Shown here piece after piece: positions 1-64,000 of a stretch of 64,000 bases of DNA. Source of the DNA: Tolypothrix brevis GSE-NOS-MK-07-07A (lineage in GTDB: Bacteria > Cyanobacteriota > Cyanobacteriia > Cyanobacteriales > Nostocaceae); NCBI GenBank assembly GCA_019358985.1, contig JAHHIJ010000003.1:124001-188000 (forward strand), read 5' to 3'. How positions within the stretch are numbered: position 1 is the stretch's first letter; each line of letters opens with the position of its first letter. Below the pieces are notes generated by a model, which worked only from the letters and a program-made list of their open reading frames with translations, searched no databases and was not told where the DNA came from. The translations under genes and the position numbers were made by a program.

Positions 1-531
1 GTAAATTTCACGTTTGACTCGGTTGAGAGTTTCGCGTACTCTGGTCACTTTATCGGCATTGTTACTGCGAGCTACTTGCATTACTGCTGCACCAACCTGT
101 GCGATCGCCTCTTTCAATTCGATTAGCTCTTGGGATCTGTTTCCCTTATCCATCGATGGAAGGCGATCGCCACCTTCACTCAGTAATTCTCTGCCAGTTT
201 CGGTAATGGTATATACTTTCCTCCCTTCTATCTGTTCAAAGGTGAGATAACCCCCTTCTTCAAGCAGTTGCAGAGTCGGGTAAACTGAGCCTGGGCTTGG
301 TTTCCAGAAGCCACCATAACGCGCTTCTAATTCTTTAATCAATTCGTATCCATGCCGGGGTTCCTCTGCAAGTAGCTCCAACAATATGTATTTAATGTCA
401 CCACGAGGAGTCCTCTGCTCATCTCCCCAATCTCGCCTTTTCCCGCGACGGTGGTGATGCCGTCCTTTTGGTGGCATATCGTCGCATCCAGACTCAAAAA
501 AGTGGCGGTGTCTATGAAGTCCTAAAAACAT
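1..531 (-). CDS. PadR family transcriptional regulator (3' end outside window)
   Basis: The reverse strand is open for 177 codons from an ATG at 529-531 to the window edge, so the C-terminus is missing. A His/Arg-rich head of about 40 residues (RHRHFF, GRHHHRRGKRR) precedes a PadR winged helix with the motifs YILLELLAEEPRHGYELIK and PSPGSVYPTLQLLEEGGY, followed by the wing KVYTITETGRELL. A helical segment that would form the PadR dimerisation arm comes next. PadR proteins are usually ligand-responsive repressors of neighbouring genes. acsF lies upstream in the same direction, but the 326-bp gap argues against one operon. The target and ligand cannot be seen here. The basic head could extend DNA contact or bind metal, which is inference. 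Confidence 0.85.
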   Translation of the reverse strand, partial: MFLGLHRHRHFFESGCDDMPPKGRHHHRRGKRRDWGDEQRTPRGDIKYILLELLAEEPRHGYELIKELEARYGGFWKPSPGSVYPTLQLLEEGGYLTFEQIEGRKVYTITETGRELLSEGGDRLPSMDKGNRSQELIELKEAIAQVGAAVMQVARSNNADKVTRVRETLNRVKREIY

Positions 532-662
532 ATAAGTTTTCTCTCAATGTGCTTGTAATTCCATTGTAGACATATCACGATATATCGTTAACAAAAGTTA
601 ACCTCACACTTCTGAGGACTACGATCTTTAATTTATTTCGTAGTAAGCACGAAGAGTGCTTA

Positions 663-737
663 ATACCATGTCCGTTTAATTAACAGTAATAAAAACAACG
701 CAACCGTCGTAGAGACGTTCCGCCGGAACGTCTTTAC
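663..737. repeat. Palindromic repeat with 30-bp conserved flank (copy A)
   Basis: The palindrome at 709-737 has arms GTAGAGACGTTCC and GGAACGTCTTTAC. It is preceded by a 30-bp stretch (667-696) that is identical, in opposite orientation, to 22158-22187. The repeated unit is therefore about 75 bp rather than just the palindrome. The rest of the 532-857 interval between the PadR gene and acsF shows no gene. Confidence 0.85.
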
Positions 738-857
738 ATTGTAAGTAATAAACCTGTCATGATATAAGAAAGCGCTGAAGCGCTGACTAAGATTTCCCAT
801 AAAAAAATGGTTCTGTTAAGTACAGAACCACTAAAGCTTTCGCAAATCTGTTATAAT

Positions 858-1934
858 TTAGCGAACTGCGCCATGAGTAGCAGCTGTATCAATTGGTTTC
901 ATCAAGTACAGCCGTACAAATTGCCAGCCATTGGAGACGTATAGCGGTAGCTTCTGGAAGAATTGGAGGAATTTGGGAGTGCTGGAGTTAGCGATCGCAC
1001 CCAATTTCTCATTATTCTTCAGACAAACATCTAACCGCTGATAAAACTCTGGTGTCTCGACATCCAGCATTATCGGGAAGACTCTACCTGCGTTTTCGTT
1101 CGTCTTCTCAATCACTTGAATGTCGTATTCTCGCGCATCCAAACCAATGGAGGCATAAAAGTCTTTGCGCTGGATGTCGTTCAAATACATCGTGCCAAAC
1201 ACCGATAATAAGAAGAACCGACACCACAGACGCGATTTCCAATCATTCAATATTTGCGGCTGCGATCGCATTATCGCATCAAAGAAATCGCTGTGGCGGT
1301 TTTCATCTTGACACCAGTTTTCAAACCAGCGGAAAATCGGATAAACTCTATCTTCTGGATGTGCGTCTAAGTGGCGGAAAATCGTGATATATCGCCAATA
1401 ACCAATCTTTTCTGAAAGATAAGTAGCGTAGAAGATAAATTTCGGTTTAAAGAAGGTGTAATTACGGCTCTTGGTTAAAAAGCCCAAATCCAGCGACATA
1501 TTAAAGTCCGACAGCGCTTTGTTCAAAAAGCCAGCATGACGCGCTTCATCCCGTGACATCAGGTTGAAACACTCTGCCAAAACAGGGCTTTTGTCCTTTA
1601 AGCGGCGTCCAAGTTCTTTGTACAATAAAAATCCGGAAAACTCCGCCGTACAAGAACGTTCGAGAAATTCAACGAACAATCGGCGAGTGTCCCCGTCAAT
1701 ATGATCCCAGGATTGTTCAAACTCCGCATCCCGAACAAAGTGATGGCGGTTGTAATCAGCCCGAAACTCATCGAGAATCGCTCTTAACTCGTCTTCGTTG
1801 ACGGAAATATCCATCTGCGCCATTTCATCAAAGTCAGTGGTATAAAACCGGGGTGTCAGCAGGGTTTCTTTTGCCGGGACTTTAATCCCTGGACGCATTT
1901 CGTCAAAGCCTGGTTTTTTTAGGGAGTCTACCAT
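858..1934 (-). CDS. acsF: Magnesium-protoporphyrin IX monomethyl ester oxidative cyclase
   Basis: This is the aerobic diiron cyclase of chlorophyll synthesis. It forms the isocyclic E ring, converting Mg-protoporphyrin IX monomethyl ester to divinyl protochlorophyllide at the membrane. The 358-residue length is normal for the family. The diiron ligand motifs are visible: E98 in AEFSG, E130-x-x-H133 in DEARH and E211-x-x-H214 in DENRH. The N-terminus contains the conserved [14 protein letters not shown]. The gene appears to be transcribed alone. The oxygen dependence of the enzyme means regulation by light or oxygen is expected, but no operator is visible. A PadR regulator gene lies downstream on the same strand. 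Confidence 0.97.
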
Positions 1935-2364
1935 CTCTTGATTGTGTGAAGTGTTTTTTTCTTTTGAGCGACTGAGAACGCTTTGGGTAACGCTCTCACA
2001 AGGCGCAATTGAAGGAAATAATCAATTTGTATAAACATCAGTCTACCAAGGCGGGGGTAGTGAAAGCTACTGTCTACGTTAAGAGTTGCAACAAATTGGG
2101 CATTGGGCATTATAGAGAATTGACAATTGACAATAGGTTCAAAGTGTGGTTAGTTACCCTAAATAATTCTTTGGGTGGAGATTAAGACTTGCAACAGAAT
2201 ATATATTTATTTTTTCGGAATTGGCGATCGCTAATCGGTAATTATTCCTTGGATTATCTACCAACCGCCAAAATCACCTGTTCGGGTGAATCGATTGTAG
2301 GAAGTATAGTAGCACGCACCTAACGTAAATAGAACTAGAGCGAATCCAAGGGAACAAAACCAAG
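1935..2364. other. Intergenic region between divergent acsF and TM2 genes
   Basis: This region must hold promoters for both divergent neighbours. Heptamer-like short tandem repeats lie at about 2097-2132 (CATTGGG and TTGACAA units). The short reverse open frame here runs through these repeats and has no credible protein. No conserved RNA was recognised. Confidence 0.6.
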
Positions 2365-2859
2365 ATGAACGTGGAAAGCAACAATAAAAAAGATCGTATT
2401 ATTATTTCTTATATCTTGAATGCAGCCTGGTTTGTCGGTTTGGGAGGACTGCATCGTTTGTATAATGGCAAGATCGGGACGGGTTTGTTTTGGCTGTGTA
2501 CCGGTGGTTTACTTGGTGTTGGACAGTTTGTAGATTTGTTCCTCATCTCTAATATGGTTGAAGAACACGATCAAAAACTCAGATTAAAAGCAGGTTTATC
2601 TCCCTTAGGTGTACCGTTGACTCAAGCTGCTGTTGCTTCCCAAGTTTATCAACCCAATGGCAATCAATTGATGGTTAAATTGTTGGAAGCCGCAGAAAGT
2701 CGCGGTGGTACGCTAACTGTAACCCAAGGTGTAAAAGCAACTGGAGCCGGCTTTACAGAAGTGGAAGCTCTGCTTAAGGAAATGCTGAAATCAGGTTATG
2801 TCAAAATAGATAACGACCCCGTTAGCGGAGCCGTCATTTATCACTTTCACGAAATTTAA
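2365..2859 (+). CDS. TM2 domain-containing membrane protein
   Basis: This is a 164-residue protein. Residues about 10-65 form a TM2-type double hairpin, with a first hydrophobic helix, the motif GGLHRLYNGK and a second helix through GLFWLCTGGLLGVGQFVDLF. The region after about residue 75 is soluble. Its sequence, with QLMVKLLEAAESRGGTLTVT and a following EVEALLKEMLKSGYV, looks like a small winged-helix module. The TM2 fold is common in cyanobacteria and its molecular function is not established. It converges on the DUF2996-type gene, with a structured repeat element between the two. Confidence 0.85.
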   Translation: MNVESNNKKDRIIISYILNAAWFVGLGGLHRLYNGKIGTGLFWLCTGGLLGVGQFVDLFLISNMVEEHDQKLRLKAGLSPLGVPLTQAAVASQVYQPNGNQLMVKLLEAAESRGGTLTVTQGVKATGAGFTEVEALLKEMLKSGYVKIDNDPVSGAVIYHFHEI

Positions 2860-2907
2860 TAATTTTGTTATTGGATAATGGTTAACTGTCAACCAATAAC
2901 TAACTAC

Positions 2908-3079
2908 GGTTATTTCATTCTTGGTTAATCGACTAACCCACCAGGAATTAAAATTCCTGGCTGATAGCTCAACTCGGTTAAAACCGACTATTGATAAATA
3001 TTTTAGTCCGTTTTAACGGACTTAGGCTATCAGCCCGGAAATTTATTTCTGGGCAAGTTATGTCAAGAATGAAATAGCC
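2908..3079. repeat. 172-bp MITE-like structured element with terminal inverted repeats
   Basis: The ends GGTTATTTCATTCTTG (2908-2923) and CAAGAATGAAATAGCC (3064-3079) are inverted repeats matching at 15 of 16 positions. Inside are nested hairpins: AGGAATT/AATTCCT, CGGTT/AACCG, GTCCGTT/AACGGAC and CTGATAGC/GCTATCAG. The element occupies the gap between two convergent genes and encodes nothing. A shorter related sequence lies at 52462-52517. Confidence 0.75.
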
Positions 3080-3099
3080 CTGAACAACGCTCCAACTAA

Positions 3100-3663
3100 C
3101 TAATTTCTACCTAACCACTTTTGACCATTCAAGCGCTGCACCATACCATATACCATTAAGTCAAGTGTCATTTTGCGCTCATCGATTAAGAATGACTCAA
3201 GAGTGCTAGGTTTTTTGCCTTCGTTGCAAGAAAACCCTTTTTTCCCTTGAATATCTTCATCTAAGAAATATAGGTTAAACTGGCGCAGACCGTTTTGCAA
3301 TTTGCCCAGAACTTGCCAGCATTCTTCAGATGTATCAAAGCCAACAATGGAAAGCTTCTGCTTGGCAAAGCTCAATTGTACATCTTGCACACCTTGTTGA
3401 GCGATCGCTTTCTGCAAAGCTGGCAAATAGTATTCCTCCACAAACTCTACAAAAGGCTTATCTTCAAGAGCTGGGGGTTTCTCTTTTTTAGCCGCTGCGG
3501 GTTTGTCTTCAGATCCTTCCTTAGCTGCCGGCTTTTCTCCCTTTGATGCAGCAGGCTTTTTAGCTTTAGCCGCATTTGGGTTTACTTCTGGATTCGCGGT
3601 TTCGGGATCTACAGTATCCTTAACCACGTCTCCCGCTTGATTCTGATTGGTTTCTTCTGCCAT
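3100..3663 (-). CDS. DUF2996-type cyanobacterial protein
   Basis: The 187-residue protein has a low-complexity N-terminal half (residues 1-65) rich in Lys, Ala, Pro and Glu, with repeats such as EKPAAKEG and AAAKKEKPPA. A compact C-terminal domain of about 120 residues follows. It begins KPFVEFVEEYYLPALQKA and ends LDLMVYGMVQRLNGQKWLGR. The C-terminal domain matches my recollection of the DUF2996 family of cyanobacteria and plastids. I know of no firm biochemical function for that family. There is no signal peptide or membrane segment, so it should be cytosolic. The disordered head is typical of the family and varies in length. Confidence 0.75.
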   Translation of the reverse strand: MAEETNQNQAGDVVKDTVDPETANPEVNPNAAKAKKPAASKGEKPAAKEGSEDKPAAAKKEKPPALEDKPFVEFVEEYYLPALQKAIAQQGVQDVQLSFAKQKLSIVGFDTSEECWQVLGKLQNGLRQFNLYFLDEDIQGKKGFSCNEGKKPSTLESFLIDERKMTLDLMVYGMVQRLNGQKWLGRN

Positions 3664-3810
3664 AGCTCAGGTCAATCCTTTATCTAGCTAATAGAATGTT
3701 CTGAAATTCCGTCTATCTAATTGAATAATAATATTGCAGCCAAGTTTAGAAGTGAATTCTACAGATTATCCTTTTGATAGGTCGTTGGTCAATCCTTGAT
3801 ACTGCGCTAA

Positions 3811-4722
3811 CTACAGTAGACTTAAGGTAAGGGCTTCAGATAGAGCTTCGATAAAGGCAAGTCCGGCTACGGAATTACCTACACTGTCTAAGGCGGGACT
3901 GTAGGTGGCGATCGCTCCCAATGTTGGTACTATCGTTAAAAGGGCACCGCTAATTCCTGATTTCATCGGTAATCCAATCCGGATGCTATATTTGCCAGAT
4001 GCTTCATACAATCCACACGTTAACATCAGGGCATTGACACAGCGGCGATTTTGTGGTAGTATAATTTCCCTAAGGAATAAAATCTTTCCTAAGCAAGCTA
4101 AGTCTTCAACTGTCCCAGAAAGACAGCAAATTTGCTCGTAAGTGTCTATGGCTGTTTTCACATCATCTATATATCCAGATAAAGCAAGATATTGAGCGAT
4201 CGCTTGATTAGTTTGAGAATTAACTGAACGGACTGAAGCTAACATCGCTTCATCCAACTTGAAGTTACAACCGGCTAATTGATTCAACCATTGACATAAA
4301 TTTTGTGTACGACAAAGAGGGTCTTTTCCTGGTAATTTATCAGCAAGAGTAATTGCACCACTGTTAATCATCGGGTTGCGAGGAAATCCTTGATCGCGAA
4401 CCAGTTGCGTGAGAGAATTAAACGGAGCATCTGATGGCTGAACCCCAACCCACTGAAAAACTGTTTCCAACCCCAAATGTTCTAGTAGATATAATAGAGA
4501 AAACGGCTTAATCGCGCTCATCAACGGAAAAACACACTTTGTATCCCCTGTACTATAAGCTTGTCCTGATTTACAAAAAATGTGAACTGCAAAGCAATGA
4601 GGATCGACAACAGCCAATTTAGGGATGCGGTTAGCAACTAGTCCTTGATTAGCCTGAATTTTAGCTTGTTGTACCCAGGTTGCTAACTCGGTCATAGTTA
4701 GTGTTTCCAGTGTTTTCAACAT
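3811..4722 (-). CDS. glsA: Glutaminase A
   Basis: Glutaminase hydrolyses L-glutamine to glutamate and ammonia using a serine-dependent fold shared with class A beta-lactamases. The 303-residue length is typical. The catalytic Ser-x-x-Lys is seen as S69-A-I-K72 within FPLMSAIKPF, where the family usually has SISK. The conserved NPMINSGAI and the C-terminal MKSGISGALLTIVP glycine-rich loop are present. The enzyme is cytosolic. It appears monocistronic and is divergent from the helicase gene, with 200 bp between the starts. Confidence 0.93.
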   Translation of the reverse strand: MLKTLETLTMTELATWVQQAKIQANQGLVANRIPKLAVVDPHCFAVHIFCKSGQAYSTGDTKCVFPLMSAIKPFSLLYLLEHLGLETVFQWVGVQPSDAPFNSLTQLVRDQGFPRNPMINSGAITLADKLPGKDPLCRTQNLCQWLNQLAGCNFKLDEAMLASVRSVNSQTNQAIAQYLALSGYIDDVKTAIDTYEQICCLSGTVEDLACLGKILFLREIILPQNRRCVNALMLTCGLYEASGKYSIRIGLPMKSGISGALLTIVPTLGAIATYSPALDSVGNSVAGLAFIEALSEALTLSLL

Positions 4723-4922
4723 TTATATCTGGTTCGGAATGGCGAATGTAGAATGGGGATAATTACCAATACAGAATAGATTGTAATGTGCATTTTTTAG
4801 GAAATATTTGGTTACACCACAAATATATAAACTATTATTAAGTTTGGCGAAAAGCGTGAATTTGCTGCTTTGAGTAAATTTATCAAAGCAGTTGACGGTG
4901 ATGAAATTATGAGACTGGGGAA

Positions 4923-7900
4923 ATGATTCAAGTTGGTTCATTGGTGCGATCGCGCAATAACAATCTGGGAATAGGCAAAGTTACTCAAATATCCGAGCAA
5001 TCGGTAATTGTAGAATATTTTTGCTCCTTGGGAAAGCAAATTCAAAATACGTTACCTTTAGCTTCGCTGTCTCAAGTGAGAATACAGCGTCAAACTCGCT
5101 GTTATATCAAATTAGAAAATGAAGACAGATGGGGAATCGGTAGAATTTTCACTTGGGATGAAGACAACGATTTATATCAAGTTGATTTACCAGATAAAAA
5201 GACGGTTTTAGTAACTGAACAAGATGTTTACGTGCGTTGTGATTTGCCAATTGAAGACCCAATTGATATTTTAGCAATGAAGGGTCAAGAAACGCCCTAC
5301 TTCCACGAAAGACGACTTGCTTTAGTTAATTGTTTGATGTCCCAACGCTCTGTCAGTCGGGGGATGACAGGCTTACTTTCTGCTAACATTAAGTTTTATC
5401 CCCACCAAGTTGAAGTTATCCGCAGAGTCCTAGAAGACCCAATTCAACGCTACTTATTAGCAGATGATGAAGGGTTGGGAAAAACCATTGAAGCAGGTGC
5501 TATTCTTCGCCAATATTTGTTAGATGAACCCCAGGGAAAAGCTTTAGTAGTAGTACCGCAATATTTACTAGAACAATGGCATCAAGAGTTAGAAAATAAA
5601 TTTTATATCTCTCATTTTCCTGATAGAGTGAAAGTGGTAGCGGTGGAAGATGTGCAGAAAATTAACCGCAACGCAGATATAAATTTTTTAATTTTAGATC
5701 AAGCTGAAAAAATTGCTGCAATGGCGTACTCATTTGACGCTTCACAACGCCAGAGTTTTGCGGTTTACAAACACATAGCTCATAAATGCGATCGCCTACT
5801 TTTACTTACTGGTACTCCACTATTAAACCACGAGCGGGATTATCTGGCGATGCTACATCTGTTAGATCCTGACATCTATCGGATGGATGATTTAAAAGCC
5901 TTTCGTGCTAAAGTGCAAAACCGCGTCGCAATTGGTAAAATTTTACTTTCCTTGGAAGATGCAGATTCTGTTGTTTTGAAAGACAACTTAAATCAACTCC
6001 GAAAGCTTTTTCCCAAAGATACTTATTTACTTGATTTAGCACACCAGCTAGAAAATTTCCAAACAGCTACCGACCAAGATAAAATCATTAGAGCAATTCG
6101 CACTCACATCAGCGACACGCATCGACTTCATAGACGAATCCTTCGCAATCGTCTTGCTTCGGTAGAAGATGTAATTTTTGAGAGAAATATTACACCCAAA
6201 GCCGAGTATGATTTAGATGAGCGTTCAATAGATATTCACGAATCAATTCAAAAGTGGCGTAGCGTTGCTCCTAATGAAAAAGAGTATCAGCGCATATTTC
6301 TGCTTTTATTTCTAGGTTCTGGAACATGGTTGGGTCTTTTAGAACAGATTATCACCGCACGCTTAAAGAACGTAGCTGGCAAAGAGTTAATTCAAGACTT
6401 TGATGAGGAAAGCATTTCCATGCTTACCGATACTCCGAAATTTGCTGATGAAGAAGAGATTTTAGAGCATTTGCTGAAAATTGTTCGACAACCATCAGAA
6501 GATGGCGATCGCATCGAACTACTCAAAACAGTATTACTCTACCACCTCAGCGAACCCTTTAATTTACAATCTTATCGGTCAAATCTCAGCAAATTACTCG
6601 AACAAGTACAGCGACGGATTATAAGACCAATACCGGGTGATATACTACCAAAAATTGTTGTATTTACCAGCTTTGCACTAGTTGGAGCCGAAATCGTTCG
6701 TTGTTTGAGAAGCAGTTTTGGTAAAGCAACTGTCGCTACTCATCAAGTCGGACAAACTCACGCTGAAGTTGAAAAGAATCTTAAACAATTCAAAAACGAT
6801 CCAAAGTGTTTTATTCTTGTTTGTGATTCTAGTGGCGAAGAAGGTCGTAGTTTACAATTTGCCGACTGGATGATTCATTTTGACATTCCTTGGTCGCCAA
6901 ATAGCCTGGAAAAAAGAATCAGTAGGATAGACAGCATCTACACTACACAGAAAAGTGAGTTAACAGTATTTGCAGGTGCAGATTTAGAAGATAGTCCGCA
7001 CGATGCTTGGTATCGTTTGTTAAAAGAAGCTTTAACAATCTTTAGGCAATCAATTACCAATTTTCAGTTTTCTCTAGATAAAAAATTGCCGCAACTCGAA
7101 GCAAAGCTGTTTGAAACGGGAGCAAATGGACTAATAGAAAGTATAGAACAAATCCAACATGAAATAGCTGCCGAAAAAATCAAACTGAGCCAGCAAAATG
7201 TTTTAGACGAGATTGATATTCTTGACGAAGATGCTACCCAGTATTTTCTAGCATTAGATAATTATGATGCTAAATATCAAGAAATACAGCGATGTGTAGA
7301 AGGATGGATTTGTGATGCTTTAGAATTTAAGCAAGTTTATAAAACCGATTTCACTGGAATACAGCGCTACCAACCAACAATGCGTACCTTGCTTCCAGTA
7401 GATGAATTGAGAACTTACTTCAACACTTTTGCAGAGACATTTGGTACTTTTAACCGCCAATTAGCAAATCAAAATTCTGATATCAATCTCTATAGAATTG
7501 GTGAAGAATTTCTGGAATCATTAGCATCCTATATTCACTGGGATGATAGAGGTCAAGCTTTTGCACTATGGCGATTTGATAAATCTTGGGATAAGAGTCC
7601 AGGTAAGGAATGGTTTGGTTTTAGATTCAATTATATAATTGAAGCCAATTTAACTTACCTTAAAGAAGACACCAAATATCAAATTCTCAAGCGTCGCGCT
7701 GATGGCTTATTTACCCCAATAGTCGAGTCGATTTTCGTTGATGCAGTTGAGCCTATGTCTATAGTGCAAAATGAAGAATTATTAACTATTTTGCAGCGTC
7801 CTTATAGGGGTAAAGGTGGCATTCAATATCGTGATTATAATTTAGCGAAAACTCGATTATCAATAATTGATAACTTTGTTGAAGCTAATAAATGGCAAGA

Positions 7901-8225
7901 CTTTTGTTATCAAGCGCGTCAAACTTCTTTGGAATTACTCCAGCAGCGTCCTGATTTTCGGGAATTGTGCGAAAAACAGGCGAAAATTGCTGAAGATAAA
8001 TTAAATAAGCACGTTGAACAATTACAACTGCGGCTTAATCAACTTGTTGAAAACAAAGAAAGGTCAAATTCTGAGCTAGGAGAAGAAATTGAAACAGAAA
8101 CTGATTTAATACAACTAATTATAGAAGGAATTCGCCATCCTTCTATTCGCCTTGATTCTGTTGGTTTTATTGTCGTTTCTGGATATCCTCCCACTCAATC
8201 TGATGAAGAAGGCGATATTTTTTAA
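4923..8225 (+). CDS. SNF2/RapA-type helicase resembling DpdE, solitary
   Basis: This is an 1100-residue superfamily 2 ATPase. Residues 1-105 form tandem beta-rich modules (GSLVRSRNNNLGIGKV, then a second at RWGIGRIFTWDED). The helicase core has motif I DDEGLGKTIEAG (181-192), a degenerate motif II LDQAE (258-262) instead of DEAH, motif III LLTGTP (294-299), and motifs V/VI near 636-670 (GEEGRSLQFADW, then KRISRIDSI). A long C-terminal region of about 430 residues has no motif I recognise. The overall plan fits DpdE, a helicase of the dpd cluster that installs 7-deazaguanine in DNA and restricts foreign DNA. No dpdA, dpdB, dpdC or other partner lies nearby. The DpdE name is by resemblance and from memory. 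A RapA-like helicase of another branch is the alternative. Confidence 0.7.
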   Translation: MIQVGSLVRSRNNNLGIGKVTQISEQSVIVEYFCSLGKQIQNTLPLASLSQVRIQRQTRCYIKLENEDRWGIGRIFTWDEDNDLYQVDLPDKKTVLVTEQDVYVRCDLPIEDPIDILAMKGQETPYFHERRLALVNCLMSQRSVSRGMTGLLSANIKFYPHQVEVIRRVLEDPIQRYLLADDEGLGKTIEAGAILRQYLLDEPQGKALVVVPQYLLEQWHQELENKFYISHFPDRVKVVAVEDVQKINRNADINFLILDQAEKIAAMAYSFDASQRQSFAVYKHIAHKCDRLLLLTGTPLLNHERDYLAMLHLLDPDIYRMDDLKAFRAKVQNRVAIGKILLSLEDADSVVLKDNLNQLRKLFPKDTYLLDLAHQLENFQTATDQDKIIRAIRTHISDTHRLHRRILRNRLASVEDVIFERNITPKAEYDLDERSIDIHESIQKWRSVAPNEKEYQRIFLLLFLGSGTWLGLLEQIITARLKNVAGKELIQDFDEESISMLTDTPKFADEEEILEHLLKIVRQPSEDGDRIELLKTVLLYHLSEPFNLQSYRSNLSKLLEQVQRRIIRPIPGDILPKIVVFTSFALVGAEIVRCLRSSFGKATVATHQVGQTHAEVEKNLKQFKNDPKCFILVCDSSGEEGRSLQFADWMIHFDIPWSPNSLEKRISRIDSIYTTQKSELTVFAGADLEDSPHDAWYRLLKEALTIFRQSITNFQFSLDKKLPQLEAKLFETGANGLIESIEQIQHEIAAEKIKLSQQNVLDEIDILDEDATQYFLALDNYDAKYQEIQRCVEGWICDALEFKQVYKTDFTGIQRYQPTMRTLLPVDELRTYFNTFAETFGTFNRQLANQNSDINLYRIGEEFLESLASYIHWDDRGQAFALWRFDKSWDKSPGKEWFGFRFNYIIEANLTYLKEDTKYQILKRRADGLFTPIVESIFVDAVEPMSIVQNEELLTILQRPYRGKGGIQYRDYNLAKTRLSIIDNFVEANKWQDFCYQARQTSLELLQQRPDFRELCEKQAKIAEDKLNKHVEQLQLRLNQLVENKERSNSELGEEIETETDLIQLIIEGIRHPSIRLDSVGFIVVSGYPPTQSDEEGDIF

Positions 8226-8317
8226 ATTCGTAGTGAGGACTTCAGTCCTCTTCTAATTAGGGTTTGCTGAAAAAGCAAGAAAAGCTGATATTCCTAGATT
8301 ATCAGACCCAAGAAATT

Positions 8318-8420
8318 AGGACTTACGCATTGACAAAATAGGCAACAAGTGTAGTAAGCGTCAATGAGAAAACTTTTAGGCGATCGCTAATTAATAGCGA
8401 CATAGGACTTACGTATTGAC
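8318..8420. repeat. Direct copies of AGGACTTACGCATTGAC end motif
   Basis: AGGACTTACGCATTGAC at 8318-8334 and AGGACTTACGTATTGAC at 8404-8420 are in the same orientation, 86 bp apart. The same motif forms the inverted ends of the element at 50195-50338 and recurs reversed at 52442-52451. It is probably the terminal sequence of a transposon or MITE family. Confidence 0.6.
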
Positions 8421-8593
8421 GAAAAGCACTATTCATGGATTTTAGGCAATGCCATAGCTACTAAGGTTCGCAAAAATATGCTCACGTACTACTATTGTGA
8501 ACAGATTCCTTTGTACTTCGTACCAATTGCTAATTATCTTTTCAGAGCGCATAAACTCCAACCTAACAAAGGCTTGAAGTGAGTAAAACCAGT

Positions 8594-8711
8594 GTGGACA
8601 GACGCGCAGTATTCGCAACTATTGGCTTCGGCTACTGCTAGTGCAATTTGCTCGTTCAACTCTCTACCAGCCAAAGCTGAAACTCAGGTATCTTTGCAAT
8701 ACTGCTGGTGA
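8594..8711 (+). pseudogene. Frameshifted relic of a short exported protein N-terminus
   Basis: A GTG start gives MDRRAVFATIGFG and then a stop. A one-base shift of frame continues as ASATASAICSFNSLPAKAET followed by a few residues and TGA. Together these read as one signal peptide with a twin-arginine-like start and an Ala-x-Ala cleavage site, as in thylakoid lumen proteins. The mature protein is missing. The parent family cannot be named. Confidence 0.3.
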
Positions 8712-8739
8712 ATCACCATCAAACATCTCCATAAAAGAC

Positions 8740-8790
8740 GTAGAGACGTAGCATTGCTACGTCTCATCAAGGGTTTCGGGCAACGCATAA
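8740..8790. repeat. AGCATTGCT-type palindrome with 3' extension
   Basis: The palindromic core has arms GAGACGTAGCA and TGCTACGTCTC. It is followed by ATCAAGGGTT and then CAACGCATAA. The same extension follows the copy at 17951-18000 and is seen reversed at 8951-8991 and 20311-20357. The repeated unit is therefore about 50-60 bp. Confidence 0.75.
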
Positions 8791-8950
8791 TTAAATTCGG
8801 TCGATGTCTATTGGGAATTATAGATAAACCTATAAGGGTACTCGCTTGATGTACCCCTATAGTATTCTTAAAATTCCCGACGCTGCCGCTTTTAGCTAAT
8901 TGATTTTTGGGCGTTGCTGATTAGATGTATGAAAATGATTGTGCGCTCTG

Positions 8951-8991
8951 GTCAAAACCCTTGATTAGACGTAGCATTGCTACGTCTCTAC
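8951..8991. repeat. AGCATTGCT-type palindrome, reverse orientation
   Basis: The core at 8967-8991 is preceded by AACCCTTGATT, the reverse complement of the AATCAAGGGTT extension. It lies about 200 bp from the forward copy at 8740-8790, so the pair is inverted. Confidence 0.75.
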
Positions 8992-9053
8992 ATGGGGATT
9001 CATACCTGAATTCAGCAACGCCGATTTTTGAATTCTGTCTTCTGAAATCTTCT

Positions 9054-9920
9054 TCAAGATGCTTTCGACAGTGAACGCCGAGCTTTACGATACAGGAGAA
9101 ATAGCCCAGTCAGTGGGAGTATGGCTAATGTAGATGGTTCGGGAACTCTTTCAATTGTGATGCGAGCAACGCGATAGCCTGGGGCTTTGAAGTCTGCGTT
9201 GGCAAAATTAATGGTTCTACCTCTAAAAGGTCTACTCGCATCCAAGACACCACCAGTACCTGCTGGTCTAAATCCTGGGTGGATGCTGACTACCCCACCT
9301 TCGGTTGTGCCGGTGTTTGGGTCTGGTTGCTGTAGAAATGCGGTGTTAATTGGGGCTTCATCATTGACTTCTGTACCAGCATCATAGACTTCCGACCCCA
9401 AAATATCAAAGCTGGTGGCGATGAAGTTACCACGAGGGTCAAACAGCCTATGTTCTAAAGGATCATCGTTAGCAAAGAAGGCATCGTTGCTAGGTATAAC
9501 CATCCCGGCATAGCTGAAGTAGGGCGTACTCAAGATACTATTATCAATGTTTACGATCGCTGATGCTTTTGCTCCTGGACTAATTGGAGCAATTGGACGC
9601 TCAGGTCCGCCAAAAGCTACCCCTTGGACGCTACCAGTGCCACTGTTAGCGAAATAAGTAGAAATAGGTGCTGTTAAACCATCTTCGACCAAACGTTCAA
9701 AAGGTTCTATCGATAAGGCTTGACCTTCGTTCAACAGATCAAAACTGCCATTGTGCAAGCCAAACCAGAAGGGGGTAATTAGACTACCACCTTCTGGTGC
9801 TAAGTTTTCGATAGTAATTTTCAAAGATGCTGCGGTTGCAGTTGATGCCATTGCCAGCACTGAAGCAGATGCGATCGCAGTTGCTATTAATTTCGATACA
9901 GCTTTACGTGGATTTACCAT
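9054..9920 (-). CDS. Secreted spondin-domain protein with PEP-CTERM signal
   Basis: The 288-residue protein has an N-terminal signal peptide ending near STATAA. Its domain resembles Spondin_N as found in bacteria, opening with LKITIENLAPEGGSLITPFW and containing FGLHNGSFDL, GPERPIAPISPGAKA and a closing YRVARITIERVPEP. The tail is a PEP-CTERM sorting signal: VPEPST, a hydrophobic helix and then RKARRS. PEP-CTERM proteins are exported, cut by an exosortase and released or anchored in the outer layers. The ligand is unknown. It stands alone, with the penicillin-binding protein gene downstream on the same strand across a 413-bp gap. Confidence 0.85.
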   Translation of the reverse strand: MVNPRKAVSKLIATAIASASVLAMASTATAASLKITIENLAPEGGSLITPFWFGLHNGSFDLLNEGQALSIEPFERLVEDGLTAPISTYFANSGTGSVQGVAFGGPERPIAPISPGAKASAIVNIDNSILSTPYFSYAGMVIPSNDAFFANDDPLEHRLFDPRGNFIATSFDILGSEVYDAGTEVNDEAPINTAFLQQPDPNTGTTEGGVVSIHPGFRPAGTGGVLDASRPFRGRTINFANADFKAPGYRVARITIERVPEPSTLAILPLTGLFLLYRKARRSLSKAS

Positions 9921-10333
9921 TATTATCCCCTGTTTTCAAACTTTTAGAAGATACAATTCGATATATACCAGTCCTAAATTTTCACAACTCACTTAGGATT
10001 GCTACATACCCATCTTACAATGAGCCAATGTAGACGATCGGGGCAATCACTGACTTTTCAAAGTCGCTTCACAACAACTTCAGCTAGGTAAACTTATCTA
10101 AATTAGTCTTGACAAAAACATAGGTTAGTGAATCTACAAAAAAATCAGAATTCGTCGTTTGATTTATTTTCCACGGATCAAAGCGATGCCACAGGCTTGC
10201 CGCTCCTTTGTCTACGCCTAAAATCTTGTCAATAACGTTAACTTATTGAGACGTTTTTATTGATACTCAAGGGTTTGCCCTGAGAGAGGGGGAGACATTC
10301 TTTTTTCTTCCCCTTGTCCCCCTAGTCCCCCGA
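9921..10333. other. Intergenic region, no gene seen
   Basis: The region carries the upstream sequence of the spondin-domain gene and the downstream end of the penicillin-binding protein gene. TTAGGATTGCTA near 9993-10004 matches the end sequence of the MITE-like element at 40352-40460, but no partner end was found. A pyrimidine-rich run of CCCCTTG-type units lies near 10308-10330. Confidence 0.5.
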
Positions 10334-12877
10334 TCAATTTCCTTCGGAAGATCCGCTGGGTTTTAGTCTATCCCGCCAAGACTGACTTGGTGAGGAATTT
10401 GAGGAACTGGGTTTGCTGCTTGACTCTGGTGCAGAGGTGCGAGTTCTTCTAGGTGAGGAAGAATCTGATTCTACTCGTCGAGATCGTCGTCGTGAAGAAG
10501 ACCCAGAGGAGGAATCGCTAGAATTTGATTCTTCGCTTCTGTAGCGACGTCTTCTCGATGAACTCGATGAAGATGTATTATCATCTTGTTGCTGATAACG
10601 TCTTCGGCTGCGTCTTGGGGTATCGTCTTGTTGTTGATTGTTTTGAGAATCACTTCTCCTGTATCTGCGTCTTCTGGATGAGCGATCGCTATAATCAGAA
10701 TTATCAGACCTTACTCCCTCACTTCGCCTTCTATTATTATTGTCAGAATCATCCGATTCGCGAATAGAGCGATTAACAATTCGCTTCGCTTTAATGCGCT
10801 GCGCTTTGATGGTGCCTTTACGACCTTCTAATTTCGGTCGAGAGGGAAACTTTTCTATGGGCATTCCTTTTACAGCTACTTCCATAAAATCATGCCAAGT
10901 GGAAGCAGCACTACTACTGCTACCCCAAGTAGGTTTGTTATCGTCGTTACCTAGCCAAACTCCTGTAACTAATTGGGGAATATAACCAATAAACCACAAA
11001 TCGCGGGCTTCATCGGAAGTGCCTGTTTTCCCAGCTACGGGTCGATCTATTTGGGCAGCGCGACCTGTCCCATCTTCTACCACATTCCGCAGCATCCAGG
11101 TCATGATAGCAGCACTATCAGGGTCGAGAGCCTGCACCGGTTGATAACTAGCTTTCCATATTTCCTTGCCTTGGCGGTTGAGGATGCGGCTAATACCGTG
11201 AACTTCTGTATGTAAACCTTCATTTGCAAAAGTGCCGTAAGCGCTGGTTAACTCCAACAAATTCACTTCATTAGAGCCAAGAGCCAAAGAATAAGTCGGT
11301 TTAAGTGGAGATTTAATCCCCATATCGTGAGCTAGTTTAATTGTTGGTTCAAATCCGACATCAATTAACACCTTGACTGCAATGATATTAATTGACTTGG
11401 TGAGGGCTTCAATCAAGTTCATTGAACCGTGGAAACTTTCACTATAGTTTTTCGGCTCATAGCCATCAACTACAAACGGTACATCCTGGTAAGTATCGTA
11501 AGGATTTTTGCCGCTTGCGATCGCACTCGCGTAAACAAATCCTTTGAATGTTGAACCAGGTTGACGCTGTGCCTGGGTAACGCGGTTAAATTGGTACTTG
11601 CCAAAATCTTTTCCCCCCACCATTGTCTTAACTTCACCGGTACGGGGGTCAATAGTAACCATTGCCGCTTGCTTAAAGTTCTCCCAGCGTCCTTCATTTC
11701 GCAGTATTTTGGCAACTGCTTTTTCTGCGGCTTTTTGCCAAGTTGGGTTAATAGTAGTTTCTACCACTAAACCGCCACCCGCTAGCACATCGGGGGAAAC
11801 ATACTTCGGTAATTCTTTCTGAATGTAGGTGGTAAAGTAGGGTGCTTCTACTTGTAATCGCTTGGGTAAACTGCTTTGTAGGTTTATTGATTCACTACTC
11901 GCTGCTTGCCTTTCGGCGGCTGTAATAAAACCATCTTCTTCCATCCGTTGCAATACCAGATTTCGCCGTTGTTTGGCGGCTTCTGGATTGCGATCTGGAG
12001 CGTAAACGCTTGGTGCTGGCGCTAATCCGGCAATCGTCGCCATTTCTGGCAGTGTCAGTTGATCTACTGTCTTGCTGTAGTATACCCAAGCTGCATCACC
12101 GACTCCGTAAGCTCCTGAACCCAAATAAACTAGATTTAAATAACGTTCTAGAATCTGGTCTTTAGATAATTCCCGCTCCATTTTCTGTGCGAGTCGGACT
12201 TCTTTGAGCTTACGCAAAACTGTCTTTTCTTGTTTGAGAAAGAGAATTCGCGCTAGTTGTTGGGTGATGGTGCTACCACCTTCTACCACGTTTTGCGATC
12301 GCAAGTTATTTAAAACTGCTCTGCCGATTCCCTGAGCATCTACTCCATGATGTTGCCTAAATCTTCTATCCTCTGAGGCAATAAAGGCTTTTTTCAGCTG
12401 CTCAGGAATTTGCTCTATATTTAACCTTTCTCTGGTCGCTTCTCCTTGCTGTTGCAAAATACTACCATCACTAGCTTTGATGGTCAGTGTTTGCTCACGG
12501 ACAACGACGTTCAACTCAGATTTATCCGGCAAAGTGCGATCTATTGACCACACAGTATGACTGATACCTACAATTCCACCACTCACACCCAAACCTAACC
12601 AAAACAAGGGACGACGATAAAATGGTTTATTGCCACCGGGAAGTTTCGCAATTATTCCAGATGATACACTTCTCACCTGGCTCAGTAACTGCTTTACCTT
12701 CCCCAACTTGCTTGGTGTTTCATTTGTAGATTCCTCCCTGGGGTTTTGATTACCTGGAGGTATCAAATCGGCAGAGGATTCTTCCGTATTATTGCCGTGA
12801 GGCAATCCCGGTTTCTCTGTGTCTGTGTTACTCAATTTAGTTGATCGTTCCTTGAACCAGGATGTAAACTTCGCCAC
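10334..12877 (-). CDS. Class A penicillin-binding protein (PBP1A-like)
   Basis: This bifunctional peptidoglycan synthase has a cytosolic head of about 90 residues, one membrane segment near 93-115, and a GT51 glycosyltransferase domain with SEDRRFRQHHG near 165-178 and GGSTITQQLAR. The transpeptidase domain has S-x-x-K in QPGSTFKGF near 440, S-x-N in TKSINIIA near 494 and KTGT near 615. The enzyme polymerises and cross-links glycan strands in the periplasm. The last 150 residues form an extreme Arg/Ser/Asp/Gln-rich tail that should be disordered and periplasmic. Cyanobacteria carry several such paralogues, so the exact class name is uncertain. Confidence 0.93.
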   Translation of the reverse strand: MAKFTSWFKERSTKLSNTDTEKPGLPHGNNTEESSADLIPPGNQNPREESTNETPSKLGKVKQLLSQVRSVSSGIIAKLPGGNKPFYRRPLFWLGLGVSGGIVGISHTVWSIDRTLPDKSELNVVVREQTLTIKASDGSILQQQGEATRERLNIEQIPEQLKKAFIASEDRRFRQHHGVDAQGIGRAVLNNLRSQNVVEGGSTITQQLARILFLKQEKTVLRKLKEVRLAQKMERELSKDQILERYLNLVYLGSGAYGVGDAAWVYYSKTVDQLTLPEMATIAGLAPAPSVYAPDRNPEAAKQRRNLVLQRMEEDGFITAAERQAASSESINLQSSLPKRLQVEAPYFTTYIQKELPKYVSPDVLAGGGLVVETTINPTWQKAAEKAVAKILRNEGRWENFKQAAMVTIDPRTGEVKTMVGGKDFGKYQFNRVTQAQRQPGSTFKGFVYASAIASGKNPYDTYQDVPFVVDGYEPKNYSESFHGSMNLIEALTKSINIIAVKVLIDVGFEPTIKLAHDMGIKSPLKPTYSLALGSNEVNLLELTSAYGTFANEGLHTEVHGISRILNRQGKEIWKASYQPVQALDPDSAAIMTWMLRNVVEDGTGRAAQIDRPVAGKTGTSDEARDLWFIGYIPQLVTGVWLGNDDNKPTWGSSSSAASTWHDFMEVAVKGMPIEKFPSRPKLEGRKGTIKAQRIKAKRIVNRSIRESDDSDNNNRRRSEGVRSDNSDYSDRSSRRRRYRRSDSQNNQQQDDTPRRSRRRYQQQDDNTSSSSSSRRRRYRSEESNSSDSSSGSSSRRRSRRVESDSSSPRRTRTSAPESSSKPSSSNSSPSQSWRDRLKPSGSSEGN

Positions 12878-13076
12878 GTCATTTCCTCGCCCAAAGTAGT
12901 TACAAGTTAACCACGATGAAAAAAATGGGATTAGCGTACCATGTTTGTGTTAGTATAATATCCCATAAATAATTAACTGAATTCATTACGAAATAATGTT
13001 TTTTGATGATTGGTGTATTGTACTCGTTAATTTTATACACCAATTTTGATTATTTTTCACACTGAAATAAAGATTG

Positions 13077-13562
13077 ATGAACACAAGTGCGATCGCTCTC
13101 GGTAGCAATCTGGGCGATAGAAGTTCAATTTTAACAGATGCTGTGGAAACTTTAGCGCGAACACCAGGTATTATTCTAGAAGTTACATCAAGTTGGTATC
13201 AAACCAAAGCTGTAGGACCACCACAACCAGATTACTTGAATGGCGCGGCTATTCTGCAAGTAGAAATGACACCGCAAGCGTTATTGGCAACTTTGTTCGC
13301 GATTGAAAGCAAATTTGGGCGGATTCGGACTGAGCGATGGGGAGCGCGAACGCTTGACTTGGATTTGTTATTATATGATGACTTAATTTTGGATACACCA
13401 GACCTCCAAATTCCCCATCCGAGAATGTGCGATAGAGCTTTCGTGCTAGTACCTCTAGCGGAAATTGCCCCAAATCTAATTGAACCAGTTCGAGAATGTG
13501 AAATTAAAGAATTGGTTAAAAAGGTAGACAGTTCTGATGTACATTTATGGATGGGCAATTAA
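13077..13562 (+). CDS. folK: 2-amino-4-hydroxy-6-hydroxymethyldihydropteridine diphosphokinase
   Basis: FolK transfers pyrophosphate from ATP to 6-hydroxymethyl-7,8-dihydropterin in folate synthesis. The start MNTSAIALGSNLGDR is the classic N-terminus. The conserved RTERWGARTLDLDLLLYDD holds the two Asp residues that bind magnesium, and IPHPRMCDRAFVLVPL follows. I chose the ATG at 13077 over the overlapping TTG three bases upstream. The length is about 160 residues, as expected. A NUDIX hydrolase gene follows after 87 bp, so the two could be co-transcribed. Confidence 0.95.
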   Translation: MNTSAIALGSNLGDRSSILTDAVETLARTPGIILEVTSSWYQTKAVGPPQPDYLNGAAILQVEMTPQALLATLFAIESKFGRIRTERWGARTLDLDLLLYDDLILDTPDLQIPHPRMCDRAFVLVPLAEIAPNLIEPVRECEIKELVKKVDSSDVHLWMGN

Positions 13563-13649
13563 AATTACCATCGATAAACCCAGAAAAAGCCTGATTTGAC
13601 AATTCATCTCCAGAATTATCTGTGTATTATTAGAAAATATAACTTCACT

Positions 13650-14198
13650 ATGCCATTAGGTAGAGAATTACCGCAGCTGCTGAAACAACGCTTGTTCTTC
13701 AAAGGACGCAAGTTCAATTTTGAAGTCAATCGCTTGCGCTTACCCAACAAATCGGAAGGAGAATGGGAATGTATTCGTCACCCTGGTGGGGCTTTAGCCG
13801 TACCCGTAACCTCAGACGGTAAACTTATACTTGTGCGCCAGTATCGCTTTGCAGTTCAAGGACGTATATTAGAATTTCCGGCAGGTACAGTGGAACCGAA
13901 TGAAGAACCTCAAGAAACAATTGCGCGAGAAATTGAAGAAGAAACTGGCTATCGTGCCAACAAATGGGAAAAACTAGGAGAATTTTTTATCGCTCCCGGT
14001 TATTCTGATGAAATTATCTATGCTTTTCTAGCGCAAGATTTAGAAAAGTTAGAGACACCACCACCACAAGAGGAGGACGAAGATATCGAAACTGTCTTTT
14101 TCACCCCCGAAGAACTAGAGAAAGCGATTCTCGACGGTGAACTTGTAGATGCTAAATCGATTTCTAGCTTTATGCTAGCTCGTCCATTTTTAGTTTAA
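13650..14198 (+). CDS. NUDIX hydrolase, ADP-ribose pyrophosphatase type
   Basis: The protein has a complete Nudix box starting at GTVEPNEEPQETIAREIEEE and continuing TGY, which coordinates the magnesium needed to cleave nucleoside diphosphate linkages. Preceding strands (GALAVPVTSDGKLILVRQYR) and the FFIAPGYSDEIIYAFLA segment fit the ADP-ribose pyrophosphatase branch. A longer frame starting at TTG 13596 adds 18 residues. I prefer ATG 13650, where family members usually begin (MPLGRELPQLL). It follows folK in the same direction. Substrate is inferred from similarity only. Confidence 0.88.
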   Translation: MPLGRELPQLLKQRLFFKGRKFNFEVNRLRLPNKSEGEWECIRHPGGALAVPVTSDGKLILVRQYRFAVQGRILEFPAGTVEPNEEPQETIAREIEEETGYRANKWEKLGEFFIAPGYSDEIIYAFLAQDLEKLETPPPQEEDEDIETVFFTPEELEKAILDGELVDAKSISSFMLARPFLV

Positions 14199-14225
14199 TT
14201 AGTGGATACAGCAGATTGCGTTTTT

Positions 14226-14393
14226 ATTGAATACACGTAGAGACGTTCCCCCGGAACGTCTCAGAGCGGGTTTTGGGTTTTATGCATGTACCTCCTAAAC
14301 CTGAAATATATTGAATACACGTAGAGACGTTCCGCCGGAACGTCTCAGAGCGGGTTTTGGGTTTTATGCATGTACCTCCTAAACCTGAAATAT
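14226..14393. repeat. Tandem duplication of an 84-bp unit carrying a palindrome
   Basis: Two adjacent 84-bp copies (14226-14309 and 14310-14393) are nearly identical. Each contains a palindrome with arms GTAGAGACGTTCC and GGAACGTCTC, followed by AGAGCGGGTTTTGGG and a common tail ending CTGAAATAT. The clearest difference is a C/G change at the palindrome centre. This looks like a recent local duplication of a larger repeat unit. Confidence 0.85.
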
Positions 14394-14476
14394 GCTGTAG
14401 TGGTTAGTGGATAATAGACCTCTTGCAAAAAAGTTTTAACATTTTCCACTAAATAGGAGTCCTATATATAGGACTC

Positions 14477-15100
14477 CTACAAAGCTGAATCAAAAATCTG
14501 CTGTACGGTAAGTTTTAGTTCCGGGAAACAGGGAGAAATGATTCGGTCGTTGCCCCTAAATAGAGTTTTGACGTACTCACCATCAATCAACTCGCAGACA
14601 AAAATAGCGGGTTGTTTGGGATTTCCGATAAAATCACGCCCTCCCAGCCCTGCATAATCGACTATCCAATATTCAAGAATGCCCTTTTTTTCGTAGTCGG
14701 CATATTTTTTGTAGTAGTCATCGCGCCAGTTTGTACTTACCACCTCAATCACCAAGGGGATTGATTCCGACTGCTGTACGGTAGAGTATTTTTCCCATAA
14801 CTCCTCATTTTTTAAGTTTGTGCGGTCGATAACCAGTACGTCGGGACAGTAAGCAAAGTCGTTTTCTTCATCTGAAAATGCCACTAATCTGGTTTTTGGG
14901 ATGTTGTAAGGGCGGTTCAATCGGGTAAATTCAACCCCTATCTGAACACCTAAAAAACCTGTTACGTTTTCATGCTTGCCTGAAGGTTGCGCCATCTCGA
15001 TAATTATCTTATTATGCAGTTCGTAGCGATTCCCTTCTGGCTTTTGCTCCAAAAATTCTTGAATGGTTAATAGTTTTTGTTTCGGCAGTACTTGGGTCAT
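14477..15100 (-). CDS. Uma2 family (DUF820) nuclease-fold protein
   Basis: The 207-residue protein has the Uma2/DUF820 plan, a PD-(D/E)XK restriction-endonuclease-like fold greatly expanded in cyanobacteria. An N-terminal LTIQEFLEQKPEGNRYELHN is followed by the catalytic signatures CPDVLVIDRTN (Asp) and PLVIEVVSTNW (Glu-x-Val), then YADYEKKGILEYWIVDY. The biological role of this family is not established, and proposals include mobile-element and defence-related nucleases. Two further intact paralogues and one relic lie in this window. It stands alone. Confidence 0.87.
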   Translation of the reverse strand: MTQVLPKQKLLTIQEFLEQKPEGNRYELHNKIIIEMAQPSGKHENVTGFLGVQIGVEFTRLNRPYNIPKTRLVAFSDEENDFAYCPDVLVIDRTNLKNEELWEKYSTVQQSESIPLVIEVVSTNWRDDYYKKYADYEKKGILEYWIVDYAGLGGRDFIGNPKQPAIFVCELIDGEYVKTLFRGNDRIISPCFPELKLTVQQIFDSAL

Positions 15101-15250
15101 GCTTATTCCTCGTCTCTTTTCATCAGAATCCGATATTGGAGCTTCACAAAGAAACAGTATTACCCAGATAAAAATTATCTCATCAGCTCAGACAAACAAT
15201 TGATGAGCTTTTCATAATGAGCGCTTCAGCGCTCACTACGAATATTAACC

Positions 15251-15517
15251 TTAACTAGCCACAGCAGCCGTGTAAACGCTTACTTGTTTGCGGGTTTTGC
15301 CCTTTCTTTCAAACGTTACCACACCATCAATTAAGGCAAACAAAGTGTCGTCGCTACCGATACCAACGTTGTTACCTGGGTGAAATTTTCTGCCGCGTTG
15401 ACGTACTAGAATGTTACCAGCCCGGACAGTTTCACTACCGTAACGCTTCACACCTAGACGTTGAGCATTAGAGTCACGTCCGTTACGTGTACTACCTGTT
15501 CCTTTCTTATGAGCCAT
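15251..15517 (-). CDS. rpmA: 50S ribosomal protein L27
   Basis: This is an 88-residue L27 with the diagnostic start [20 protein letters not shown] and the [15 protein letters not shown] core. L27 sits near the peptidyl-transferase centre, and its N-terminus reaches the tRNA acceptor ends. The mature N-terminus begins right after Met with no cleavable extension. It lies 90 bp downstream of rplU in the same direction, the usual rplU-rpmA operon. The spacer between the two contains short tandem repeats. Confidence 0.98.
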
Positions 15518-15607
15518 AATTTCCTCTTGTGTAGTGGATAGTGGTTAGTGGGAGCGTGGATGGTTGTAACGAGTACTTTTTGACAGCCAACAACCAACAA
15601 CTAACAA

Positions 15608-16009
15608 TTATTCAACAACAGTTGCTTCAACCGATGTTGCCTCTTCTTCTTCAGTTTCAGCAGTTGTACCAACTGGAGCAGTAAATACCGTACCATTCAA
15701 GTTGATAGAATCAATCATCAGCCTAGTGACTTCTTGCCGATGTCCGCGCTTTTTGCGGGTTTTCTTTTTCGGCTTCATCTTGTATACTAGAACTTTGCGA
15801 TCGCGAAAATGTCGCATCACTGTTCCTTCTACAGTTGCCCCCGTCACTAACGGCTGTCCAATAGTAACTTCACCATCGTGCTGCACTAACAACACTGCAT
15901 CTATAGTAACTTTCTCTTCTGCTTCGATATGAAGTAGTTCAATATCGTAAAAGCGACCTGGTTCAACTCTTAGTTGCTTGCCGCCAGTTTCAATGATTGC
16001 GTAGGTCAT
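15608..16009 (-). CDS. rplU: 50S ribosomal protein L21
   Basis: L21 starts at [18 protein letters not shown], so I set the start at the ATG complementary to 16007-16009. An AAGGAT ribosome-binding site lies about nine bases upstream. A longer frame would add 24 residues with no family match. The core [20 protein letters not shown] is the conserved 23S-rRNA-binding stretch. The acidic tail ([12 protein letters not shown]) is longer than in E. coli but common in cyanobacteria. It is the first gene of the rplU-rpmA operon. The 350-bp upstream region to the next gene probably holds the operon promoter. Confidence 0.96.
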
Positions 16010-16361
16010 GGAATAATTATCCTTGAAGATGCCGTACAGGTAGCTGGCTTTCATCTCTTGTGGAGTAGCGATAAACCGCATGAATCCAGCTTTTGCTGTG
16101 TATCTACCTGATCCGAGCAGGAATTAAACAGCCAATTTACTATTATACCTATACTTTATCGTTAAGTCAAGAAAAATTTCAACAGAACAAATTTCCATTA
16201 ATTTCACTTTTTTGGCGAAATCTTCTTTTTTGAGCGTGTAGCTATCAGAGACACAGAACAACACCGTAAATTCTGAGTAGCAGAAACTAACTGTTGCTCA
16301 GTTTTTTTATCATACTCTCAAAACTGATGAGTAAGTAGTGCTATATTTTATTTAACTCACT

Positions 16362-17450
16362 ATGAAAAGAATCGAAGTTGAACAAAGAGCGATTTTTATC
16401 GGTTTGGCTGGTAGCCACGGCTATGGTTTAAATCGTCCCAGTTCAGATTATGATTATCGGGGGGTGTTTATCGCACCCAAAAGATATTATTTAGGATTTG
16501 ACCGCATTGAACAAAAAGATGGTGATTGGGATGAACCAGGAATCTTTCCCTTTTTAGATGGAAACAAAGACACCGTTATCTACGAATTAAGAAAAATCAT
16601 CCAGTTACTATCCGGAGCAAATCCCAACGTTTTAGAATTGCTGTGGTTGAATGAATATCCTGTATTAACGAAGGTAGGACAGCATTTAATTAACCATAAA
16701 CAGCTATTTTTGAGCAAAAAGGTCAAGCATACTTATTCTGGTTACGCTTTTGCTCAAATCAAAAAAATGGAAAGTCATCGCAAGTGGTTGTTACATCCAC
16801 CACAAAATAAACCAGTACCATCTGATTTTGGCATAGAAGAAGAAACAACTCTCAGCAAAGATGAGTTAAACGCCTTTCTGGAGTATCTTTATCTCTTAAT
16901 TAGAGGAAGAATCGAGTTTTTAGAGGAAGCAGAACAACTATATCATTTATTGACGGCTGATATTGATTTCAAAGGAGTGCTGAAACAATATACTCTACCC
17001 GATGAGACTTTAGACTATACACAAAACTTAACAAATAGCCGCAAAGATTTTATTCGCTTGCTTCAAAAAAGCCAAAGTTATCAAGTTGCTTTCAGAGAAT
17101 GGAAAGCTTACTTATCCTGGCAGGAAAATAGAAATCCCGCTAGAGCCGAAATGGAGAGAAAATCAGGTTTTGACCTCAAACATGGGATGCACTGTATTCG
17201 CTTGCTACGTAGTGGAGTAGAAATTTTACGTACAGGAGAAGTGATTGTAGATAGACGAATTGCTGGTGATGTAAAAGATTTAAGAGCAATTATCAATGGT
17301 GAGTATTCTTATGAGCAGGTAATGAAAATGGCAGAAGATTTAGTAGCGGAAATGGAAAGTGTTTATCAAGAATCAAGTTTGCCACATAAACCTGATTTAG
17401 AGCAAATTAACGAATTGTGTATGGAATTAGTGGAAATCCAGGGTTGGTAA
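16362..17450 (+). CDS. Predicted nucleotidyltransferase (COG3541-like)
   Basis: The 362-residue protein starts with a polymerase-beta-type nucleotidyltransferase domain. It has the Gly-Ser motif GLAGSHGYGL (13-22) followed by the metal-binding pair SSDYDYRGVF, with D-x-D near 28-30. The rest is helical, including NVLELLWLNEYPVL, GFDLKHGMHCIRLLR and a C-terminal helix. These features fit the COG3541 (YcgL-type) group also found in phages and described as predicted nucleotidyltransferases of unknown substrate. A role in RNA end modification or repair is possible but is inference. The gene is monocistronic, with no toxin or antitoxin partner adjacent. Confidence 0.75.
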   Translation: MKRIEVEQRAIFIGLAGSHGYGLNRPSSDYDYRGVFIAPKRYYLGFDRIEQKDGDWDEPGIFPFLDGNKDTVIYELRKIIQLLSGANPNVLELLWLNEYPVLTKVGQHLINHKQLFLSKKVKHTYSGYAFAQIKKMESHRKWLLHPPQNKPVPSDFGIEEETTLSKDELNAFLEYLYLLIRGRIEFLEEAEQLYHLLTADIDFKGVLKQYTLPDETLDYTQNLTNSRKDFIRLLQKSQSYQVAFREWKAYLSWQENRNPARAEMERKSGFDLKHGMHCIRLLRSGVEILRTGEVIVDRRIAGDVKDLRAIINGEYSYEQVMKMAEDLVAEMESVYQESSLPHKPDLEQINELCMELVEIQGW

Positions 17451-17498
17451 GTTAAGAGTCAACAGTTAAGACCATTGACATTTGACTCTTGACTAATT

Positions 17499-17798
17499 TT
17501 AAAGCATTTTAATGATGTCGGCAAAGCCATATATGCTGATGATGAGCAATAGCAGTGCTGTAATTTGGGTGATTCGCGTCTGAGGTGAGGGAGCGATCGC
17601 TTCTCGCACTAAGATAGAAATAGACGCTCCAACTACTAAACTCAAACCCAATATCAAAAAAGGTCTATCGGGTATAACAGTCGCAATTGCTAGCATAGCG
17701 ATCGCTAACATCAACATCAATAGCTCTACAAACCGAGGTGGATTGTATTGGCTAGATATCACAAAAGTCTGAAACCAAAAATGCCAAAATCTCATCAC
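17499..17798 (-). CDS. Small membrane protein of unknown function
   Basis: The 99-residue protein has three predicted hydrophobic segments, about 25-43, 46-64 and 76-97. Short polar links contain VIPDRPF and REAIAPSPQTRIT. No domain is recognised. Base composition and HIP1 sites resemble the neighbours, which supports a resident gene. Proteins of this form occur widely as unnamed cyanobacterial membrane proteins. It converges on the nucleotidyltransferase gene with a 48-bp gap. Confidence 0.6.
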   Translation of the reverse strand: MMRFWHFWFQTFVISSQYNPPRFVELLMLMLAIAMLAIATVIPDRPFLILGLSLVVGASISILVREAIAPSPQTRITQITALLLLIISIYGFADIIKML

Positions 17799-17829
17799 TG
17801 GGGATTGGGAAATGGGGACAAATAATATC

Positions 17830-18141
17830 GTAGAGACGTTCCGACGGAACGTCTCTACCTAAATATAGACGTTTGGTGTGGAACGTCTCTACCTAAATAT
17901 AGACGTTCTGACGGAACGTCTTTACAATAGACATAGGAGTGGAAAACAATGTAGAGACGTAGCACTGCTACGTCTAATCAAGGGTTGTGAACAACGCATA
18001 GTTCATTTTCACTCCTTGTCTAATATAGACGTTCTGACGGAACGTCTCTACAATATAGACGTTCTGACGGAACGTCTCTACAATATAGACGTTCCATCGG
18101 AACGTCTCTACAATATAGACGTTCTGACAGAACGTCTCTAC
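17830..18141. repeat. Cluster of palindromic repeats with four tandem 30-bp units
   Basis: At least eight palindromes lie within 312 bp. From 18022 to 18141 there are four head-to-tail 30-bp units starting AATATAGACGTTC with no spacers, so this is not a CRISPR array. A copy of the AGCA-TGCT subtype with its 3' extension sits inside at 17951-18000. The last unit overlaps the chlI stop codon. Confidence 0.9.
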
Positions 18142-19256
18142 CTAACTCCTGATTTTTGAACTGTACCGTTTGCTTGTGTAGTATCTTCGGCTACCTCTAC
18201 GCCAAAGACGCGACAAAAGGTTTTTTCGACTTTGTAGCCAGAATCAATGGATTCTAAAGGGTCTTTCCGCAGTCGATGACGCAGACATAGAGTAATTACG
18301 CGACGGATGTCATCAATTGTTACTTCGGTACGTCCTTCAAATGCAGCGATCGCTTTTGCGGCACGGTTGGTTACAATGTCACCACGCAAGCCATCTACAT
18401 CAAGTTGCGAACAAACTTCGGAAATCTTTACCCGCAAGTCATAATCAATTTTAACCGAAGGCAAAAGCTTCTGAGCATTGACAATTTTCTCTTGTAGTGC
18501 TTCTTGACTAATTTGGTTTTTATCAACAAATTCTTGAGGATTTTGGTCAAATTCCGCTCTTTGTTCGACGATTTCCACTCGCAAAGCTGGTTCTTTGACG
18601 GTGCGAATTTCGGCGTGCATTCCAAAACGGTCAAGCAATTGAGGACGTAATTCACCTTCTTCCGGGTTTCCAGAACCTACTAGCACAAAACGCGCCGGAT
18701 GTCTAATAGAAATACCTTCACGTTCTACAGTGTTCCATCCGCTAGCGGCAGAATCTAGTAGCACGTCTACCAAGTGGTCATCAAGCAAGTTGACTTCATC
18801 CACATAAAGTATACCCCGGTTAGCTTTTGCTAAAAGTCCCGGTTCAAAGGCTTTTACACCTTCAGATAAAGCCTTTTCAATATCGATAGTACCGCAAACC
18901 CGGTCTTCTGTAGCTCCTAGTGGTAAGTCTACCATGATGACTTTTTTCTGAACTACAGGAATTTCGGCTCCAAGTTCAATTAAAGCACGAACTTCATCGC
19001 TCATGATATCAGGGTCGCTGGGGTCACTGTTGAAGGGGTCATTGGCAACCACGGGAATTTCTGGCAACAAATCAGCTAGCGCTCGAATGGTTGTGGATTT
19101 GCCGGTGCCGCGATCGCCCATAATCATTACACCACCAATTTTCGGATCAATCACATTTAACAGCAGCGACAGTTTCATCTCTTCCTGACCGACAATTGCC
19201 GTAAATGGAAACACTACCCGACGCGTATTAGCCGTGGTTTGAGTTGTAGGACTCAC
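18138..19256 (-). CDS. chlI: Magnesium chelatase ATPase subunit I
   Basis: ChlI is the AAA+ subunit that drives insertion of Mg into protoporphyrin IX, working with ChlD and ChlH. The start of the core [19 protein letters not shown], Walker [10 protein letters not shown] and Walker [17 protein letters not shown] are plain, and [20 protein letters not shown] is the chelatase hallmark. I chose the GTG start (complement of 19254-19256), which gives [14 protein letters not shown] and has an AAGG site upstream. A longer frame adds 31 unmatched residues. The stop codon lies within a palindromic repeat, so the last residues may have been altered by repeat insertion. Confidence 0.95.
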
Positions 19257-19411
19257 GCTTATTACCTTATCAATATTTTTCTTATTACAATTTTTCATTG
19301 TGCCACAGTTACGGTGTAAGATAAAAGGTAAAATGAGATATACATTCACAAATTAATTAATAGCAGTACACCCACAATCAATTTCGTCAGAGAATTTGCC
19401 GATCAACAATC

Positions 19412-19966
19412 ATGGCTACAGCAGTCAAACCCATTACCTTAGAAGAATTCCTGCAACTAAGAGAAGCCGAACCCCCTTCTGAGTACATTGACGGTCAAAT
19501 TTATCAAAAACCCATGCCACAAGGAGAACACAGCCGACTTCAAGGTAAACTTGTTACTACCATCAACGAAGTTGCAGAACCTCAAAAAATCGCTCTTGCA
19601 TTACCCGAACTGCGCTGTACTTTTGGCGGTGCTACCATAGTTCCCGATGTTACCGTATTTCCCTGGGAACACATACCCCGCACTGAATTAGGCAGAATCG
19701 CCAACCGCTTTGAAAGTCATCCCGACTGGGCAATAGAAATTCTCTCACCAGACCAAAGCCAAACCAAAGTTCTCCGTAATCTGCTGCACTGCTGTAAAAA
19801 TGGCACAGAACTAGGGTGGTTAATTCTTCCAGATGAAACCAGCATCTTGATTGTATACCCCAACCAACGCATTGAATTGCTTGCAGGTATCGACGCACTC
19901 CCCATGCTTAGTAATATTGACTTATCCCTAACCGTCGAGCAAGTCTTTAACTGGCTAAATATTTAA
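19412..19966 (+). CDS. Uma2 family (DUF820) nuclease-fold protein
   Basis: This 184-residue Uma2 protein has the N-terminal ITLEEFLQLREAEPPSEYID, then the catalytic-site strands TIVPDVTVFPWEHIP and HPDWAIEILSPDQSQTK, and ends with LGWLILPDETSILIVYP. The lysine expected after the E-x-L/V strand is present in QTKV. The protein differs clearly in sequence from the other two intact Uma2 proteins here, so they are old paralogues rather than recent copies. It is divergent from chlI and stands alone. Confidence 0.87.
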   Translation: MATAVKPITLEEFLQLREAEPPSEYIDGQIYQKPMPQGEHSRLQGKLVTTINEVAEPQKIALALPELRCTFGGATIVPDVTVFPWEHIPRTELGRIANRFESHPDWAIEILSPDQSQTKVLRNLLHCCKNGTELGWLILPDETSILIVYPNQRIELLAGIDALPMLSNIDLSLTVEQVFNWLNI

Positions 19967-20032
19967 ACCAAACTCATAATCAGGCATTGCTGATTTCATG
20001 TATGATATCATGTCCGGAAAATTACTTATGAT

Positions 20033-20061
20033 GTAAAGACGTTCCGGCGGAACGTCTTTAC
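20033..20061. repeat. Palindromic repeat, GGAACGTC type
   Basis: The arms are GTAAAGACGTTCC and GGAACGTCTTTAC with a GCC-like centre. It immediately precedes the Uma2 relic, so the insertion may have cut that gene. Confidence 0.85.
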
Positions 20062-20070
20062 GAAGGTTGC

Positions 20071-20142
20071 GAGGCTTTTATTGTCGAGATATTGGCAGAA
20101 AGGTTGAGAGCGCTTGGTGTAGATCCTGATTCAATTGCTTGA
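20071..20142 (+). pseudogene. C-terminal relic of a Uma2 gene
   Basis: An open frame ending in TGA reads EAFIVEILAERLRALGVDPD and then SIA. This closely matches the C-terminal tail of the intact Uma2 protein at 39535-40260 (LLAERLRAMGVDPNSL). Nothing upstream in frame resembles the nuclease domain. A palindromic repeat stands 9 bp before the relic. It is most simply the tail of a deleted Uma2 gene. Confidence 0.7.
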
Positions 20143-20310
20143 CAAATTCGCTGTTTTTATATATTGTATTTTTAAAATAGCAAAACTGTAGCTAAATAAA
20201 GATGAATTCGTAGTTAGCGCTTCAGCGCTAAAGTATTCACCGCTGAATTTAGGGTGTGAATAATGATTTTGCGTGATTTCAAAACCTTTAGACATTGACC
20301 TAATTTAAAT

Positions 20311-20357
20311 ATGCGTTATCCAAAACCCCAACAGACGTAGCAGTGCTACGTCTCTAC
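20311..20357. repeat. AGCAGTGCT-type palindrome, reverse orientation
   Basis: The core (20333-20357) is AGACGTAGCA/TGCTACGTCTCTAC. It is preceded by ATGCGTTAT and AACCCC, corresponding to the reversed 3' extension seen at 8740 and 17951. Confidence 0.75.
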
Positions 20358-20433
20358 ATTCTTCTTCATACTTCAGATGACAGCATGATGTAGAATAGAA
20401 ATCCCGCTCACTGGACAAATTTAGATAAGAAAA

Positions 20434-21384
20434 ATGAATCAGTTTCCGGCAACCAGCAGCAGTGTGGTAAAGGAAAAAGCCTTAGAATTAGGGTTTCACA
20501 AAGTTGGAATTGCAACTGTAGATGAGATGGATACTACACACGCGCAGCGGTTGCAAGCATGGTTAGAACTGGGTTATCATGCCGATATGGAATGGATGGC
20601 TTCGCCGAAGCGTCAGGATATTCGGTTGATAATGCCAGAAGTGCGATCGCTTATTTGTGTCGCTTTAAATTATTATACACCTCACCAACGTCCCGAAGGT
20701 GAAGAATATGCTAAAATGTCGCGTTATGGCTGGGGACGAGATTATCACAAAGTCATGCACAAAAAACTTAAAGTGCTGACTACTTGGTTGCAGGAACTTG
20801 GAATTGGTATTCAAGCGCTTAGTTATGCAGACACAGGATCAGTGCAAGATAAAGTATGGGCACAACAAGCGGGAATTGGCTGGATTGCGAAAAATGGTAA
20901 TGTGATAACTAGGGAGTATGGTTCTTGGGTATTTTTGGGAGAAGTGTTGACTAATCTGGAGTTAGAGAGCGATCGTCCGCATACACAACACTGCGGTACT
21001 TGTACTCGTTGTCTTGACGCTTGTCCTACCAGTGCAATTACTCAAGAGTTTGTAATAGATGCCAACCTTTGCATAGCTTATCATACAATTGAAAATCGGG
21101 CGGAAAAATTGCCTCTGACAATTACACCTCATTTAGAAGGTTGGGTTGCAGGTTGCGATATCTGCCAAGATGTTTGTCCTTGGAATCAGCGTTTTGCTCG
21201 TACAACCGATGTGGCAGAGTTTCAACCCTACTCTGGGAATCTTGCGCCCAAGCTGATAGAATTAGCCAAAATCTCAAATGAGGAGTGGGATAGACAATTT
21301 CCGGCATCCGCATTCAGACGAATTAAACCAGAAATGTTACGAAGAAATGCCCGTGCTAATTTAGAGAATAAACTAGATGCGTAG
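20434..21384 (+). CDS. queG: Epoxyqueuosine reductase
   Basis: QueG carries out the last step of queuosine synthesis, reducing epoxyqueuosine in tRNA with cobalamin and two [4Fe-4S] clusters. Both cluster motifs are intact: CGTCTRCLDACPTSAI from about residue 187 and CDICQDVCPWNQRF from about 241. The N-terminal cobalamin-binding region includes WMASPKRQDIRLIMPEVRSL and MSRYGWGRDYHKVMHKKLK. The length of 316 is normal for the cyanobacterial form without HEAT repeats. A HAD phosphatase gene follows after 83 bp in the same direction. It is a tRNA-modification gene and is not linked to the DpdE-like helicase 12 kb away. Confidence 0.96.
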   Translation: MNQFPATSSSVVKEKALELGFHKVGIATVDEMDTTHAQRLQAWLELGYHADMEWMASPKRQDIRLIMPEVRSLICVALNYYTPHQRPEGEEYAKMSRYGWGRDYHKVMHKKLKVLTTWLQELGIGIQALSYADTGSVQDKVWAQQAGIGWIAKNGNVITREYGSWVFLGEVLTNLELESDRPHTQHCGTCTRCLDACPTSAITQEFVIDANLCIAYHTIENRAEKLPLTITPHLEGWVAGCDICQDVCPWNQRFARTTDVAEFQPYSGNLAPKLIELAKISNEEWDRQFPASAFRRIKPEMLRRNARANLENKLDA

Positions 21385-21467
21385 CGCACTTGAGCAAGCT
21401 AAGGTAAAGGCTTACATTCAGTCATGAAGTCAACTTCAGACTTCATACTTTATATTTTATACTTCAG

Positions 21468-22103
21468 ATGACCCAGAAAGTAATTATTTTTGATTTTGAT
21501 GGCACAATTGCCGATACAGTAGATGCTCTAGTAAGTATTGCTAATCGTTTAGCCGTAGAGTTTGGTTATATACAAATCACTCCAGAGGAACTTGCCCTTC
21601 TGAGGAATTTTACTTCTAGGGAAATTATTAAGTACTCAGGTATCTCGGTTTTCAAGATTCCTTTTTTAGTCAAAAAGGTGAAATCAGAATTAAAAGATAA
21701 AATACACGAGTTCAAACCAATTCCCGGAATTAAAGAAGCATTAATAGAACTGAAAAGTGATGGAAATAGGCTAGGAATTATCACCTCTAATTCTAAAGAT
21801 AATGTCAAAGACTTTCTGCAAATAAACGACTTAGATGGCTTATTTGAGTTTATCTACTCAGGGGTGACAATTTTTGGTAAAACAACAATAATTAATAATG
21901 TCTTAAGACAAAAACAACTAAAACCTCAAGAAGTTATTTATGTTGGTGATGAAACTAGAGATATAGAAGCATCCAAAAAAGCAAATATCAAAGTGATTGC
22001 AGTGACTTGGGGTTTCAATTCGCAGGAAGTTTTAAGGAAGCAAAATCCCAATTTTTTGATTGACCAACCAAGTCAACTGCTAGAAGTGATAAAAAATTGT
22101 TAA
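21468..22103 (+). CDS. HAD superfamily phosphatase
   Basis: The 211-residue HAD hydrolase has motif I DFDGTIADT (nucleophile Asp near 9), motif II in LGIITSNSKDN, a motif III lysine in FGKTTIINN and motif IV in YVGDETRDIEASKKA. A helical cap of the phosphoglycolate phosphatase type lies between motifs I and II. The substrate cannot be told from sequence. Phosphoglycolate phosphatase or a general phosphatase are both possible. It lies downstream of queG on the same strand, close enough for shared transcription. Confidence 0.85.
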   Translation: MTQKVIIFDFDGTIADTVDALVSIANRLAVEFGYIQITPEELALLRNFTSREIIKYSGISVFKIPFLVKKVKSELKDKIHEFKPIPGIKEALIELKSDGNRLGIITSNSKDNVKDFLQINDLDGLFEFIYSGVTIFGKTTIINNVLRQKQLKPQEVIYVGDETRDIEASKKANIKVIAVTWGFNSQEVLRKQNPNFLIDQPSQLLEVIKNC

Positions 22104-22120
22104 TCGTAATTTGGTAATTA

Positions 22121-22193
22121 GTAAAGACGTTCCGCCGGAACGTCTCTACGACGATAGGTTTTTATTACTGTTAATTAAACGGACATGATATCA
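22121..22193. repeat. Palindromic repeat with 30-bp conserved flank (copy B, reversed)
   Basis: The palindrome is at 22121-22149. The flank at 22158-22187 is the exact reverse complement of 667-696, and the element continues to GATATCA. It lies in the 3' gap between the HAD gene and the convergent small acidic gene. Confidence 0.85.
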
Positions 22194-22224
22194 CCTATTA
22201 ACAATTACCAGTAAGCATAAAAAC

Positions 22225-22599
22225 TTACTTTCCGGGCTGACCTTTTTCCAAAGCTTCTTGTATCAGGTCATCACTCACATTACTTACACCTTGATTCGCA
22301 GATCCACCAACATCTTTAGCCATGTTCATATAATCAGCGGGATTACTAGTTGATTCTGCCTGGGTTTTTGTTTCTTCTTGTTTCGATACCTCAAACTTAG
22401 GTGCAGTTGCAGCGTTGGCAGCTACCTCACCTTCTTTTGTACGGTCAATATCACTGACGCTGTATTGTTGTGCAGCTTTGTAATCTCCCTCGAAATCGAC
22501 TGTTGGTGCTTTTTCTTCACCACTAGCGATGCTTTCAGCAGCTAATTGTGCGTCTTGGGTTGAAGCTTCCGCGACATTGGGCTTTATTTCATCAGGCAT
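22225..22599 (-). CDS. Acidic, probably disordered cyanobacterial protein
   Basis: The 124-residue protein is rich in Ala, Glu, Gln, Ser and Thr, with almost no hydrophobic clusters and no cysteine. Segments include AAQQYSVSDIDRTKEGEVAA and the tail DDLIQEALEKGQPGK. No signal peptide or membrane segment is seen. The composition suggests an intrinsically disordered cytosolic protein. I do not recognise a family. A start at MPDEIKPN with a spaced AAGGGG-like site supports translation. It converges with the HAD gene and is divergent from the carotenoid protein. Confidence 0.6.
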   Translation of the reverse strand: MPDEIKPNVAEASTQDAQLAAESIASGEEKAPTVDFEGDYKAAQQYSVSDIDRTKEGEVAANAATAPKFEVSKQEETKTQAESTSNPADYMNMAKDVGGSANQGVSNVSDDLIQEALEKGQPGK

Positions 22600-22829
22600 A
22601 ACTAACCCCTTAAGTAACTTTTCTATTTATGAGGTAATCCTAACAAAGTGATGTCTCATGTTCTTGGTATCTACAGATAGATGTTTACCTCTATTGAAAG
22701 ATAGATATATTTTTGGAACTCTAATTTGTAAAACTCTTTCTCTTGGAGGTCGATAATAAAGTCATTAATAGTCAAGGTAAAACTGGTATCACTTTGAACT
22801 TTTTGATTTAATAACTTCGGAGAAAAATT

Positions 22830-23363
22830 ATGACTGCAAGTTACAATAAAGCCGATTCTCAAGCTTTGAGCAAGACAACTCAAAAAGTGGTGGAGGCATT
22901 TAACAAGCTAGATACTGATGGGAAATTAGCTTGGTTTTATTTTGTTTATAAAAAAATGGGTAGTTCAATTACTCCTGCGGCACCCGCTGCTGCCGAACCA
23001 GAACTAGCACCAAGGCTGTTAGGAGATTATTATGAATTATCTGAAGAGGAGCAATTAAACGTGATGCGGGAAATTGTGAATCGTGAAGATACAGAATATT
23101 CTCGTGCTTATGGTGCTATCAAAGAAAATAACCAGCTATTGGTTTGGTATGCTTGGGCAATCGGTATGGATGAGAAAAAAATAGTTGGAATGCCAGCAAA
23201 TTACAATGCTAGTGAGGCGATAAATAATCTGCTTTCACAAGTAGAAGGATTAGAATTTGAACAGCAAATTTCTATATTCCGGACAATTGCCAATGAAATG
23301 GGTTACACCGATGTGAAACCGATTGAGACGCAAGCACAAACTGGTAAAACGTCAAGTTTTTAA
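22830..23363 (+). CDS. Helical carotenoid protein (OCP N-terminal domain homologue)
   Basis: The 177-residue protein matches the all-helical N-terminal domain of orange carotenoid protein, covering the region that binds the carotenoid and the phycobilisome. Landmarks are VEAFNKLDTDGKLAWFYFVY, PRLLGDYYELSEEEQLNVMR and NNQLLVWYAWAIGMDEKK. No C-terminal NTF2-like domain follows in any frame downstream, so it is a helical carotenoid protein (HCP) rather than a broken ocp gene. HCPs quench singlet oxygen, and some clades quench phycobilisomes. Clade assignment needs a tree. A two-hairpin element begins three bases after the stop codon. No C-terminal-domain homologue gene is adjacent. Confidence 0.92.
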   Translation: MTASYNKADSQALSKTTQKVVEAFNKLDTDGKLAWFYFVYKKMGSSITPAAPAAAEPELAPRLLGDYYELSEEEQLNVMREIVNREDTEYSRAYGAIKENNQLLVWYAWAIGMDEKKIVGMPANYNASEAINNLLSQVEGLEFEQQISIFRTIANEMGYTDVKPIETQAQTGKTSSF

Positions 23364-23365
23364 TA

Positions 23366-23429
23366 TTTGTAATTATACCCTCAGGCTGAAAGCCTGGGGC
23401 TATAATTACAAAGCCCACCTACGTGGGCT
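23366..23429. repeat. Two-hairpin repeat element, copy 1
   Basis: The outer stem TTTGTAATTATA (23366-23377) pairs perfectly with TATAATTACAAA (23401-23412) and encloses an inner hairpin AGGCT/AGCCT. A second hairpin AGCCCAC/GTGGGCT follows (23412-23429). The copy at 36455-36520 has the same inner sequence but a different, still complementary, outer stem. It may also act as the 3' end structure of the carotenoid protein mRNA. Confidence 0.8.
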
Positions 23430-23485
23430 AATTAGACGCATCTTCATAAAGAAACGGTATAAGCACGAAAGAATAAGTTTTCGTT

Positions 23486-24244
23486 TTACTGCATGTGAGC
23501 TAAGTCGGATGGTGTCATGTTGGAGTGTATCACTTGACCATCACGAAACCAAATTATGCGTTGGGTTTGACGGGCAACTTCTGGTTCATGAGTTACCATG
23601 ACGACGGTGATGCCACTAGCGTTAAGTTCGGTGAAGATATCTAATACTTCTTGGGTTGTGCGAGAATCAAGTGCGCCGGTGGGTTCATCAGCAAGGAGGA
23701 CGACGGGACGGTTGACGATCGCACGAGCGATCGCTACTCTTTGTTGTTGTCCTCCTGATAGTTGATTTGGTTTGTTGTTGAGTCGTTTTTCTAAGCCTAC
23801 TCTACCAAGTGCTTCGGCTGCGCGATCGCGTCTTTCACTGTTACTCACACCAGCATACACCATCGGCAAAATGACATTTTCTAATGCCGATAGTTGAGAT
23901 AACAAGTGGAATTGTTGAAACACAAACCCTAACTTTTTGTTACGAATATGTGCCAAAGCGCTATCGTCTAGTTGTGCGACATCAACGTTATCTAAATAAT
24001 AATGTCCTGATGTCGGACGATCCAAACAACCGATAATATTCATTGCGGTGGATTTACCAGAACCAGAAGGTCCCATAATCGAACAATATTCGCCCTGTTC
24101 TATAATCAGGTTGACATCATTAAGCGCTTTGACTTCTGTTTCACCAGCACCATAAATTTTAAAGACATTCTCAATGCGAATAATCGCACTTTTAGGAGTA
24201 GGATTGGGAATACGGGAATCGGTAATTGATAAAGTGTTTGTCAT
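23486..24244 (-). CDS. ABC exporter ATPase, MacB/LolD type
   Basis: This is a stand-alone ATP-binding subunit of 252 residues. It has Walker A GPSGSGKST, signature LSGGQQQRVAIARAI, Walker B VVLLADEPTGALD and switch His in VMVTHEPEVA. The FQQFHLLSQLSALENV segment is typical of the MacB/LolD/FtsE branch. It is the third gene of an exporter set with the permease and membrane-fusion genes upstream on the same strand. The gap to the permease is 109 bp, wider than the 4-bp overlap of the other two. The exported substrate is unknown. Confidence 0.92.
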   Translation of the reverse strand: MTNTLSITDSRIPNPTPKSAIIRIENVFKIYGAGETEVKALNDVNLIIEQGEYCSIMGPSGSGKSTAMNIIGCLDRPTSGHYYLDNVDVAQLDDSALAHIRNKKLGFVFQQFHLLSQLSALENVILPMVYAGVSNSERRDRAAEALGRVGLEKRLNNKPNQLSGGQQQRVAIARAIVNRPVVLLADEPTGALDSRTTQEVLDIFTELNASGITVVMVTHEPEVARQTQRIIWFRDGQVIHSNMTPSDLAHMQ

Positions 24245-24353
24245 AAAGATTTTCTTAAAAGTTCAGGTTAAAGCGTGAATATAACCGTAGTAAGCACTTC
24301 AGTCCTTAAAATAAGCCTAATTTAAGTTCTTTGTGTGACACTTGCGTAAATCC

Positions 24354-25571
24354 TTAAGCACTACGTAGCGCAACAATTGGATCAAGTTGAGCAGCGCGAC
24401 GTGCCGGTACAACACCAAAGAATAAACCGATACCACCAGAAACGCCAACGGCAAGAGCGATCGCTACCGGAGAAATTGCCGCTTCTAAAGGAGTCAGCGC
24501 TCCTACTAGCATAATGCCACCGATACCAATCCCAGTGCCAATTAAACCACCAGCGGCTGAGAGAACTACTGCCTCAATCATGAACTGTAGCAGAATATCT
24601 TGTTGAGTTGCGCCGATCGCTTTTCGCAATCCAATTTCTTGAGTGCGTTCGGTGACGGAAACAAGCATAATATTCATGATGCCAATGCCACCGACGAATA
24701 AGGAAATGCCGGCGATTGCTGTGAGCATAATTGTTAACGCACCGCTGATTTGACCGACAGTTTGCAGTGCATCTTTTTGAGTGCGAATGGTAAAATCATC
24801 TTCGTTGATTAATTTGTGTCGCAGTCGCAGCAAGTTAGTAATTTGAAACTTTGCCGCATCTACACTGTCTGAATTCTTTGCCGAAGCGACAATATAACTT
24901 AGCTCCAATCCGTAGGGAGAAGTTTTCCCCACCAAGCGATTTGCTGCGGTGAAAATGGGTGTTAATGCTGCTTCGTCGTAATCGGCACCGACGCTGGAAC
25001 CTTTCGGTGTTAATACTCCAATTATTTGAAAGCTGGCATTTTTGATTCGCATTTGCTGCCCGATGGGGTTAGCATTACCAAAGAGTTTTTCTGCCAAATC
25101 AGCACCCAAAACTACAACTTGGTTCCTGCGCTTCATATCTATGTCGCTGAAAAATCGTCCTTTTGCCGTTTCAAAATCGCGCACCACCGAGAAGGAAGGA
25201 GTCGTACCGATAATATTGACATCGGTGTTGCGGTTGCGGTAAGTCACCACCTGCCTGCTGTTTAATTCCGCCGTCACACCTGCTATAGTTGGGACTTGAG
25301 AAGCGATCGCTTCCGCATCTTCTAAAACTAAAGTTTTTGGGATATCACGGGATACGCGCTGAGTTTCTTGATTACCAGGAAATATAAATATTATGTTTGG
25401 TCCCAAGGACTCCAGTTGTTTATTAACGTACTTTTGTCCACCTTGCCCGATGCCAATCATCGCAATCACTGAGGCATTCCCGATGACAATACCTAACATT
25501 GTCAAGACGCTACGCAACTTATTTGATAGCAGAGTTGTCCCTGCCATTTTGACGCTTTCAAGAATGTTCAT
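24354..25571 (-). CDS. ABC exporter permease, MacB type
   Basis: The 405-residue permease has the MacB plan. An N-terminal membrane helix contains LRSVLTMLGIVIGNASVIAM, followed by a periplasmic core of about 220 residues and three C-terminal helices. Conserved motifs include GIGIMNIMLVSVTERTQEIG, LRKAIGATQQDILLQFMIEA and the tail PARRAAQLDPIVALRS. It has no fused ATPase, unlike E. coli MacB, so the ATPase is a separate protein. It overlaps the upstream membrane-fusion gene by four bases (ATGA), indicating translational coupling. It differs from heterocyst DevC, which lacks this periplasmic-core pattern. Confidence 0.92.
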   Translation of the reverse strand: MNILESVKMAGTTLLSNKLRSVLTMLGIVIGNASVIAMIGIGQGGQKYVNKQLESLGPNIIFIFPGNQETQRVSRDIPKTLVLEDAEAIASQVPTIAGVTAELNSRQVVTYRNRNTDVNIIGTTPSFSVVRDFETAKGRFFSDIDMKRRNQVVVLGADLAEKLFGNANPIGQQMRIKNASFQIIGVLTPKGSSVGADYDEAALTPIFTAANRLVGKTSPYGLELSYIVASAKNSDSVDAAKFQITNLLRLRHKLINEDDFTIRTQKDALQTVGQISGALTIMLTAIAGISLFVGGIGIMNIMLVSVTERTQEIGLRKAIGATQQDILLQFMIEAVVLSAAGGLIGTGIGIGGIMLVGALTPLEAAISPVAIALAVGVSGGIGLFFGVVPARRAAQLDPIVALRSA

Positions 25572-27034
25572 TTCTTTTGTTCTCGCGCCTTTTCAATTGT
25601 ATATTCTTTTGGAGGGTCAATAAAGACGCGATCGCCCGCTTTAACTCCCTCTAAAATCTGAGTTTGGTCTTTGATTTGGGAACCGATTGTGACTTCGCGA
25701 AACTGCGCTTTATTTTTCGCGTCTGGGATTAACACACCAGTTTGACCTTTTTCGCTAACAATCGCCACCGTTGGTAATACTAAAGCATTTGACAAGCGAT
25801 CGCCTAAAAACGTCAAATCAACATTTAAGCCAGAACGCAGTTTATCTATACCCGTATCCAATGCAACCCGTACTTGAAAGGATGTTACACCTTGTTCTAC
25901 CACTGCTTCTGGAGAAATTAAGCGTACACTTCCTTTAAAGACTTGATCTGGATAAGCATCAGCGACAATTTCCACACTTTGTCCCTGTTTAATTCTACCA
26001 ATATCAGCTTCCGGCACTTGCGCTAGCACTTCTAAACCTCGTGCCACAGCGACAATTGAACTAGAAGTTGCTGACGCACTACTTGAAGCAGAAGTTGTCG
26101 GGGTGACAAAGGCGCCGATGTTAGCATACTTCTGGGTGACAATTCCCGCAAAAGGTGCGCGGATAATCGTATCTTCTAAATTAACTTGCTCCGCCTTCAA
26201 TTGAGCTTGTGCTGATGCTACACCTGCTTTCCGCTGATTAATTATTTCCGGACGGGTGCCATTTTCCATCAACTGCAACTGCGCTTTTGCTTCTTCTACT
26301 ACTGCTTTGCGTTGAGCCATTTCTTCGGAACGACTACCAGCTTGTTGCAGCGATAATCGTTTTTGTGCTTCAAGCAAATTCGCGATCGCGCTTTTATCTT
26401 CGCTGATAAATTGATCTAATTCTTGTTTTTGAATTGCTCCCTGCTGATATAAATATTGGTAACGCTTGACTTTTTTGCTGCTAAAATTCGCCTTTGCTTG
26501 AGCTGCATCTACCAAAGCTTGAGCTTGAGCAATTTCTTGAGGACGATTTCCTGCTTGTGCTTGGGCAAATTGCGCTTGGACTTGTGATAAACGCGCTTTA
26601 GATTGATCGATTTCTTGAGGACGACTTCCGGCTTCGGCTTCGGCTAATTGAGCCTGAGATTGAGCTAAATTGGCGCTAAATTGCTGGATTCTCGCTTGAA
26701 TATCTGCACTATCCATTCGGGCAAGAATTTTTCCTGCTTGCACGCGATCGCCTTGCTCAACGTACAATTGTTTTAAAATTCCCGGATTTTTCGGGCTAAT
26801 ATTCACACTTTGAACTGGTACAACCTTGCCACTACTAGTAATCCGCAAAGTTACGCTTTTCGCTTCCACTGGCACAGTTAGTTGCGTAATATCCTCTTTT
26901 CCTGTACCCTGATTTACAAAGATGTATGTCGTCGTTCCGCCAACAACCACCACACCAGCAGCCATCAACCCAATCAACCAGGGAAATGGATTCTTTATTT
27001 TACCAAATACGGGGACTTCTATTTGCGTAGTCAT
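25568..27034 (-). CDS. Membrane-fusion (periplasmic adaptor) subunit of ABC exporter
   Basis: The 488-residue MacA/HlyD-like adaptor has an N-terminal membrane anchor (WLIGLMAAGVVVVGGTTTYI). The lipoyl half-motif VNISPKNPGILKQLYVEQGD opens it, then a long Ala/Gln-rich helical hairpin (about 110-290) with repeated AQAQLAEAEAGSRPQEI-like units, and a beta-barrel domain with TIRAPFAGIVTQKYANIGAF. The repeated AGSRPQEI/AGNRPQEI blocks suggest internal duplication of the hairpin. It leads the operon with the permease and ATPase. Together they should form an exporter linking the inner membrane to a TolC-like channel, but no TolC gene is present here. Confidence 0.92.
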   Translation of the reverse strand: MTTQIEVPVFGKIKNPFPWLIGLMAAGVVVVGGTTTYIFVNQGTGKEDITQLTVPVEAKSVTLRITSSGKVVPVQSVNISPKNPGILKQLYVEQGDRVQAGKILARMDSADIQARIQQFSANLAQSQAQLAEAEAGSRPQEIDQSKARLSQVQAQFAQAQAGNRPQEIAQAQALVDAAQAKANFSSKKVKRYQYLYQQGAIQKQELDQFISEDKSAIANLLEAQKRLSLQQAGSRSEEMAQRKAVVEEAKAQLQLMENGTRPEIINQRKAGVASAQAQLKAEQVNLEDTIIRAPFAGIVTQKYANIGAFVTPTTSASSSASATSSSIVAVARGLEVLAQVPEADIGRIKQGQSVEIVADAYPDQVFKGSVRLISPEAVVEQGVTSFQVRVALDTGIDKLRSGLNVDLTFLGDRLSNALVLPTVAIVSEKGQTGVLIPDAKNKAQFREVTIGSQIKDQTQILEGVKAGDRVFIDPPKEYTIEKAREQKK

Positions 27035-27448
27035 ATATAGCCTATGAAAAATGATGCTCTTCTTTGGTGGTTGATAAGCGCTTCAAAAACTTGAGGGAGT
27101 TACCAATCAAAAGTTGTATAAGGATGATTTTCTGGATTTGCCGTATCACAGACAAATCGAAAATCCCGTGATTTCGGAAGATAAAAGGTAATTTACCTTT
27201 AGTTAAGTTTTTTATCATATTAACCTTATGTACTTACAAATCACTTCACCTGAATGGGTGACTTTAGTGATGAGTTACGCAACTTGGGGACTGGGGACTG
27301 GGAATACATAGCACTCATGACTCGCACTTTACCCTAATCTCTAATCCCTAGTCCCCAGTCCCTAGCCCAAAATTTAGCTGTCGCTCATAGCTTAGATCGT
27401 TTAAGCTAGCTGAAAGAATCTTTAGATTTATGGTTAAGAGGCGTTAGT
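27035..27448. other. Intergenic region with heptamer repeats
   Basis: This lies between divergent exporter and TPR genes and should contain both promoters. GGGGACT heptamers at 27284-27303 and their complement at about 27334-27365 can pair as a long imperfect hairpin. No gene or known RNA was recognised. Confidence 0.6.
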
Positions 27449-28327
27449 GTGCCCAAATTAGTTCGATTAATTTCGCTTTTAGTAGCCTGTGGTTTCTGGA
27501 GTTTGCCTTATAAAGCTCATGCACAGGCATTGATTCCTCATACACTGCAACTTGATACAGCCAAATTGGAGCAGCAGGGGTTGAGTCTGGCACAAGAAGC
27601 GGCTCAACTAGCGCAGTTTCAACAGACGGAAATGGCTTTACCACGAGCAAAGTTGGCATCTCAACTTGCTCCTAAGAACGATAAGGTATGGTTTCTCTTA
27701 GGTGGCTTGTATTTGCAAAACAAGCAGTTTGATACCGCCATCGCTGCTTTAAATAAGGCACAATCTCTCAACCCCAAAAATCCTGACGTTCAGTTTGCTT
27801 TGGGTTCAGCTAATTTTCAGCAGGAAAAGTACCAAGCTGCGGCTGAGTATTATCAAGCGGGTTTGAAGTTAAAACCCAATGACTCAGAGGGATTGTTTGA
27901 TTTAGGGAATGCCTACTATAAGTTGAATAGATTGCCAGAAGCGATCGCCCAATACAATAAAGCAGTAGCCGCCGACAAAAAATTCTGGCCTGCGATTAAC
28001 AACGTTGGGTTAATTAACTACGAACAAGGCAATATTCCCGGTGCAATTAAGCAATGGCAAACCGCTGTTGCCATTGAGAAAAAAGCCGCAGAACCTTTAT
28101 TAGCATTGGCAGTGGCACTGTATACTAAAGGCGATCGCGCTTCCGGTTTGGCAATGGGAGAAGCTGCACTGCGAATTGACGATCGCTATGGTGATTTGAA
28201 TTTCCTTAAGGAGAATCTCTGGGGCGATCGCTTGCTCGCTGATACGAAGAAATTCCTGGAATTACCTCGTATTCAAGCCGCTCTTCAGCCAAAAGAAACC
28301 CCGTCAGTCAATAAACAGCCGCAATAA
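27449..28327 (+). CDS. TPR repeat protein, probably exported
   Basis: The 292-residue protein begins at GTG with a likely signal peptide (LISLLVACGFWSLPYKAHAQ, Ala-x-Ala type). At least four tetratricopeptide repeats follow between about residues 75 and 215. Recognisable units are VWFLLGGLYLQNKQFDTAIA, VQFALGSANFQQEKYQAAAE and GLFDLGNAYYKLNRLPEAIA. TPRs bind proteins, and no enzyme domain is present. It probably acts in the periplasm or lumen as an assembly or scaffolding factor, which is inference. A dense tandem repeat starts just past its stop. Confidence 0.85.
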   Translation: MPKLVRLISLLVACGFWSLPYKAHAQALIPHTLQLDTAKLEQQGLSLAQEAAQLAQFQQTEMALPRAKLASQLAPKNDKVWFLLGGLYLQNKQFDTAIAALNKAQSLNPKNPDVQFALGSANFQQEKYQAAAEYYQAGLKLKPNDSEGLFDLGNAYYKLNRLPEAIAQYNKAVAADKKFWPAINNVGLINYEQGNIPGAIKQWQTAVAIEKKAAEPLLALAVALYTKGDRASGLAMGEAALRIDDRYGDLNFLKENLWGDRLLADTKKFLELPRIQAALQPKETPSVNKQPQ

Positions 28328-28348
28328 GAGGAGGGGGAGAAAGCGGGA

Positions 28349-28512
28349 GGGGGAGATGAGGGAGATGAGGGAGATGAGGAGATGAGGGAGATGAGGGAGA
28401 TGAGGGAGATAAGGGAGATGAGGGAGAAAGAATTGTCCTTTTATCTCCTTGTCTCCCTGTCTCGTTGTCCCCTTGTCCCCTTGTCCCCTTGTCCCCTTTT
28501 CCCTTTTCCCCT
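28349..28512. repeat. Low-complexity tandem repeats (GGGAGATGA and CCCCTTGT units)
   Basis: About nine 9-bp GGGAGATGA-type units (28349-28433) are followed by CCCCTTGT-type units (28446-28512). The two halves are purine-rich and pyrimidine-rich and are partly complementary. The related GATGAGGCA repeat inside the gene at 56152 suggests the same replication-slippage process. Confidence 0.85.
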
Positions 28513-28623
28513 CTTCAAATACCCTCTTGCTTAAAAGCACCATTTAACAGTACATATATACTAAAGTGTAAAAAGTAAACAGTCGCCCAACATATTGACG
28601 GGCGACAGTTACTAAATGAATTG

Positions 28624-29028
28624 TCAATTGTCCTGTTTGGGTAGCAGTGCGATGATTTGGTCAACAAACTGTTGATGGTCAACAACTGGTTTAGAGATGT
28701 AACCATCAGCACCGCTTTGCTTGAGAAAGTTCTCGCGATCGCCTTCCATCGCGTGTGCCGTTACCAAAATAACAGGTAAATTTGCTGTCTGTGGATCTGA
28801 TTTCAACATTTGTGTAATCTTGATACCATCAACAGACTTACCTTGGTAAACACTTCTTGAAAGAGAAACATCCATCAAAATAATGTCTGCTTCACCAGAA
28901 GAGGCAATTTTCATTACCTCTTCCACGTTTTCAGTATGTTTCACCTCCAAGCCACCGCGCTTGGTCAAAATTTTGGAAAAAACACGAGCATTAATTAGAT
29001 CGTCTTCGACAATCAAAACAGTTTTCAT
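28624..29028 (-). CDS. CheY-like response regulator (receiver domain only)
   Basis: The 134-residue stand-alone receiver domain has acidic residues in VLIVEDDLINARVF, phosphoacceptor Asp in ADIILMDVSL, Thr in PVILVTAHAM and Lys in GADGYISKPV. It has no output domain, so it should act by protein contact in a phosphorelay. The DDLINARVF start is typical of cyanobacterial receivers paired with hybrid kinases. A Gly-Lys insert after the phosphorylation loop (SRSVYQGKSVDGIK) is also seen in this group. No kinase gene is adjacent. Confidence 0.92.
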   Translation of the reverse strand: MKTVLIVEDDLINARVFSKILTKRGGLEVKHTENVEEVMKIASSGEADIILMDVSLSRSVYQGKSVDGIKITQMLKSDPQTANLPVILVTAHAMEGDRENFLKQSGADGYISKPVVDHQQFVDQIIALLPKQDN

Positions 29029-29258
29029 CAGAATTTAACTTATAGGGGTGAGGGAAATTACCAGTTTAATCAAAACAGTTGTCTACATACTTAAAAAAAA
29101 TCAATGTGTATACCCATGATATGACGGATAATACAACTGATTTTTCCCTTATGACTGTCAAGATTCTGTTAAGAGTTTCATTCCATCCGTTATGCTGTGG
29201 TTGCTGCTGTGTTCATTTATAGAGATTTTTGTGTAGTGAAAATTCAGGGAAAAAACTC

Positions 29259-31772
29259 ATGGCAAAACAGTTAAATCTTCTTTCAACAGGACAGGTAATC
29301 ACCACAGCCCTGCACACGGAGATGCAAAGGTCTTACCTAGAATATGCCATGAGTGTGATTGTCGGGCGGGCGTTACCAGACGTGCGTGATGGCTTAAAAC
29401 CAGTGCATCGGCGCATTTTGTATGCCATGCACGAACTTGGTTTAACCCCCGACAGACCCTATCGTAAGTGTGCCCGTGTAGTCGGAGACGTACTAGGTAA
29501 GTATCATCCCCACGGCGACCAATCGGTTTATGATGCTTTGGTAAGGTTGGTGCAGGAGTTTTCTAGTCGGTATCCCTTATTGTCAGGACATGGTAACTTT
29601 GGCAGTGTGGATAACGACCCACCCGCAGCGATGCGCTACACAGAAACGCGTCTGGGAGCCATCAGCCATGAGGGAATGCTAGCAGAAATTGGTGAAGAAA
29701 CGGTGGAATTTATCGGTAATTTCGATAATTCCCAACAAGAACCAACAGTGCTACCAGCACAGTTACCGTTCTTGTTGCTAAATGGCTGTTCGGGTATTGC
29801 GGTAGGGATGGCAACGAATATTCCACCGCACAACTTAGGAGAAGTTGTTGATGGGTTAATTGCCCTAATCGACAATCCTGATTTGAGTGACGAAAAATTA
29901 TTTGAGTTAATTCCGGGTCCAGATTTTCCCACCGGCGGGGAAATCATTGGTAATACTGGCATTCGCGAGGCATACACCACAGGTAAGGGTAGTATTGTGC
30001 TGCGAGGAGTTGCCCAAATAGAGGAAATGGCGCCAGTTAGGGGTAGCAAACGGCGAACAGCAATTATTATTACCGAATTGCCTTATCAAGTGAATAAGGC
30101 AGCCTGGATTGAAAAAGTAGCGGAATTAGTCAATCAAGGTCGCTTGCAAGGAATTTCCGATCTGCGGGATGAAAGCGATCGCGAAGGTATGCGCGTAGTC
30201 ATTGAACTCAAACGCGATACTAACGAACAGGATGTTCTTAGGCATTTGTATCACCAAACTGCTCTGCAAACTAATTTTGGGGCAATTCTTTTAGCGATCG
30301 TTGATGGACAACCAAGACAACTCAGTTTACGTCACCTCCTGCAAGAGTTTTTAAGTTTCCGCGAACAGACTCTCAACCGTCGCTACACTAATGAATTACA
30401 AAATGCAGAAAGTCGCCTACATTTGCTCGACGGCTTGCTAAAAGCATTATCTAACTTAGATGATGTGATTTTCATTTTGCGCCAAGCGGCTGATGGTGCT
30501 AGCGCAAAAATAGATCTGTGTAGCCTGCTTGATTTGACTGAAGTCCAAGCAGATGCAATTTTAGCTATGCCGTTGCGACGTCTCACCAGTTTAGAACAGC
30601 AAAATTTACAGCGGGAATTTGAGCAATTAATTGACCAAATTGACTTATTACAACGGTTGCTCAACGACAGAAAAGAGTTACTCAAAGCGCTGAAAAAAGA
30701 CTTGCGTAGTCTCAAGCGGAAGTACAACGATGCTCGTCGTACCAAACTTTTGGCTCTTGATACCCAGAATCATATACTCGTTGAAGACAACCAGACAACC
30801 AATAAGGAGGAGAATCCCAAATCCCAAATCCCAAATCCCAAATCTGAAGAACCAGTAGAAGAAGTTATTTTAGAGTTTAGTCAGCGGGGGTATGTGCGTC
30901 GCACTCAGCCATCAGCTAAAAAGCCGAAAGCTGACAACGGTTTGCCGGATAATGATTTCATTATCCAAACAGCAGTAACTCATACAGACAAAGAGTTAAT
31001 CCTGTTAAATAGTGGTGGCAAAGTCTACCCTGTGAACGTAGGAGATATTCCCCCAACTACGGGACGTTCTCCACGGGGAAAACCCCTGATAACCATGCTC
31101 AGTAGTACCGCTCAAGGTTCTCAAGAAGTTGTTATTAACCGCTTTGTACTGCCAGAAAACACCGAAACCTCCCAAATGATTCTTTTGACGAAACAGGCAC
31201 GAATTAAGCGCCTCTCCCTTGAGGAATTTACTAACCTGACTCGTCGCGGAATTACAATTTTAAAGTTAAAAGACGATGATGAATTGTTATTTACCCAATT
31301 TGCTACTCCTGGAGAACATCTGATTGTTGCCAGTTCCGGTGGGCGTCTGTTGCGGTTTCCGGTAAATGATGAACAACTACCGATTATGGGTCGTGCTGCT
31401 ATGGGGTTGCAAGCATTACGGCTGTTGAAACATCAGCAAATGGTCGGCTTTGTCACATTTGCCAAGGATAGTAATTTGTTGTTGGTTACTCAAGAAGGAT
31501 ATGCCAAACGAATAGCAGTGAAAGATTTCAAACTAGCTAATCGCGGTGATTTGGGTACGCAAGCGCTGAAGTTTAAAGGTAAAACTGACAATTTAGCTGG
31601 GATGGTAATAGCGATCGCACAAACTGAGGTAGCACTTGTCACAAATCGAGAGCGGGTAGTGCGTCTAAGTGTAGAAACCGTGCCTTTATTAGGCAGAGAT
31701 GCTACCGGTGAAAGCGTTCTCCAGCTTAACCGCGATGAAAAAATCATCACCGTTGCCCAAGTGCGTTCTTAA
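29259..31772 (+). CDS. Type IIA DNA topoisomerase subunit A (GyrA/ParC family)
   Basis: The breakage-reunion subunit opens with [14 protein letters not shown] chose ATG 29259, since the upstream TTG adds ten unmatched residues. The active-site tyrosine is Y127 in [10 protein letters not shown], and the quinolone-pocket region is [14 protein letters not shown]. The coiled-coil gate and a six-bladed C-terminal propeller follow. The place of the GyrA box (QRRGGKG in E. coli) instead reads AKKPKADNG. The linker before the propeller contains [12 protein letters not shown] encoded by a heptamer DNA repeat. Loss of the box suggests weak DNA wrapping, so it may be the topoisomerase-IV-like paralogue rather than true gyrase. 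The ATPase subunit gene is not in view. Confidence 0.9.
30813..30844 (+). repeat. AATCCCA heptamer repeat inside the topoisomerase gene
   Basis: Four and a half copies of AATCCCA lie in frame between the coiled-coil domain and the propeller, coding for a Pro/Asn/Lys/Ser linker. Heptamer repeats of this kind are usually intergenic in Nostocales. Confidence 0.85.
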
Positions 31773-32176
31773 GCAAGGCGATAAATTGGTTCAGTAGTAG
31801 AGACGTGACCGTGGAACGTCTCTTCTTGCTAATTATTACTAATATTTCAAAGGACTGTGTATACCGACATTCACACAGAAAATCAAAGATTAGGTAAAAA
31901 AGTCTTAATATTTAACACAATCAAATATACTAGTTGACACTACATCTCAATAATCTCATTCGTTTTGACAAAGCAAAACTGAAGCGCTCTGTAACCTCAG
32001 CCTTAATGATTCACCTTCAAATAGATTTCTTAGTCTATTCTTAATATCAGTGATTGCTATCAAAGTCAACAAAACATCACAGTTTTTTAAATATCATGTT
32101 GCATTTTAGAAAAATATTGTTATATTAGTTTACATAGAGTAACAAAGTTTCGTAAATCCACTCTGGAGCGCCAACT
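31773..32176. other. Intergenic region upstream of the hli gene
   Basis: The region contains a divergent palindromic repeat at about 31798-31825 (GTAGAGACGTGACC/GGAACGTCTC) and AT-rich sequence leading to the hli promoter. No other gene is seen. Confidence 0.6.
32099..32126 (+). promoter_or_regulatory. Candidate sigma-70 promoter of the hli gene
   Basis: TTGCAT (32099-32104) and TATATT (32121-32126) are separated by 16 bp and lie 50 bp before the start codon. This is a good match to the vegetative consensus. hli genes are usually induced by high light and nutrient stress, but no HLR1-type direct repeat was identified with confidence. Confidence 0.4.
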
Positions 32177-32359
32177 ATGACTACAAATACTACAAAAACT
32201 ACTACCCCCGTAATCGAAGATCGCAATGCTTGGCGTTGGGGCTTCACCCCACAAGCAGAAATTTGGAACGGTCGCTTGGCAATGATTGGCTTTTCAGCCG
32301 CTGCTTTAGTTGAGATATTTTCTGGTAAAGGCTTTCTACACTACTGGGGCATCCTGTAA
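32177..32359 (+). CDS. High-light-inducible protein (one-helix CAB-like)
   Basis: The 60-residue protein has a polar Thr-rich head followed by one thylakoid-spanning helix of the chlorophyll a/b-binding type. The motif AEIWNGRLAMIGF contains the Glu, Asn and Arg that bind chlorophyll and form salt bridges. Hli proteins protect photosystem assembly intermediates and nascent chlorophyll proteins by binding chlorophyll and carotenoid. The gene has its own likely promoter and a strong terminator, so it is a single transcription unit. Which of the several Hli types it is cannot be fixed. Confidence 0.95.
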   Translation: MTTNTTKTTTPVIEDRNAWRWGFTPQAEIWNGRLAMIGFSAAALVEIFSGKGFLHYWGIL

Positions 32360-32389
32360 CATTTGAAACGATCAATATCTTAATAAACA

Positions 32390-32426
32390 AAAAACCTGGA
32401 AGTGAATTAACACTTCCAGGTTTTTT
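32390..32426 (+). terminator. Rho-independent terminator after the hli gene
   Basis: The perfect stem AACCTGGAAGTG/CACTTCCAGGTT is extended by A:T pairs on both sides, giving a 15-bp stem with a 6-base loop and a T tract. The symmetry means it could work in both directions and also end leftward transcripts. Confidence 0.85.
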
Positions 32427-32500
32427 ACAATATTTAGTCAATAGTCCAGAGTCAAGAGTAAATAGCCGAAGTATTGTTGACTTTTGACTCTAAATCTTAA

Positions 32501-33670
32501 CTACCTGATATACTCTTTGAGAACGCTGTTGCGATTTGGGTGACGTAACTTGCGGAGTGCCTTCGCCTCAATTTGACGAATTCGTTCGCGGGTAACGTTG
32601 AAAATCTGTCCAATTTCCTCTAAAGTCTTCATGCGACCGTCATCCAAGCCGTAGCGCAGTCTCAATACATCGCGTTCGCGGGGACTAAGACTGTCGAGGA
32701 CTTTTTCAAGGTCTTCGCGCAGAAGATTTTTGGAAACTTGGTCTTCTGGGGTTTCGCCATCTGACTCAATAAAATCGCCGAGTCGGGAATCTTCCTCTTT
32801 CCCAATAGGCGTTTCTAAAGAAATCGGCAGTTGTGCAGATTTAGCAATAAACCGTAGCTTCTCGATGGTCATTTCCATACGAGTAGCGATTTCTTCTTCA
32901 GTGGGTTTGCGACCCATTTCTTGAGAAAGCAGCTTGGTGGTTTTCTTAATCCGAGAGATGGTTTCATAAAGATGAACCGGAAGTCGGATAGTGCGAGATT
33001 GATCGGCGATCGCACGAGTAATTGCTTGACGAATCCACCACGTAGCGTATGTAGAAAATTTATAACCTTTTTCGTGGTCAAACTTTTCCGCAGCGCGAAT
33101 CAAACCTAAGCTGCCTTCCTGAATTAAGTCTTGGAAGGACAAGCCACGATTCATATACTTCTTAGCAATTGAAACTACCAAGCGCAGGTTAGATTGCACC
33201 ATCTTATCTTTCGCCCTGCGACCGACATGCAGGCGATAACGAAATGCTGGTAGCGGCAGTTGCACTGCTTCTGCCCATTCGCTGTCCTTAGGATCGCGAT
33301 CTAACTGCTCTAAAAGTGTTTCGCGTGCTCTTTCTAACTCTAGTAAATCGGCAATCTTTCGTGCCAATTCAATTTCTTCATCTGCCCTAAGAAGACGAAT
33401 ACGACCAATTTCTTGCAAGTAAAGCCGAATCGAATCTTCGGTATAATGCTTTTTCTTGCTTTGGGTCCGGCGACGCGATTTAGCGGCTTTCCCAGACTTT
33501 GCGTCGTCCTCATCAGACTGAGGCTCTAAAAATTCATCGTCGCCTTCATCGTTAATAAGCAAGTCCTCTTCATCCTCGATTAAGAGTTCTTCTAACTCGA
33601 GATCAGGCTGATTCATTCTTTCTAGGTCAGGCTGATAAATGCTTTCGAGTACGTTGTTAGCCTGGTTCAT
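32501..33670 (-). CDS. sigA: RNA polymerase principal sigma factor (group 1)
   Basis: The 389-residue sigma-70 protein has an acidic N-terminal region, the short [18 protein letters not shown] of region 1.2, and region 2 with [20 protein letters not shown]-like sequence (here beginning [17 protein letters not shown]) recognising the -10 element. Region 3 and region 4.2 follow, the last with [19 protein letters not shown] for the -35 element. The length and full match make it the essential housekeeping factor rather than a group 2 paralogue. A 1.9-kb stretch without intact genes lies upstream, and sigA genes in cyanobacteria often have several promoters there. Confidence 0.93.
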
Positions 33671-35162
33671 GCCGCGTTCCTCATGCTCCTTGCAGAATCA
33701 ATTCACGAAAGATGTTTTTACTGCTCTTATAAATGAGCTTTTTGACAACCGAAAATATAGGGCGAGTCGGAGAAAGCCACTAATTATTCTCGGAATTTTT
33801 AAGCCTCCCTTGGGAGGTGTTTCTAGTTTAAATGCGAAGCCGCTATTTCAACCGACTTCTCATGATGAAAGTAAACGCCATAAGTGTTGGTGTTGCACAT
33901 CACTTTTGACTAACTGGTCTAAAAAAGACTCATCTTCCTAAAAAACTCACCACTCCATATAAAATTTATATGGCTGTTGGGAGATGTTTATGTAAAGACT
34001 GTTCCGATTGTAGCCTGTTTCACAGAAATTGCACTCTTTTTGTGTAATTACAATGAAGTCTTTAAGTAAAGTTGAGCCTGTTCTACCTAAAAAGCATTGA
34101 AAAAAGTAATTATACTCTTAAATTTTGCCAAATCTTTTTGGGATTTACAGTGGCATTATCATTACATTCAAACTGAGGTTTACTTGCCTTTACTTAATTT
34201 CTAAGTATGATGTAAAACATTAGCTACTTAGAAATCGGGCATTTAATGTTAACTCAGTTTAGATGTTTGAGTGCATCTCTTTTTACATTTACTTCATATC
34301 TTACTGAGTGATAATTTTTGCTCCTATAGACATCGCCTTAAAGCTAAACTTTTGAGACGCTACAAGTGCTTCATCGAGTGCTTCTCTCTTTATCATTGAT
34401 TAAGCTTACCCTAGCACCAGTTTCCAAACTGAACAGTTATGTTGCTCATCTTCAAGCACTCATCTGGCTTTTTTCCAATCACCTGAACTGAGGAGTTAAG
34501 GTATTGGGCAGAATCACCGCTCCCTCGATTCGGTGTTAATCACACCTTAGCGCAAGAAGTGAAATTTCAGCCTTATGAAACTTGACAAACTGTTCTTATC
34601 ATATACAAGGATATTTTAATCAATTCACAAAAGATTTGACACGACAGATTATAGATATTAGCCTACAAAGCGTCAAAAGTGCATGGCATTTATGCGAAAT
34701 TGTCACTTATGTTACAGCAGATGAAGATATTAACAAGTTTTTGACAAGCTGCTGTTTACGCTTAAAAGCCAGAAATTTGAGCCAAGACCAAAGATTAGGA
34801 TCAGATCAAGGCAGAGCGCGTTAGTTAGAGTAGATGCTCCGGTGAACCAGCGATCACTAAACTTTAGACTACTTCCATCGCTCTTATTAGAGCCTCAGTA
34901 GTAGGGTTGCCTAACTTGCACTAAATTTAACCAAATTACGGAAAATCATGAATCTTTTCCAGAAAAACTTGACAAAAAATCCTTTTTGTGAATAAGTTTA
35001 TATTTCTGTTTGCCTTATTTTTCAGCTCCAAAAGTTCAACTGGCAGGGTTTTTCACATTTAAATGGTTAAAGATAATAATTAAGTAAAGGGCATTAATAA
35101 AACTATTTAATAAGAATTTTTCTCAAACAAGATTTTTGTGTACTTCTTTTAAAACCAAGGCA

Positions 35163-35202
35163 CGAAAAAGCCTCAGTTATTACTGCGAAGCGTCAACTGA
35201 GG
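35163..35202 (-). terminator. Terminator retained by the fasciclin relic
   Basis: On the reverse strand CCTCAGTT pairs with AACTGAGG, followed by CTTTTT. It sits about 45 bp beyond the relic stop codon, the position expected for the original gene. Confidence 0.7.
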
Positions 35203-35247
35203 GTTGTTTAGTTGGCTTAACTATATTTGCTATCTTGTGCTTAAGAC

Positions 35248-35376
35248 TTACTTAAAATTTGGTGGCACAATTACTTTGTCAACTATATGCACAATGCTGT
35301 TGCTAGCGGAAATGTCAGCCTGAACGACTTTAGCACCGTTGACTGTGACTGTGTTGCTGGCACTAAGTAGGTAGGC
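35248..35376 (-). pseudogene. C-terminal relic of a fasciclin (FAS1) domain gene
   Basis: The reverse strand encodes NTVTVNGAKVVQADISASNS followed by IVHIVDKVIVPPNFK and a stop. This is the highly conserved end of a FAS1 domain (VNGAKVVQADI, then IHVIDKVILPP in intact members). The preceding sequence lacks the rest of the roughly 130-residue domain, a signal peptide and a start, though the frame remains open. It is the tail of a deleted secreted adhesion-type gene, still followed by its terminator. Confidence 0.8.
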
Positions 35377-35557
35377 ACGAATAAACCTAACTATGCAACG
35401 AAATGTAAAGTCGCTGAAATCCTTGCTCCCCGCTTGTCTGGGACGTACTTGTAAATTTTCCCACCCATCTGACTGACTTAATACAAAGCCTGTTACTTGG
35501 ACAGTATTTCTGGGAACTATGTACTTGTAGTTTGATAACTATTTTCCAGTAACCAGA

Positions 35558-36340
35558 ATGTTCTCTTTATCTCGTCAAAGTGTTAATACATTTTTTTTAC
35601 TATTTTTGTGTATCTTCGGAGTTGGATTAATCCAATTTACGCGACTGCAAAAACAGAACAGTAGCAATAAACTTGCATCTTTAAAAATAGAAAGAGAAAT
35701 TAATTCCGAAAAAATGCGCCTTCATTTCCTGAAAAGAATGCCCACCTTTGGCTATAAAAACTTAATTGCCAATTGGGTATATCTCGATTTTTTGCAATAC
35801 TTTGGTGATGATGAAATTCGTGAAAAAACAGGTTATAGTCTAAGTCCAGAATATTTTGAAGTTATCTTGAGAAACGATCCGCGATTTTTAACGGCTTATA
35901 TTGGTCTTTCTACTAGTACCTCTATGTATGCTGCCATGCCAAAAAGGTCTGTTGCATTAATGGAGAAAAGTTTAAAGTCACTATCTCCTTGGGTTCCTGA
36001 AAAGTCTTATTATGTGTGGCGTTATAAAGCAATTGATGAGTTATTATTTTTAGGTAATTCTCCAGCCGCAATACAATCTTTTGAAACGGCGGCAAACTGG
36101 GCGAATAACTATTCAGATGAAGAGAGTAGACAAGTTGTAACTCTTTCTCAGCAAACCGCTGAGTTTCTCAGTGATAATCCTGATAGTAAACATGCTCAAA
36201 TTGCTTCATGGGCAATGGTTTTAACTAATCATGTTGATGAGAAAACCCGAAAAATAGCAATTGGACAAATCGAAGCTTTGGGAGGAAAGGTAATCAGTAC
36301 TCCTCAAGGAAACCAAATTAAATTTCCGAATAAAGATTGA
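35558..36340 (+). CDS. Membrane-anchored cyanobacterial protein of unknown function
   Basis: The 260-residue protein starts with a single N-terminal membrane segment (FFLLFLCIFGVGLIQF). A helical extramembrane part follows, including LIANWVYLDFLQYFGDDEIR, DPRFLTAYIGLSTSTSMYAA and a helix pair AIQSFETAANWANNY that looks TPR-like. I do not recognise a named domain. Proteins with this FGYKNLIANWVYLDFLQYFGD-like start occur across cyanobacteria as unnamed conserved proteins. The soluble part could face the periplasm or lumen. It is monocistronic, with repeats downstream. Confidence 0.65.
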   Translation: MFSLSRQSVNTFFLLFLCIFGVGLIQFTRLQKQNSSNKLASLKIEREINSEKMRLHFLKRMPTFGYKNLIANWVYLDFLQYFGDDEIREKTGYSLSPEYFEVILRNDPRFLTAYIGLSTSTSMYAAMPKRSVALMEKSLKSLSPWVPEKSYYVWRYKAIDELLFLGNSPAAIQSFETAANWANNYSDEESRQVVTLSQQTAEFLSDNPDSKHAQIASWAMVLTNHVDEKTRKIAIGQIEALGGKVISTPQGNQIKFPNKD

Positions 36341-36418
36341 ATAGTTGTTAGTTGCTCATTGTTGGTTTTAATACAATGCAATTCAGTTAAGGAGTTGGTG
36401 GTAAAAAATGGTATATCC

Positions 36419-36447
36419 GTAGAGACGTAGCATTGCTACGTCTCTAC
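36419..36447. repeat. AGCATTGCT-type palindrome
   Basis: This is a near-perfect 29-bp inverted repeat with arms GTAGAGACGTAGCA and TGCTACGTCTCTAC. It lies 8 bp before the two-hairpin element. Confidence 0.9.
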
Positions 36448-36454
36448 GAGTTGC

Positions 36455-36520
36455 GTTCGTTTAGCCATTCGGCTAGAAGCCTGGGGCTAAACGAACAAAG
36501 CCCGCGTAGGCGGGCTTTTT
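36455..36520. repeat. Two-hairpin repeat element, copy 2
   Basis: The outer stem GTTCGTTTAGCC (36455-36466) pairs perfectly with GGCTAAACGAAC (36485-36496) around an inner GGCT/AGCC hairpin. A second hairpin AGCCCGC/GCGGGCT ends in TTTTT. Compared with the copy at 23366-23429 the outer stem has a wholly different sequence but is again complementary. The T run means it may terminate transcription. Confidence 0.8.
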
Positions 36521-36592
36521 AAGAGTATATTTACAGAGAATTGCTATTGGTTGCTAATATTAACTACTAACCACTAACTACTCACACTTGCT

Positions 36593-37381
36593 TTGTTTTG
36601 GTATAACGGCAAAATAATTGAGTCTCAAACCTTAGAGTTAGCAATTGACGATCCAGGGTTACTTTATGGAGCGACGGTTTTTACTACGATGCGGGTTTAT
36701 GACAACTCGCTAGATAGTAGTTTAACTAACTGGCTGTCACATTGCGATCGCCTAAAATCTAGTTTACAAACTTTTGGTTGGCAGCAACCAGATTGGAAGC
36801 GTCTGCGTCAAGGTGCACAAACTATCATGGCACACTTTCCTATTCTGAGAATTACTGTCTTTTCTGATGGACGAGAGTGGATAACTGGCAGATTATTAAT
36901 TCCGGGTTTGACTTTTAAGCAACAATATGGTATTGTTTGCGTCCTTTCACTACCAGAATATTATCGCAGTCTTCCCATTCACAAAACTGGAAATTACCTG
37001 AGTGCTTGGTTGGCAAAAAATAGCGCTCAAAAGTTGAATGCTCAAGAAGCGATTTTAGTTTCGTCAGCGGGAAATTGGTTAGAAACAAGTACTGGCAATC
37101 TTTGGGGATGGCTTGACGGCTGTTGGTGGACACCTCCAAAAGAAGGAATTTTGCCAGGAATTATGCGATCGCAATTAATAAATTACCTTCACACTCAGCA
37201 GCAAGTAGTGAGAGAGGAACCTTGGACACCAGAGTTAGTCAAAAAATTTGAGGCGATCGCTTACAGTAATTGCGTAGTCGAGATTATCCCCATCCACACC
37301 GTCATTCAGCCGACAGGAAAGCTAGAATATGATCCCAGACATCCAATTTTTCAGCAATTACGGGAACTTTATCTAGCATGA
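36593..37381 (+). CDS. Class IV aminotransferase, probable aminodeoxychorismate lyase
   Basis: The 262-residue fold-type IV PLP enzyme begins FWYNGKIIES with IDDPGLLYGATVFTTMRVYD. The likely PLP lysine is in HKTGNYLSAWLAKNSAQ, followed by EAILVSSAGNWLETSTGNLW, the cofactor-cradle motif. This resembles 4-amino-4-deoxychorismate lyase (PabC), which makes p-aminobenzoate for folate. Branched-chain or D-amino-acid transaminases are alternatives. The start is a TTG, the only initiator placing the family's F-W-Y-N-G start correctly. With folK 23 kb away, the pathway link is functional only, not by linkage. Confidence 0.82.
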   Translation: MFWYNGKIIESQTLELAIDDPGLLYGATVFTTMRVYDNSLDSSLTNWLSHCDRLKSSLQTFGWQQPDWKRLRQGAQTIMAHFPILRITVFSDGREWITGRLLIPGLTFKQQYGIVCVLSLPEYYRSLPIHKTGNYLSAWLAKNSAQKLNAQEAILVSSAGNWLETSTGNLWGWLDGCWWTPPKEGILPGIMRSQLINYLHTQQQVVREEPWTPELVKKFEAIAYSNCVVEIIPIHTVIQPTGKLEYDPRHPIFQQLRELYLA

Positions 37382-37517
37382 GGGTGCGGCAATCTGATAT
37401 ACCTTAAGATAAGTTAACATAATTCTTATAATGCCCTCTCTTAACCGAGACACTACGCGATGGCGCGAAACGCCGGCTGGAAGCTACGCACAAAAAGTAT
37501 TGGAGGATTGACCAAGC

Positions 37518-39356
37518 GTGAATAAAAGATGGAGAAATGCGGGGCTGTACGCACTGCTTTTTATTGTTGTCATAGCATTAGGAACAGCATTCTTTGACAA
37601 ACAACCCCAAAGCAGAGAAACATGGCGTTACAGCCAGTTTATTCAAGAAGTTGAAAACAATAACGTTGCAAAAGTCAGTTTAAGTGCAGATCGATCTACG
37701 GCTCTTGTGAAGTCGAATCAAGGAACCCAGTTTATAGTCACCTTGGTCAACGATCCAGACTTGATTAACACTCTCAGCGCTAAAGGTGTTGATATTTCTG
37801 TCTTGCCGCAAACCGATGAAGGGTTTTGGTTTAAGGCACTCAGCAGCTTATTTTTCCCAGTATTGCTTTTGGTTGGCTTATTCTTTTTGCTACGTCGTGC
37901 CCAAAATGGTCCCGGTAGCCAAGCAATGAACTTTGGTAAGTCTAAAGCCAGAGTGCAAATGGAGCCACAAACCCAAGTCACTTTTGGTGATGTTGCGGGT
38001 ATCGACCAAGCGAAGCTGGAATTAAACGAAGTTGTAGACTTTCTCAAAAACGCCGATCGCTTTACCGCCGTTGGTGCAAAAATTCCTAAAGGTGTCCTGC
38101 TAGTTGGTCCTCCGGGTACAGGTAAAACCTTACTAGCTCGTGCTGTAGCGGGTGAAGCGGGTGTTCCCTTCTTCTCCATCTCTGGTTCCGAGTTTGTGGA
38201 AATGTTCGTCGGTGTAGGTGCATCCCGCGTCCGTGACTTGTTCGAGCAAGCTAAATCTAATGCTCCGTGTATCGTCTTCATCGATGAAATTGACGCTGTA
38301 GGTCGTCAGCGGGGTGCCGGTTTAGGTGGTGGTAACGATGAGCGCGAACAAACCCTCAACCAGTTGCTGACCGAAATGGACGGCTTTGAGGGCAACACCG
38401 GCATTATCATTATTGCTGCTACCAACCGTCCCGATGTTTTGGATGCAGCATTGTTGCGTCCCGGTCGTTTTGACCGTCAAGTTGTGGTGGATCGTCCGGA
38501 TTATGCTGGACGCAGCGAAATTCTCAAAGTTCATGCTCGTGGCAAGACTTTGGCAAAGGATGTGGACTTGGATAAAATTGCCCGTCGTACCCCTGGTTTC
38601 ACCGGTGCGGATTTGTCCAATTTGTTGAATGAAGCGGCAATTTTGGCAGCACGACGGAATTTGACCGAAATTTCAATGGACGAAATCAACGATGCCATTG
38701 ATCGCGTGTTGGCTGGTCCAGAGAAGAAAGACCGAGTAATGAGCGAAAAGCGCAAGACTTTGGTAGCTTATCACGAAGCTGGTCACGCTTTAGTTGGTGC
38801 TTTGATGCCAGATTATGACCCAGTGCAAAAAATTAGCATTATTCCTCGCGGTCGTGCAGGCGGTTTAACTTGGTTTACCCCCAGCGAAGACCGGATGGAC
38901 ACTGGTTTATACAGCCGCTCCTATCTGGAAAATCAGATGGCTGTAGCTTTGGGTGGTCGGATTGCTGAAGAAATCATCTTTGGTGAAGAGGAAGTGACTA
39001 CAGGCGCTTCTAACGACTTACAACAAGTAGCGCGTGTTGCTCGGCAGATGATAACACGATTTGGCATGAGCGATCGCTTGGGTCCAGTTGCCCTTGGTCG
39101 TCAACAAGGTAACATGTTTCTCGGTCGGGATATCATGTCAGAACGCGATTTCTCGGAAGAAACAGCCGCAGCAGTTGATGAAGAAGTCCGCAAACTTGTG
39201 GATGTAGCTTATCTACGTGCTAAAGATGTTTTGGTTAGCAACCGTCACATTCTCGATCTCATCGCGCAAATGCTCGTTGATAAGGAAACTGTGGATGCTG
39301 ATGAGTTGCAAGAAATCCTCGTGAGCAACGATGTAAAAACCGCTGCGTTTGCGTAA
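37518..39356 (+). CDS. ftsH: ATP-dependent zinc metalloprotease FtsH
   Basis: FtsH is a hexameric membrane AAA+ protease that degrades damaged membrane proteins, including photosystem II D1 in cyanobacteria. The 612-residue protein has an N-terminal membrane helix (about 8-24), a second helix near 108-126, Walker A GPPGTGKT near 197, the pore motif [16 protein letters not shown] region [17 protein letters not shown], and the zinc site HEAGH near 419. The start is GTG. Cyanobacteria have three or four FtsH paralogues, and which one this is cannot be decided here. A GC-rich hairpin follows the stop. Confidence 0.96.
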
Positions 39357-39362
39357 TTATCG

Positions 39363-39384
39363 AGGGCGGGGAAATCCCGCCCTT
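39363..39384. terminator. GC-rich hairpin after ftsH
   Basis: GGGCGGG and CCCGCCC pair around GAAAT just after the ftsH stop codon. There is only a short T run, so it is a weak terminator or an mRNA end-stabilising structure. Confidence 0.5.
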
Positions 39385-39534
39385 ACACGAGTTAATTAAC
39401 AATTCATAACTTTTGATTAGGGTAATTCTGGTACTTTCCATTGCCCTATTTTTTTAGTTTCAAAAAGTAGAACAGGTTGCAATACAAAAAATATAAACTA
39501 CCGATACCAGTCGAGCCTCTTGAAGTAAATGTCT

Positions 39535-40260
39535 CTAAAGGCTATTTGGATCTACGCCCATAGCACGCAGCCTTTCTGCTAGTAATTGAGCGCGTTGTTC
39601 AGCTTCTTGAGCGCGTTGTTCAGCTTCTTGAGCGCGTTCATCGCCAGTTAGCAAAATATTCCCATCTTTGTAACACCAACGCAACCAAATATCTTGTCTA
39701 CCTTCAAATTCTCCTTCCCAGAGAGTCAAACCTAAACCAACTTGTTCTAACCAAGTTTCTGTAGTTTCAAAATAACGCCTTCCTCTAAGTTCATAAATGC
39801 GTAGCGATTGTCCTAATTGCTGAGTGGGGTCATATACAATGTAGTAACTCACCCGCATGTGTTCATAAATTTCTAGTTTTTTCCCCAGTTCATTACCTTC
39901 TTTATTTGAGACAATTTCAATTGCCACTTCTGGTGGTTTACCAAAACGCCAAACCATGTAACAACGATTTTGCTTTTCCCACCAATTTTGAGGCACTTGT
40001 ACATCTAAGCTGAGGAAAATATCGGGTACAATGGGAGGCTCACCGTCTGTATGATAAATGCCGACATTAGCCTCGGCTAGAAAAGTTTGATTTTGTCGAG
40101 AACTGTAAAGAGAACCGACTGCGAGTCGTTGTTGTTTAGCAGAGGCGAAATTATCCACAGGGGTATCGTCTTCAGTGACTAGCTGGTTAGCATCTGGTAC
40201 ATAATAATCATCATTATTGATCAAAAGTTGCTCAACCATAAGTTGATTTACCAATTTCAA
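39535..40260 (-). CDS. Uma2 family protein with coiled-coil tail
   Basis: The 241-residue Uma2/DUF820 protein has the nuclease-site strands PPIVPDIFLSLDVQVPQ and PPEVAIEIVSNKEGNELGKK, then VSYYIVYDP. It ends with a charged tail of heptad-like units AQEAEQRAQEAEQRAQ and LLAERLRAMGVDPNSL, a form widespread in cyanobacteria. The tail matches the relic at 20071-20142. The N-terminal YYVPDANQL segment is also conserved in this subgroup. Function in the cell is not established. Confidence 0.87.
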   Translation of the reverse strand: MKLVNQLMVEQLLINNDDYYVPDANQLVTEDDTPVDNFASAKQQRLAVGSLYSSRQNQTFLAEANVGIYHTDGEPPIVPDIFLSLDVQVPQNWWEKQNRCYMVWRFGKPPEVAIEIVSNKEGNELGKKLEIYEHMRVSYYIVYDPTQQLGQSLRIYELRGRRYFETTETWLEQVGLGLTLWEGEFEGRQDIWLRWCYKDGNILLTGDERAQEAEQRAQEAEQRAQLLAERLRAMGVDPNSL

Positions 40261-40351
40261 GTGTTATTTCTAGGTTAGATGATTGGAGAATAAAAAGTGC
40301 GATCAGCCTTTATGCTTTGGTTATCACACTTTCTGTAGTCGGATAATATCG

Positions 40352-40460
40352 TATAGCAATCCTAGATGATTCATGAAAAATAAAAACTCGCTCACAGACG
40401 TAGCATTGCTACGTCTCTACAAGTAGAGGGGTTTTCACGCTCTTATTTAGGATTGCTATA
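40352..40460. mobile_element. 109-bp MITE-like element with 13-bp terminal inverted repeats
   Basis: TATAGCAATCCTA (40352-40364) and TAGGATTGCTATA (40448-40460) are perfect inverted ends. The interior has no coding sequence and holds an AGCATTGCT-type palindrome at 40396-40420. No clear target-site duplication was found. A single matching end lies near 9993-10004. Confidence 0.7.
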
Positions 40461-40514
40461 TACCTCCCAAGGATATTGTGTAACAATCTACTTGAAAATT
40501 AGTGCATTTCACCC

Positions 40515-41984
40515 ATGATTATTGAAGATAAACAACAACGCAACTGGAAACCTATAATCAAAGAATTTGAGGCTGTACTGGGCAAAAACGGGGTAGTACA
40601 GCGTCGAGAAGAACTGATCACCTATGAGTGTGATGGTTTGACTAGCTATAGTCAACGTCCAGCTGTGGTAGTTTTGCCAAGAACTACAGAACAAGTTGCC
40701 CAATTGGTGAAGATATGCGATCGCTATTCTATCCCTTTTATTGCCCGTGGCTCTGGTACCGGTTTATCTGGTGGTGCTTTGCCAATTGAAAATTCTGTTT
40801 TAATTGTCACTTCTTTAATGCGGCAAATACTCAACGTTGATTTAGAAAATCAGCGCGTAGTCGTTCAACCTGGGGTAATTAACAATTGGGTAACACAAAC
40901 CGTTTCTGGTGCTGGATTTTACTATGCTCCCGATCCTTCAAGTCAAATTATCTGCTCAATTGGTGGCAATGTGGCAGAAAATTCTGGAGGAGTGCATTGC
41001 TTGAAGTACGGTGTCACCACTAACCACGTTCTCGGATTGAAAATTGTCACACCTGATGGTTCAATTGTCGATATCGGCGGACAAATTCCGGAAATGCCTG
41101 GTTATGATTTAACAGGTATATTTGTTGGTTCTGAAGGCACTTTAGGAATTGCCACAGAAATTACTTTGCGAATTCTCAAAAGCGCAGAATCAATTTGCGT
41201 CCTTCTAGCAGATTTTACCACAGTTGAAGCAGCAGCAGAAAGTGTTTCTGATATCATCAGCGCCGGAATTATTCCTGGGGGGATGGAAATGATGGATAAT
41301 ATCAGCATCAATGCTGTGGAAGATGTAGTTGCTACTAATTGTTATCCTCGCGATGCTACGGCAATTTTGTTAGTAGAAATCGACGGGTTAGAAGTGGAAG
41401 TTGCCGCAAATAAACAGCGGGTTGCGGAAATTTGTCTAAAAAATGGTGCGCGGAACATTACTTCTGCTAGTGACTTAGAAACGCGATTAAAATTGTGGAA
41501 AGGACGCAAAGCCGCTTTTGCCGCTGCGGGACATTTAAGTCCTGATTATTATGTTCAAGATGGCGTAATTCCCCGCACGCAATTACCTTACGTCTTGCAA
41601 GAAATTGAGGCATTAAGTCAAAAGTTTGGTTATCAAATTGCGAATGTATTTCACGCAGGAGATGGCAATCTTCACCCACTAATTCTCTTTGATAACTCCG
41701 TTGAAGGAGCATTAGAAAAGGTGGAAGAACTTGGTGGAGAAATTCTGAAACTTTGTGTGAAAGTAGGTGGGAGTATTTCTGGGGAACATGGCATTGGTGC
41801 AGATAAAAAATGTTATATGCCAGATATGTTTAGCGAGATAGATTTAGAAACTATGCAATGGGTTCGGCAAGTTTTTAATCCTCAAGGTTTAGCAAATCCT
41901 GGAAAGATTTTTCCCACCCCACGTACTTGTGGTGAAGCTGCTTCTGCAAGTAAGCAGCAGTTTGAAGGTGTAGAACTGTTTTAA
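40515..41984 (+). CDS. glcD: Glycolate dehydrogenase FAD subunit (GlcD-type oxidase)
   Basis: The 489-residue FAD-linked oxidase of the VAO family has the FAD-binding segments VVLPRTTEQVAQLVKIC and IARGSGTGLSGGALP, then SSQIICSIGGNVAENSGG and VFHAGDGNLHPLILFD, and ends with KVGGSISGEHGIGADKK and NPQGLANPGKIFPT. These identify GlcD, which oxidises glycolate to glyoxylate in photorespiration. D-lactate dehydrogenase activity has also been reported for related proteins. GlcE and GlcF are not adjacent, as is common in cyanobacteria. A tRNA-Lys follows downstream. Confidence 0.92.
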   Translation: MIIEDKQQRNWKPIIKEFEAVLGKNGVVQRREELITYECDGLTSYSQRPAVVVLPRTTEQVAQLVKICDRYSIPFIARGSGTGLSGGALPIENSVLIVTSLMRQILNVDLENQRVVVQPGVINNWVTQTVSGAGFYYAPDPSSQIICSIGGNVAENSGGVHCLKYGVTTNHVLGLKIVTPDGSIVDIGGQIPEMPGYDLTGIFVGSEGTLGIATEITLRILKSAESICVLLADFTTVEAAAESVSDIISAGIIPGGMEMMDNISINAVEDVVATNCYPRDATAILLVEIDGLEVEVAANKQRVAEICLKNGARNITSASDLETRLKLWKGRKAAFAAAGHLSPDYYVQDGVIPRTQLPYVLQEIEALSQKFGYQIANVFHAGDGNLHPLILFDNSVEGALEKVEELGGEILKLCVKVGGSISGEHGIGADKKCYMPDMFSEIDLETMQWVRQVFNPQGLANPGKIFPTPRTCGEAASASKQQFEGVELF

Positions 41985-42049
41985 ATTTTGCACCAAAATG
42001 CATTTGACTTTGCAACCGAGACGAAGTATGCTATAGTTAAAGGCGGCGT

Positions 42050-42121
<72 letters not shown>

Positions 42122-42144
42122 TCGCTTTCATTGGTCATATATTG

Positions 42145-43404
42145 TTATGGAAGAACCCTACTCAACAACTTCCGTCGCAAATTATCTAACGCTGTAGACG
42201 CGCTGAGGTGACGAATTAAAGACCGACCTCGCACTGCACCAAATCGATATTCAAAACTTTCCACTTCGCCATTTGCTGCTGCTAAACCGATGTAAACTAA
42301 ACCTACGGGCTTTGTATCAGTTCCCCCACCTGGTCCTGCGACACCAGTGATACTTAGTCCCCAAGTGGTCGCGAGACGCGATCGCACTCCAATTGCCATT
42401 TGTTCTGCTACAGTAGCGCTTACTGCCCCAAATTTAGCTAAGTCTTCCGGGTTCACCCCCAGCAGTCCAACTTTCACCGAGTTGTCGTAAGAAATTACCC
42501 CACCCCAAAAGTATTCAGAACTACCAGAAATGTCCGTCAACATCTGCCCCAGTCCGCCACCTGTGCAGGATTCTGCTACTGAAAGCGTTTCCCCATGCGA
42601 TCGCAATAACTCACCCACCACAGACGCAAGGGTGTCGGAATCAGCACCATAATAATCTAACCCACCAATGTCTTTAAGTTGTTTCTCAACAGGTGAAATC
42701 AATTCCTGGGCTGCGGATTGTGAAGCAGCTTTTGCAGAAACTCGCAAGCGTACTTCCCCCTTTCCTGCATAAGGCGCTACCGTTGGGTTAGGCAAATTCA
42801 AATAGGATGACACCTTCTCTGCTAAAGCAGATTCAGCAATGCCCCAAAATTTTAACATCCGACTGTAAATAATTTCCTTGCCCCAACCTTGGCTTTTGAG
42901 ATAAGGTACTGAGGTTTCTTCCCACATTCGATGCATTTCACTAGGCACACCAGGGAAAGTGAAAATTGTTAATTCGGGACGGGGATGCCAAATTATACCC
43001 GGTGCTGTACCAGTGGGGTTGGGCAAAATTTCTGCACCTTGAGGAATTAAAGCTTGCTTGCGGTTGCTGGGAGTCATTATGCGATCGCGCAAAGCATATT
43101 TACGAGTAATATCTTCGATGATGTCAGCGCGTTCTACTAAGGGTACACCAAAAAAATCAGCGATCGCTTCACACGTCAAATCATCAGGTGTCGGACCAAG
43201 ACCACCAGTAAAAATAAGAATTTGCGCTCTGGAAATAGCAATTTCTATAACTTGTTTCAGCCGTTCTGGATTATCTCCCACCACCGTTTGATAATAGTGA
43301 GGAATTCCTAGCTGTGCTAATTCTTGTGCCAAAAATTTAGCATTGCTGTTAAGAATATCTCCTAACAGCAATTCGGTACCAACACAAATAATTTCTGCAC
43401 TCAT
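42145..43404 (-). CDS. cinA: CinA family nicotinamide-nucleotide amidohydrolase
   Basis: CinA starts at MSAEIICVGTELLLGDILNS, so I set the start at the ATG complementary to 43402-43404. A longer frame would translate 35 codons of repeats and a palindrome. The N-terminal COG1058 domain (molybdopterin-binding-like) has IFTGGLGPTPDDLTCEA. The C-terminal domain has SVAESCTGGGLGQMLTD and ITGVAGPGGGTDTKPVGLVY, the deamidase signature. It hydrolyses nicotinamide mononucleotide or pyrophosphates and is linked to competence in some bacteria. It is followed by tRNA-Lys in opposite orientation. Confidence 0.93.
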   Translation of the reverse strand: MSAEIICVGTELLLGDILNSNAKFLAQELAQLGIPHYYQTVVGDNPERLKQVIEIAISRAQILIFTGGLGPTPDDLTCEAIADFFGVPLVERADIIEDITRKYALRDRIMTPSNRKQALIPQGAEILPNPTGTAPGIIWHPRPELTIFTFPGVPSEMHRMWEETSVPYLKSQGWGKEIIYSRMLKFWGIAESALAEKVSSYLNLPNPTVAPYAGKGEVRLRVSAKAASQSAAQELISPVEKQLKDIGGLDYYGADSDTLASVVGELLRSHGETLSVAESCTGGGLGQMLTDISGSSEYFWGGVISYDNSVKVGLLGVNPEDLAKFGAVSATVAEQMAIGVRSRLATTWGLSITGVAGPGGGTDTKPVGLVYIGLAAANGEVESFEYRFGAVRGRSLIRHLSASTALDNLRRKLLSRVLP

Positions 43405-43471
43405 TACAATTGTTAGGTGATAATTGTTGGTTGATAGTTGATAGTTGTTGGTTAAATTTCTGACTAACATT

Positions 43472-43499
43472 GTAGAGACGCGATTAATCGCGTCTCTAC
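43472..43499. repeat. Perfect 28-bp palindrome upstream of cinA
   Basis: The arms are GTAGAGACGCGATT and AATCGCGTCTCTAC, fully symmetric. It shares the GTAGAGACG ends with the other palindromes but has a different core (CGATTAATCG). Confidence 0.9.
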
Positions 43500-43513
43500 C
43501 CCTAACCAATCCT

Positions 43514-44560
43514 TTAAGATTGTCGAGCGTGTTTCCAAACTCGCCAACTGATTAAGCATACCAAAGAGGTGGTAGCACAGGCGTAAGCAATGCCACTGGG
43601 AATTCCAGCAATAGCTAATGCCAAACTTCCCACCCATAAAGTTAAAGAGTAAATGAATAAAACCGTCAATCTGTGGGATAAACCAGCCTGTAGCAGTCGG
43701 TGATGCAGATGGCGTTTATCTGCACTAAAAGGCGATTTTCCGTGGCGTAGTCGTGCCAAAATGACGGCGGACATATCAACAATTGGCACTGCCAAAATCA
43801 GATAAGGCAATAATACGGCAGTGAAAGCAGGGATTTTCACCAAACCAATTACACCGACAGATGCCAGGGTGAATCCCATAAAATAAGCCCCGCCATCTCC
43901 CATAAATATTTGTGCTGGGTTGAAATTATAGCGGAGAAATCCTAGTGAAGCGCCGGCTAAAGCTGCTGCAATCAAAGCTGCTGCTGGTTGCCGCATAAAT
44001 AATGCCACTACCAACATGACTACAGCGGCAATTCCCGACACACCGGCAGCTAATCCATCTAAACCGTCAATCCAGTTTATGGCATTTACCATTCCCACCA
44101 GCCAAATAACGGTGATAGGTAAACTCAGCCATTCCAGGTGAACTATTCCGACTGTGGGAATGCTAACAAAATCTATGCTTACACCTGCTTTCCAAGCACC
44201 AGCGGCAACGACAACTTGCATGATTAAGCGAGTCAGGGGAGATAAGTTTAACAAATCATCTGCTAAACCAATCAGAAAAAAGCCAACACCACCTAAAGTA
44301 ACTCCCCAAATTTGCCATTCTTTTTCCGGAGGTAAAATTCCAAATCCACCCAACCACCAAACAATTAGTAGAGAAATTATAGTACCCGCGAAGATAGAAA
44401 CTCCTCCCAGGCGCACCATCGGGCGTTGATGCACTTTTCGACCACCAGGTTGGTCTACACGTCCACTTTTTATGCCAATGTTTCTGACATCAGGCGTAGT
44501 CCAGAGAACGACTACGGCAGCCACAAGGAAGGCAATCAGATGATAAATCAGAGGAGGCAT
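43514..44560 (-). CDS. MraY/WecA family undecaprenyl-phosphate transferase
   Basis: The 348-residue polytopic membrane protein has about ten hydrophobic segments. The family motifs are present: DQPGGRKVHQRPMVRLGG near the start, ADDLLNLSPLTRL, NWIDGLDGLAAGVSG and MGDGGAYFMGFTLA, and the loop DKRHLHHRLLQAG. It transfers a sugar-1-phosphate to undecaprenyl phosphate. The HHRLLQAG loop fits WecA/TagO-type GlcNAc-1-P transferases rather than MraY, so it probably starts a surface polysaccharide. It sits between cinA and glyA on the same strand. Confidence 0.9.
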   Translation of the reverse strand: MPPLIYHLIAFLVAAVVVLWTTPDVRNIGIKSGRVDQPGGRKVHQRPMVRLGGVSIFAGTIISLLIVWWLGGFGILPPEKEWQIWGVTLGGVGFFLIGLADDLLNLSPLTRLIMQVVVAAGAWKAGVSIDFVSIPTVGIVHLEWLSLPITVIWLVGMVNAINWIDGLDGLAAGVSGIAAVVMLVVALFMRQPAAALIAAALAGASLGFLRYNFNPAQIFMGDGGAYFMGFTLASVGVIGLVKIPAFTAVLLPYLILAVPIVDMSAVILARLRHGKSPFSADKRHLHHRLLQAGLSHRLTVLFIYSLTLWVGSLALAIAGIPSGIAYACATTSLVCLISWRVWKHARQS

Positions 44561-44727
44561 TTGTATCTTTAATAAGTAGTTTGACTAGAGAAAAATATCT
44601 AAAGGGATATATCTTCCTATATCTACTACATTTGGGTCATTAATCAGCATGAGAATAAAAAAGGATAAAGTATGAAGTTTAAGATTTTTTACTCTTCATC
44701 TTTCATACTTTACCCTTTGCTAATCCC

Positions 44728-46011
44728 CTATGCTAAAGCTGGTACGGGAATTTCTAAGTGAGGATACAGGGGGAAGCGATCGCACAATGCTGCAACTCGT
44801 CGCTGACAATCAGCAGCTACTGTCTCTGATTCTGGAGAAAGCAGGCGATCGGCAATAATATTCCCAATTTCAGTAAATTCACTTACTCCCATGCCCCGCG
44901 TTGTCATTGCTGGGGAACCCAACCTCAGACCGCTGGTCACAAATGGGGACTCTGGATCGAAGGGAACTGTATTTTTGTTGGTGGTAACATTCACAACACT
45001 CAACAGTTGTTCGGCTTGCTTGCCTGTCATGCCGACAGAGCGTAAGTCCACTAACATCAAGTGATTGTCAGTACCATTTGACACCAATTTAAAGTCCCGA
45101 TTTATCAGTTGATTTGCTAAGGCGCGAGAATTCTCAATTACTTGAGCCGAATAAGCTTTAAATTCTGGCTTCATAGCTTCGGCAAAAGCCACTGCTTTAC
45201 CAGCAATCACATGTTCTAAAGGTCCACCTTGAGAACCTGGGAAAACTGATTTATCCAGCTTTTTACCTAATTCTGGGTCACGGGTCAATATTATACCACT
45301 TCTGGGACCGCGTAGAGTTTTATGGGTAGTTGTGGTAACTACATCACAATAAGGGATGGGATTGGGGTGCAGACCGCTAGCAACCAAACCGGCAATGTGG
45401 GCAATATCTGCCAGTAAGTATGCACCGATTTCATCAGCGATGCTGCGGAATTTTTCAAAGTCAATTATACGAGGATAAGCCGAATAACCGCAAATTAAAA
45501 GCTTAGGACGCTCCCTAAGCGCCTGCTCTCGAATTTGCTCGTAATCAAGCTGTTCTGTTTCCTTGCTCACACCGTAGTGAGAAGCTTGAAACCACTTACC
45601 GGACACATTTACGGGTGAACCGTGGGTGAGATGTCCCCCATGAGACAAATCCATCCCCATGATTTTATCACCGGGTTGCAGCAGCGTTAAAAATACAGCA
45701 AAATTCGCTTGCGCGCCAGAATGGGGTTGAACATTGGCATGAGCAGCACCAAACAACTCTTTTGCACGGTCAATTGCTAGTTGTTCGATTTTGTCAACGA
45801 ACTCACAACCGCCATAATAACGCTTACCAGGTAATCCCTCGGCATATTTATTAGTGAGGATTGAACCTTGAGCCGCAAGTACAGCAGCTGAGGTAAAGTT
45901 CTCACTAGCAATCAATTCCAAGTGATCACGTTGACGTTGTAGTTCTTGGTTAATCAATTGCGCGATCGCCGGATCGGCAAAGGCGAGAATTTCTGAGTTA
46001 TTTCTAGTCAC
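44728..46011 (-). CDS. glyA: Serine hydroxymethyltransferase
   Basis: This is a 427-residue PLP enzyme interconverting serine and glycine with tetrahydrofolate. It shows [38 protein letters not shown], the PLP lysine in [19 protein letters not shown], and [12 protein letters not shown]. It belongs to one-carbon metabolism and photorespiration, as does glcD. Transcription appears independent of the polysaccharide transferase downstream, with a 167-bp gap. Confidence 0.97.
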
Positions 46012-46227
46012 TTAAGTTATCCTTAGAGAAAATTTTCCGAACGGTTGATGGGTGAAATGCACCATTCAGGCAGTGTTTGTCTAGTCTCATTTTAACAATG
46101 ACTTACTTATTATTAAATGCAACCTCAATCAATGCGTTAATTATCATAACGTTCTTTACTCATATCGACATGAAACTGCGCTACCCCTAAAATGTCGGTA
46201 AGAATAAGGATATATACGAGGGATTAG

Positions 46228-46425
46228 ATGCTAGTAATTTTAATGGAAGATCAAATCCTTGACCCTCACAAGGTTTGTCAGTCTTGTTTACTTGCTGACA
46301 AAAGCGGTCAACCCCGTTGGCGTCAAGGTCAACTGTGTTGCGGACAAGCTATCCGCAATACTAGCGAACAGCAGCCAAACCAGTACGAGTGTATGATGGG
46401 CTTCCGCATCGCCCATATAGAATAA
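46228..46425 (+). CDS. Small cysteine-containing cyanobacterial protein
   Basis: The 65-residue protein has five Cys (CQSC, LCCGQ and one near the end in YECMMGF). This suggests a small metal- or disulfide-stabilised fold. A GAGGG ribosome-binding site five bases before ATG 46228 supports this start, although ATG 46243 (MEDQILDPHKVCQSC) is a plausible alternative. I do not recognise a named family. It lies upstream of the Tic20-type gene on the same strand. Confidence 0.65.
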   Translation: MLVILMEDQILDPHKVCQSCLLADKSGQPRWRQGQLCCGQAIRNTSEQQPNQYECMMGFRIAHIE

Positions 46426-46508
46426 GCGAATCTGCACTTATAGACCGAGTAACTGCGTTATCCTAAGCTAATAGTGACTATTAAAATTTCACCACAGGAG
46501 AACACATA

Positions 46509-46988
46509 ATGTCTTGGCGTGGGTCTACAACAGTTTCCGATCGCATTTTTGCTTGCTTACCTTATTTACTGCCTGTAATTGAGGTTTTTAGATTCGGAAG
46601 CTCTTTACTGGCACAGTTTCCACCTCTACAACTGGTATTTTTGCCCCTCATACCATTGTTGAAAATTTACTACGGTGTCAGTTATGCCGGACTGATTATT
46701 TTCTTTGCTTTATTTTTCTTTGTAATCAGAAACGAAAAAATCAGTCACTTTGTTCGTTTTAACACAATGCAGGCGATTCTTTTAGACATTGTGATCTTTT
46801 TGTTTAGCATTTTAACTGAGATTATTGGGCTAGTTCCGGCTGGTGGTTTTGCGATACAAACCCTATCCACTACCATTTTTCTCGGCATCATGGGAGGGGT
46901 TGTATATTCTATTGCTCAGTCAGTCCTGGGACGTTACGCAGAAATTCCTGCTATTTCTGATGCCGTTTACATGCAACTGCCACGTTAG
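46509..46988 (+). CDS. Tic20 family (Ycf60-like) membrane protein
   Basis: The 159-residue protein has four hydrophobic helices. The conserved pattern SDRIFACLPYLLPVIEVFRF, then NEKISHFVRFNTMQAILLDI and SVLGRYAEIPAISDAVYMQL, is that of cyanobacterial Tic20 homologues. In chloroplasts Tic20 is a core part of the inner-envelope protein channel, whereas the cyanobacterial role is unclear. A plain ribosome-binding site (ACAGGAG) precedes the ATG. It may be co-transcribed with the small Cys protein upstream. Confidence 0.88.
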   Translation: MSWRGSTTVSDRIFACLPYLLPVIEVFRFGSSLLAQFPPLQLVFLPLIPLLKIYYGVSYAGLIIFFALFFFVIRNEKISHFVRFNTMQAILLDIVIFLFSILTEIIGLVPAGGFAIQTLSTTIFLGIMGGVVYSIAQSVLGRYAEIPAISDAVYMQLPR

Positions 46989-46991
46989 AAG

Positions 46992-47765
46992 TTAACGTTT
47001 GGTTACAGTGTTTTCCAAGCGACCAATACCTTCAATTTCCACGCAGACGCGATCGCCTACATGCAGTTGACCAACCCCGAAAGGCGTACCTGTAAGCACC
47101 ACATCCCCTGGCTGTAGTGTCATCACTTGACTAATATAAGATATGAGAAAATCTGGGGGAAAGACCATTTGATCGATACAAGCAGATTGTACAGGATTTG
47201 CATCTTCATTTAAAAAAGTTTGCAATCTCGCTCCCGGATTTAATTCTCGGACAATCCAAGGACCCAGAGGACAAAAAGTATCAAAACCTTTGGCTCGCGT
47301 CCATTGACCATCGCGTTTTTGTAAATCCCGCGCTGTCACATCATTAGCGATGGTGTAACCCCAAATTTTGGAGTGCGCCTCCTCTGGTGTACAGTCAATA
47401 GTGCGATCGCCTATCACCAGTGCCAACTCTCCTTCATAGTCTACCCGCTGCGACTGCCGAGGATATTTAATTTCTGTCTCTGAGGCAATGATAGATGTCG
47501 GTGGCTTAATAAATATTAATGGCTCAGTCGGTACATCCGTACCCATTTCCGCTGCATGATCTGCATAATTCTTGCCCACAGCGACAATTTTGGAGGGAGA
47601 ACAGGGAGCTAAAATTTGGTAACTGTCTGGTTCCAAGTTTAAATCAGTGGGTTGTCCTTGCAGCCAAGGTGGAGCATCCAACACCTGAACATCTAGGGAT
47701 ATTTGTAATAACCCATAGTAAATAATACCTTCTTGATTTTGAACTCGCACATAGCGCTGCGCCAT
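46992..47765 (-). CDS. Fumarylacetoacetate hydrolase (FAH) family protein
   Basis: The 257-residue FAH-fold enzyme has AVGKNYADHAAEMG, the metal-binding acidic residues in DYEGELALVIGDR and GYTIANDVTARDLQ, and the C-terminal LQPGDVVLTGTPFGVG. This pattern covers acylpyruvate hydrolases, 2-hydroxyhepta-2,4-diene-1,7-dioate isomerases and oxaloacetate decarboxylases. The substrate cannot be set from sequence. It converges on the Tic20-type gene with only a 3-bp gap between stop codons. Confidence 0.88.
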   Translation of the reverse strand: MAQRYVRVQNQEGIIYYGLLQISLDVQVLDAPPWLQGQPTDLNLEPDSYQILAPCSPSKIVAVGKNYADHAAEMGTDVPTEPLIFIKPPTSIIASETEIKYPRQSQRVDYEGELALVIGDRTIDCTPEEAHSKIWGYTIANDVTARDLQKRDGQWTRAKGFDTFCPLGPWIVRELNPGARLQTFLNEDANPVQSACIDQMVFPPDFLISYISQVMTLQPGDVVLTGTPFGVGQLHVGDRVCVEIEGIGRLENTVTKR

Positions 47766-47987
47766 AACTTTTGATGAATATCCTTATTTGTAATTAAAAG
47801 CTGGGATTCTTAGATTTGAACTAGGCGAAAAGAGGAACGTTGTTGATTAAAATAGAAAGCTGCTAAGATTATAATTCCTTGTTGCGTGACTATGTTGATC
47901 GGTGTTGGTTAAAGTGCCAAAGCGAACTTTTTCCAAATCGACATGGGACATCAGCAGCCTTTTTGTCCATAAGGAGACACACATTCC

Positions 47988-48314
47988 ATGAAAATAGTTT
48001 ACGAAACAATGTACATCCTGCGTCCTGACTTGGGAGAAGAACAGGTAGAGCAAGCAGTCAATAAATACCAGAACTTCCTTCGGGAGAAAGGTGCAGACAA
48101 TATCGAAATTCAAAATCGCGGTAAGCGTCGTCTGGCTTATGAAATCAATCGTAACCGAGACGGCATCTACATCCAAATGAATTACACTGGACCTGGAGCA
48201 GCGATCGCTCCGATGGAACGTGCGATGCGTTTAAGCGAAGAGGTAATTCGCTACCTAACCATCAAGCAGGACATCCCTGAGGAAAAACCAGAACCAGAAG
48301 TCGTCGCTTCATAA
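47988..48314 (+). CDS. rpsF: 30S ribosomal protein S6
   Basis: The 108-residue S6 begins [20 protein letters not shown] and contains [20 protein letters not shown], the beta-sheet that binds S18 and 16S rRNA. An AAGGAG ribosome-binding site lies about a dozen bases upstream of the ATG. The gene stands alone rather than in an rpsF-ssb-rpsR operon, which is usual in cyanobacteria. A pyrimidine-rich low-complexity run follows at about 48400-48430. Confidence 0.97.
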
Positions 48315-48607
48315 TTAATCTGTCATAGGGCACTTGTACGCTCGCGTTCGGCAAGCTCTCTGTGACACTTTGTCGAAGTATGGGGTATTGGTAATAATTC
48401 TTTCCCCTTTCCCCTTTTCCCTTTCCCCCTCAACAAAATTGCCCATTGCCCAATTCCCCAATCTTTTTTGAAATTTAAATAAATTTTCCTTTTTTTATTT
48501 TTACGGATTTAGTAAGAATGCTACATTAACAAGTACTTGCCAAGGGTAGTACCACTGCCGTTATACCTAAGGTCGAAAAGATTCTTAACACTCAACCGTA
48601 AGTCACT

Positions 48608-49168
48608 GTGAGCCAAGCTGATACCTCTACCATCCAAACTCTTTCTACAGAAGCATCGCAACTGCGCCAAGAATTGCTTCTTCGCGATCAATTAGTGCAA
48701 CAATTATCTCAAGAACTCTTCCGGCTAGTTAAGGGCAATACCAATTTTATGCCCCAACGGTCGGAGACTGAACCAGATTTGAGTCAGTTGCAAGCATTGC
48801 GAGAGCAGCTCCAAGCCGTTGAGCAGCAAGTGACATTCTATCAAGAGCAGATTACGACTCGTGATGCCGAGATTTATGAATTACGGCAGACAGTACAAGA
48901 ATTAAGCGATCGCAGTCGGATGTTGGAACAAGTAGTACAAGAGTTGCCGCAAATTTACCGGCGTAAGTTTGAGGAACGTATGTCTCCAGTCAGAGAAAAA
49001 GTCGCAACGTTACAACGGGAAAATCGCCAATTGCAAGCAGAATTGCAAAGCGTCAGCTATCGGTTAGCACTCAAAACCCGCACAACTAGTCACAGCGGTA
49101 TTGATTTGCCTAATTTTCCTCGTCCAGTATCCGATCAACCAAATATTTCTACCCCTCAGAATGCCTGA
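48608..49168 (+). CDS. Coiled-coil protein of unknown function
   Basis: The 186-residue protein is largely alpha-helical coiled coil (about 10-150), rich in Gln, Glu and Leu, with segments such as LRQELLLRDQLVQQLSQELF and VATLQRENRQLQAELQSVSY. The C-terminal 30 residues are Pro/Ser-rich and probably disordered. The start is GTG. No catalytic motif or membrane segment is visible. Coiled-coil proteins of this size in filamentous cyanobacteria may be cytoskeletal or scaffolding, which is inference. Confidence 0.72.
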   Translation: MSQADTSTIQTLSTEASQLRQELLLRDQLVQQLSQELFRLVKGNTNFMPQRSETEPDLSQLQALREQLQAVEQQVTFYQEQITTRDAEIYELRQTVQELSDRSRMLEQVVQELPQIYRRKFEERMSPVREKVATLQRENRQLQAELQSVSYRLALKTRTTSHSGIDLPNFPRPVSDQPNISTPQNA

Positions 49169-49187
49169 GCTTGAAACTTTATAGTAC

Positions 49188-49218
49188 CAATTTTTTCATC
49201 TGACCGATGAAAAAATTG
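49188..49218. terminator. AT-rich hairpin after the coiled-coil gene
   Basis: CAATTTTTTCATC and GATGAAAAAATTG form a perfect 13-bp stem with a 5-base loop 20 bp after the stop codon. There is no T tract beyond it. The remainder of 49169-49495 holds no gene. Confidence 0.55.
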
Positions 49219-49495
49219 AACTTTGCATAATTACAAAAAATATGCTAAGATAGTTAACTCTATGGAAGTGGTTGCTGGTTATTGCCTAAAACTAAACAAC
49301 CATAAATGGCTTTAAGGAAGGGATAGAGGGGGTTGTAGTTCCCCCGTTGAGGGTTACTCCTAAATAGGTTTTATAGACAATGTAATATTTGCCTACAAGA
49401 TTTACAAAAATAAACAGTCATGTTTATTTAGAGTGTGATTGGTAGTGCAGAACTTGCGCGATCGCTTTACAATTATTCTGTCTACGAGATATAAC

Positions 49496-49846
49496 TCAGC
49501 CTAATACCACCAAATTGGTATCCTTGGCAATGGTGAATATATCTTCGTAAGTATCAAAAATGTCAAAAACAGAGTCTAGTTGGGTAAGTTCCAAAATTAA
49601 CCGCACAGAAGCCGAACAATTGCAAATAACCAAGCGACAACCGCTTTGTCGGGCTACTTTTAATCCTTTTACTAAGGGAACCAAGCCAGAACTATCCATG
49701 AAATCCACTTCAGCTAAATCAATAACCCAGAGTTGGTCACGCTGGGTTTTCACATTAGCCATTTGTTCGCTCAAAGCCTTGCCACCTTCCAAATCTATGC
49801 TTCCTTGAGGTTTGAACAAAATCACTTGACATTCTTGTGTAATCAT
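49496..49846 (-). CDS. STAS domain anti-sigma factor antagonist-like protein
   Basis: The protein is a single STAS domain, starting at MITQECQVILFKPQGSIDLE and with the phosphorylatable Ser region VDFMDSSGLVPLVKGLKVAR. Such proteins act in partner-switching networks with a serine kinase and a PP2C phosphatase. A ten-residue longer N-terminus is possible, but the family start fits Met at 49846. No kinase or phosphatase gene is adjacent. The target could be a sigma-factor or cyclase pathway, which the sequence does not show. Confidence 0.88.
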   Translation of the reverse strand: MITQECQVILFKPQGSIDLEGGKALSEQMANVKTQRDQLWVIDLAEVDFMDSSGLVPLVKGLKVARQSGCRLVICNCSASVRLILELTQLDSVFDIFDTYEDIFTIAKDTNLVVLG

Positions 49847-49876
49847 GAATTTTAGAGGGTAGTTGGAAAACTTCAA

Positions 49877-50431
49877 AAAAACAGAAAAACAACATTAATA
49901 CTGCTTTTCTTTCAGTTAAAAGTCACTGAGTTTACCTTATACCAAGATAAAATCAGTAATGCTTTTTAAAGAGATATTATCAGTATTCATGCCGTATAAT
50001 TTGTGTTAACTTTCATTAATATAGGCATAAGCCTCAAAGAAATTCGGTAACATCCGTATCTTTTACAAAATTTTTATATTTTTCCTAGAGATTTATAAAT
50101 CTTTTGTAAATTTTTGGGATTTTCTCGCCGTAAATCTGCGGATATGATATTGACTAATATAACTGAAGAATAATTATTGAATTTTGTCTATATCAGGACT
50201 TACTTACGCAATAACTCTCCCAAACTCTTACTTGTTGGCGTTCTTGGCGTCCTTCTCGATTCGGGGAGACGCTAACGCGTTCGCGTCAGCCTCTCGCAGA
50301 GAAGGCGGTTCGTTTTTTGGTATTTTTGCGTAAGTCCTATACATAACAAGTGGAATTTAATTGACACACCACTCAGAAAAGAGCAAAGATAGATAATAAT
50401 AGTAAAAATTGGTTTCATATGGCGGTGCTGG
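49877..50431. other. Intergenic region containing a MITE-like element
   Basis: AT-rich sequence at 49877-50190 shows no gene. A 144-bp element with inverted ends follows, then the dedA promoter region. Confidence 0.6.
50195..50338. mobile_element. 144-bp MITE-like element with AGGACTTACGCA ends
   Basis: The left end is AGGACTTACTTACGCA and the right end TTGCGTAAGTCCT, an imperfect inverted pair. Inside is a GC-richer core with an imperfect palindrome around GCTAACGCG (50271-50279) and no coding sequence. The end motif also occurs at 8318, 8404 and 52442. Confidence 0.65.
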
Positions 50432-51064
50432 ATGTCTCTTGAGTTTATGTCGCTAGAAAACATTCAGGAAGTTGCCCACCACTATGGTTATTGGGCTGTT
50501 TTTTTGGGAATTTTGCTAGAAAATTTAGGAATTCCCCTTCCTGGTGAAACCGTCACTATAGTCGGTGGGTTTCTTGCTGGCAGTAATGAATTAAATTATT
50601 GGCTGGTTTTGGGTAATGCGATCGCCGGTGCTGTGATTGGTGGTATTTGCGGCTATTGGATTGGTAGATTTGGCGGTTGGTCTTTTTTGCTGCGAGTTGG
50701 TAGCATTTTTCGGATTTCTGAACAGCGGCTACTGAATATTAAAGATAAATTTAATGAAAATGCTGGTAAAACTGTATTCTTTGGGCGCTTTTTGGCATTA
50801 CTGCGAGTTTTTGCTTCGCCACTAGCGGGTATAGTGGAAATGCCCTTTGGAAAATTCTTTGTATATAACTTAGCAGGAGCAACTACGTGGGCTAGTGCAA
50901 TGGTGACATTAGCTTTCTTTGCGGGAAAAATTGTTCCCTTAGAACAATTGGTTACTTGGGCAAGTCAATTTGCGATCGCAGCCTTGCTAATTCTGGTTGC
51001 AGTCATAGTTATACCGCTGTGGTTGGAGGCTAGGCAAACTAAGGAATTAGGGAGTGGGGAGTAG
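50432..51064 (+). CDS. DedA family membrane protein
   Basis: The 210-residue polytopic protein has the DedA/SNARE-associated core: ILLENLGIPLPGETVTIVGG, GYWIGRFGGWSFLLRVG, then FFGRFLALLRVFASPLAGIV and GATTWASAMV. The acidic and arginine residues in GEx and FxGRF are preserved. DedA proteins flip or transport undecaprenyl phosphate or phospholipids, depending on branch. Two adjacent ATGs (50432 and 50447) could serve as start, and the first was chosen by convention only. It converges with argG through a shared hairpin. Confidence 0.9.
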   Translation: MSLEFMSLENIQEVAHHYGYWAVFLGILLENLGIPLPGETVTIVGGFLAGSNELNYWLVLGNAIAGAVIGGICGYWIGRFGGWSFLLRVGSIFRISEQRLLNIKDKFNENAGKTVFFGRFLALLRVFASPLAGIVEMPFGKFFVYNLAGATTWASAMVTLAFFAGKIVPLEQLVTWASQFAIAALLILVAVIVIPLWLEARQTKELGSGE

Positions 51065-51076
51065 AGAATTTTGTTA

Positions 51077-51115
51077 GTGGATGGTGGTTAAAAAGCACTT
51101 CTAACCACCATCCAC
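51077..51115. terminator. Bidirectional hairpin between dedA and argG
   Basis: GTGGATGGTGGTTA and TAACCACCATCCAC form a perfect 14-bp stem with an 11-base loop in the gap between the convergent stop codons. No long T tract is present. It may serve both transcripts. Confidence 0.65.
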
Positions 51116-51121
51116 TATCTA

Positions 51122-52324
51122 CTAACCTCTTAAGCGTTGTGCCCAAATACGTGTTGGTAGTCCCCAAACGTAAATAAAGCCTTCAGCTGCTTTATGATCG
51201 AATTGATCCTCAGCTCCGTAGGTTGCCAAATCTGGTGTGTAAAGGGTATTTTCAGAACTACGTCCGACTATGGTGGCGTTACCCTTAAACAGTTTTAATC
51301 GCACAGTTCCAGAAACTTGCTCTTGAGTTTTTTGAATAAACGCATCCAATGCCGCTTTGAGTGGACTGTACCACAAACCGTTGTAAACCATTTGGGTATA
51401 AGTTTCTTCAATACCACGCTTGTAGTGGGTGATATCTGCGGTTAAAGTCAGACTTTCTAAATCTCGGTGTGCTTGAATTAATACTAACATTGCGGGTGAT
51501 TCGTAAATTTCCCGCGATTTAATGCCTACCAAGCGGTTTTCTATCATATCAATCCGCCCGATACCGTGGTTGCCAACTGAAGAGTTGAGTTGTTCAATTA
51601 GCGCAACTGGGTTTTTAGCTTCACCGTTGAGGGTGGTAGGAATGCCTTGAGTGAAACCGATTTCAATGTATTCTGGTTCATTAGGAGTGTCGGCGATAGC
51701 TTTCGTCATCTGATAAATTTCTTCTGGTGGTTCAACTGCCGGATCTTCCAGAACACCAGCTTCTATGCTACGACCGAGTAAATTTTTGTCAATACTGTAG
51801 GGGGATTTCTTTTTCACCGGCGAGGAAATACCAAAACGTTCCCCATAAGCGATGGTTTCTTCACGACTCATTCCCCATTCCCGCGCTGGGGCAAGTATCT
51901 TCAGATTTGGGTTCAGTGCAGTACAGGATACATCAAAGCGTACCTGATCGTTACCTTTACCGGTGCAACCGTGAGCGATGGCATCTGCACCGTATTTTTC
52001 TGCGGCTTCTACTAATATCTTAGCAATCAACGGACGAGCAAGGGCAGTTCCTAAAGGATAGCGATTTTCATAAAGCGCGTTTGCTTGAATCGCTCCAAAA
52101 GCATAATCTTTAACGAAGATGTCTTTCACATCCGCTACCAAAGATTCACTTGCACCCGATTTTAAAGCTTTTTCTCGAACTGCCTCTAATTCATCTCCCT
52201 GACCTAAATCTGCTGCTAGCGTAATCACCTCTTCTACACCCCACTCATGCATGAGGTAGGGAATGCACACTGAGGTATCTACTCCTCCAGAATATGCCAG
52301 AACAACCTTTTTGGCGCGACCCAT
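51122..52324 (-). CDS. argG: Argininosuccinate synthase
   Basis: The 400-residue enzyme condenses citrulline and aspartate with ATP in arginine synthesis. It has the PP-loop [15 protein letters not shown], the citrulline/aspartate site [16 protein letters not shown] and [20 protein letters not shown]. The start follows a CAGGAG-like site. In nitrogen-fixing cyanobacteria arginine also feeds cyanophycin storage. It is monocistronic, with the start facing the long gap upstream of the glycosyltransferase. Confidence 0.97.
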
Positions 52325-52715
52325 TCAAAACTCCTGATAGCACAATGAGTCAATATTATCTAACTAATTTGCTCTTCAAAATATACTTATTTCATCACAT
52401 TGAGGATGTTTGTAAAAACAGGACGGGAGCAACGCCAGTTGCGTAAGTCCTGTGATAAATGATTTGAGTCTACTTTAGTAGACTTGAGCTATTAGCCTTA
52501 GAATTCATTCTGAGGGAGGATCGCAACGAAGCGAGAGTTGAATAACTGTCTTCCAAGAATTTGACGATTTAATCTAGCTCCAGTCATCGTGTAACGAGTG
52601 CTATTGATTATCCGCGTTTATGTGCGGTTTAAAATCCACGCATCGAATAAGGAACAGTCTCAGAGCCTCTGATGTCCTATCTTGGAGATGGATACATAGT
52701 GTTGTGGGTTTAATC
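52325..52715. other. Intergenic region upstream of argG and the glycosyltransferase
   Basis: The region holds an AGGAC/GTCCT-ended short repeat near 52418-52452 and a structured repeat at 52462-52517. A longer in-frame extension of the glycosyltransferase (from 52620) has no family match, so I treat it as noncoding. Confidence 0.55.
52462..52517. repeat. Structured repeat related to the 2908-3079 element
   Basis: The hairpin GAGTCTACT/AGTAGACTT is followed by GAGCTATTAGCC and GAATTCATTCTGAGG. This matches the order GTCCG/CGGACTT, GGCTATCAGCC and GAAATTTATTTCTGGG in the larger element, with changes in stem sequence. It is a partial or diverged copy. Confidence 0.5.
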
Positions 52716-53681
52716 GTGTTTTTTAGCGTTGTTATTCCAACTTACAATCGCCAGCCGATTTTAGAAAAGTGCCTTAAAGCCTTAGAAGCGCAGAAACTGA
52801 GTGATGTAGAGACGCCACATGTCGCGTCTTTAGAAGGTTACGAAATTGTCTTGGTGGATGACGGTTCTACTGATGGCACATTGTCATGGTTGGAAGCAAA
52901 CCAAAGCGAGTTTCCTCATGTGCGAGTTTTTCAACAAAACCACGCTGGACCTGCTGCTGCTCGCAATTTAGGAGTAGAACAGGCAAAAGGTGATATAATT
53001 ATCTTTATTGATAGTGATTTAGTAGTACTTGAGAATTTTTTGCAAGCTCATGAAACTGCATTAATAGAAGGACAAGAGAAATTAGGAAGCGATCGCTTCT
53101 TTACTTACGGTGCAGTTATTAATACTTGTAATTTTGACAACCCCACCGCCGAACCTTATAAAATCACCGATTTTTCCGCTGCATTTTTTGCTACAGGTAA
53201 TGTTGCCATTCCCAAACATTGGTTAGAAAAGTCTGGACTATTTGACACTCGCTTTCAACTCTATGGCTGGGAAGACTTAGAATTAGGCGTCAGACTTAAA
53301 GAACTAGGTTTAAAGCTGATTAAATGTCCAGAAGCAGTCGGTTATCATTGGCATCCACCGTTTAACTTACAGCAAATTAAGAACTTAATTGATAAAGAAA
53401 TTCAACGCGGACGCATGGGAGTTTTATTTTATCAAAAGCATCCAACCTGGGAAGTGCGAATGATGATTCAAATGACTTGGTTGCATCGCTTACTTTGGGG
53501 AATTCTCTCACTCAACGGCACACTTAACGAACGCACAATGGCGCCGTTTTTGCAATGGCTAATTAATTTAGGTAAACCTCAATTAGCTTTAGAAATAGCC
53601 CGAATTTTCCTCAATTGGTATAACGTCAAAGGAGTTTATGCAGCTTACGCTGAACTTCAGCACCAAAATGTTGGTGGGTAG
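52716..53681 (+). CDS. Family 2 glycosyltransferase with an inserted palindrome
   Basis: The GT-A enzyme starts VFFSVVIPTYNRQPILEKCL. I chose the GTG at 52716, which gives the normal family N-terminus. The nucleotide-binding VLVDDGSTDGT and the metal-binding FIDSDLVVLEN (D-x-D) are intact, followed by the acceptor region YGWEDLELGVRLKELG with the ED catalytic pair. Between helix 1 and the DDGS strand an in-frame stretch SDVETPHVASLEG is encoded largely by a palindromic repeat (52806-52833). The enzyme probably builds cell-surface glycans, with donor and acceptor unknown. Confidence 0.88.
   Translation: MFFSVVIPTYNRQPILEKCLKALEAQKLSDVETPHVASLEGYEIVLVDDGSTDGTLSWLEANQSEFPHVRVFQQNHAGPAAARNLGVEQAKGDIIIFIDSDLVVLENFLQAHETALIEGQEKLGSDRFFTYGAVINTCNFDNPTAEPYKITDFSAAFFATGNVAIPKHWLEKSGLFDTRFQLYGWEDLELGVRLKELGLKLIKCPEAVGYHWHPPFNLQQIKNLIDKEIQRGRMGVLFYQKHPTWEVRMMIQMTWLHRLLWGILSLNGTLNERTMAPFLQWLINLGKPQLALEIARIFLNWYNVKGVYAAYAELQHQNVGG
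52806..52833 (+). repeat. Palindromic repeat inside the glycosyltransferase coding sequence
   Basis: GTAGAGACGCCACAT and ATGTCGCGTCTTTAG are imperfect inverted arms of the intergenic family. The frame stays open and the insertion lies between the first helix and the DDGSTDG strand, a loop that can tolerate extra residues. Confidence 0.75.
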
Positions 53682-53847
53682 TGATGCGATTCATCGCGTC
53701 TGTACAATAGTTTTTTCTTTAAAAATGGGCAATTTTTTATGATATACTAGTAGGGTTGTCTAATCTCGCACATCCGGGAATTCGGGTGTTTCCAATTAGG
53801 GAAATACGCCTGGATGGAGGATTAACCCGAATAGGAGCTAAAAAGAT

Positions 53848-54645
53848 ATGCCAGTTGTTTCATTGGCTCAGATGATGGAGTCTGGGGTTCACTTTGGGCA
53901 TCAAACCCGACGTTGGAACCCGAAAATGTCTCCTTACATTTACACTTCGCGTAATGGAGTACATATCATCGACTTGGTGCAAACAGCACAGTTGATGGAA
54001 GATGCTTACAGCTACATGCGATCGCAATCCGAACAAGGCAAAAAATTCCTTTTTGTCGGCACCAAGCGCCAAGCAGCCGGAATCATTGCTCAAGAAGCGG
54101 CTCGTTGTGGTTCCCATTACATCAACCAGCGCTGGTTAGGCGGAATGCTGACAAACTGGACGACAATCAAAACACGAGTAGACCGGCTCAAGGATTTGGA
54201 ACGTCGCGAAGAAAACGGAGCTTTGGATTTATTGCCAAAAAAAGAAGCCTCCATGCTGCGTCGGGAAATGGCAAAGCTCCAGAAATATTTGGGCGGCATT
54301 AAATCAATGCGGAAAGTGCCTGATATTGTGGTAATTGTTGATCAAAAGCGCGAGTATAACGCAGTTCAAGAATGCCAAAAACTCTCGATTCCGATTGTAT
54401 CCATGTTGGATACAAACTGTGACCCAGATGTAGTAGATATTCCGATTCCAGCAAATGATGATGCGATCAGGTCGATCAAACTGATAGTCGGTAAATTGGC
54501 AGATGCCATTTATGAAGGTCGTCACGGTCAGTTGGATGGAGAATTTGAAGATGAAGATTACGATGGTGGCGAGTATGACGAAGACTACGACGAAACCGAG
54601 TATACTGACTCAGTAATTCCCGACGAAGAGGAAGAAGGATCGTAG
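53848..54645 (+). CDS. rpsB: 30S ribosomal protein S2
   Basis: The 265-residue S2 begins [20 protein letters not shown], with [20 protein letters not shown] and the conserved [16 protein letters not shown]. The final 40 residues form a strongly acidic Asp/Glu/Tyr tail, longer than in E. coli. An AGGAG site lies about 12 bases upstream of the ATG. Its stop codon TAG falls at the border of a palindromic repeat. tsf follows after 260 bp, a normal rpsB-tsf arrangement widened by repeats. The 5' leader contains pairing sequences (CCGGGAATTCGG) that could serve autoregulation by S2, which is inference. Confidence 0.97.
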
Positions 54646-54905
54646 TAAGAGACGTTCCACGGTCAAGTCTGTACCAGATGTAGAGACGTTCCGGCGGAAC
54701 GTCTCTACCAGATGCGGGTTTTTCGTACCACACATTTACGGGGGGGTTTGCTCCCCGTAAATGTAGGGGTGGGGTTTACCCACCCACTTGAGACGGATTT
54801 TTCCCGCAAGAGCGTAGGGATTTTCTACCCCTGCGCCGAGTAAGATAGAAATACTAAACACCCGTGAGCGATTACAACTGTAAGTCTTGTAGGAATTGAG
54901 GCAAC
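54646..54905. repeat. Repeat-filled spacer between rpsB and tsf
   Basis: The spacer contains a degenerate palindrome (about 54645-54675), a good one at 54680-54708 (GTAGAGACGTTCC/GGAACGTCTCTAC) and a strong hairpin CATTTACGGGG/CCCCGTAAATG (54733-54763). A GGGGTGGG/CCCACCC pairing follows. Several stems lie within the likely rpsB-tsf transcript. Confidence 0.8.
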
Positions 54906-55847
54906 ATGGCGGAAATATCTGCAAAAGTCGTCCAAGAATTACGCCAAAAAACCGGTGCAGGCATGATGGACTGCAAAAAGGCGTTGAAAGAAAACGATGG
55001 AGATATGGAAAAATCCATCGATTGGTTGCGACAAAAAGGCATCGCTACGGCGGGTAAAAAAAGCGATCGCATCGCAGCAGAAGGTCTAGTAGACACTTAT
55101 ATTCAACCAGGTGGTGGTGTTGGTGTACTATTGGAAGTCAACTGCCAAACAGATTTTGTCGCCCGTAATGAAGCTTTTAAAAGTCTTGTGAAGAACTTAG
55201 CGCAGCAAGCAGCAAGCGCTGAGAACGTTGAGTCTTTGCTGGCTCAACCTTACATTGAAGATAAAAGTGTGACAGTCGAAGAATTCATCAAGCAAGCGAT
55301 CGCCAAACTAGGCGAAAATATGCAGGTGCGTCGCTTCGTCAAATTTACTATTGAAGGCACACAAGGAATTGTAGACAGCTACATTCACACTGGTGGTCGT
55401 GTAGGTGTATTGGTTGAACTGAACAGCAAAACTGATGCACCGTCCGGTCGAGAAGAGTTTCAAACCTTGGGACGTAACATCGCCATGCAAGTTGCTGCTT
55501 GTCCCAACGTTGAGTATGTCAACGTTAGCGAAGTCCCCCCAGAAGTTGCCCAAAAAGAAAAAGACATCGAAATGGGACGCGATGACTTGGGTAACAAGCC
55601 AGAAAACATCAAAGAAAAGATTGTTCAGGGACGAATTGAAAAACGCCTGAAAGAAATGGCTTTGATGGATCAGCCTTACATTCGCGACCAAAGTATTTCT
55701 GTCGAAGACTTGGTGAAGCAAGTAAAGGCTCAAGTCGGCGAAGACATCGAAGTGCGTCGCTTTGTTCGGTATGTGCTAGGTGAAGGCATTGAAAAGCAAG
55801 AAAGCAACTTTGCTGAAGAAGTCGCCGCACAAATGGGCACCAAGTAA
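54906..55847 (+). CDS. tsf: Translation elongation factor Ts
   Basis: EF-Ts is the nucleotide exchange factor for EF-Tu. The start [20 protein letters not shown] contains the conserved [12 protein letters not shown] of the N-terminal UBA-like domain. [14 protein letters not shown] follows in a DFV-containing core ([10 protein letters not shown]). The protein has 313 residues, longer than E. coli EF-Ts, because a repeated segment is present ([18 protein letters not shown] and later [19 protein letters not shown]). This duplicated core is usual in cyanobacteria and plastids. It follows rpsB and is followed by repeats and a terminator. Confidence 0.97.
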
Positions 55848-55857
55848 ATTGATTAGT

Positions 55858-55920
55858 GTAAAGACGTTCCACCGGAACGTCTGTACCAGGAGTAAAGACG
55901 TTCCGGTGGAACGTCTCTAC
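55858..55920. repeat. Pair of palindromic repeats after tsf
   Basis: Two units at 55858-55886 and 55892-55920 have arms GTAAAGACGTTCC and GGAACGTC. Their centres (ACC and GGT) are complementary to each other, so the two units may also pair as one long hairpin. Confidence 0.85.
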
Positions 55921-55976
55921 CAAGAGTTAGGAGTTAGTAAGAAGTAAGCTTCAAAACTCATAACTTATAATTCTCA

Positions 55977-56012
55977 AATACAGGTCTAGCGAACTATGCT
56001 GACCTGTATTTT
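55977..56012 (+). terminator. Rho-independent terminator of the rpsB-tsf transcript
   Basis: AATACAGGTC pairs with GACCTGTATT, followed by TTG and an AT-rich run. It lies 130 bp after tsf. The remainder of the 304-bp gap is AT-rich with no gene. Confidence 0.65.
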
Positions 56013-56151
56013 GTTAATAATTGGTTATAGAAGCGCGAAAAGTATAATGTATTGATCAATTGAAAATATTAAATCATAAGATAAAGTTATTTTAAAAGAG
56101 ATGCGTACATTTGTACCATAAAAAGGTTTAGATGGGTAATAATGAAAAGCT

Positions 56152-57216
56152 ATGGCGAGAGCGATCGAGCGAATTGAACGGGATATTATAGCGATGGAAG
56201 AGGCGATTGAAGCGATCGCCTCACAACTTTTTTCTGCTTATACAAATTATCTAACAATCTTGGGGCAATCCGTACAACAGCAATTGATTCAGGCAAGTTA
56301 TTACCTGTGTACCCAAGGACATCCCGGCAACTTTTTAAAATTATCATTGAATCAACGGCAACAATTACAACAAGCCATTCGCAAGTTAGGTCAACAAGCA
56401 GCTCAACAATTACTCAGTTATATGGAGAGTGAGGCAGATGAGGCAGATGAGGCAGATGAGGCAGATGAGACAGATGAGACAGATGAGGCAGATGAGACAG
56501 ATGAGGCAGATGAGACAGATGAGGCAGATGAGACAGATGAGGCAGATGAGGAGGATGAAGAAGTTTCCTCGTTGTCCCCGACTCCATCTACTTTCCCAAC
56601 CCCATCTACTTTGCCAACTCTATCTACTTTCCCAACTTCCCCCACCTCGCTTACTCCCCCAGAAACGTTCCGTCGGAACGTTTCTACCCCAATTCCCCCA
56701 ATTCCCCCAAATATATTCCGTCGGAAAGTCTCTACCCTAATTCCCCCAGCTTTCCCTGAAGACTTATGCAACCCAGTAGAAGTAGCAAAATGGCAACACC
56801 AATTAGAAGGAGTGACGCAAGAAAGGCTGAAAAAACTTTCCCGTGACGGAAATCTTTTATTACAAAAAGCGAAAATATTACCTAATAAATTGCCAGAACA
56901 GATTTTAGAAGCGGCAGCAGCTGTATCAGAAGCATCTGGGGATGTAATTCCAGCACCACCCAACCTATTAAACTTAGTAGTTGAAATTGAAAATGAACAA
57001 GAGCCGGAAGAATCAAGTTTTACACAGATTATGGCTCTTAACATGCGACTTGTGGAAATTGAATTTGCTGACCTCACACTCTCGTCTGCACGCAAGCAAA
57101 TTCGCAATATCTTACTTCAGCTAAATAAGCTAGGGCGCGAGTATCAAAAACAGCATCAAGAACTAACAGTAGCCCAAGCTGAAGCCGCATGGCGTGCTAG
57201 TTGGTTTGAAGATTAG
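56152..57216 (+). CDS. Cyanobacterial protein with inserted acidic tandem repeat
   Basis: The 354-residue protein has two conserved-looking helical parts joined by a hypervariable linker. The N-terminal part (1-95) has RIERDIIAMEEAIEAIASQL and SVQQQLIQASYYLCTQGHPG. The C-terminal part (about 200-354) has VAKWQHQLEGVTQERLKKLS and a coiled coil at the end. Between them lie 9-bp DNA repeats encoding alternating EADEADETDE units, a Pro/Ser/Thr tract, and two palindromic-repeat insertions read as ETFRRNVST and NIFRRKVST. It has no signal peptide and I recognise no family. It precedes recG by 114 bp, so it may share its transcript. Confidence 0.75.
   Translation: MARAIERIERDIIAMEEAIEAIASQLFSAYTNYLTILGQSVQQQLIQASYYLCTQGHPGNFLKLSLNQRQQLQQAIRKLGQQAAQQLLSYMESEADEADEADEADETDETDEADETDEADETDEADETDEADEEDEEVSSLSPTPSTFPTPSTLPTLSTFPTSPTSLTPPETFRRNVSTPIPPIPPNIFRRKVSTLIPPAFPEDLCNPVEVAKWQHQLEGVTQERLKKLSRDGNLLLQKAKILPNKLPEQILEAAAAVSEASGDVIPAPPNLLNLVVEIENEQEPEESSFTQIMALNMRLVEIEFADLTLSSARKQIRNILLQLNKLGREYQKQHQELTVAQAEAAWRASWFED
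56431..56556 (+). repeat. In-frame 9-bp tandem repeat (GATGAGGCA/GATGAGACA)
   Basis: About 14 units encode Ala-Asp-Glu and Thr-Asp-Glu triplets in the linker of the protein at 56152-57216. Unit number should vary by replication slippage without shifting the frame, because the unit is a multiple of three. Confidence 0.9.
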
Positions 57217-57227
57217 TCAAGAGTTAT

Positions 57228-57320
57228 GTACAGACGTTCCGGCGGAACGTCTGTACGAAGAGTCATAAATGCATCACTATTGACTCTTGACTCTTGACTA
57301 TTGACTCTTAACTTTTGACT
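57228..57320. repeat. Palindrome plus TTGACTC heptamer repeats before recG
   Basis: A perfect-looking palindrome at 57228-57256 (GTACAGACGTTCC/GGAACGTCTGTAC) is followed by several TTGACTC units (about 57280-57320). Together they fill almost the whole spacer before recG. Confidence 0.8.
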
Positions 57321-57330
57321 CCTGTAACCA

Positions 57331-59874
57331 ATGAATAATGACACACCAGATTGGACACGATTGCAAAAAGCCTTGGCAATAGAAGCAGAACAAGGCTTTA
57401 CAGACTTGATGGGCAGACAATACCGTTTCAGTGAGTTTCTCACCCTAACTTTTGGGAAATTCCCCGCTGTGCTACCAAGTACTGAACGCCGGCGTTGGCA
57501 AGAATTAGCGGCACAATTTGCAAGCTATCCAAATCTGGTGTCAGAAGACAGACAACATTTAGTAGCAGAAACTCGTAGGTATCTTTATCAACTGCAAAAG
57601 GGGGAGAGTGGGAGAGAGGGGGAGAGGGGGAGTGGGGGAGTGGGGGGACAAAAAGAAATTTCTCCCTCATCTCCCTTGTCTTCCCCATCTCCCTTGTCCT
57701 CCCCCTCTCCCCCTTCCCCACTCCCTAATACATCTCCTGTCGTTGCTGAGGTGAGTCGGTTACTTGCGCCGAAAATTGACCAAAAATTGGATGAATTACC
57801 AGAAATAGGAGTCAGAAAAGCGATCGCTTTAGGGCAAGGTCTGAATTTATATACTGTGCGCGACCTATTATATTACTTTCCCCGCGACCATATTGATTAT
57901 GCGCGTCAGGTGAGTATCCGGGAGTTGCAGGGGGGGGAAACGGTGACGATAGTGGCAAAGGTAAAAAGTTGCAACTGCTATGTTAGCCCCCGCAACAAAA
58001 AGTTAATGATCTTAAACATACAGTTGCAAGATAATACTGGCAAAATCAAAGTCAGCCGCTTTTTTGCGGGTACGCGCTTTACTAGTCACGGTTGGCAGGA
58101 AACTTTAAAGCGTCGTTATGCAGAAGGTAGTATTCTTGCAGCGTGTGGGTTGGTGAAAAGCGGTAAAGACGGCTTGACGCTGGATAATCCAGAATTAGAA
58201 GTTTTGGCACAACCGGGAGATCCGATTGAGTCTTTAAATATTGGTCGGATAGTGCCGATTTACTCCTTAACAGAGGGTATAGCGGCGAATGTGGTTAGAA
58301 GCGCAGTAATTGCTGCTTTGCCATCTGCGGCACATATGAAAGACCCTTTGCCGAGTGGGTTGCGACAGAAGTATAATTTGATGGAATTGAAAGATGCGAT
58401 CGCTAACATTCATTTCCCCAAAGACAGCGATACTCTCAAAGTTGCCCGTCGTCGTCTCGTCTTCGATGAATTTTTCTATCTGCAACTAAGTTTACTACAA
58501 CGTCAGCATCAAGCACGAGCGATTCAAAAAAGTGCTATTCTCGCTCCCAAAGGTAAGTTAATCGAACAATTCCACAAAATATTGCCTTTTAAACTCACCG
58601 GCGCTCAAACTAGAGTTGTTAACGACATTCTCAACGACTTACAAAAACCTGCACCGATGAATCGTCTTGTGCAGGGTGATGTCGGTTCCGGTAAAACTGT
58701 TGTGGCAGTAATTGCCATTATCGCCGCAATTCAATCAGGTTATCAAGCTGCGTTGATGGCTCCCACCGAAGTTTTATCAGAACAGCATTATCGGAAGTTA
58801 GTTAGCTGGTTTAATTTGCTGCATTTGCCTGTAGAATTACTGACAGGTTCTACAAAAGTAGCAAAAAGGCGACAGATTCACGCCCAACTAGCAACAGGCG
58901 AATTACCTTTGTTAGTGGGAACACATGCTTTGATTCAAGACCCAGTAATTTTCCATAGACTCGGTTTGGTGGTAATAGATGAACAGCACCGCTTTGGAGT
59001 GCAACAGCGGGCGCGTTTGCAACAAAAAGGCGAACAACCTCATGTATTAACGATGACAGCAACGCCCATACCAAGAACCTTAGCGCTGACGATACACGGA
59101 GATTTGGACGTGAGTCAGATTGATGAATTGCCACCGGGAAGGCAGAAGATACAGACAACAATGCTGACGAGTAAGGAACGTACCCAAGCTTACGATTTAA
59201 TGCGCCGAGAAATCGCTCAGGGACGGCAAGTTTATGTAGTTTTGCCGCTGGTGGAAGAATCAGAAAAATTGGATTTGCGATCGGCTGTGGAGGAACATCA
59301 AAATTTACAAGAAAGCATTTTTCCAGAGTTTTCGGTGGGATTGTTACATGGTAGAATGAGTTCGGCTGATAAAGACGAGGCAATTAGTAAATTTCGCGAT
59401 CGCCAAACTCAAATTCTCGTTTCTACCACCGTCATTGAAGTCGGTGTAGATATCCCAAATGCTACAGTCATGCTCATTGAAAATGCGGAACGCTTCGGTT
59501 TATCTCAGCTGCATCAATTGCGGGGACGTGTCGGTCGGGGTGTAGCGCAATCGTACTGTTTGCTGATGAGCAATTCCCGAAGCCCTGATGCAGAAGCGCG
59601 GCTGAAGGTTTTGGAGCAGTCCCAGGATGGCTTTTTCATCTCAGAAATGGATATGCGTTTTCGCGGTCCCGGCGAAGTGTTGGGAACTCGTCAATCGGGT
59701 GTGCCAGATTTTACTTTGGCAAGTTTAGTTGATGATGAAGAAGTTTTATTGTTAGCGCGGCAAGCAGCGGAAAAGGTGATAGAAATAGATCCAACTTTAG
59801 AGCGTTGGTATTTGATGAAAGAAGAATTGAAGTATCGTTACGATCGCTTGATGGGTGGGACAATTTTGACGTAG
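57331..59874 (+). CDS. recG: ATP-dependent DNA helicase RecG
   Basis: RecG remodels stalled forks and Holliday-type junctions. The 847-residue protein has an N-terminal cyanobacterial extension (about 1-90), a Ser/Pro/Gly-rich low-complexity linker (about 90-135) encoded by purine/pyrimidine repeats, then the wedge domain (LYTVRDLLYYFPRDHIDYAR, and VTIVAKVKSCNCYVSP). The helicase core has Walker A GDVGSGKTVVAVIAI near 449, DEQH in VVIDEQHRFGVQQRAR near 550, MTATPIPRTLALT, and motif VI QLRGRVGRG. The C-terminal region MRFRGPGEVLGTRQSG is intact. The linker varies in length in related genomes, which is inference from its repetitive DNA. Confidence 0.96.
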   Translation: MNNDTPDWTRLQKALAIEAEQGFTDLMGRQYRFSEFLTLTFGKFPAVLPSTERRRWQELAAQFASYPNLVSEDRQHLVAETRRYLYQLQKGESGREGERGSGGVGGQKEISPSSPLSSPSPLSSPSPPSPLPNTSPVVAEVSRLLAPKIDQKLDELPEIGVRKAIALGQGLNLYTVRDLLYYFPRDHIDYARQVSIRELQGGETVTIVAKVKSCNCYVSPRNKKLMILNIQLQDNTGKIKVSRFFAGTRFTSHGWQETLKRRYAEGSILAACGLVKSGKDGLTLDNPELEVLAQPGDPIESLNIGRIVPIYSLTEGIAANVVRSAVIAALPSAAHMKDPLPSGLRQKYNLMELKDAIANIHFPKDSDTLKVARRRLVFDEFFYLQLSLLQRQHQARAIQKSAILAPKGKLIEQFHKILPFKLTGAQTRVVNDILNDLQKPAPMNRLVQGDVGSGKTVVAVIAIIAAIQSGYQAALMAPTEVLSEQHYRKLVSWFNLLHLPVELLTGSTKVAKRRQIHAQLATGELPLLVGTHALIQDPVIFHRLGLVVIDEQHRFGVQQRARLQQKGEQPHVLTMTATPIPRTLALTIHGDLDVSQIDELPPGRQKIQTTMLTSKERTQAYDLMRREIAQGRQVYVVLPLVEESEKLDLRSAVEEHQNLQESIFPEFSVGLLHGRMSSADKDEAISKFRDRQTQILVSTTVIEVGVDIPNATVMLIENAERFGLSQLHQLRGRVGRGVAQSYCLLMSNSRSPDAEARLKVLEQSQDGFFISEMDMRFRGPGEVLGTRQSGVPDFTLASLVDDEEVLLLARQAAEKVIEIDPTLERWYLMKEELKYRYDRLMGGTILT

Positions 59875-60405
59875 TACTAATTCTCTGTGAGGTTGCGCTT
59901 AATATCGCAATACAAACCAAGGCTGCCTAGCCAGGCTACAAAATGCATCTTCATGTAAAAATGGTATAACAGTCCCGAAAACCAATCCAGATGTGGTGGC
60001 AAGGACTGTGGCAGATAGTAAAGCTAGATTTTTCATGGAGGTCATTGGTGTAATTGTGGATGTTGTAGGTTGAGTTAGGCTACAGCGCAACCCAAAACCA
60101 AGAGTAGTTTAACACCAATTAGTCAGTAAAATTAGCGAATTAATTACATTATTAGTTACCGGATACTTCAGGAAATCAGTAACGTCAGCTAGGTGGCAAG
60201 TCGCTTGTTGTAGGGCATTCGGGCAATGGCAGCCGTCCGAGAAGCTGCGCCAATACGTGCTAAAAATTTCAGCATTGGTAGTATTGCCGCAGTGTTCTCA
60301 AAGCTGATATTATACTAGAAAATTTACTTATACTACAATGATTAATAATTGAATAGACTATTATAAATACCCAGTATCATTGCTGAATTTTCTTTTTGGA
60401 AAAAA
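59875..60405. other. 530-bp interval with a weak small reading frame
   Basis: A reverse-strand frame of about 45 codons (59899-60036, from MKNLALLSATVLATTSGLVF) begins with a convincing signal-peptide-like helix and then ends. It may be a short exported peptide or a truncated gene. A second reverse-strand frame near 60193-60275 has no confident match. A promoter for the gene at 60409 should lie near the 3' end. Nothing else is recognised. Confidence 0.4.
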
Positions 60406-60408
60406 TTG

Positions 60409-60783
60409 ATGCCAATATTTTTGACAAAGCCAATATTTAGCCTTGTTTCTACGGGTATTATACTTTTACCTATTGTGGCTAGCAGCGCTTATGGAGTCGC
60501 TAATACGTATACTGATTCCAAAAGTTCGAGTAACATAGACAACCCAGCTTTTAGCACTGGAGAACTACAATCACAAGCCGGAGCGAACAATTGTTTTTAC
60601 TATGACAATTTGGATTTGACTGCTAATGAGTTCATTAGCAAGTGTTGCAAAGGGTCTATTAGACAAAGGTTTCCTGGTCAATTTTTGACCACAACTTTGG
60701 AATTCATCGACACAGCACGAGCCATAGATAGAGATGCGAAGACAGCTTACAAACTATTAAATGACGGTAGATTTAGAAAGTAA
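60409..60783 (+). CDS. Small exported protein of unknown function
   Basis: The 124-residue protein opens with a hydrophobic signal peptide (FSLVSTGIILLPIVASSAYG, Ala-x-Ala-like). Its mature part has three cysteines (NNCFYYDN and SKCCKGS), a segment DLTANEFISKCCKGSIRQRF and a final helix LEFIDTARAIDRDAKTAYKL. I do not recognise a family. ATG 60409 was chosen over the adjoining TTG. A DUF4288-like gene follows 16 bp later with a perfect ribosome-binding site, suggesting an operon of the two. Codon use and AT content differ slightly from the housekeeping genes. Confidence 0.6.
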   Translation: MPIFLTKPIFSLVSTGIILLPIVASSAYGVANTYTDSKSSSNIDNPAFSTGELQSQAGANNCFYYDNLDLTANEFISKCCKGSIRQRFPGQFLTTTLEFIDTARAIDRDAKTAYKLLNDGRFRK

Positions 60784-60799
60784 CTAAGGAGGTTATTAT

Positions 60800-61141
60800 A
60801 TGTCAAATGGTAGCCGTGCTTATATTGCAGTTTTTGTTTCTAAAAGTTCAGTAGGAAATCTTGACGCCAACCTTTATTATCAGGAATGCTTTACTTTAAT
60901 TAAAGCATCTTCCCCAGAGGAAGCTAGACAAAAAGCTGTTAACCACGCAAACAATACCGTAAATACATCCTATCCAAACGAACACGGAGAAACAGTAACC
61001 TGGGTTGTAAAACAAATTACTGATGTGACAAACACACTAGAAAACGAATTCGAGTTACATACTGATGCTGTAGATTTGTACGTAAGAGGTTTTGAAGATT
61101 ACAAAACTTATCAAAGTTTGTTTGGTTTCTCTGAAACTTAA
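60800..61141 (+). CDS. DUF4288-like protein
   Basis: The 113-residue protein matches the DUF4288 pattern from memory: AYIAVFVSKSSV near the start, then YYQECFTLIKASSPEEARQK, followed by HGETVTWVVKQITDV. The C-terminal acidic segment DLYVRGFEDYKTYQSLFG is also typical. No catalytic residues are known for the family, which is small and single-domain, often found near toxin, immunity or accessory genes. An AAGGAGG site lies just upstream of the ATG. It follows the exported small protein and precedes the xisI-xisH pair on the opposite strand. Confidence 0.65.
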   Translation: MSNGSRAYIAVFVSKSSVGNLDANLYYQECFTLIKASSPEEARQKAVNHANNTVNTSYPNEHGETVTWVVKQITDVTNTLENEFELHTDAVDLYVRGFEDYKTYQSLFGFSET

Positions 61142-61166
61142 TAGACCTATTCGCTTAATCCCAACC

Positions 61167-61502
61167 TTAACTTACAGCAAAATCCGTATACTTCCTTCTC
61201 GCGGGTGCTTGAAATGCCAACACAATATCTTCCTTCGGAACCCCCAACTCTAACAAATCCCCAGCAATTCCCCGTTCCGTTCCATCATGCTGAATCCAAA
61301 TTTTTCCATTTTTAATATTGAGATGCAGAATCATCCCGTGGATGCGCTTGTTTCCATTCCACCCAAATGTCATTAATTGATAGTGCTTGTGTTCCCTATC
61401 AAAAACTAACTGTACTTCCACGTCTCCATAATGTGGCTTAAATTGACTATACTCTTTCAATAAATCTTCAATATAATTTTGATACTGCTCTAACTTATCC
61501 AT
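61167..61502 (-). CDS. XisI family protein
   Basis: The 111-residue protein matches XisI, originally found as a factor controlling excision of the fdxN element in Anabaena. Characteristic motifs are LEQYQNYIEDLLKEYS, GWNGNKRIHGMILHLNIKNG, KIWIQHDGTERGIAGDLLEL and VLAFQAPARRKYTDFAV. It overlaps the end of xisH by 13 bases, so the two are translationally linked. Many cyanobacterial genomes carry numerous XisH-XisI pairs far from any fdxN element, so excision may not be their main role. The function of this copy is unknown. Confidence 0.92.
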   Translation of the reverse strand: MDKLEQYQNYIEDLLKEYSQFKPHYGDVEVQLVFDREHKHYQLMTFGWNGNKRIHGMILHLNIKNGKIWIQHDGTERGIAGDLLELGVPKEDIVLAFQAPARRKYTDFAVS

Positions 61503-61903
61503 TGAACTATTCCCCCCTGCTCGGTATCGTAGACAATGAGTTTAAATTGATAGTTAGCAATAGCCAGTTGAGTAAATTCTAACTTAAAAAACGTTTCATA
61601 AATATCAAGAGGAACCGCGAGATATAGAACCCTATCCGGTTCTTCCTGTTGCAAAATTAAGCGATAATTCATCACCTGACCAACTGCTTGATGAAAATCG
61701 GAAATTACTGAGTAGCTGAGAAAACTTTTTATTTCAACAGCTATTTTTTGATTGTCTTTTTGGGCAGCAATCAATTTCTCTGCACCCAAATCAACAAATA
61801 AATCTACACCTCCAAATTGCAGAAACAGAGGGTCATTTGTGATAATCCACCCTTCCTTAATTAAGCCATTTTTGACCGCATCATGAAACTTGTCCTTAGC
61901 CAT
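61490..61903 (-). CDS. XisH family protein
   Basis: The 137-residue XisH protein starts MAKDKFHDAVKNGLIKEGWI. It contains a PD-(D/E)XK-like core, with an Asp in FGGVDLFVDLGAEKLIAAQK and the E-x-K in KIAVEIKSFLSYS, then the helix SDFHQAVGQVMNYRLIL. This fits a nuclease fold related to restriction endonucleases. It is first in the xisH-xisI operon. The nearby inverted repeat and no fdxN element suggest an accessory pair. A toxin-antitoxin or defence role is speculation. Confidence 0.92.
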   Translation of the reverse strand: MAKDKFHDAVKNGLIKEGWIITNDPLFLQFGGVDLFVDLGAEKLIAAQKDNQKIAVEIKSFLSYSVISDFHQAVGQVMNYRLILQQEEPDRVLYLAVPLDIYETFFKLEFTQLAIANYQFKLIVYDTEQGGIVQWIS

Positions 61904-61969
61904 TTCTATATTTTGGCAAAAATAAAATGTACAAACTCATGTATTCCCAATACGCTTGGTGTTAAGGCA

Positions 61970-62030
61970 AGAGACGCAAGGGAATCGCCGTCTCTACAAT
62001 TGTAAAGACGGCGATTCCCTTGCGTCTTTG
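61970..62030. repeat. Long inverted repeat of the GAGACG family
   Basis: The left arm (61970-61997) contains GACGCAAGGGAATCGCCGTC and the right arm (62002-62030) its near-complement GACGGCGATTCCCTTGCGTC. The ends AGAGACG and CGTCTTT match the other palindromes but the core sequence is different. It sits between xisH and the membrane glycosyltransferase. Confidence 0.85.
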
Positions 62031-62153
62031 TGATCTAGAATTTTCATTCAACTTACCTTATCAGAACCGTATTGCATGTATTCTCACTTTTTTTATAATT
62101 GCTGAACTTCCTTTTTGGAAAGATATGAAATTAGGTTTTTGCAAAACAACCCC

Positions 62154-63803
62154 TCAAATGCCGTAAGAGCGGGGATAGGGCTTTAGGAGTGTCTTAGCTT
62201 GATAGACATAAACGACGTTGATAACCACCCCACCTCGTCGAATCGGTATTGTTGCGATCGCATTAAAACTGCTAAAGTAACTTTCATAGCTAGCCATTAA
62301 GTCTTTTCTGAGATTAAAGGGGGCAGTAGTGATGTACAAGGCATCTTTTCCCAACCATTGCCCAGGTTTTGACCAAAAAGCAAAGCCACGCAGATCCTTG
62401 CCAATATCAAAGCAAGTAATTGGTGTGTCAGCTAGAGGTTTAAGGGACATCGCAATCGGTCCACCTAAATAATAGCGATTGGTAAATATAAAGCTAGAGT
62501 TGTGTAGCGCTGCACTGAGGACAGGAGATTCAGCAAAACCACGTCGCAGTTGCCGAATATCAATTAGCTCTGTAGAGGGGTCATCTTTGGGAGCCAAGAA
62601 TCCTCCCATTAAAGCGTATTGACTAGGCTTTTGCATGATTCCTGTTGTTATTTGCAGCAGGACAATAAGTAACATGCAGCTAACCGCAATTCCCGAACCT
62701 AACAGCCATCGTCGCACAGAACGTCTGGATTTCTCCTGCCAGATAACTGCCTGTTGTCCTAATAGTAAAGTTGTCCCCCAAAATCCTGGCATCGTCCAAG
62801 CCGGCAAAATTTGCCGATATCCTCCGATGAGAGTAAACCCGAAAATTATCGGTAGGGACACCCATAAAATCAATAGCACCGAAGGGTCTAAATTTTTTCT
62901 GGAAGTTAGTGATTTCTGATAAAAAAATTGATTTATTTGAGCTGCTACTTGTCGCAAACTCACCCACCAAAGCGGAAATCCGATGGTGGGAAATAAATAA
63001 GCTATGCCAAGTAACAAGACAGATATTACACTCAGCAGATTGTAGCCGCTTTTCGGCACTGCACGCTCTGACTGAAAACGAAAAGATACCCAATCATGCT
63101 GGATATTCCAAAACACAATTGGGGAAATGGTGATGATAAATAAGCATAATCCTAACCATGCCCAAGGCGATCGCACTACACAGCGATGACGTGGACTGGT
63201 TAAACAAAAACCAATTAGCCCCACTCCCAAAACAAAACCGTGATATTTGCTATCGCAAGCTAATCCTACCAAAATACCAAGAATTGCTAAACGGTAACTA
63301 GGGACGTATAAATTAGATGAGGAGGATTCTTGATTCCCAGACTGCCGAAAAAACTCATTAACCGCACAATATAAACTGGCTGACCAAAAAAACATCAGTG
63401 GACTGTCAGGTAAACTGAGGATGCCAAAGGTAACTTGAAAAATTGGACAGATGGTAGCGATGGCTAAAGTCAAATTGGCAGCTTTTGCAGAGAATAGTCT
63501 CTTGCTAGTCAGATATAATAGCAGCAAACTGCCTGTGTAGCAAATTATAGCTCCCAAGCGAATTGTGAATTGGGATACAACCCCACCAGTCAACCAGGGA
63601 CCAAAACCAGTTGTCAGCGCAACCAGAAATGGATGATCGAAATAGCTCCAGTCCAGATGCACACTGTAAAGATAGTAGTAAGCTTCATCAAAGGTAGGGT
63701 AAACCGAAAAAGCAAGGAAGGATCGAAACAGCAGTCCCCCAACCAGTAAAAAAAGCACTAACTGATTAGTTTTTTCAGCCAGCCATTTCTGAGCTATTTG
63801 CAT
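62154..63803 (-). CDS. GT39-type membrane glycosyltransferase (PMT/ArnT-like)
   Basis: The 549-residue integral membrane protein has about a dozen hydrophobic helices. The N-terminal first-loop motif PTFDEAYYYLYSVHLDWSYF contains the Asp-Glu pair used in GT-C enzymes, followed by DHPFLVALTTG. Later PAWTMPGFWGTTLLLGQQ and a soluble C-terminal part with AFWSKPGQWLGKDALYITTA fit dolichyl/undecaprenyl-phosphate-sugar transferases of the ArnT/PMT group. The acceptor is not evident. It is followed (upstream in coordinates) by a repeat and accessory genes, and its start lies near tRNA-Ser on the same strand. Confidence 0.85.
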   Translation of the reverse strand: MQIAQKWLAEKTNQLVLFLLVGGLLFRSFLAFSVYPTFDEAYYYLYSVHLDWSYFDHPFLVALTTGFGPWLTGGVVSQFTIRLGAIICYTGSLLLLYLTSKRLFSAKAANLTLAIATICPIFQVTFGILSLPDSPLMFFWSASLYCAVNEFFRQSGNQESSSSNLYVPSYRLAILGILVGLACDSKYHGFVLGVGLIGFCLTSPRHRCVVRSPWAWLGLCLFIITISPIVFWNIQHDWVSFRFQSERAVPKSGYNLLSVISVLLLGIAYLFPTIGFPLWWVSLRQVAAQINQFFYQKSLTSRKNLDPSVLLILWVSLPIIFGFTLIGGYRQILPAWTMPGFWGTTLLLGQQAVIWQEKSRRSVRRWLLGSGIAVSCMLLIVLLQITTGIMQKPSQYALMGGFLAPKDDPSTELIDIRQLRRGFAESPVLSAALHNSSFIFTNRYYLGGPIAMSLKPLADTPITCFDIGKDLRGFAFWSKPGQWLGKDALYITTAPFNLRKDLMASYESYFSSFNAIATIPIRRGGVVINVVYVYQAKTLLKPYPRSYGI

Positions 63804-63878
63804 TTACTTAGTCAGTGCTTAATATAGGCACTGAAGTGCTTACTACGAATCCATATGTAGTTAGACAGACTAGGAAAA

Positions 63879-63970
63879 CGGAGAGGGAGGGATTCGAACC
63901 CTCGGTACGGAGTTGCCTGCCGTACAACAGATTAGCAATCTGCCGCTTTCGACCACTCAGCCACCTCTCC
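63879..63970 (-). tRNA. tRNA-Ser (anticodon GCU)
   Basis: Class II tRNA of about 92 nt on the reverse strand. The acceptor is GGAGAGG/CCTCTCC with discriminator G, the D arm is GGCTGAGTGGTCGAAAGC, the anticodon loop TTGCTAA gives GCU, and a long variable arm TACGGCAGGCAACTCCGTA precedes the T arm GGTTCGAATCC. It reads AGC and AGU serine codons. CCA is not encoded. Confidence 0.95.
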
Positions 63971-64000
63971 AGGCTCACGATTATTGATCTTATCAGATTT

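What the first reader, a model, noticed from the sequence alone, without database searches (positions are those of the whole stretch)
4923..8225. Solitary DpdE-like helicase with altered ATPase motifs
The protein has the two N-terminal modules, helicase core and long C-terminus I associate with DpdE of DNA 7-deazaguanine (dpd) clusters, yet no other dpd gene lies within 8 kb downstream or 5 kb upstream. Motif II reads LDQAE instead of DEAH and motif VI reads RISRIDSI instead of the usual arginine-finger sequence. It may have a role independent of base modification, such as a single-gene defence protein or a nucleoprotein remodeller without strong ATPase activity.
Basis: partly seen in the sequence, partly recalled or inferred. 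Interest (0 to 1): 0.65.

Follow-up and report, generated by a model that had tools for sequence, protein, structure and literature searches.

The report
Stand-alone DpdE with damaged motor
A cyanobacterial gene that databases name as one part of a DNA-modification defence system stands here without the rest of that system; it is kept intact by selection in many relatives, and in this genus its ATP-burning motor looks disabled while the rest of the protein is preserved, which points to a different, unknown job.

Summary
Window 4923-8225 (+) encodes an intact 1100-residue DpdE (NF041062: 1003.8 bits, cut-off 500). No DpdA, DpdF, DpdH or DpdJ was found in the whole genome. LDQAE and RISRIDSI read as reported. 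All five held genomes of the genus carry a DpdE with the same changes in motifs I, V and VI, including loss of the arginine matching RapA R599; the Walker-B glutamine is in two of five. Walker A (GLGKT) is kept.

Solo DpdE is common. In the family, 112 of 217 genomes have DpdE over the cut-off; DpdF and DpdH occur in the same 20. Solo copies are full length (0 of 74 under 1000 residues, against 7 of 30 in clusters) and under purifying selection. Most (51 of 80 complete non-cluster copies) keep canonical motifs. Only in the window clade is erosion clearly focused on the ATPase: RecA2, the most constrained region elsewhere, is the least, while non-motor regions match cluster DpdEs.

Best reading: a Dpd-independent RapA-type protein that, in this genus, binds ATP but hydrolyses it poorly or not at all, acting as a nucleoprotein-binding factor. 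Its partner (RNA polymerase, phage DNA, other) is unproven.

The parts
4923..8225 (+). solo dpdE, 1100 aa, complete reading frame
   Evidence: complete orthologues in the four other held genomes of the genus
4923..5216 (+). residues 1-98: two N-terminal beta modules in RapA-like position; in this genus the region with the lowest omega
   Evidence: block pLDDT 67-87; RapA model NF003426 matches residues 12-229; omega of residues 1-140 is 0.153, RecA1 0.166
5457..5498 (+). motif I LADDEGLGKTIEAG (residues 179-192): Walker A GLGKT kept, EV changed to DE
   Evidence: E182 and V183 in 23 of 23 complete cluster DpdEs; D182 and E183 in 5 of 5 of the window clade
5688..5714 (+). motif II LILDQAEKI (residues 256-264): E260Q, the position of RapA E281
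   Evidence: E in 23 of 23 cluster DpdEs; Q in window, L008 and L067
5799..5825 (+). motif III LLLTGTPLL (residues 293-301), SAT changed to TGT
6825..6860 (+). motif V DSSGEEGRSLQF (residues 635-646), N643S
   Evidence: N in 23 of 23 cluster DpdEs, S in 5 of 5 of the window clade
6906..6941 (+). motif VI LEKRISRIDSIY (residues 662-673): Q664K, G667S, R671S (position of RapA R599), G673Y
   Evidence: PMC8501970 (passages) names K183, E281 and R599 of RapA as conserved active-site residues
7083..8222 (+). residues 721-1100: region in the place of the RapA spacer and C-terminal domain, conserved at about the same level as among cluster DpdEs
   Evidence: spacer part matches RapA significantly, the C-terminal match is colinear but not significant
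4823..4922 (+). 100 bp upstream conserved in all five genomes although the flanking genes differ; likely start or regulatory region
4867..4889 (.). inverted repeat GCTTTGA-N9-TCAAAGC, arms kept in 5 of 5
   Evidence: read; function not tested

Best explanation
The gene encodes a stand-alone DpdE: a RapA-architecture Swi2/Snf2 protein that has become separate from the Dpd defence system and is maintained as a single gene with its own conserved upstream region. Shown from sequence: none of the Dpd partners searched for, intact frame, purifying selection, presence in all held genomes of the genus. Inferred: in this genus it can still bind ATP (GLGKT and the Walker-B aspartate are kept) but hydrolyses it poorly or not at all, because one motif VI arginine and neighbouring motif V/VI residues are replaced in all five genomes, and the motif II glutamate in this one and one other; the N-terminal, spacer and C-terminal regions, which in RapA flank the motor, still bind the partner. 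It would act as an ATP-switched or ATP-independent clamp on a nucleoprotein complex. Weakest step: the partner. By architecture I put RNA polymerase first (about 0.3), phage or plasmid DNA second (about 0.2), unknown for the rest.
For: DpdE by sequence; DpdA, F, H, J not found genome-wide. DpdE in 5 of 5 genomes of the genus; DpdH, DpdA and DpdF in 0 of 5. Shared motif losses, preferentially at motif columns (p = 0.0007). Omega of RecA2 relative to the rest: window clade 1.94 (bootstrap 1.37-2.86), cluster DpdEs 0.67 (0.46-0.97), canonical solos 0.56 (0.38-0.78). Identity of the window clade to cluster DpdEs is within about two points of the identity among clusters outside the motor (N 58.5 vs 57.7, middle 56.8 vs 55.7, spacer 54.4 vs 56.4, C 54.3 vs 54.8) and about five points lower in RecA1 (65.4 vs 70.5) and RecA2 (58.8 vs 63.8). 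Whole-protein omega about 0.20. Copies under 1000 residues: solo 0 of 74, cluster 7 of 30 (p = 1e-4). RapA is the best solved relative by profile and by fold.
Against: No biochemistry. Motif changes do not prove loss of hydrolysis; three of five members keep the motif II glutamate. One of the five genomes (G314) is only 54% complete, so absence of dpd genes there is weak. Three of the 93 family genomes with DpdE but no DpdF/DpdH do have a DpdA over the cut-off on another contig (G395, G410, G430), so not every solo DpdE is free of all dpd genes. The structure model is weak (mean pLDDT 59.8; residues 699-897 nearly all under 50) and TM-scores to RapA are only 0.39/0.43. RNA-polymerase binding is inference from architecture. 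Paired tree contrasts do not show that becoming solo leads to motif change (11 contrasts, about 2 agree, 0 oppose, p 0.25-0.5). In the three other altered clades, motif losses are not enriched over other conserved columns. The bootstrap uses overlapping pairs from only five genomes.
Confidence: 0.5

Rival explanations
1. Single-gene defence: solo DpdE senses foreign DNA by itself and blocks phage or plasmid.
For: DpdE belongs to a defence system; among the defence-only models of PADLOC, HmaA, DrmD and BrxH are its next-best matches. In genus g125 solo dpdE sits beside a BREX-like gene set (NERD-kinase, PglZ-like, BrxL). One of ten annotated downstream proteins is SocA-antitoxin-like.
Against: Present in all 53 genomes of genus g7 that I can identify and all 5 of g1, wider than I would expect of a patchy defence gene; stronger purifying selection in canonical solos (0.105, ten pairs) than in clusters (0.196, six pairs); of ten downstream proteins from nine solo loci, eight match ordinary families, one is antitoxin-like and one has no match; no nuclease domain matched.
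Confidence: 0.2
2. Still an active ATPase with unusual motifs, doing what canonical solos do.
For: GLGKT and D259 kept; three of five members keep the motif II glutamate; RecA1 omega is still low (0.166).
Against: R671S, Q664K, G667S and N643S fixed in 5 of 5; RecA2 constraint relaxed.
Confidence: 0.15
3. Decaying relic of a lost dpd cluster.
For: On a tree rooted on an Enterobacter cluster copy, solo and cluster states change about 12 times, so solo copies may be what remains after cluster loss.
Against: No solo copy of 74 under 1000 residues; omega 0.19-0.24 in this clade; constraint is not uniform but low in the N-terminus and RecA1.
Confidence: 0.08
4. Antagonist of incoming Dpd systems: a spare or motor-dead subunit that poisons a Dpd complex and protects resident DNA or plasmids.
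For: One solo copy lies on a plasmid directly behind its replication gene; motor-dead subunits can be dominant negative (established knowledge).
Against: Seven genomes carry a solo copy and a cluster together (G109, G179, G269, G280, G334, G358, G364); most solos have intact motors.
Confidence: 0.07

Closest known systems
DpdE of Dpd clusters (NF041062; e.g. Nostoc sp. C057 plasmid p057_I, Enterobacter cloacae pPOL9A)
   Same: Full-length homology over profile 1-1048; 64% identity to the C057 copy
   Different: No dpdF-K neighbours, no DpdA/F/H/J found in the genome, altered motifs I, II, III, V and VI
RapA (RNA polymerase recycling Swi2/Snf2 ATPase)
   Same: Best solved relative by profile and fold; same order of N-terminal beta modules, RecA1, RecA2 and spacer
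   Different: 148.5 bits against a cut-off of 576; lacks two of the three active-site residues named for RapA (E281, R599)
Other solo DpdEs: genus g7 (canonical motifs); T. variabilis plasmid A and Nostoc NIES-3756 plasmid (altered motifs)
   Same: Single gene with no dpd neighbour in the stretch examined
   Different: g7 copies keep all ATPase motifs; the plasmid copies have other substitutions
BREX BrxHII and DISARM DrmD Swi2/Snf2 helicases
   Same: BrxHII has a RapA-like architecture (PMC12839542, passages); DrmD models match the helicase core
   Different: DrmD 124.9 bits against 610. Whether this genome has BREX or DISARM genes was not searched

Membership tests
DpdE protein family (NF041062) | full-length score over the curated cut-off of 500 bits | tested here: met
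   1003.8 bits, profile 1-1048
DpdE protein family (NF041062) | canonical Swi2/Snf2 motifs as in cluster copies | tested here: not met
   9 of 24 RapA-defined motif residues differ; complete cluster copies with two or more differences: 1 of 23
Dpd defence system | restriction genes dpdD, dpdF-K beside dpdE or in the genome | tested here: not met
   D and F-K in the window; F, H and J genome-wide; D, G, I, K not searched genome-wide
Dpd defence system | dpdA transglycosylase for the DNA base | tested here: not met
Dpd defence system | 7-deazaguanine in DNA | not testable with these tools
   needs LC-MS
RapA | score over the RapA equivalog cut-off | tested here: not met
   148.5 of 576 bits
RapA | RapA domain order | tested here: inconclusive
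   colinear profile match over RecA1, RecA2 and spacer, C-terminus not significant; RapA entries are the top Foldseek hits, but the model is weak
RapA | binds RNA polymerase | not testable with these tools
   needs pull-down or structure
DISARM DrmD | score over the cut-off | tested here: not met
   124.9 of 610

The most novel reading that the evidence does not exclude
DpdE has repeatedly become separate from an antiphage system and turned into a stand-alone chromosomal protein, present in every identifiable genome of at least two genera of this cyanobacterial family, and in one genus it has become a motor-dead, ATP-binding nucleoprotein clamp (a pseudo-translocase), perhaps serving RNA polymerase; in the window's own genome the DpdE profile finds no second RapA-like protein.
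Probability: 0.35. Interest if true: 0.8.

Novelty: new variant of a known kind. Interest (0 to 1): 0.62.

Why it matters
Genome annotation names these proteins DpdE and so suggests a DNA-modification defence system that is not there: in this family 93 of 112 genomes with DpdE lack DpdF and DpdH. The case offers natural variants of one fold with an intact and with an apparently disabled motor, both under selection. That makes it possible to ask what the non-motor parts of DpdE and RapA-type proteins do, and how a defence component becomes a resident cellular protein. Solo copies should not be counted as Dpd systems by defence finders.

Tried and rejected
RapA or another SNF2 family as the true identity: rejected on scores. 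A dpd cluster elsewhere in the genome: not found for A, F, H, J. A shared partner gene of solo copies: none across lineages; the neighbours found are lineage-specific. A coupled upstream small ORF: a 30-codon open tail overlaps the start in the window clade but no matching tail was seen in other lineages (the two longest frames per locus were looked at). BREX partnership: seen only in g125. Phage carriage: 7 phage records with partial SNF2 matches, none covering 80%; of 207 viral-contig relatives the best 80 were kept, and two of these (L197, L198) encode a full-length DpdE-like protein, both beside dpdF. Outside cyanobacteria three further plasmid relatives were opened: Agrobacterium vitis and Paenibacillus copies lie in dpd clusters, the Shinella record has no annotation. 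Promoter- and terminator-like sites around the gene are no more frequent than in shuffles.

Circularity: the 12 residues were picked as invariant in clusters, so '0 altered clusters' there is by construction; one search repeats the count with a RapA-defined set. Of the about seven origins of altered motifs, two carry only T298N (L152 and L170; L160), so five have more than one change. Direction of change in g125 is undecided: dpdF-D may have been gained or lost beside a resident dpdE.

Papers: PMC11888242, PMC12839542, PMC12458937, PMC12707154, PMC8501970 and PMC7306931 were seen as passages only; other papers only as search listings. The four primary Dpd papers asked for by id are not held and were not read. 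That a solo, motor-altered DpdE is not in print rests on searches in an open-access library only.
Full report
What is there. Window 4923-8225 (+) is an unbroken 1100-codon frame. It scores 1003.8 bits against NCBIfam DpdE (cut-off 500) along the whole profile and 720.1 bits against a PADLOC DpdE model; RapA, DrmD and ZorD models are far below their cut-offs. It is DpdE by sequence.

Is it solitary. The genome (6.52 Mb, 74 contigs, 99.75% complete) has one DpdE over the cut-off, no DpdA, no DpdH, and only background helicases for DpdF and DpdJ. Within the window, tblastn with the dpd proteins of a Nostoc and an Enterobacter plasmid finds only dpdE. DpdB, C, D, G, I and K were not searched genome-wide.

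How common is a solo DpdE. In the same 217 genomes of the family, DpdE is over the cut-off in 112, DpdH in 20, DpdF at E <= 1e-110 in the same 20, 18 of them over the cut-off, and DpdA over the cut-off in 16. Nineteen of the 20 DpdF/DpdH genomes also have DpdE (G398 does not), so 93 of 112 DpdE genomes lack both. At these thresholds DpdF and DpdH always occur together, so of these three only DpdE is found alone. Three of the 93 (G395, G410, G430) do carry a DpdA over the cut-off on another contig. In genus g1 (the window's) 5 of 5 held genomes have DpdE and none has DpdA, F or H; one of them, G314, is only 54% complete. In genus g7, all 53 genomes that can be identified in the listing have DpdE and two (G358, G364) have DpdH; 85 genomes without a match are not listed by name, but handles G337-G387 run unbroken through g7 and all are hits (G342 only as a partial copy at a contig edge). 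In the order sample 27 of 243 genomes have DpdE over the cut-off.

Classification. I sorted 110 DpdE loci (111 loci examined, one, L191, without DpdE; five duplicates, L174-L177 and L187, dropped beforehand; from g7 27 loci). Seventy-four are solo, 30 lie beside dpdF, G, H or J, and 6 are undecided because the contig ends. Frames under 1000 residues: 0 of 74 solo, 7 of 30 cluster (Fisher p = 1e-4; 3e-4 without L068, which lies on a short contig). Solo copies are therefore in better repair than cluster copies.

Motifs. Among 103 complete copies (74 solo, 6 undecided, 23 cluster) the cluster copies are uniform: EVGLGKT, D259, E260, T298, P299, S637-G638-E639, N643, E663-Q664-R665, G667, R668 and R671 are each 23 of 23. 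Against 24 residues defined from RapA (alignment), 1 of 23 cluster copies has two or more departures (the distant Enterobacter one, L013; two others have one each), and 26 of 80 solo or undecided copies do. On a tree built without the motif columns, altered motifs need about 7 changes (two of them T298N only) and the solo/cluster label about 12; a careful tree of 35 rows needed 6, at least 5 forced by well-supported branches. All altered copies are solo or undecided, but paired contrasts on the tree cannot show that one leads to the other (11 pairs, about 2 agree, 0 oppose, p 0.25-0.5). The quick tree joins some long branches, so the place of L067 is unsure.

The window clade. Window, L006, L007, L008 and L009 share E182D, V183E, N643S, Q664K, G667S, R671S and G673Y; E260Q is in window and L008. 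By the alignment, E260 and R671 match RapA E281 and R599 (chain numbering minus 6), which PMC8501970 (passages) lists with K183 as the conserved active-site residues; the lysine is kept. At 232 columns invariant in 22 cyanobacterial cluster copies, this clade has fixed changes at 8 of 38 motif columns and 7 of 194 others (p = 0.0007); five of those seven (400, 406, 411, 704, 712) lie in the lobes of the motor as I bounded them. The three other altered clades do not show this focus (p 0.3-0.66), L067 and L059 are borderline (0.051, 0.043), so motor-specific erosion is claimed only for the window clade.

Selection. Whole-protein dN/dS (Nei-Gojobori), summed over pairs: cluster 0.196 (6 pairs), canonical solo 0.105 (10), window clade 0.201 (8), other altered solo 0.158 (7). 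RecA2 alone: 0.125, 0.062, 0.285, 0.176. RecA2 relative to the rest, with codon bootstrap: 0.67 (0.46-0.97), 0.56 (0.38-0.78) and 1.94 (1.37-2.86) for cluster, canonical solo and window clade; 1.15 (0.74-1.65) for g13. The pairs overlap and were picked by me, so these are effect sizes rather than formal tests. Identity of the window clade to cluster copies is within about two points of that among clusters for the N-terminal, middle, spacer and C-terminal parts, and about five points lower in RecA1 and RecA2.

Context. Solo copies have no common partner gene; several lineages have their own conserved neighbourhood. In the window genus the glutaminase gene lies upstream in four of five loci, while 100 bp directly upstream of dpdE are conserved in all five, with an inverted repeat at 4867-4889. 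In g125, G297 (cluster) and G302 (solo) share the flanks and dpdE at about 95%; a block of about 14 kb with dpdF to a truncated dpdD in one occupies the place of an 11-kb block in the other, which is shared with the solo genome G299 and holds a BREX-like set. Gain and loss cannot be told apart. Of ten downstream proteins from nine other solo loci, eight match ordinary families, one is SocA-antitoxin-like and one has no match.

Architecture. A profile of 16 DpdEs matches RapA best among solved structures, over RecA1 and over RecA2 plus spacer; a third, C-terminal stretch is colinear but not significant. The predicted model shows two N-terminal beta modules and the RecA lobes but is poor from about residue 700 to 900 (mean pLDDT 59.8); Foldseek ranks RapA entries first (E 3.4e-29, TM 0.39/0.43).

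Mechanism. Shown: identity, absence of the partners searched for, conservation, motif replacement, shift of constraint. Inferred from established SF2 knowledge: Glu-to-Gln in motif II and loss of a motif VI arginine typically allow ATP binding but block hydrolysis. Inferred from architecture: a nucleoprotein partner, RNA polymerase first. The rival readings and their tests are listed separately.

Known or new. The family and fold are known. A stand-alone DpdE present throughout cyanobacterial genera, and a clade with a selectively eroded motor, were not found in the papers I could search (searches; open-access library only; the primary Dpd papers are not held). PMC11888242 (passages) surveyed dpd islands with dpdAB as required anchor, which by design would not see a solo dpdE.

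Noticed in passing
L010:1703-9417 (Nostoc sp. C057 plasmid p057_I): A second, inverted and broken copy of parts of dpdF, G, H and J lies about 11 kb upstream of dpdE (stops inside the dpdH pieces).
   Followed up: no
L193:1025-11744 (G302, genus g125): A BREX-like set next to solo dpdE: two small unknown proteins, an 1801-aa protein without Pfam match, a NERD-kinase, a PglZ-like protein and BrxL.
   Followed up: partly
L011:16670-23306 (T. variabilis plasmid A): Solo dpdE with altered motifs lies directly behind the CyRepA1 plasmid replication gene.
   Followed up: no
L053:11755-13710: A 651-aa ORF directly behind a canonical solo dpdE has no Pfam match; by eye (recalled, no call) it looks reverse-transcriptase-like.
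   Followed up: no
family sample: Of 20 genomes with DpdF and DpdH only 7 also have DpdA over the cut-off, and 9 of 16 DpdA genomes lack DpdF and DpdH, so many dpd restriction clusters here seem to lack dpdA.
   Followed up: no
window 4867-4889: Inverted repeat GCTTTGA-N9-TCAAAGC 33 bp before the start, arms kept in 5 of 5; a 30-codon open tail also overlaps the start codon in at least 4 of these 5 loci.
   Followed up: partly
L069:8914-11280 (G179, genus g13): dpdE and dpdF of a cluster appear fused in one 788-aa frame (dpdE 1-271 followed by dpdF 275-846).
   Followed up: no
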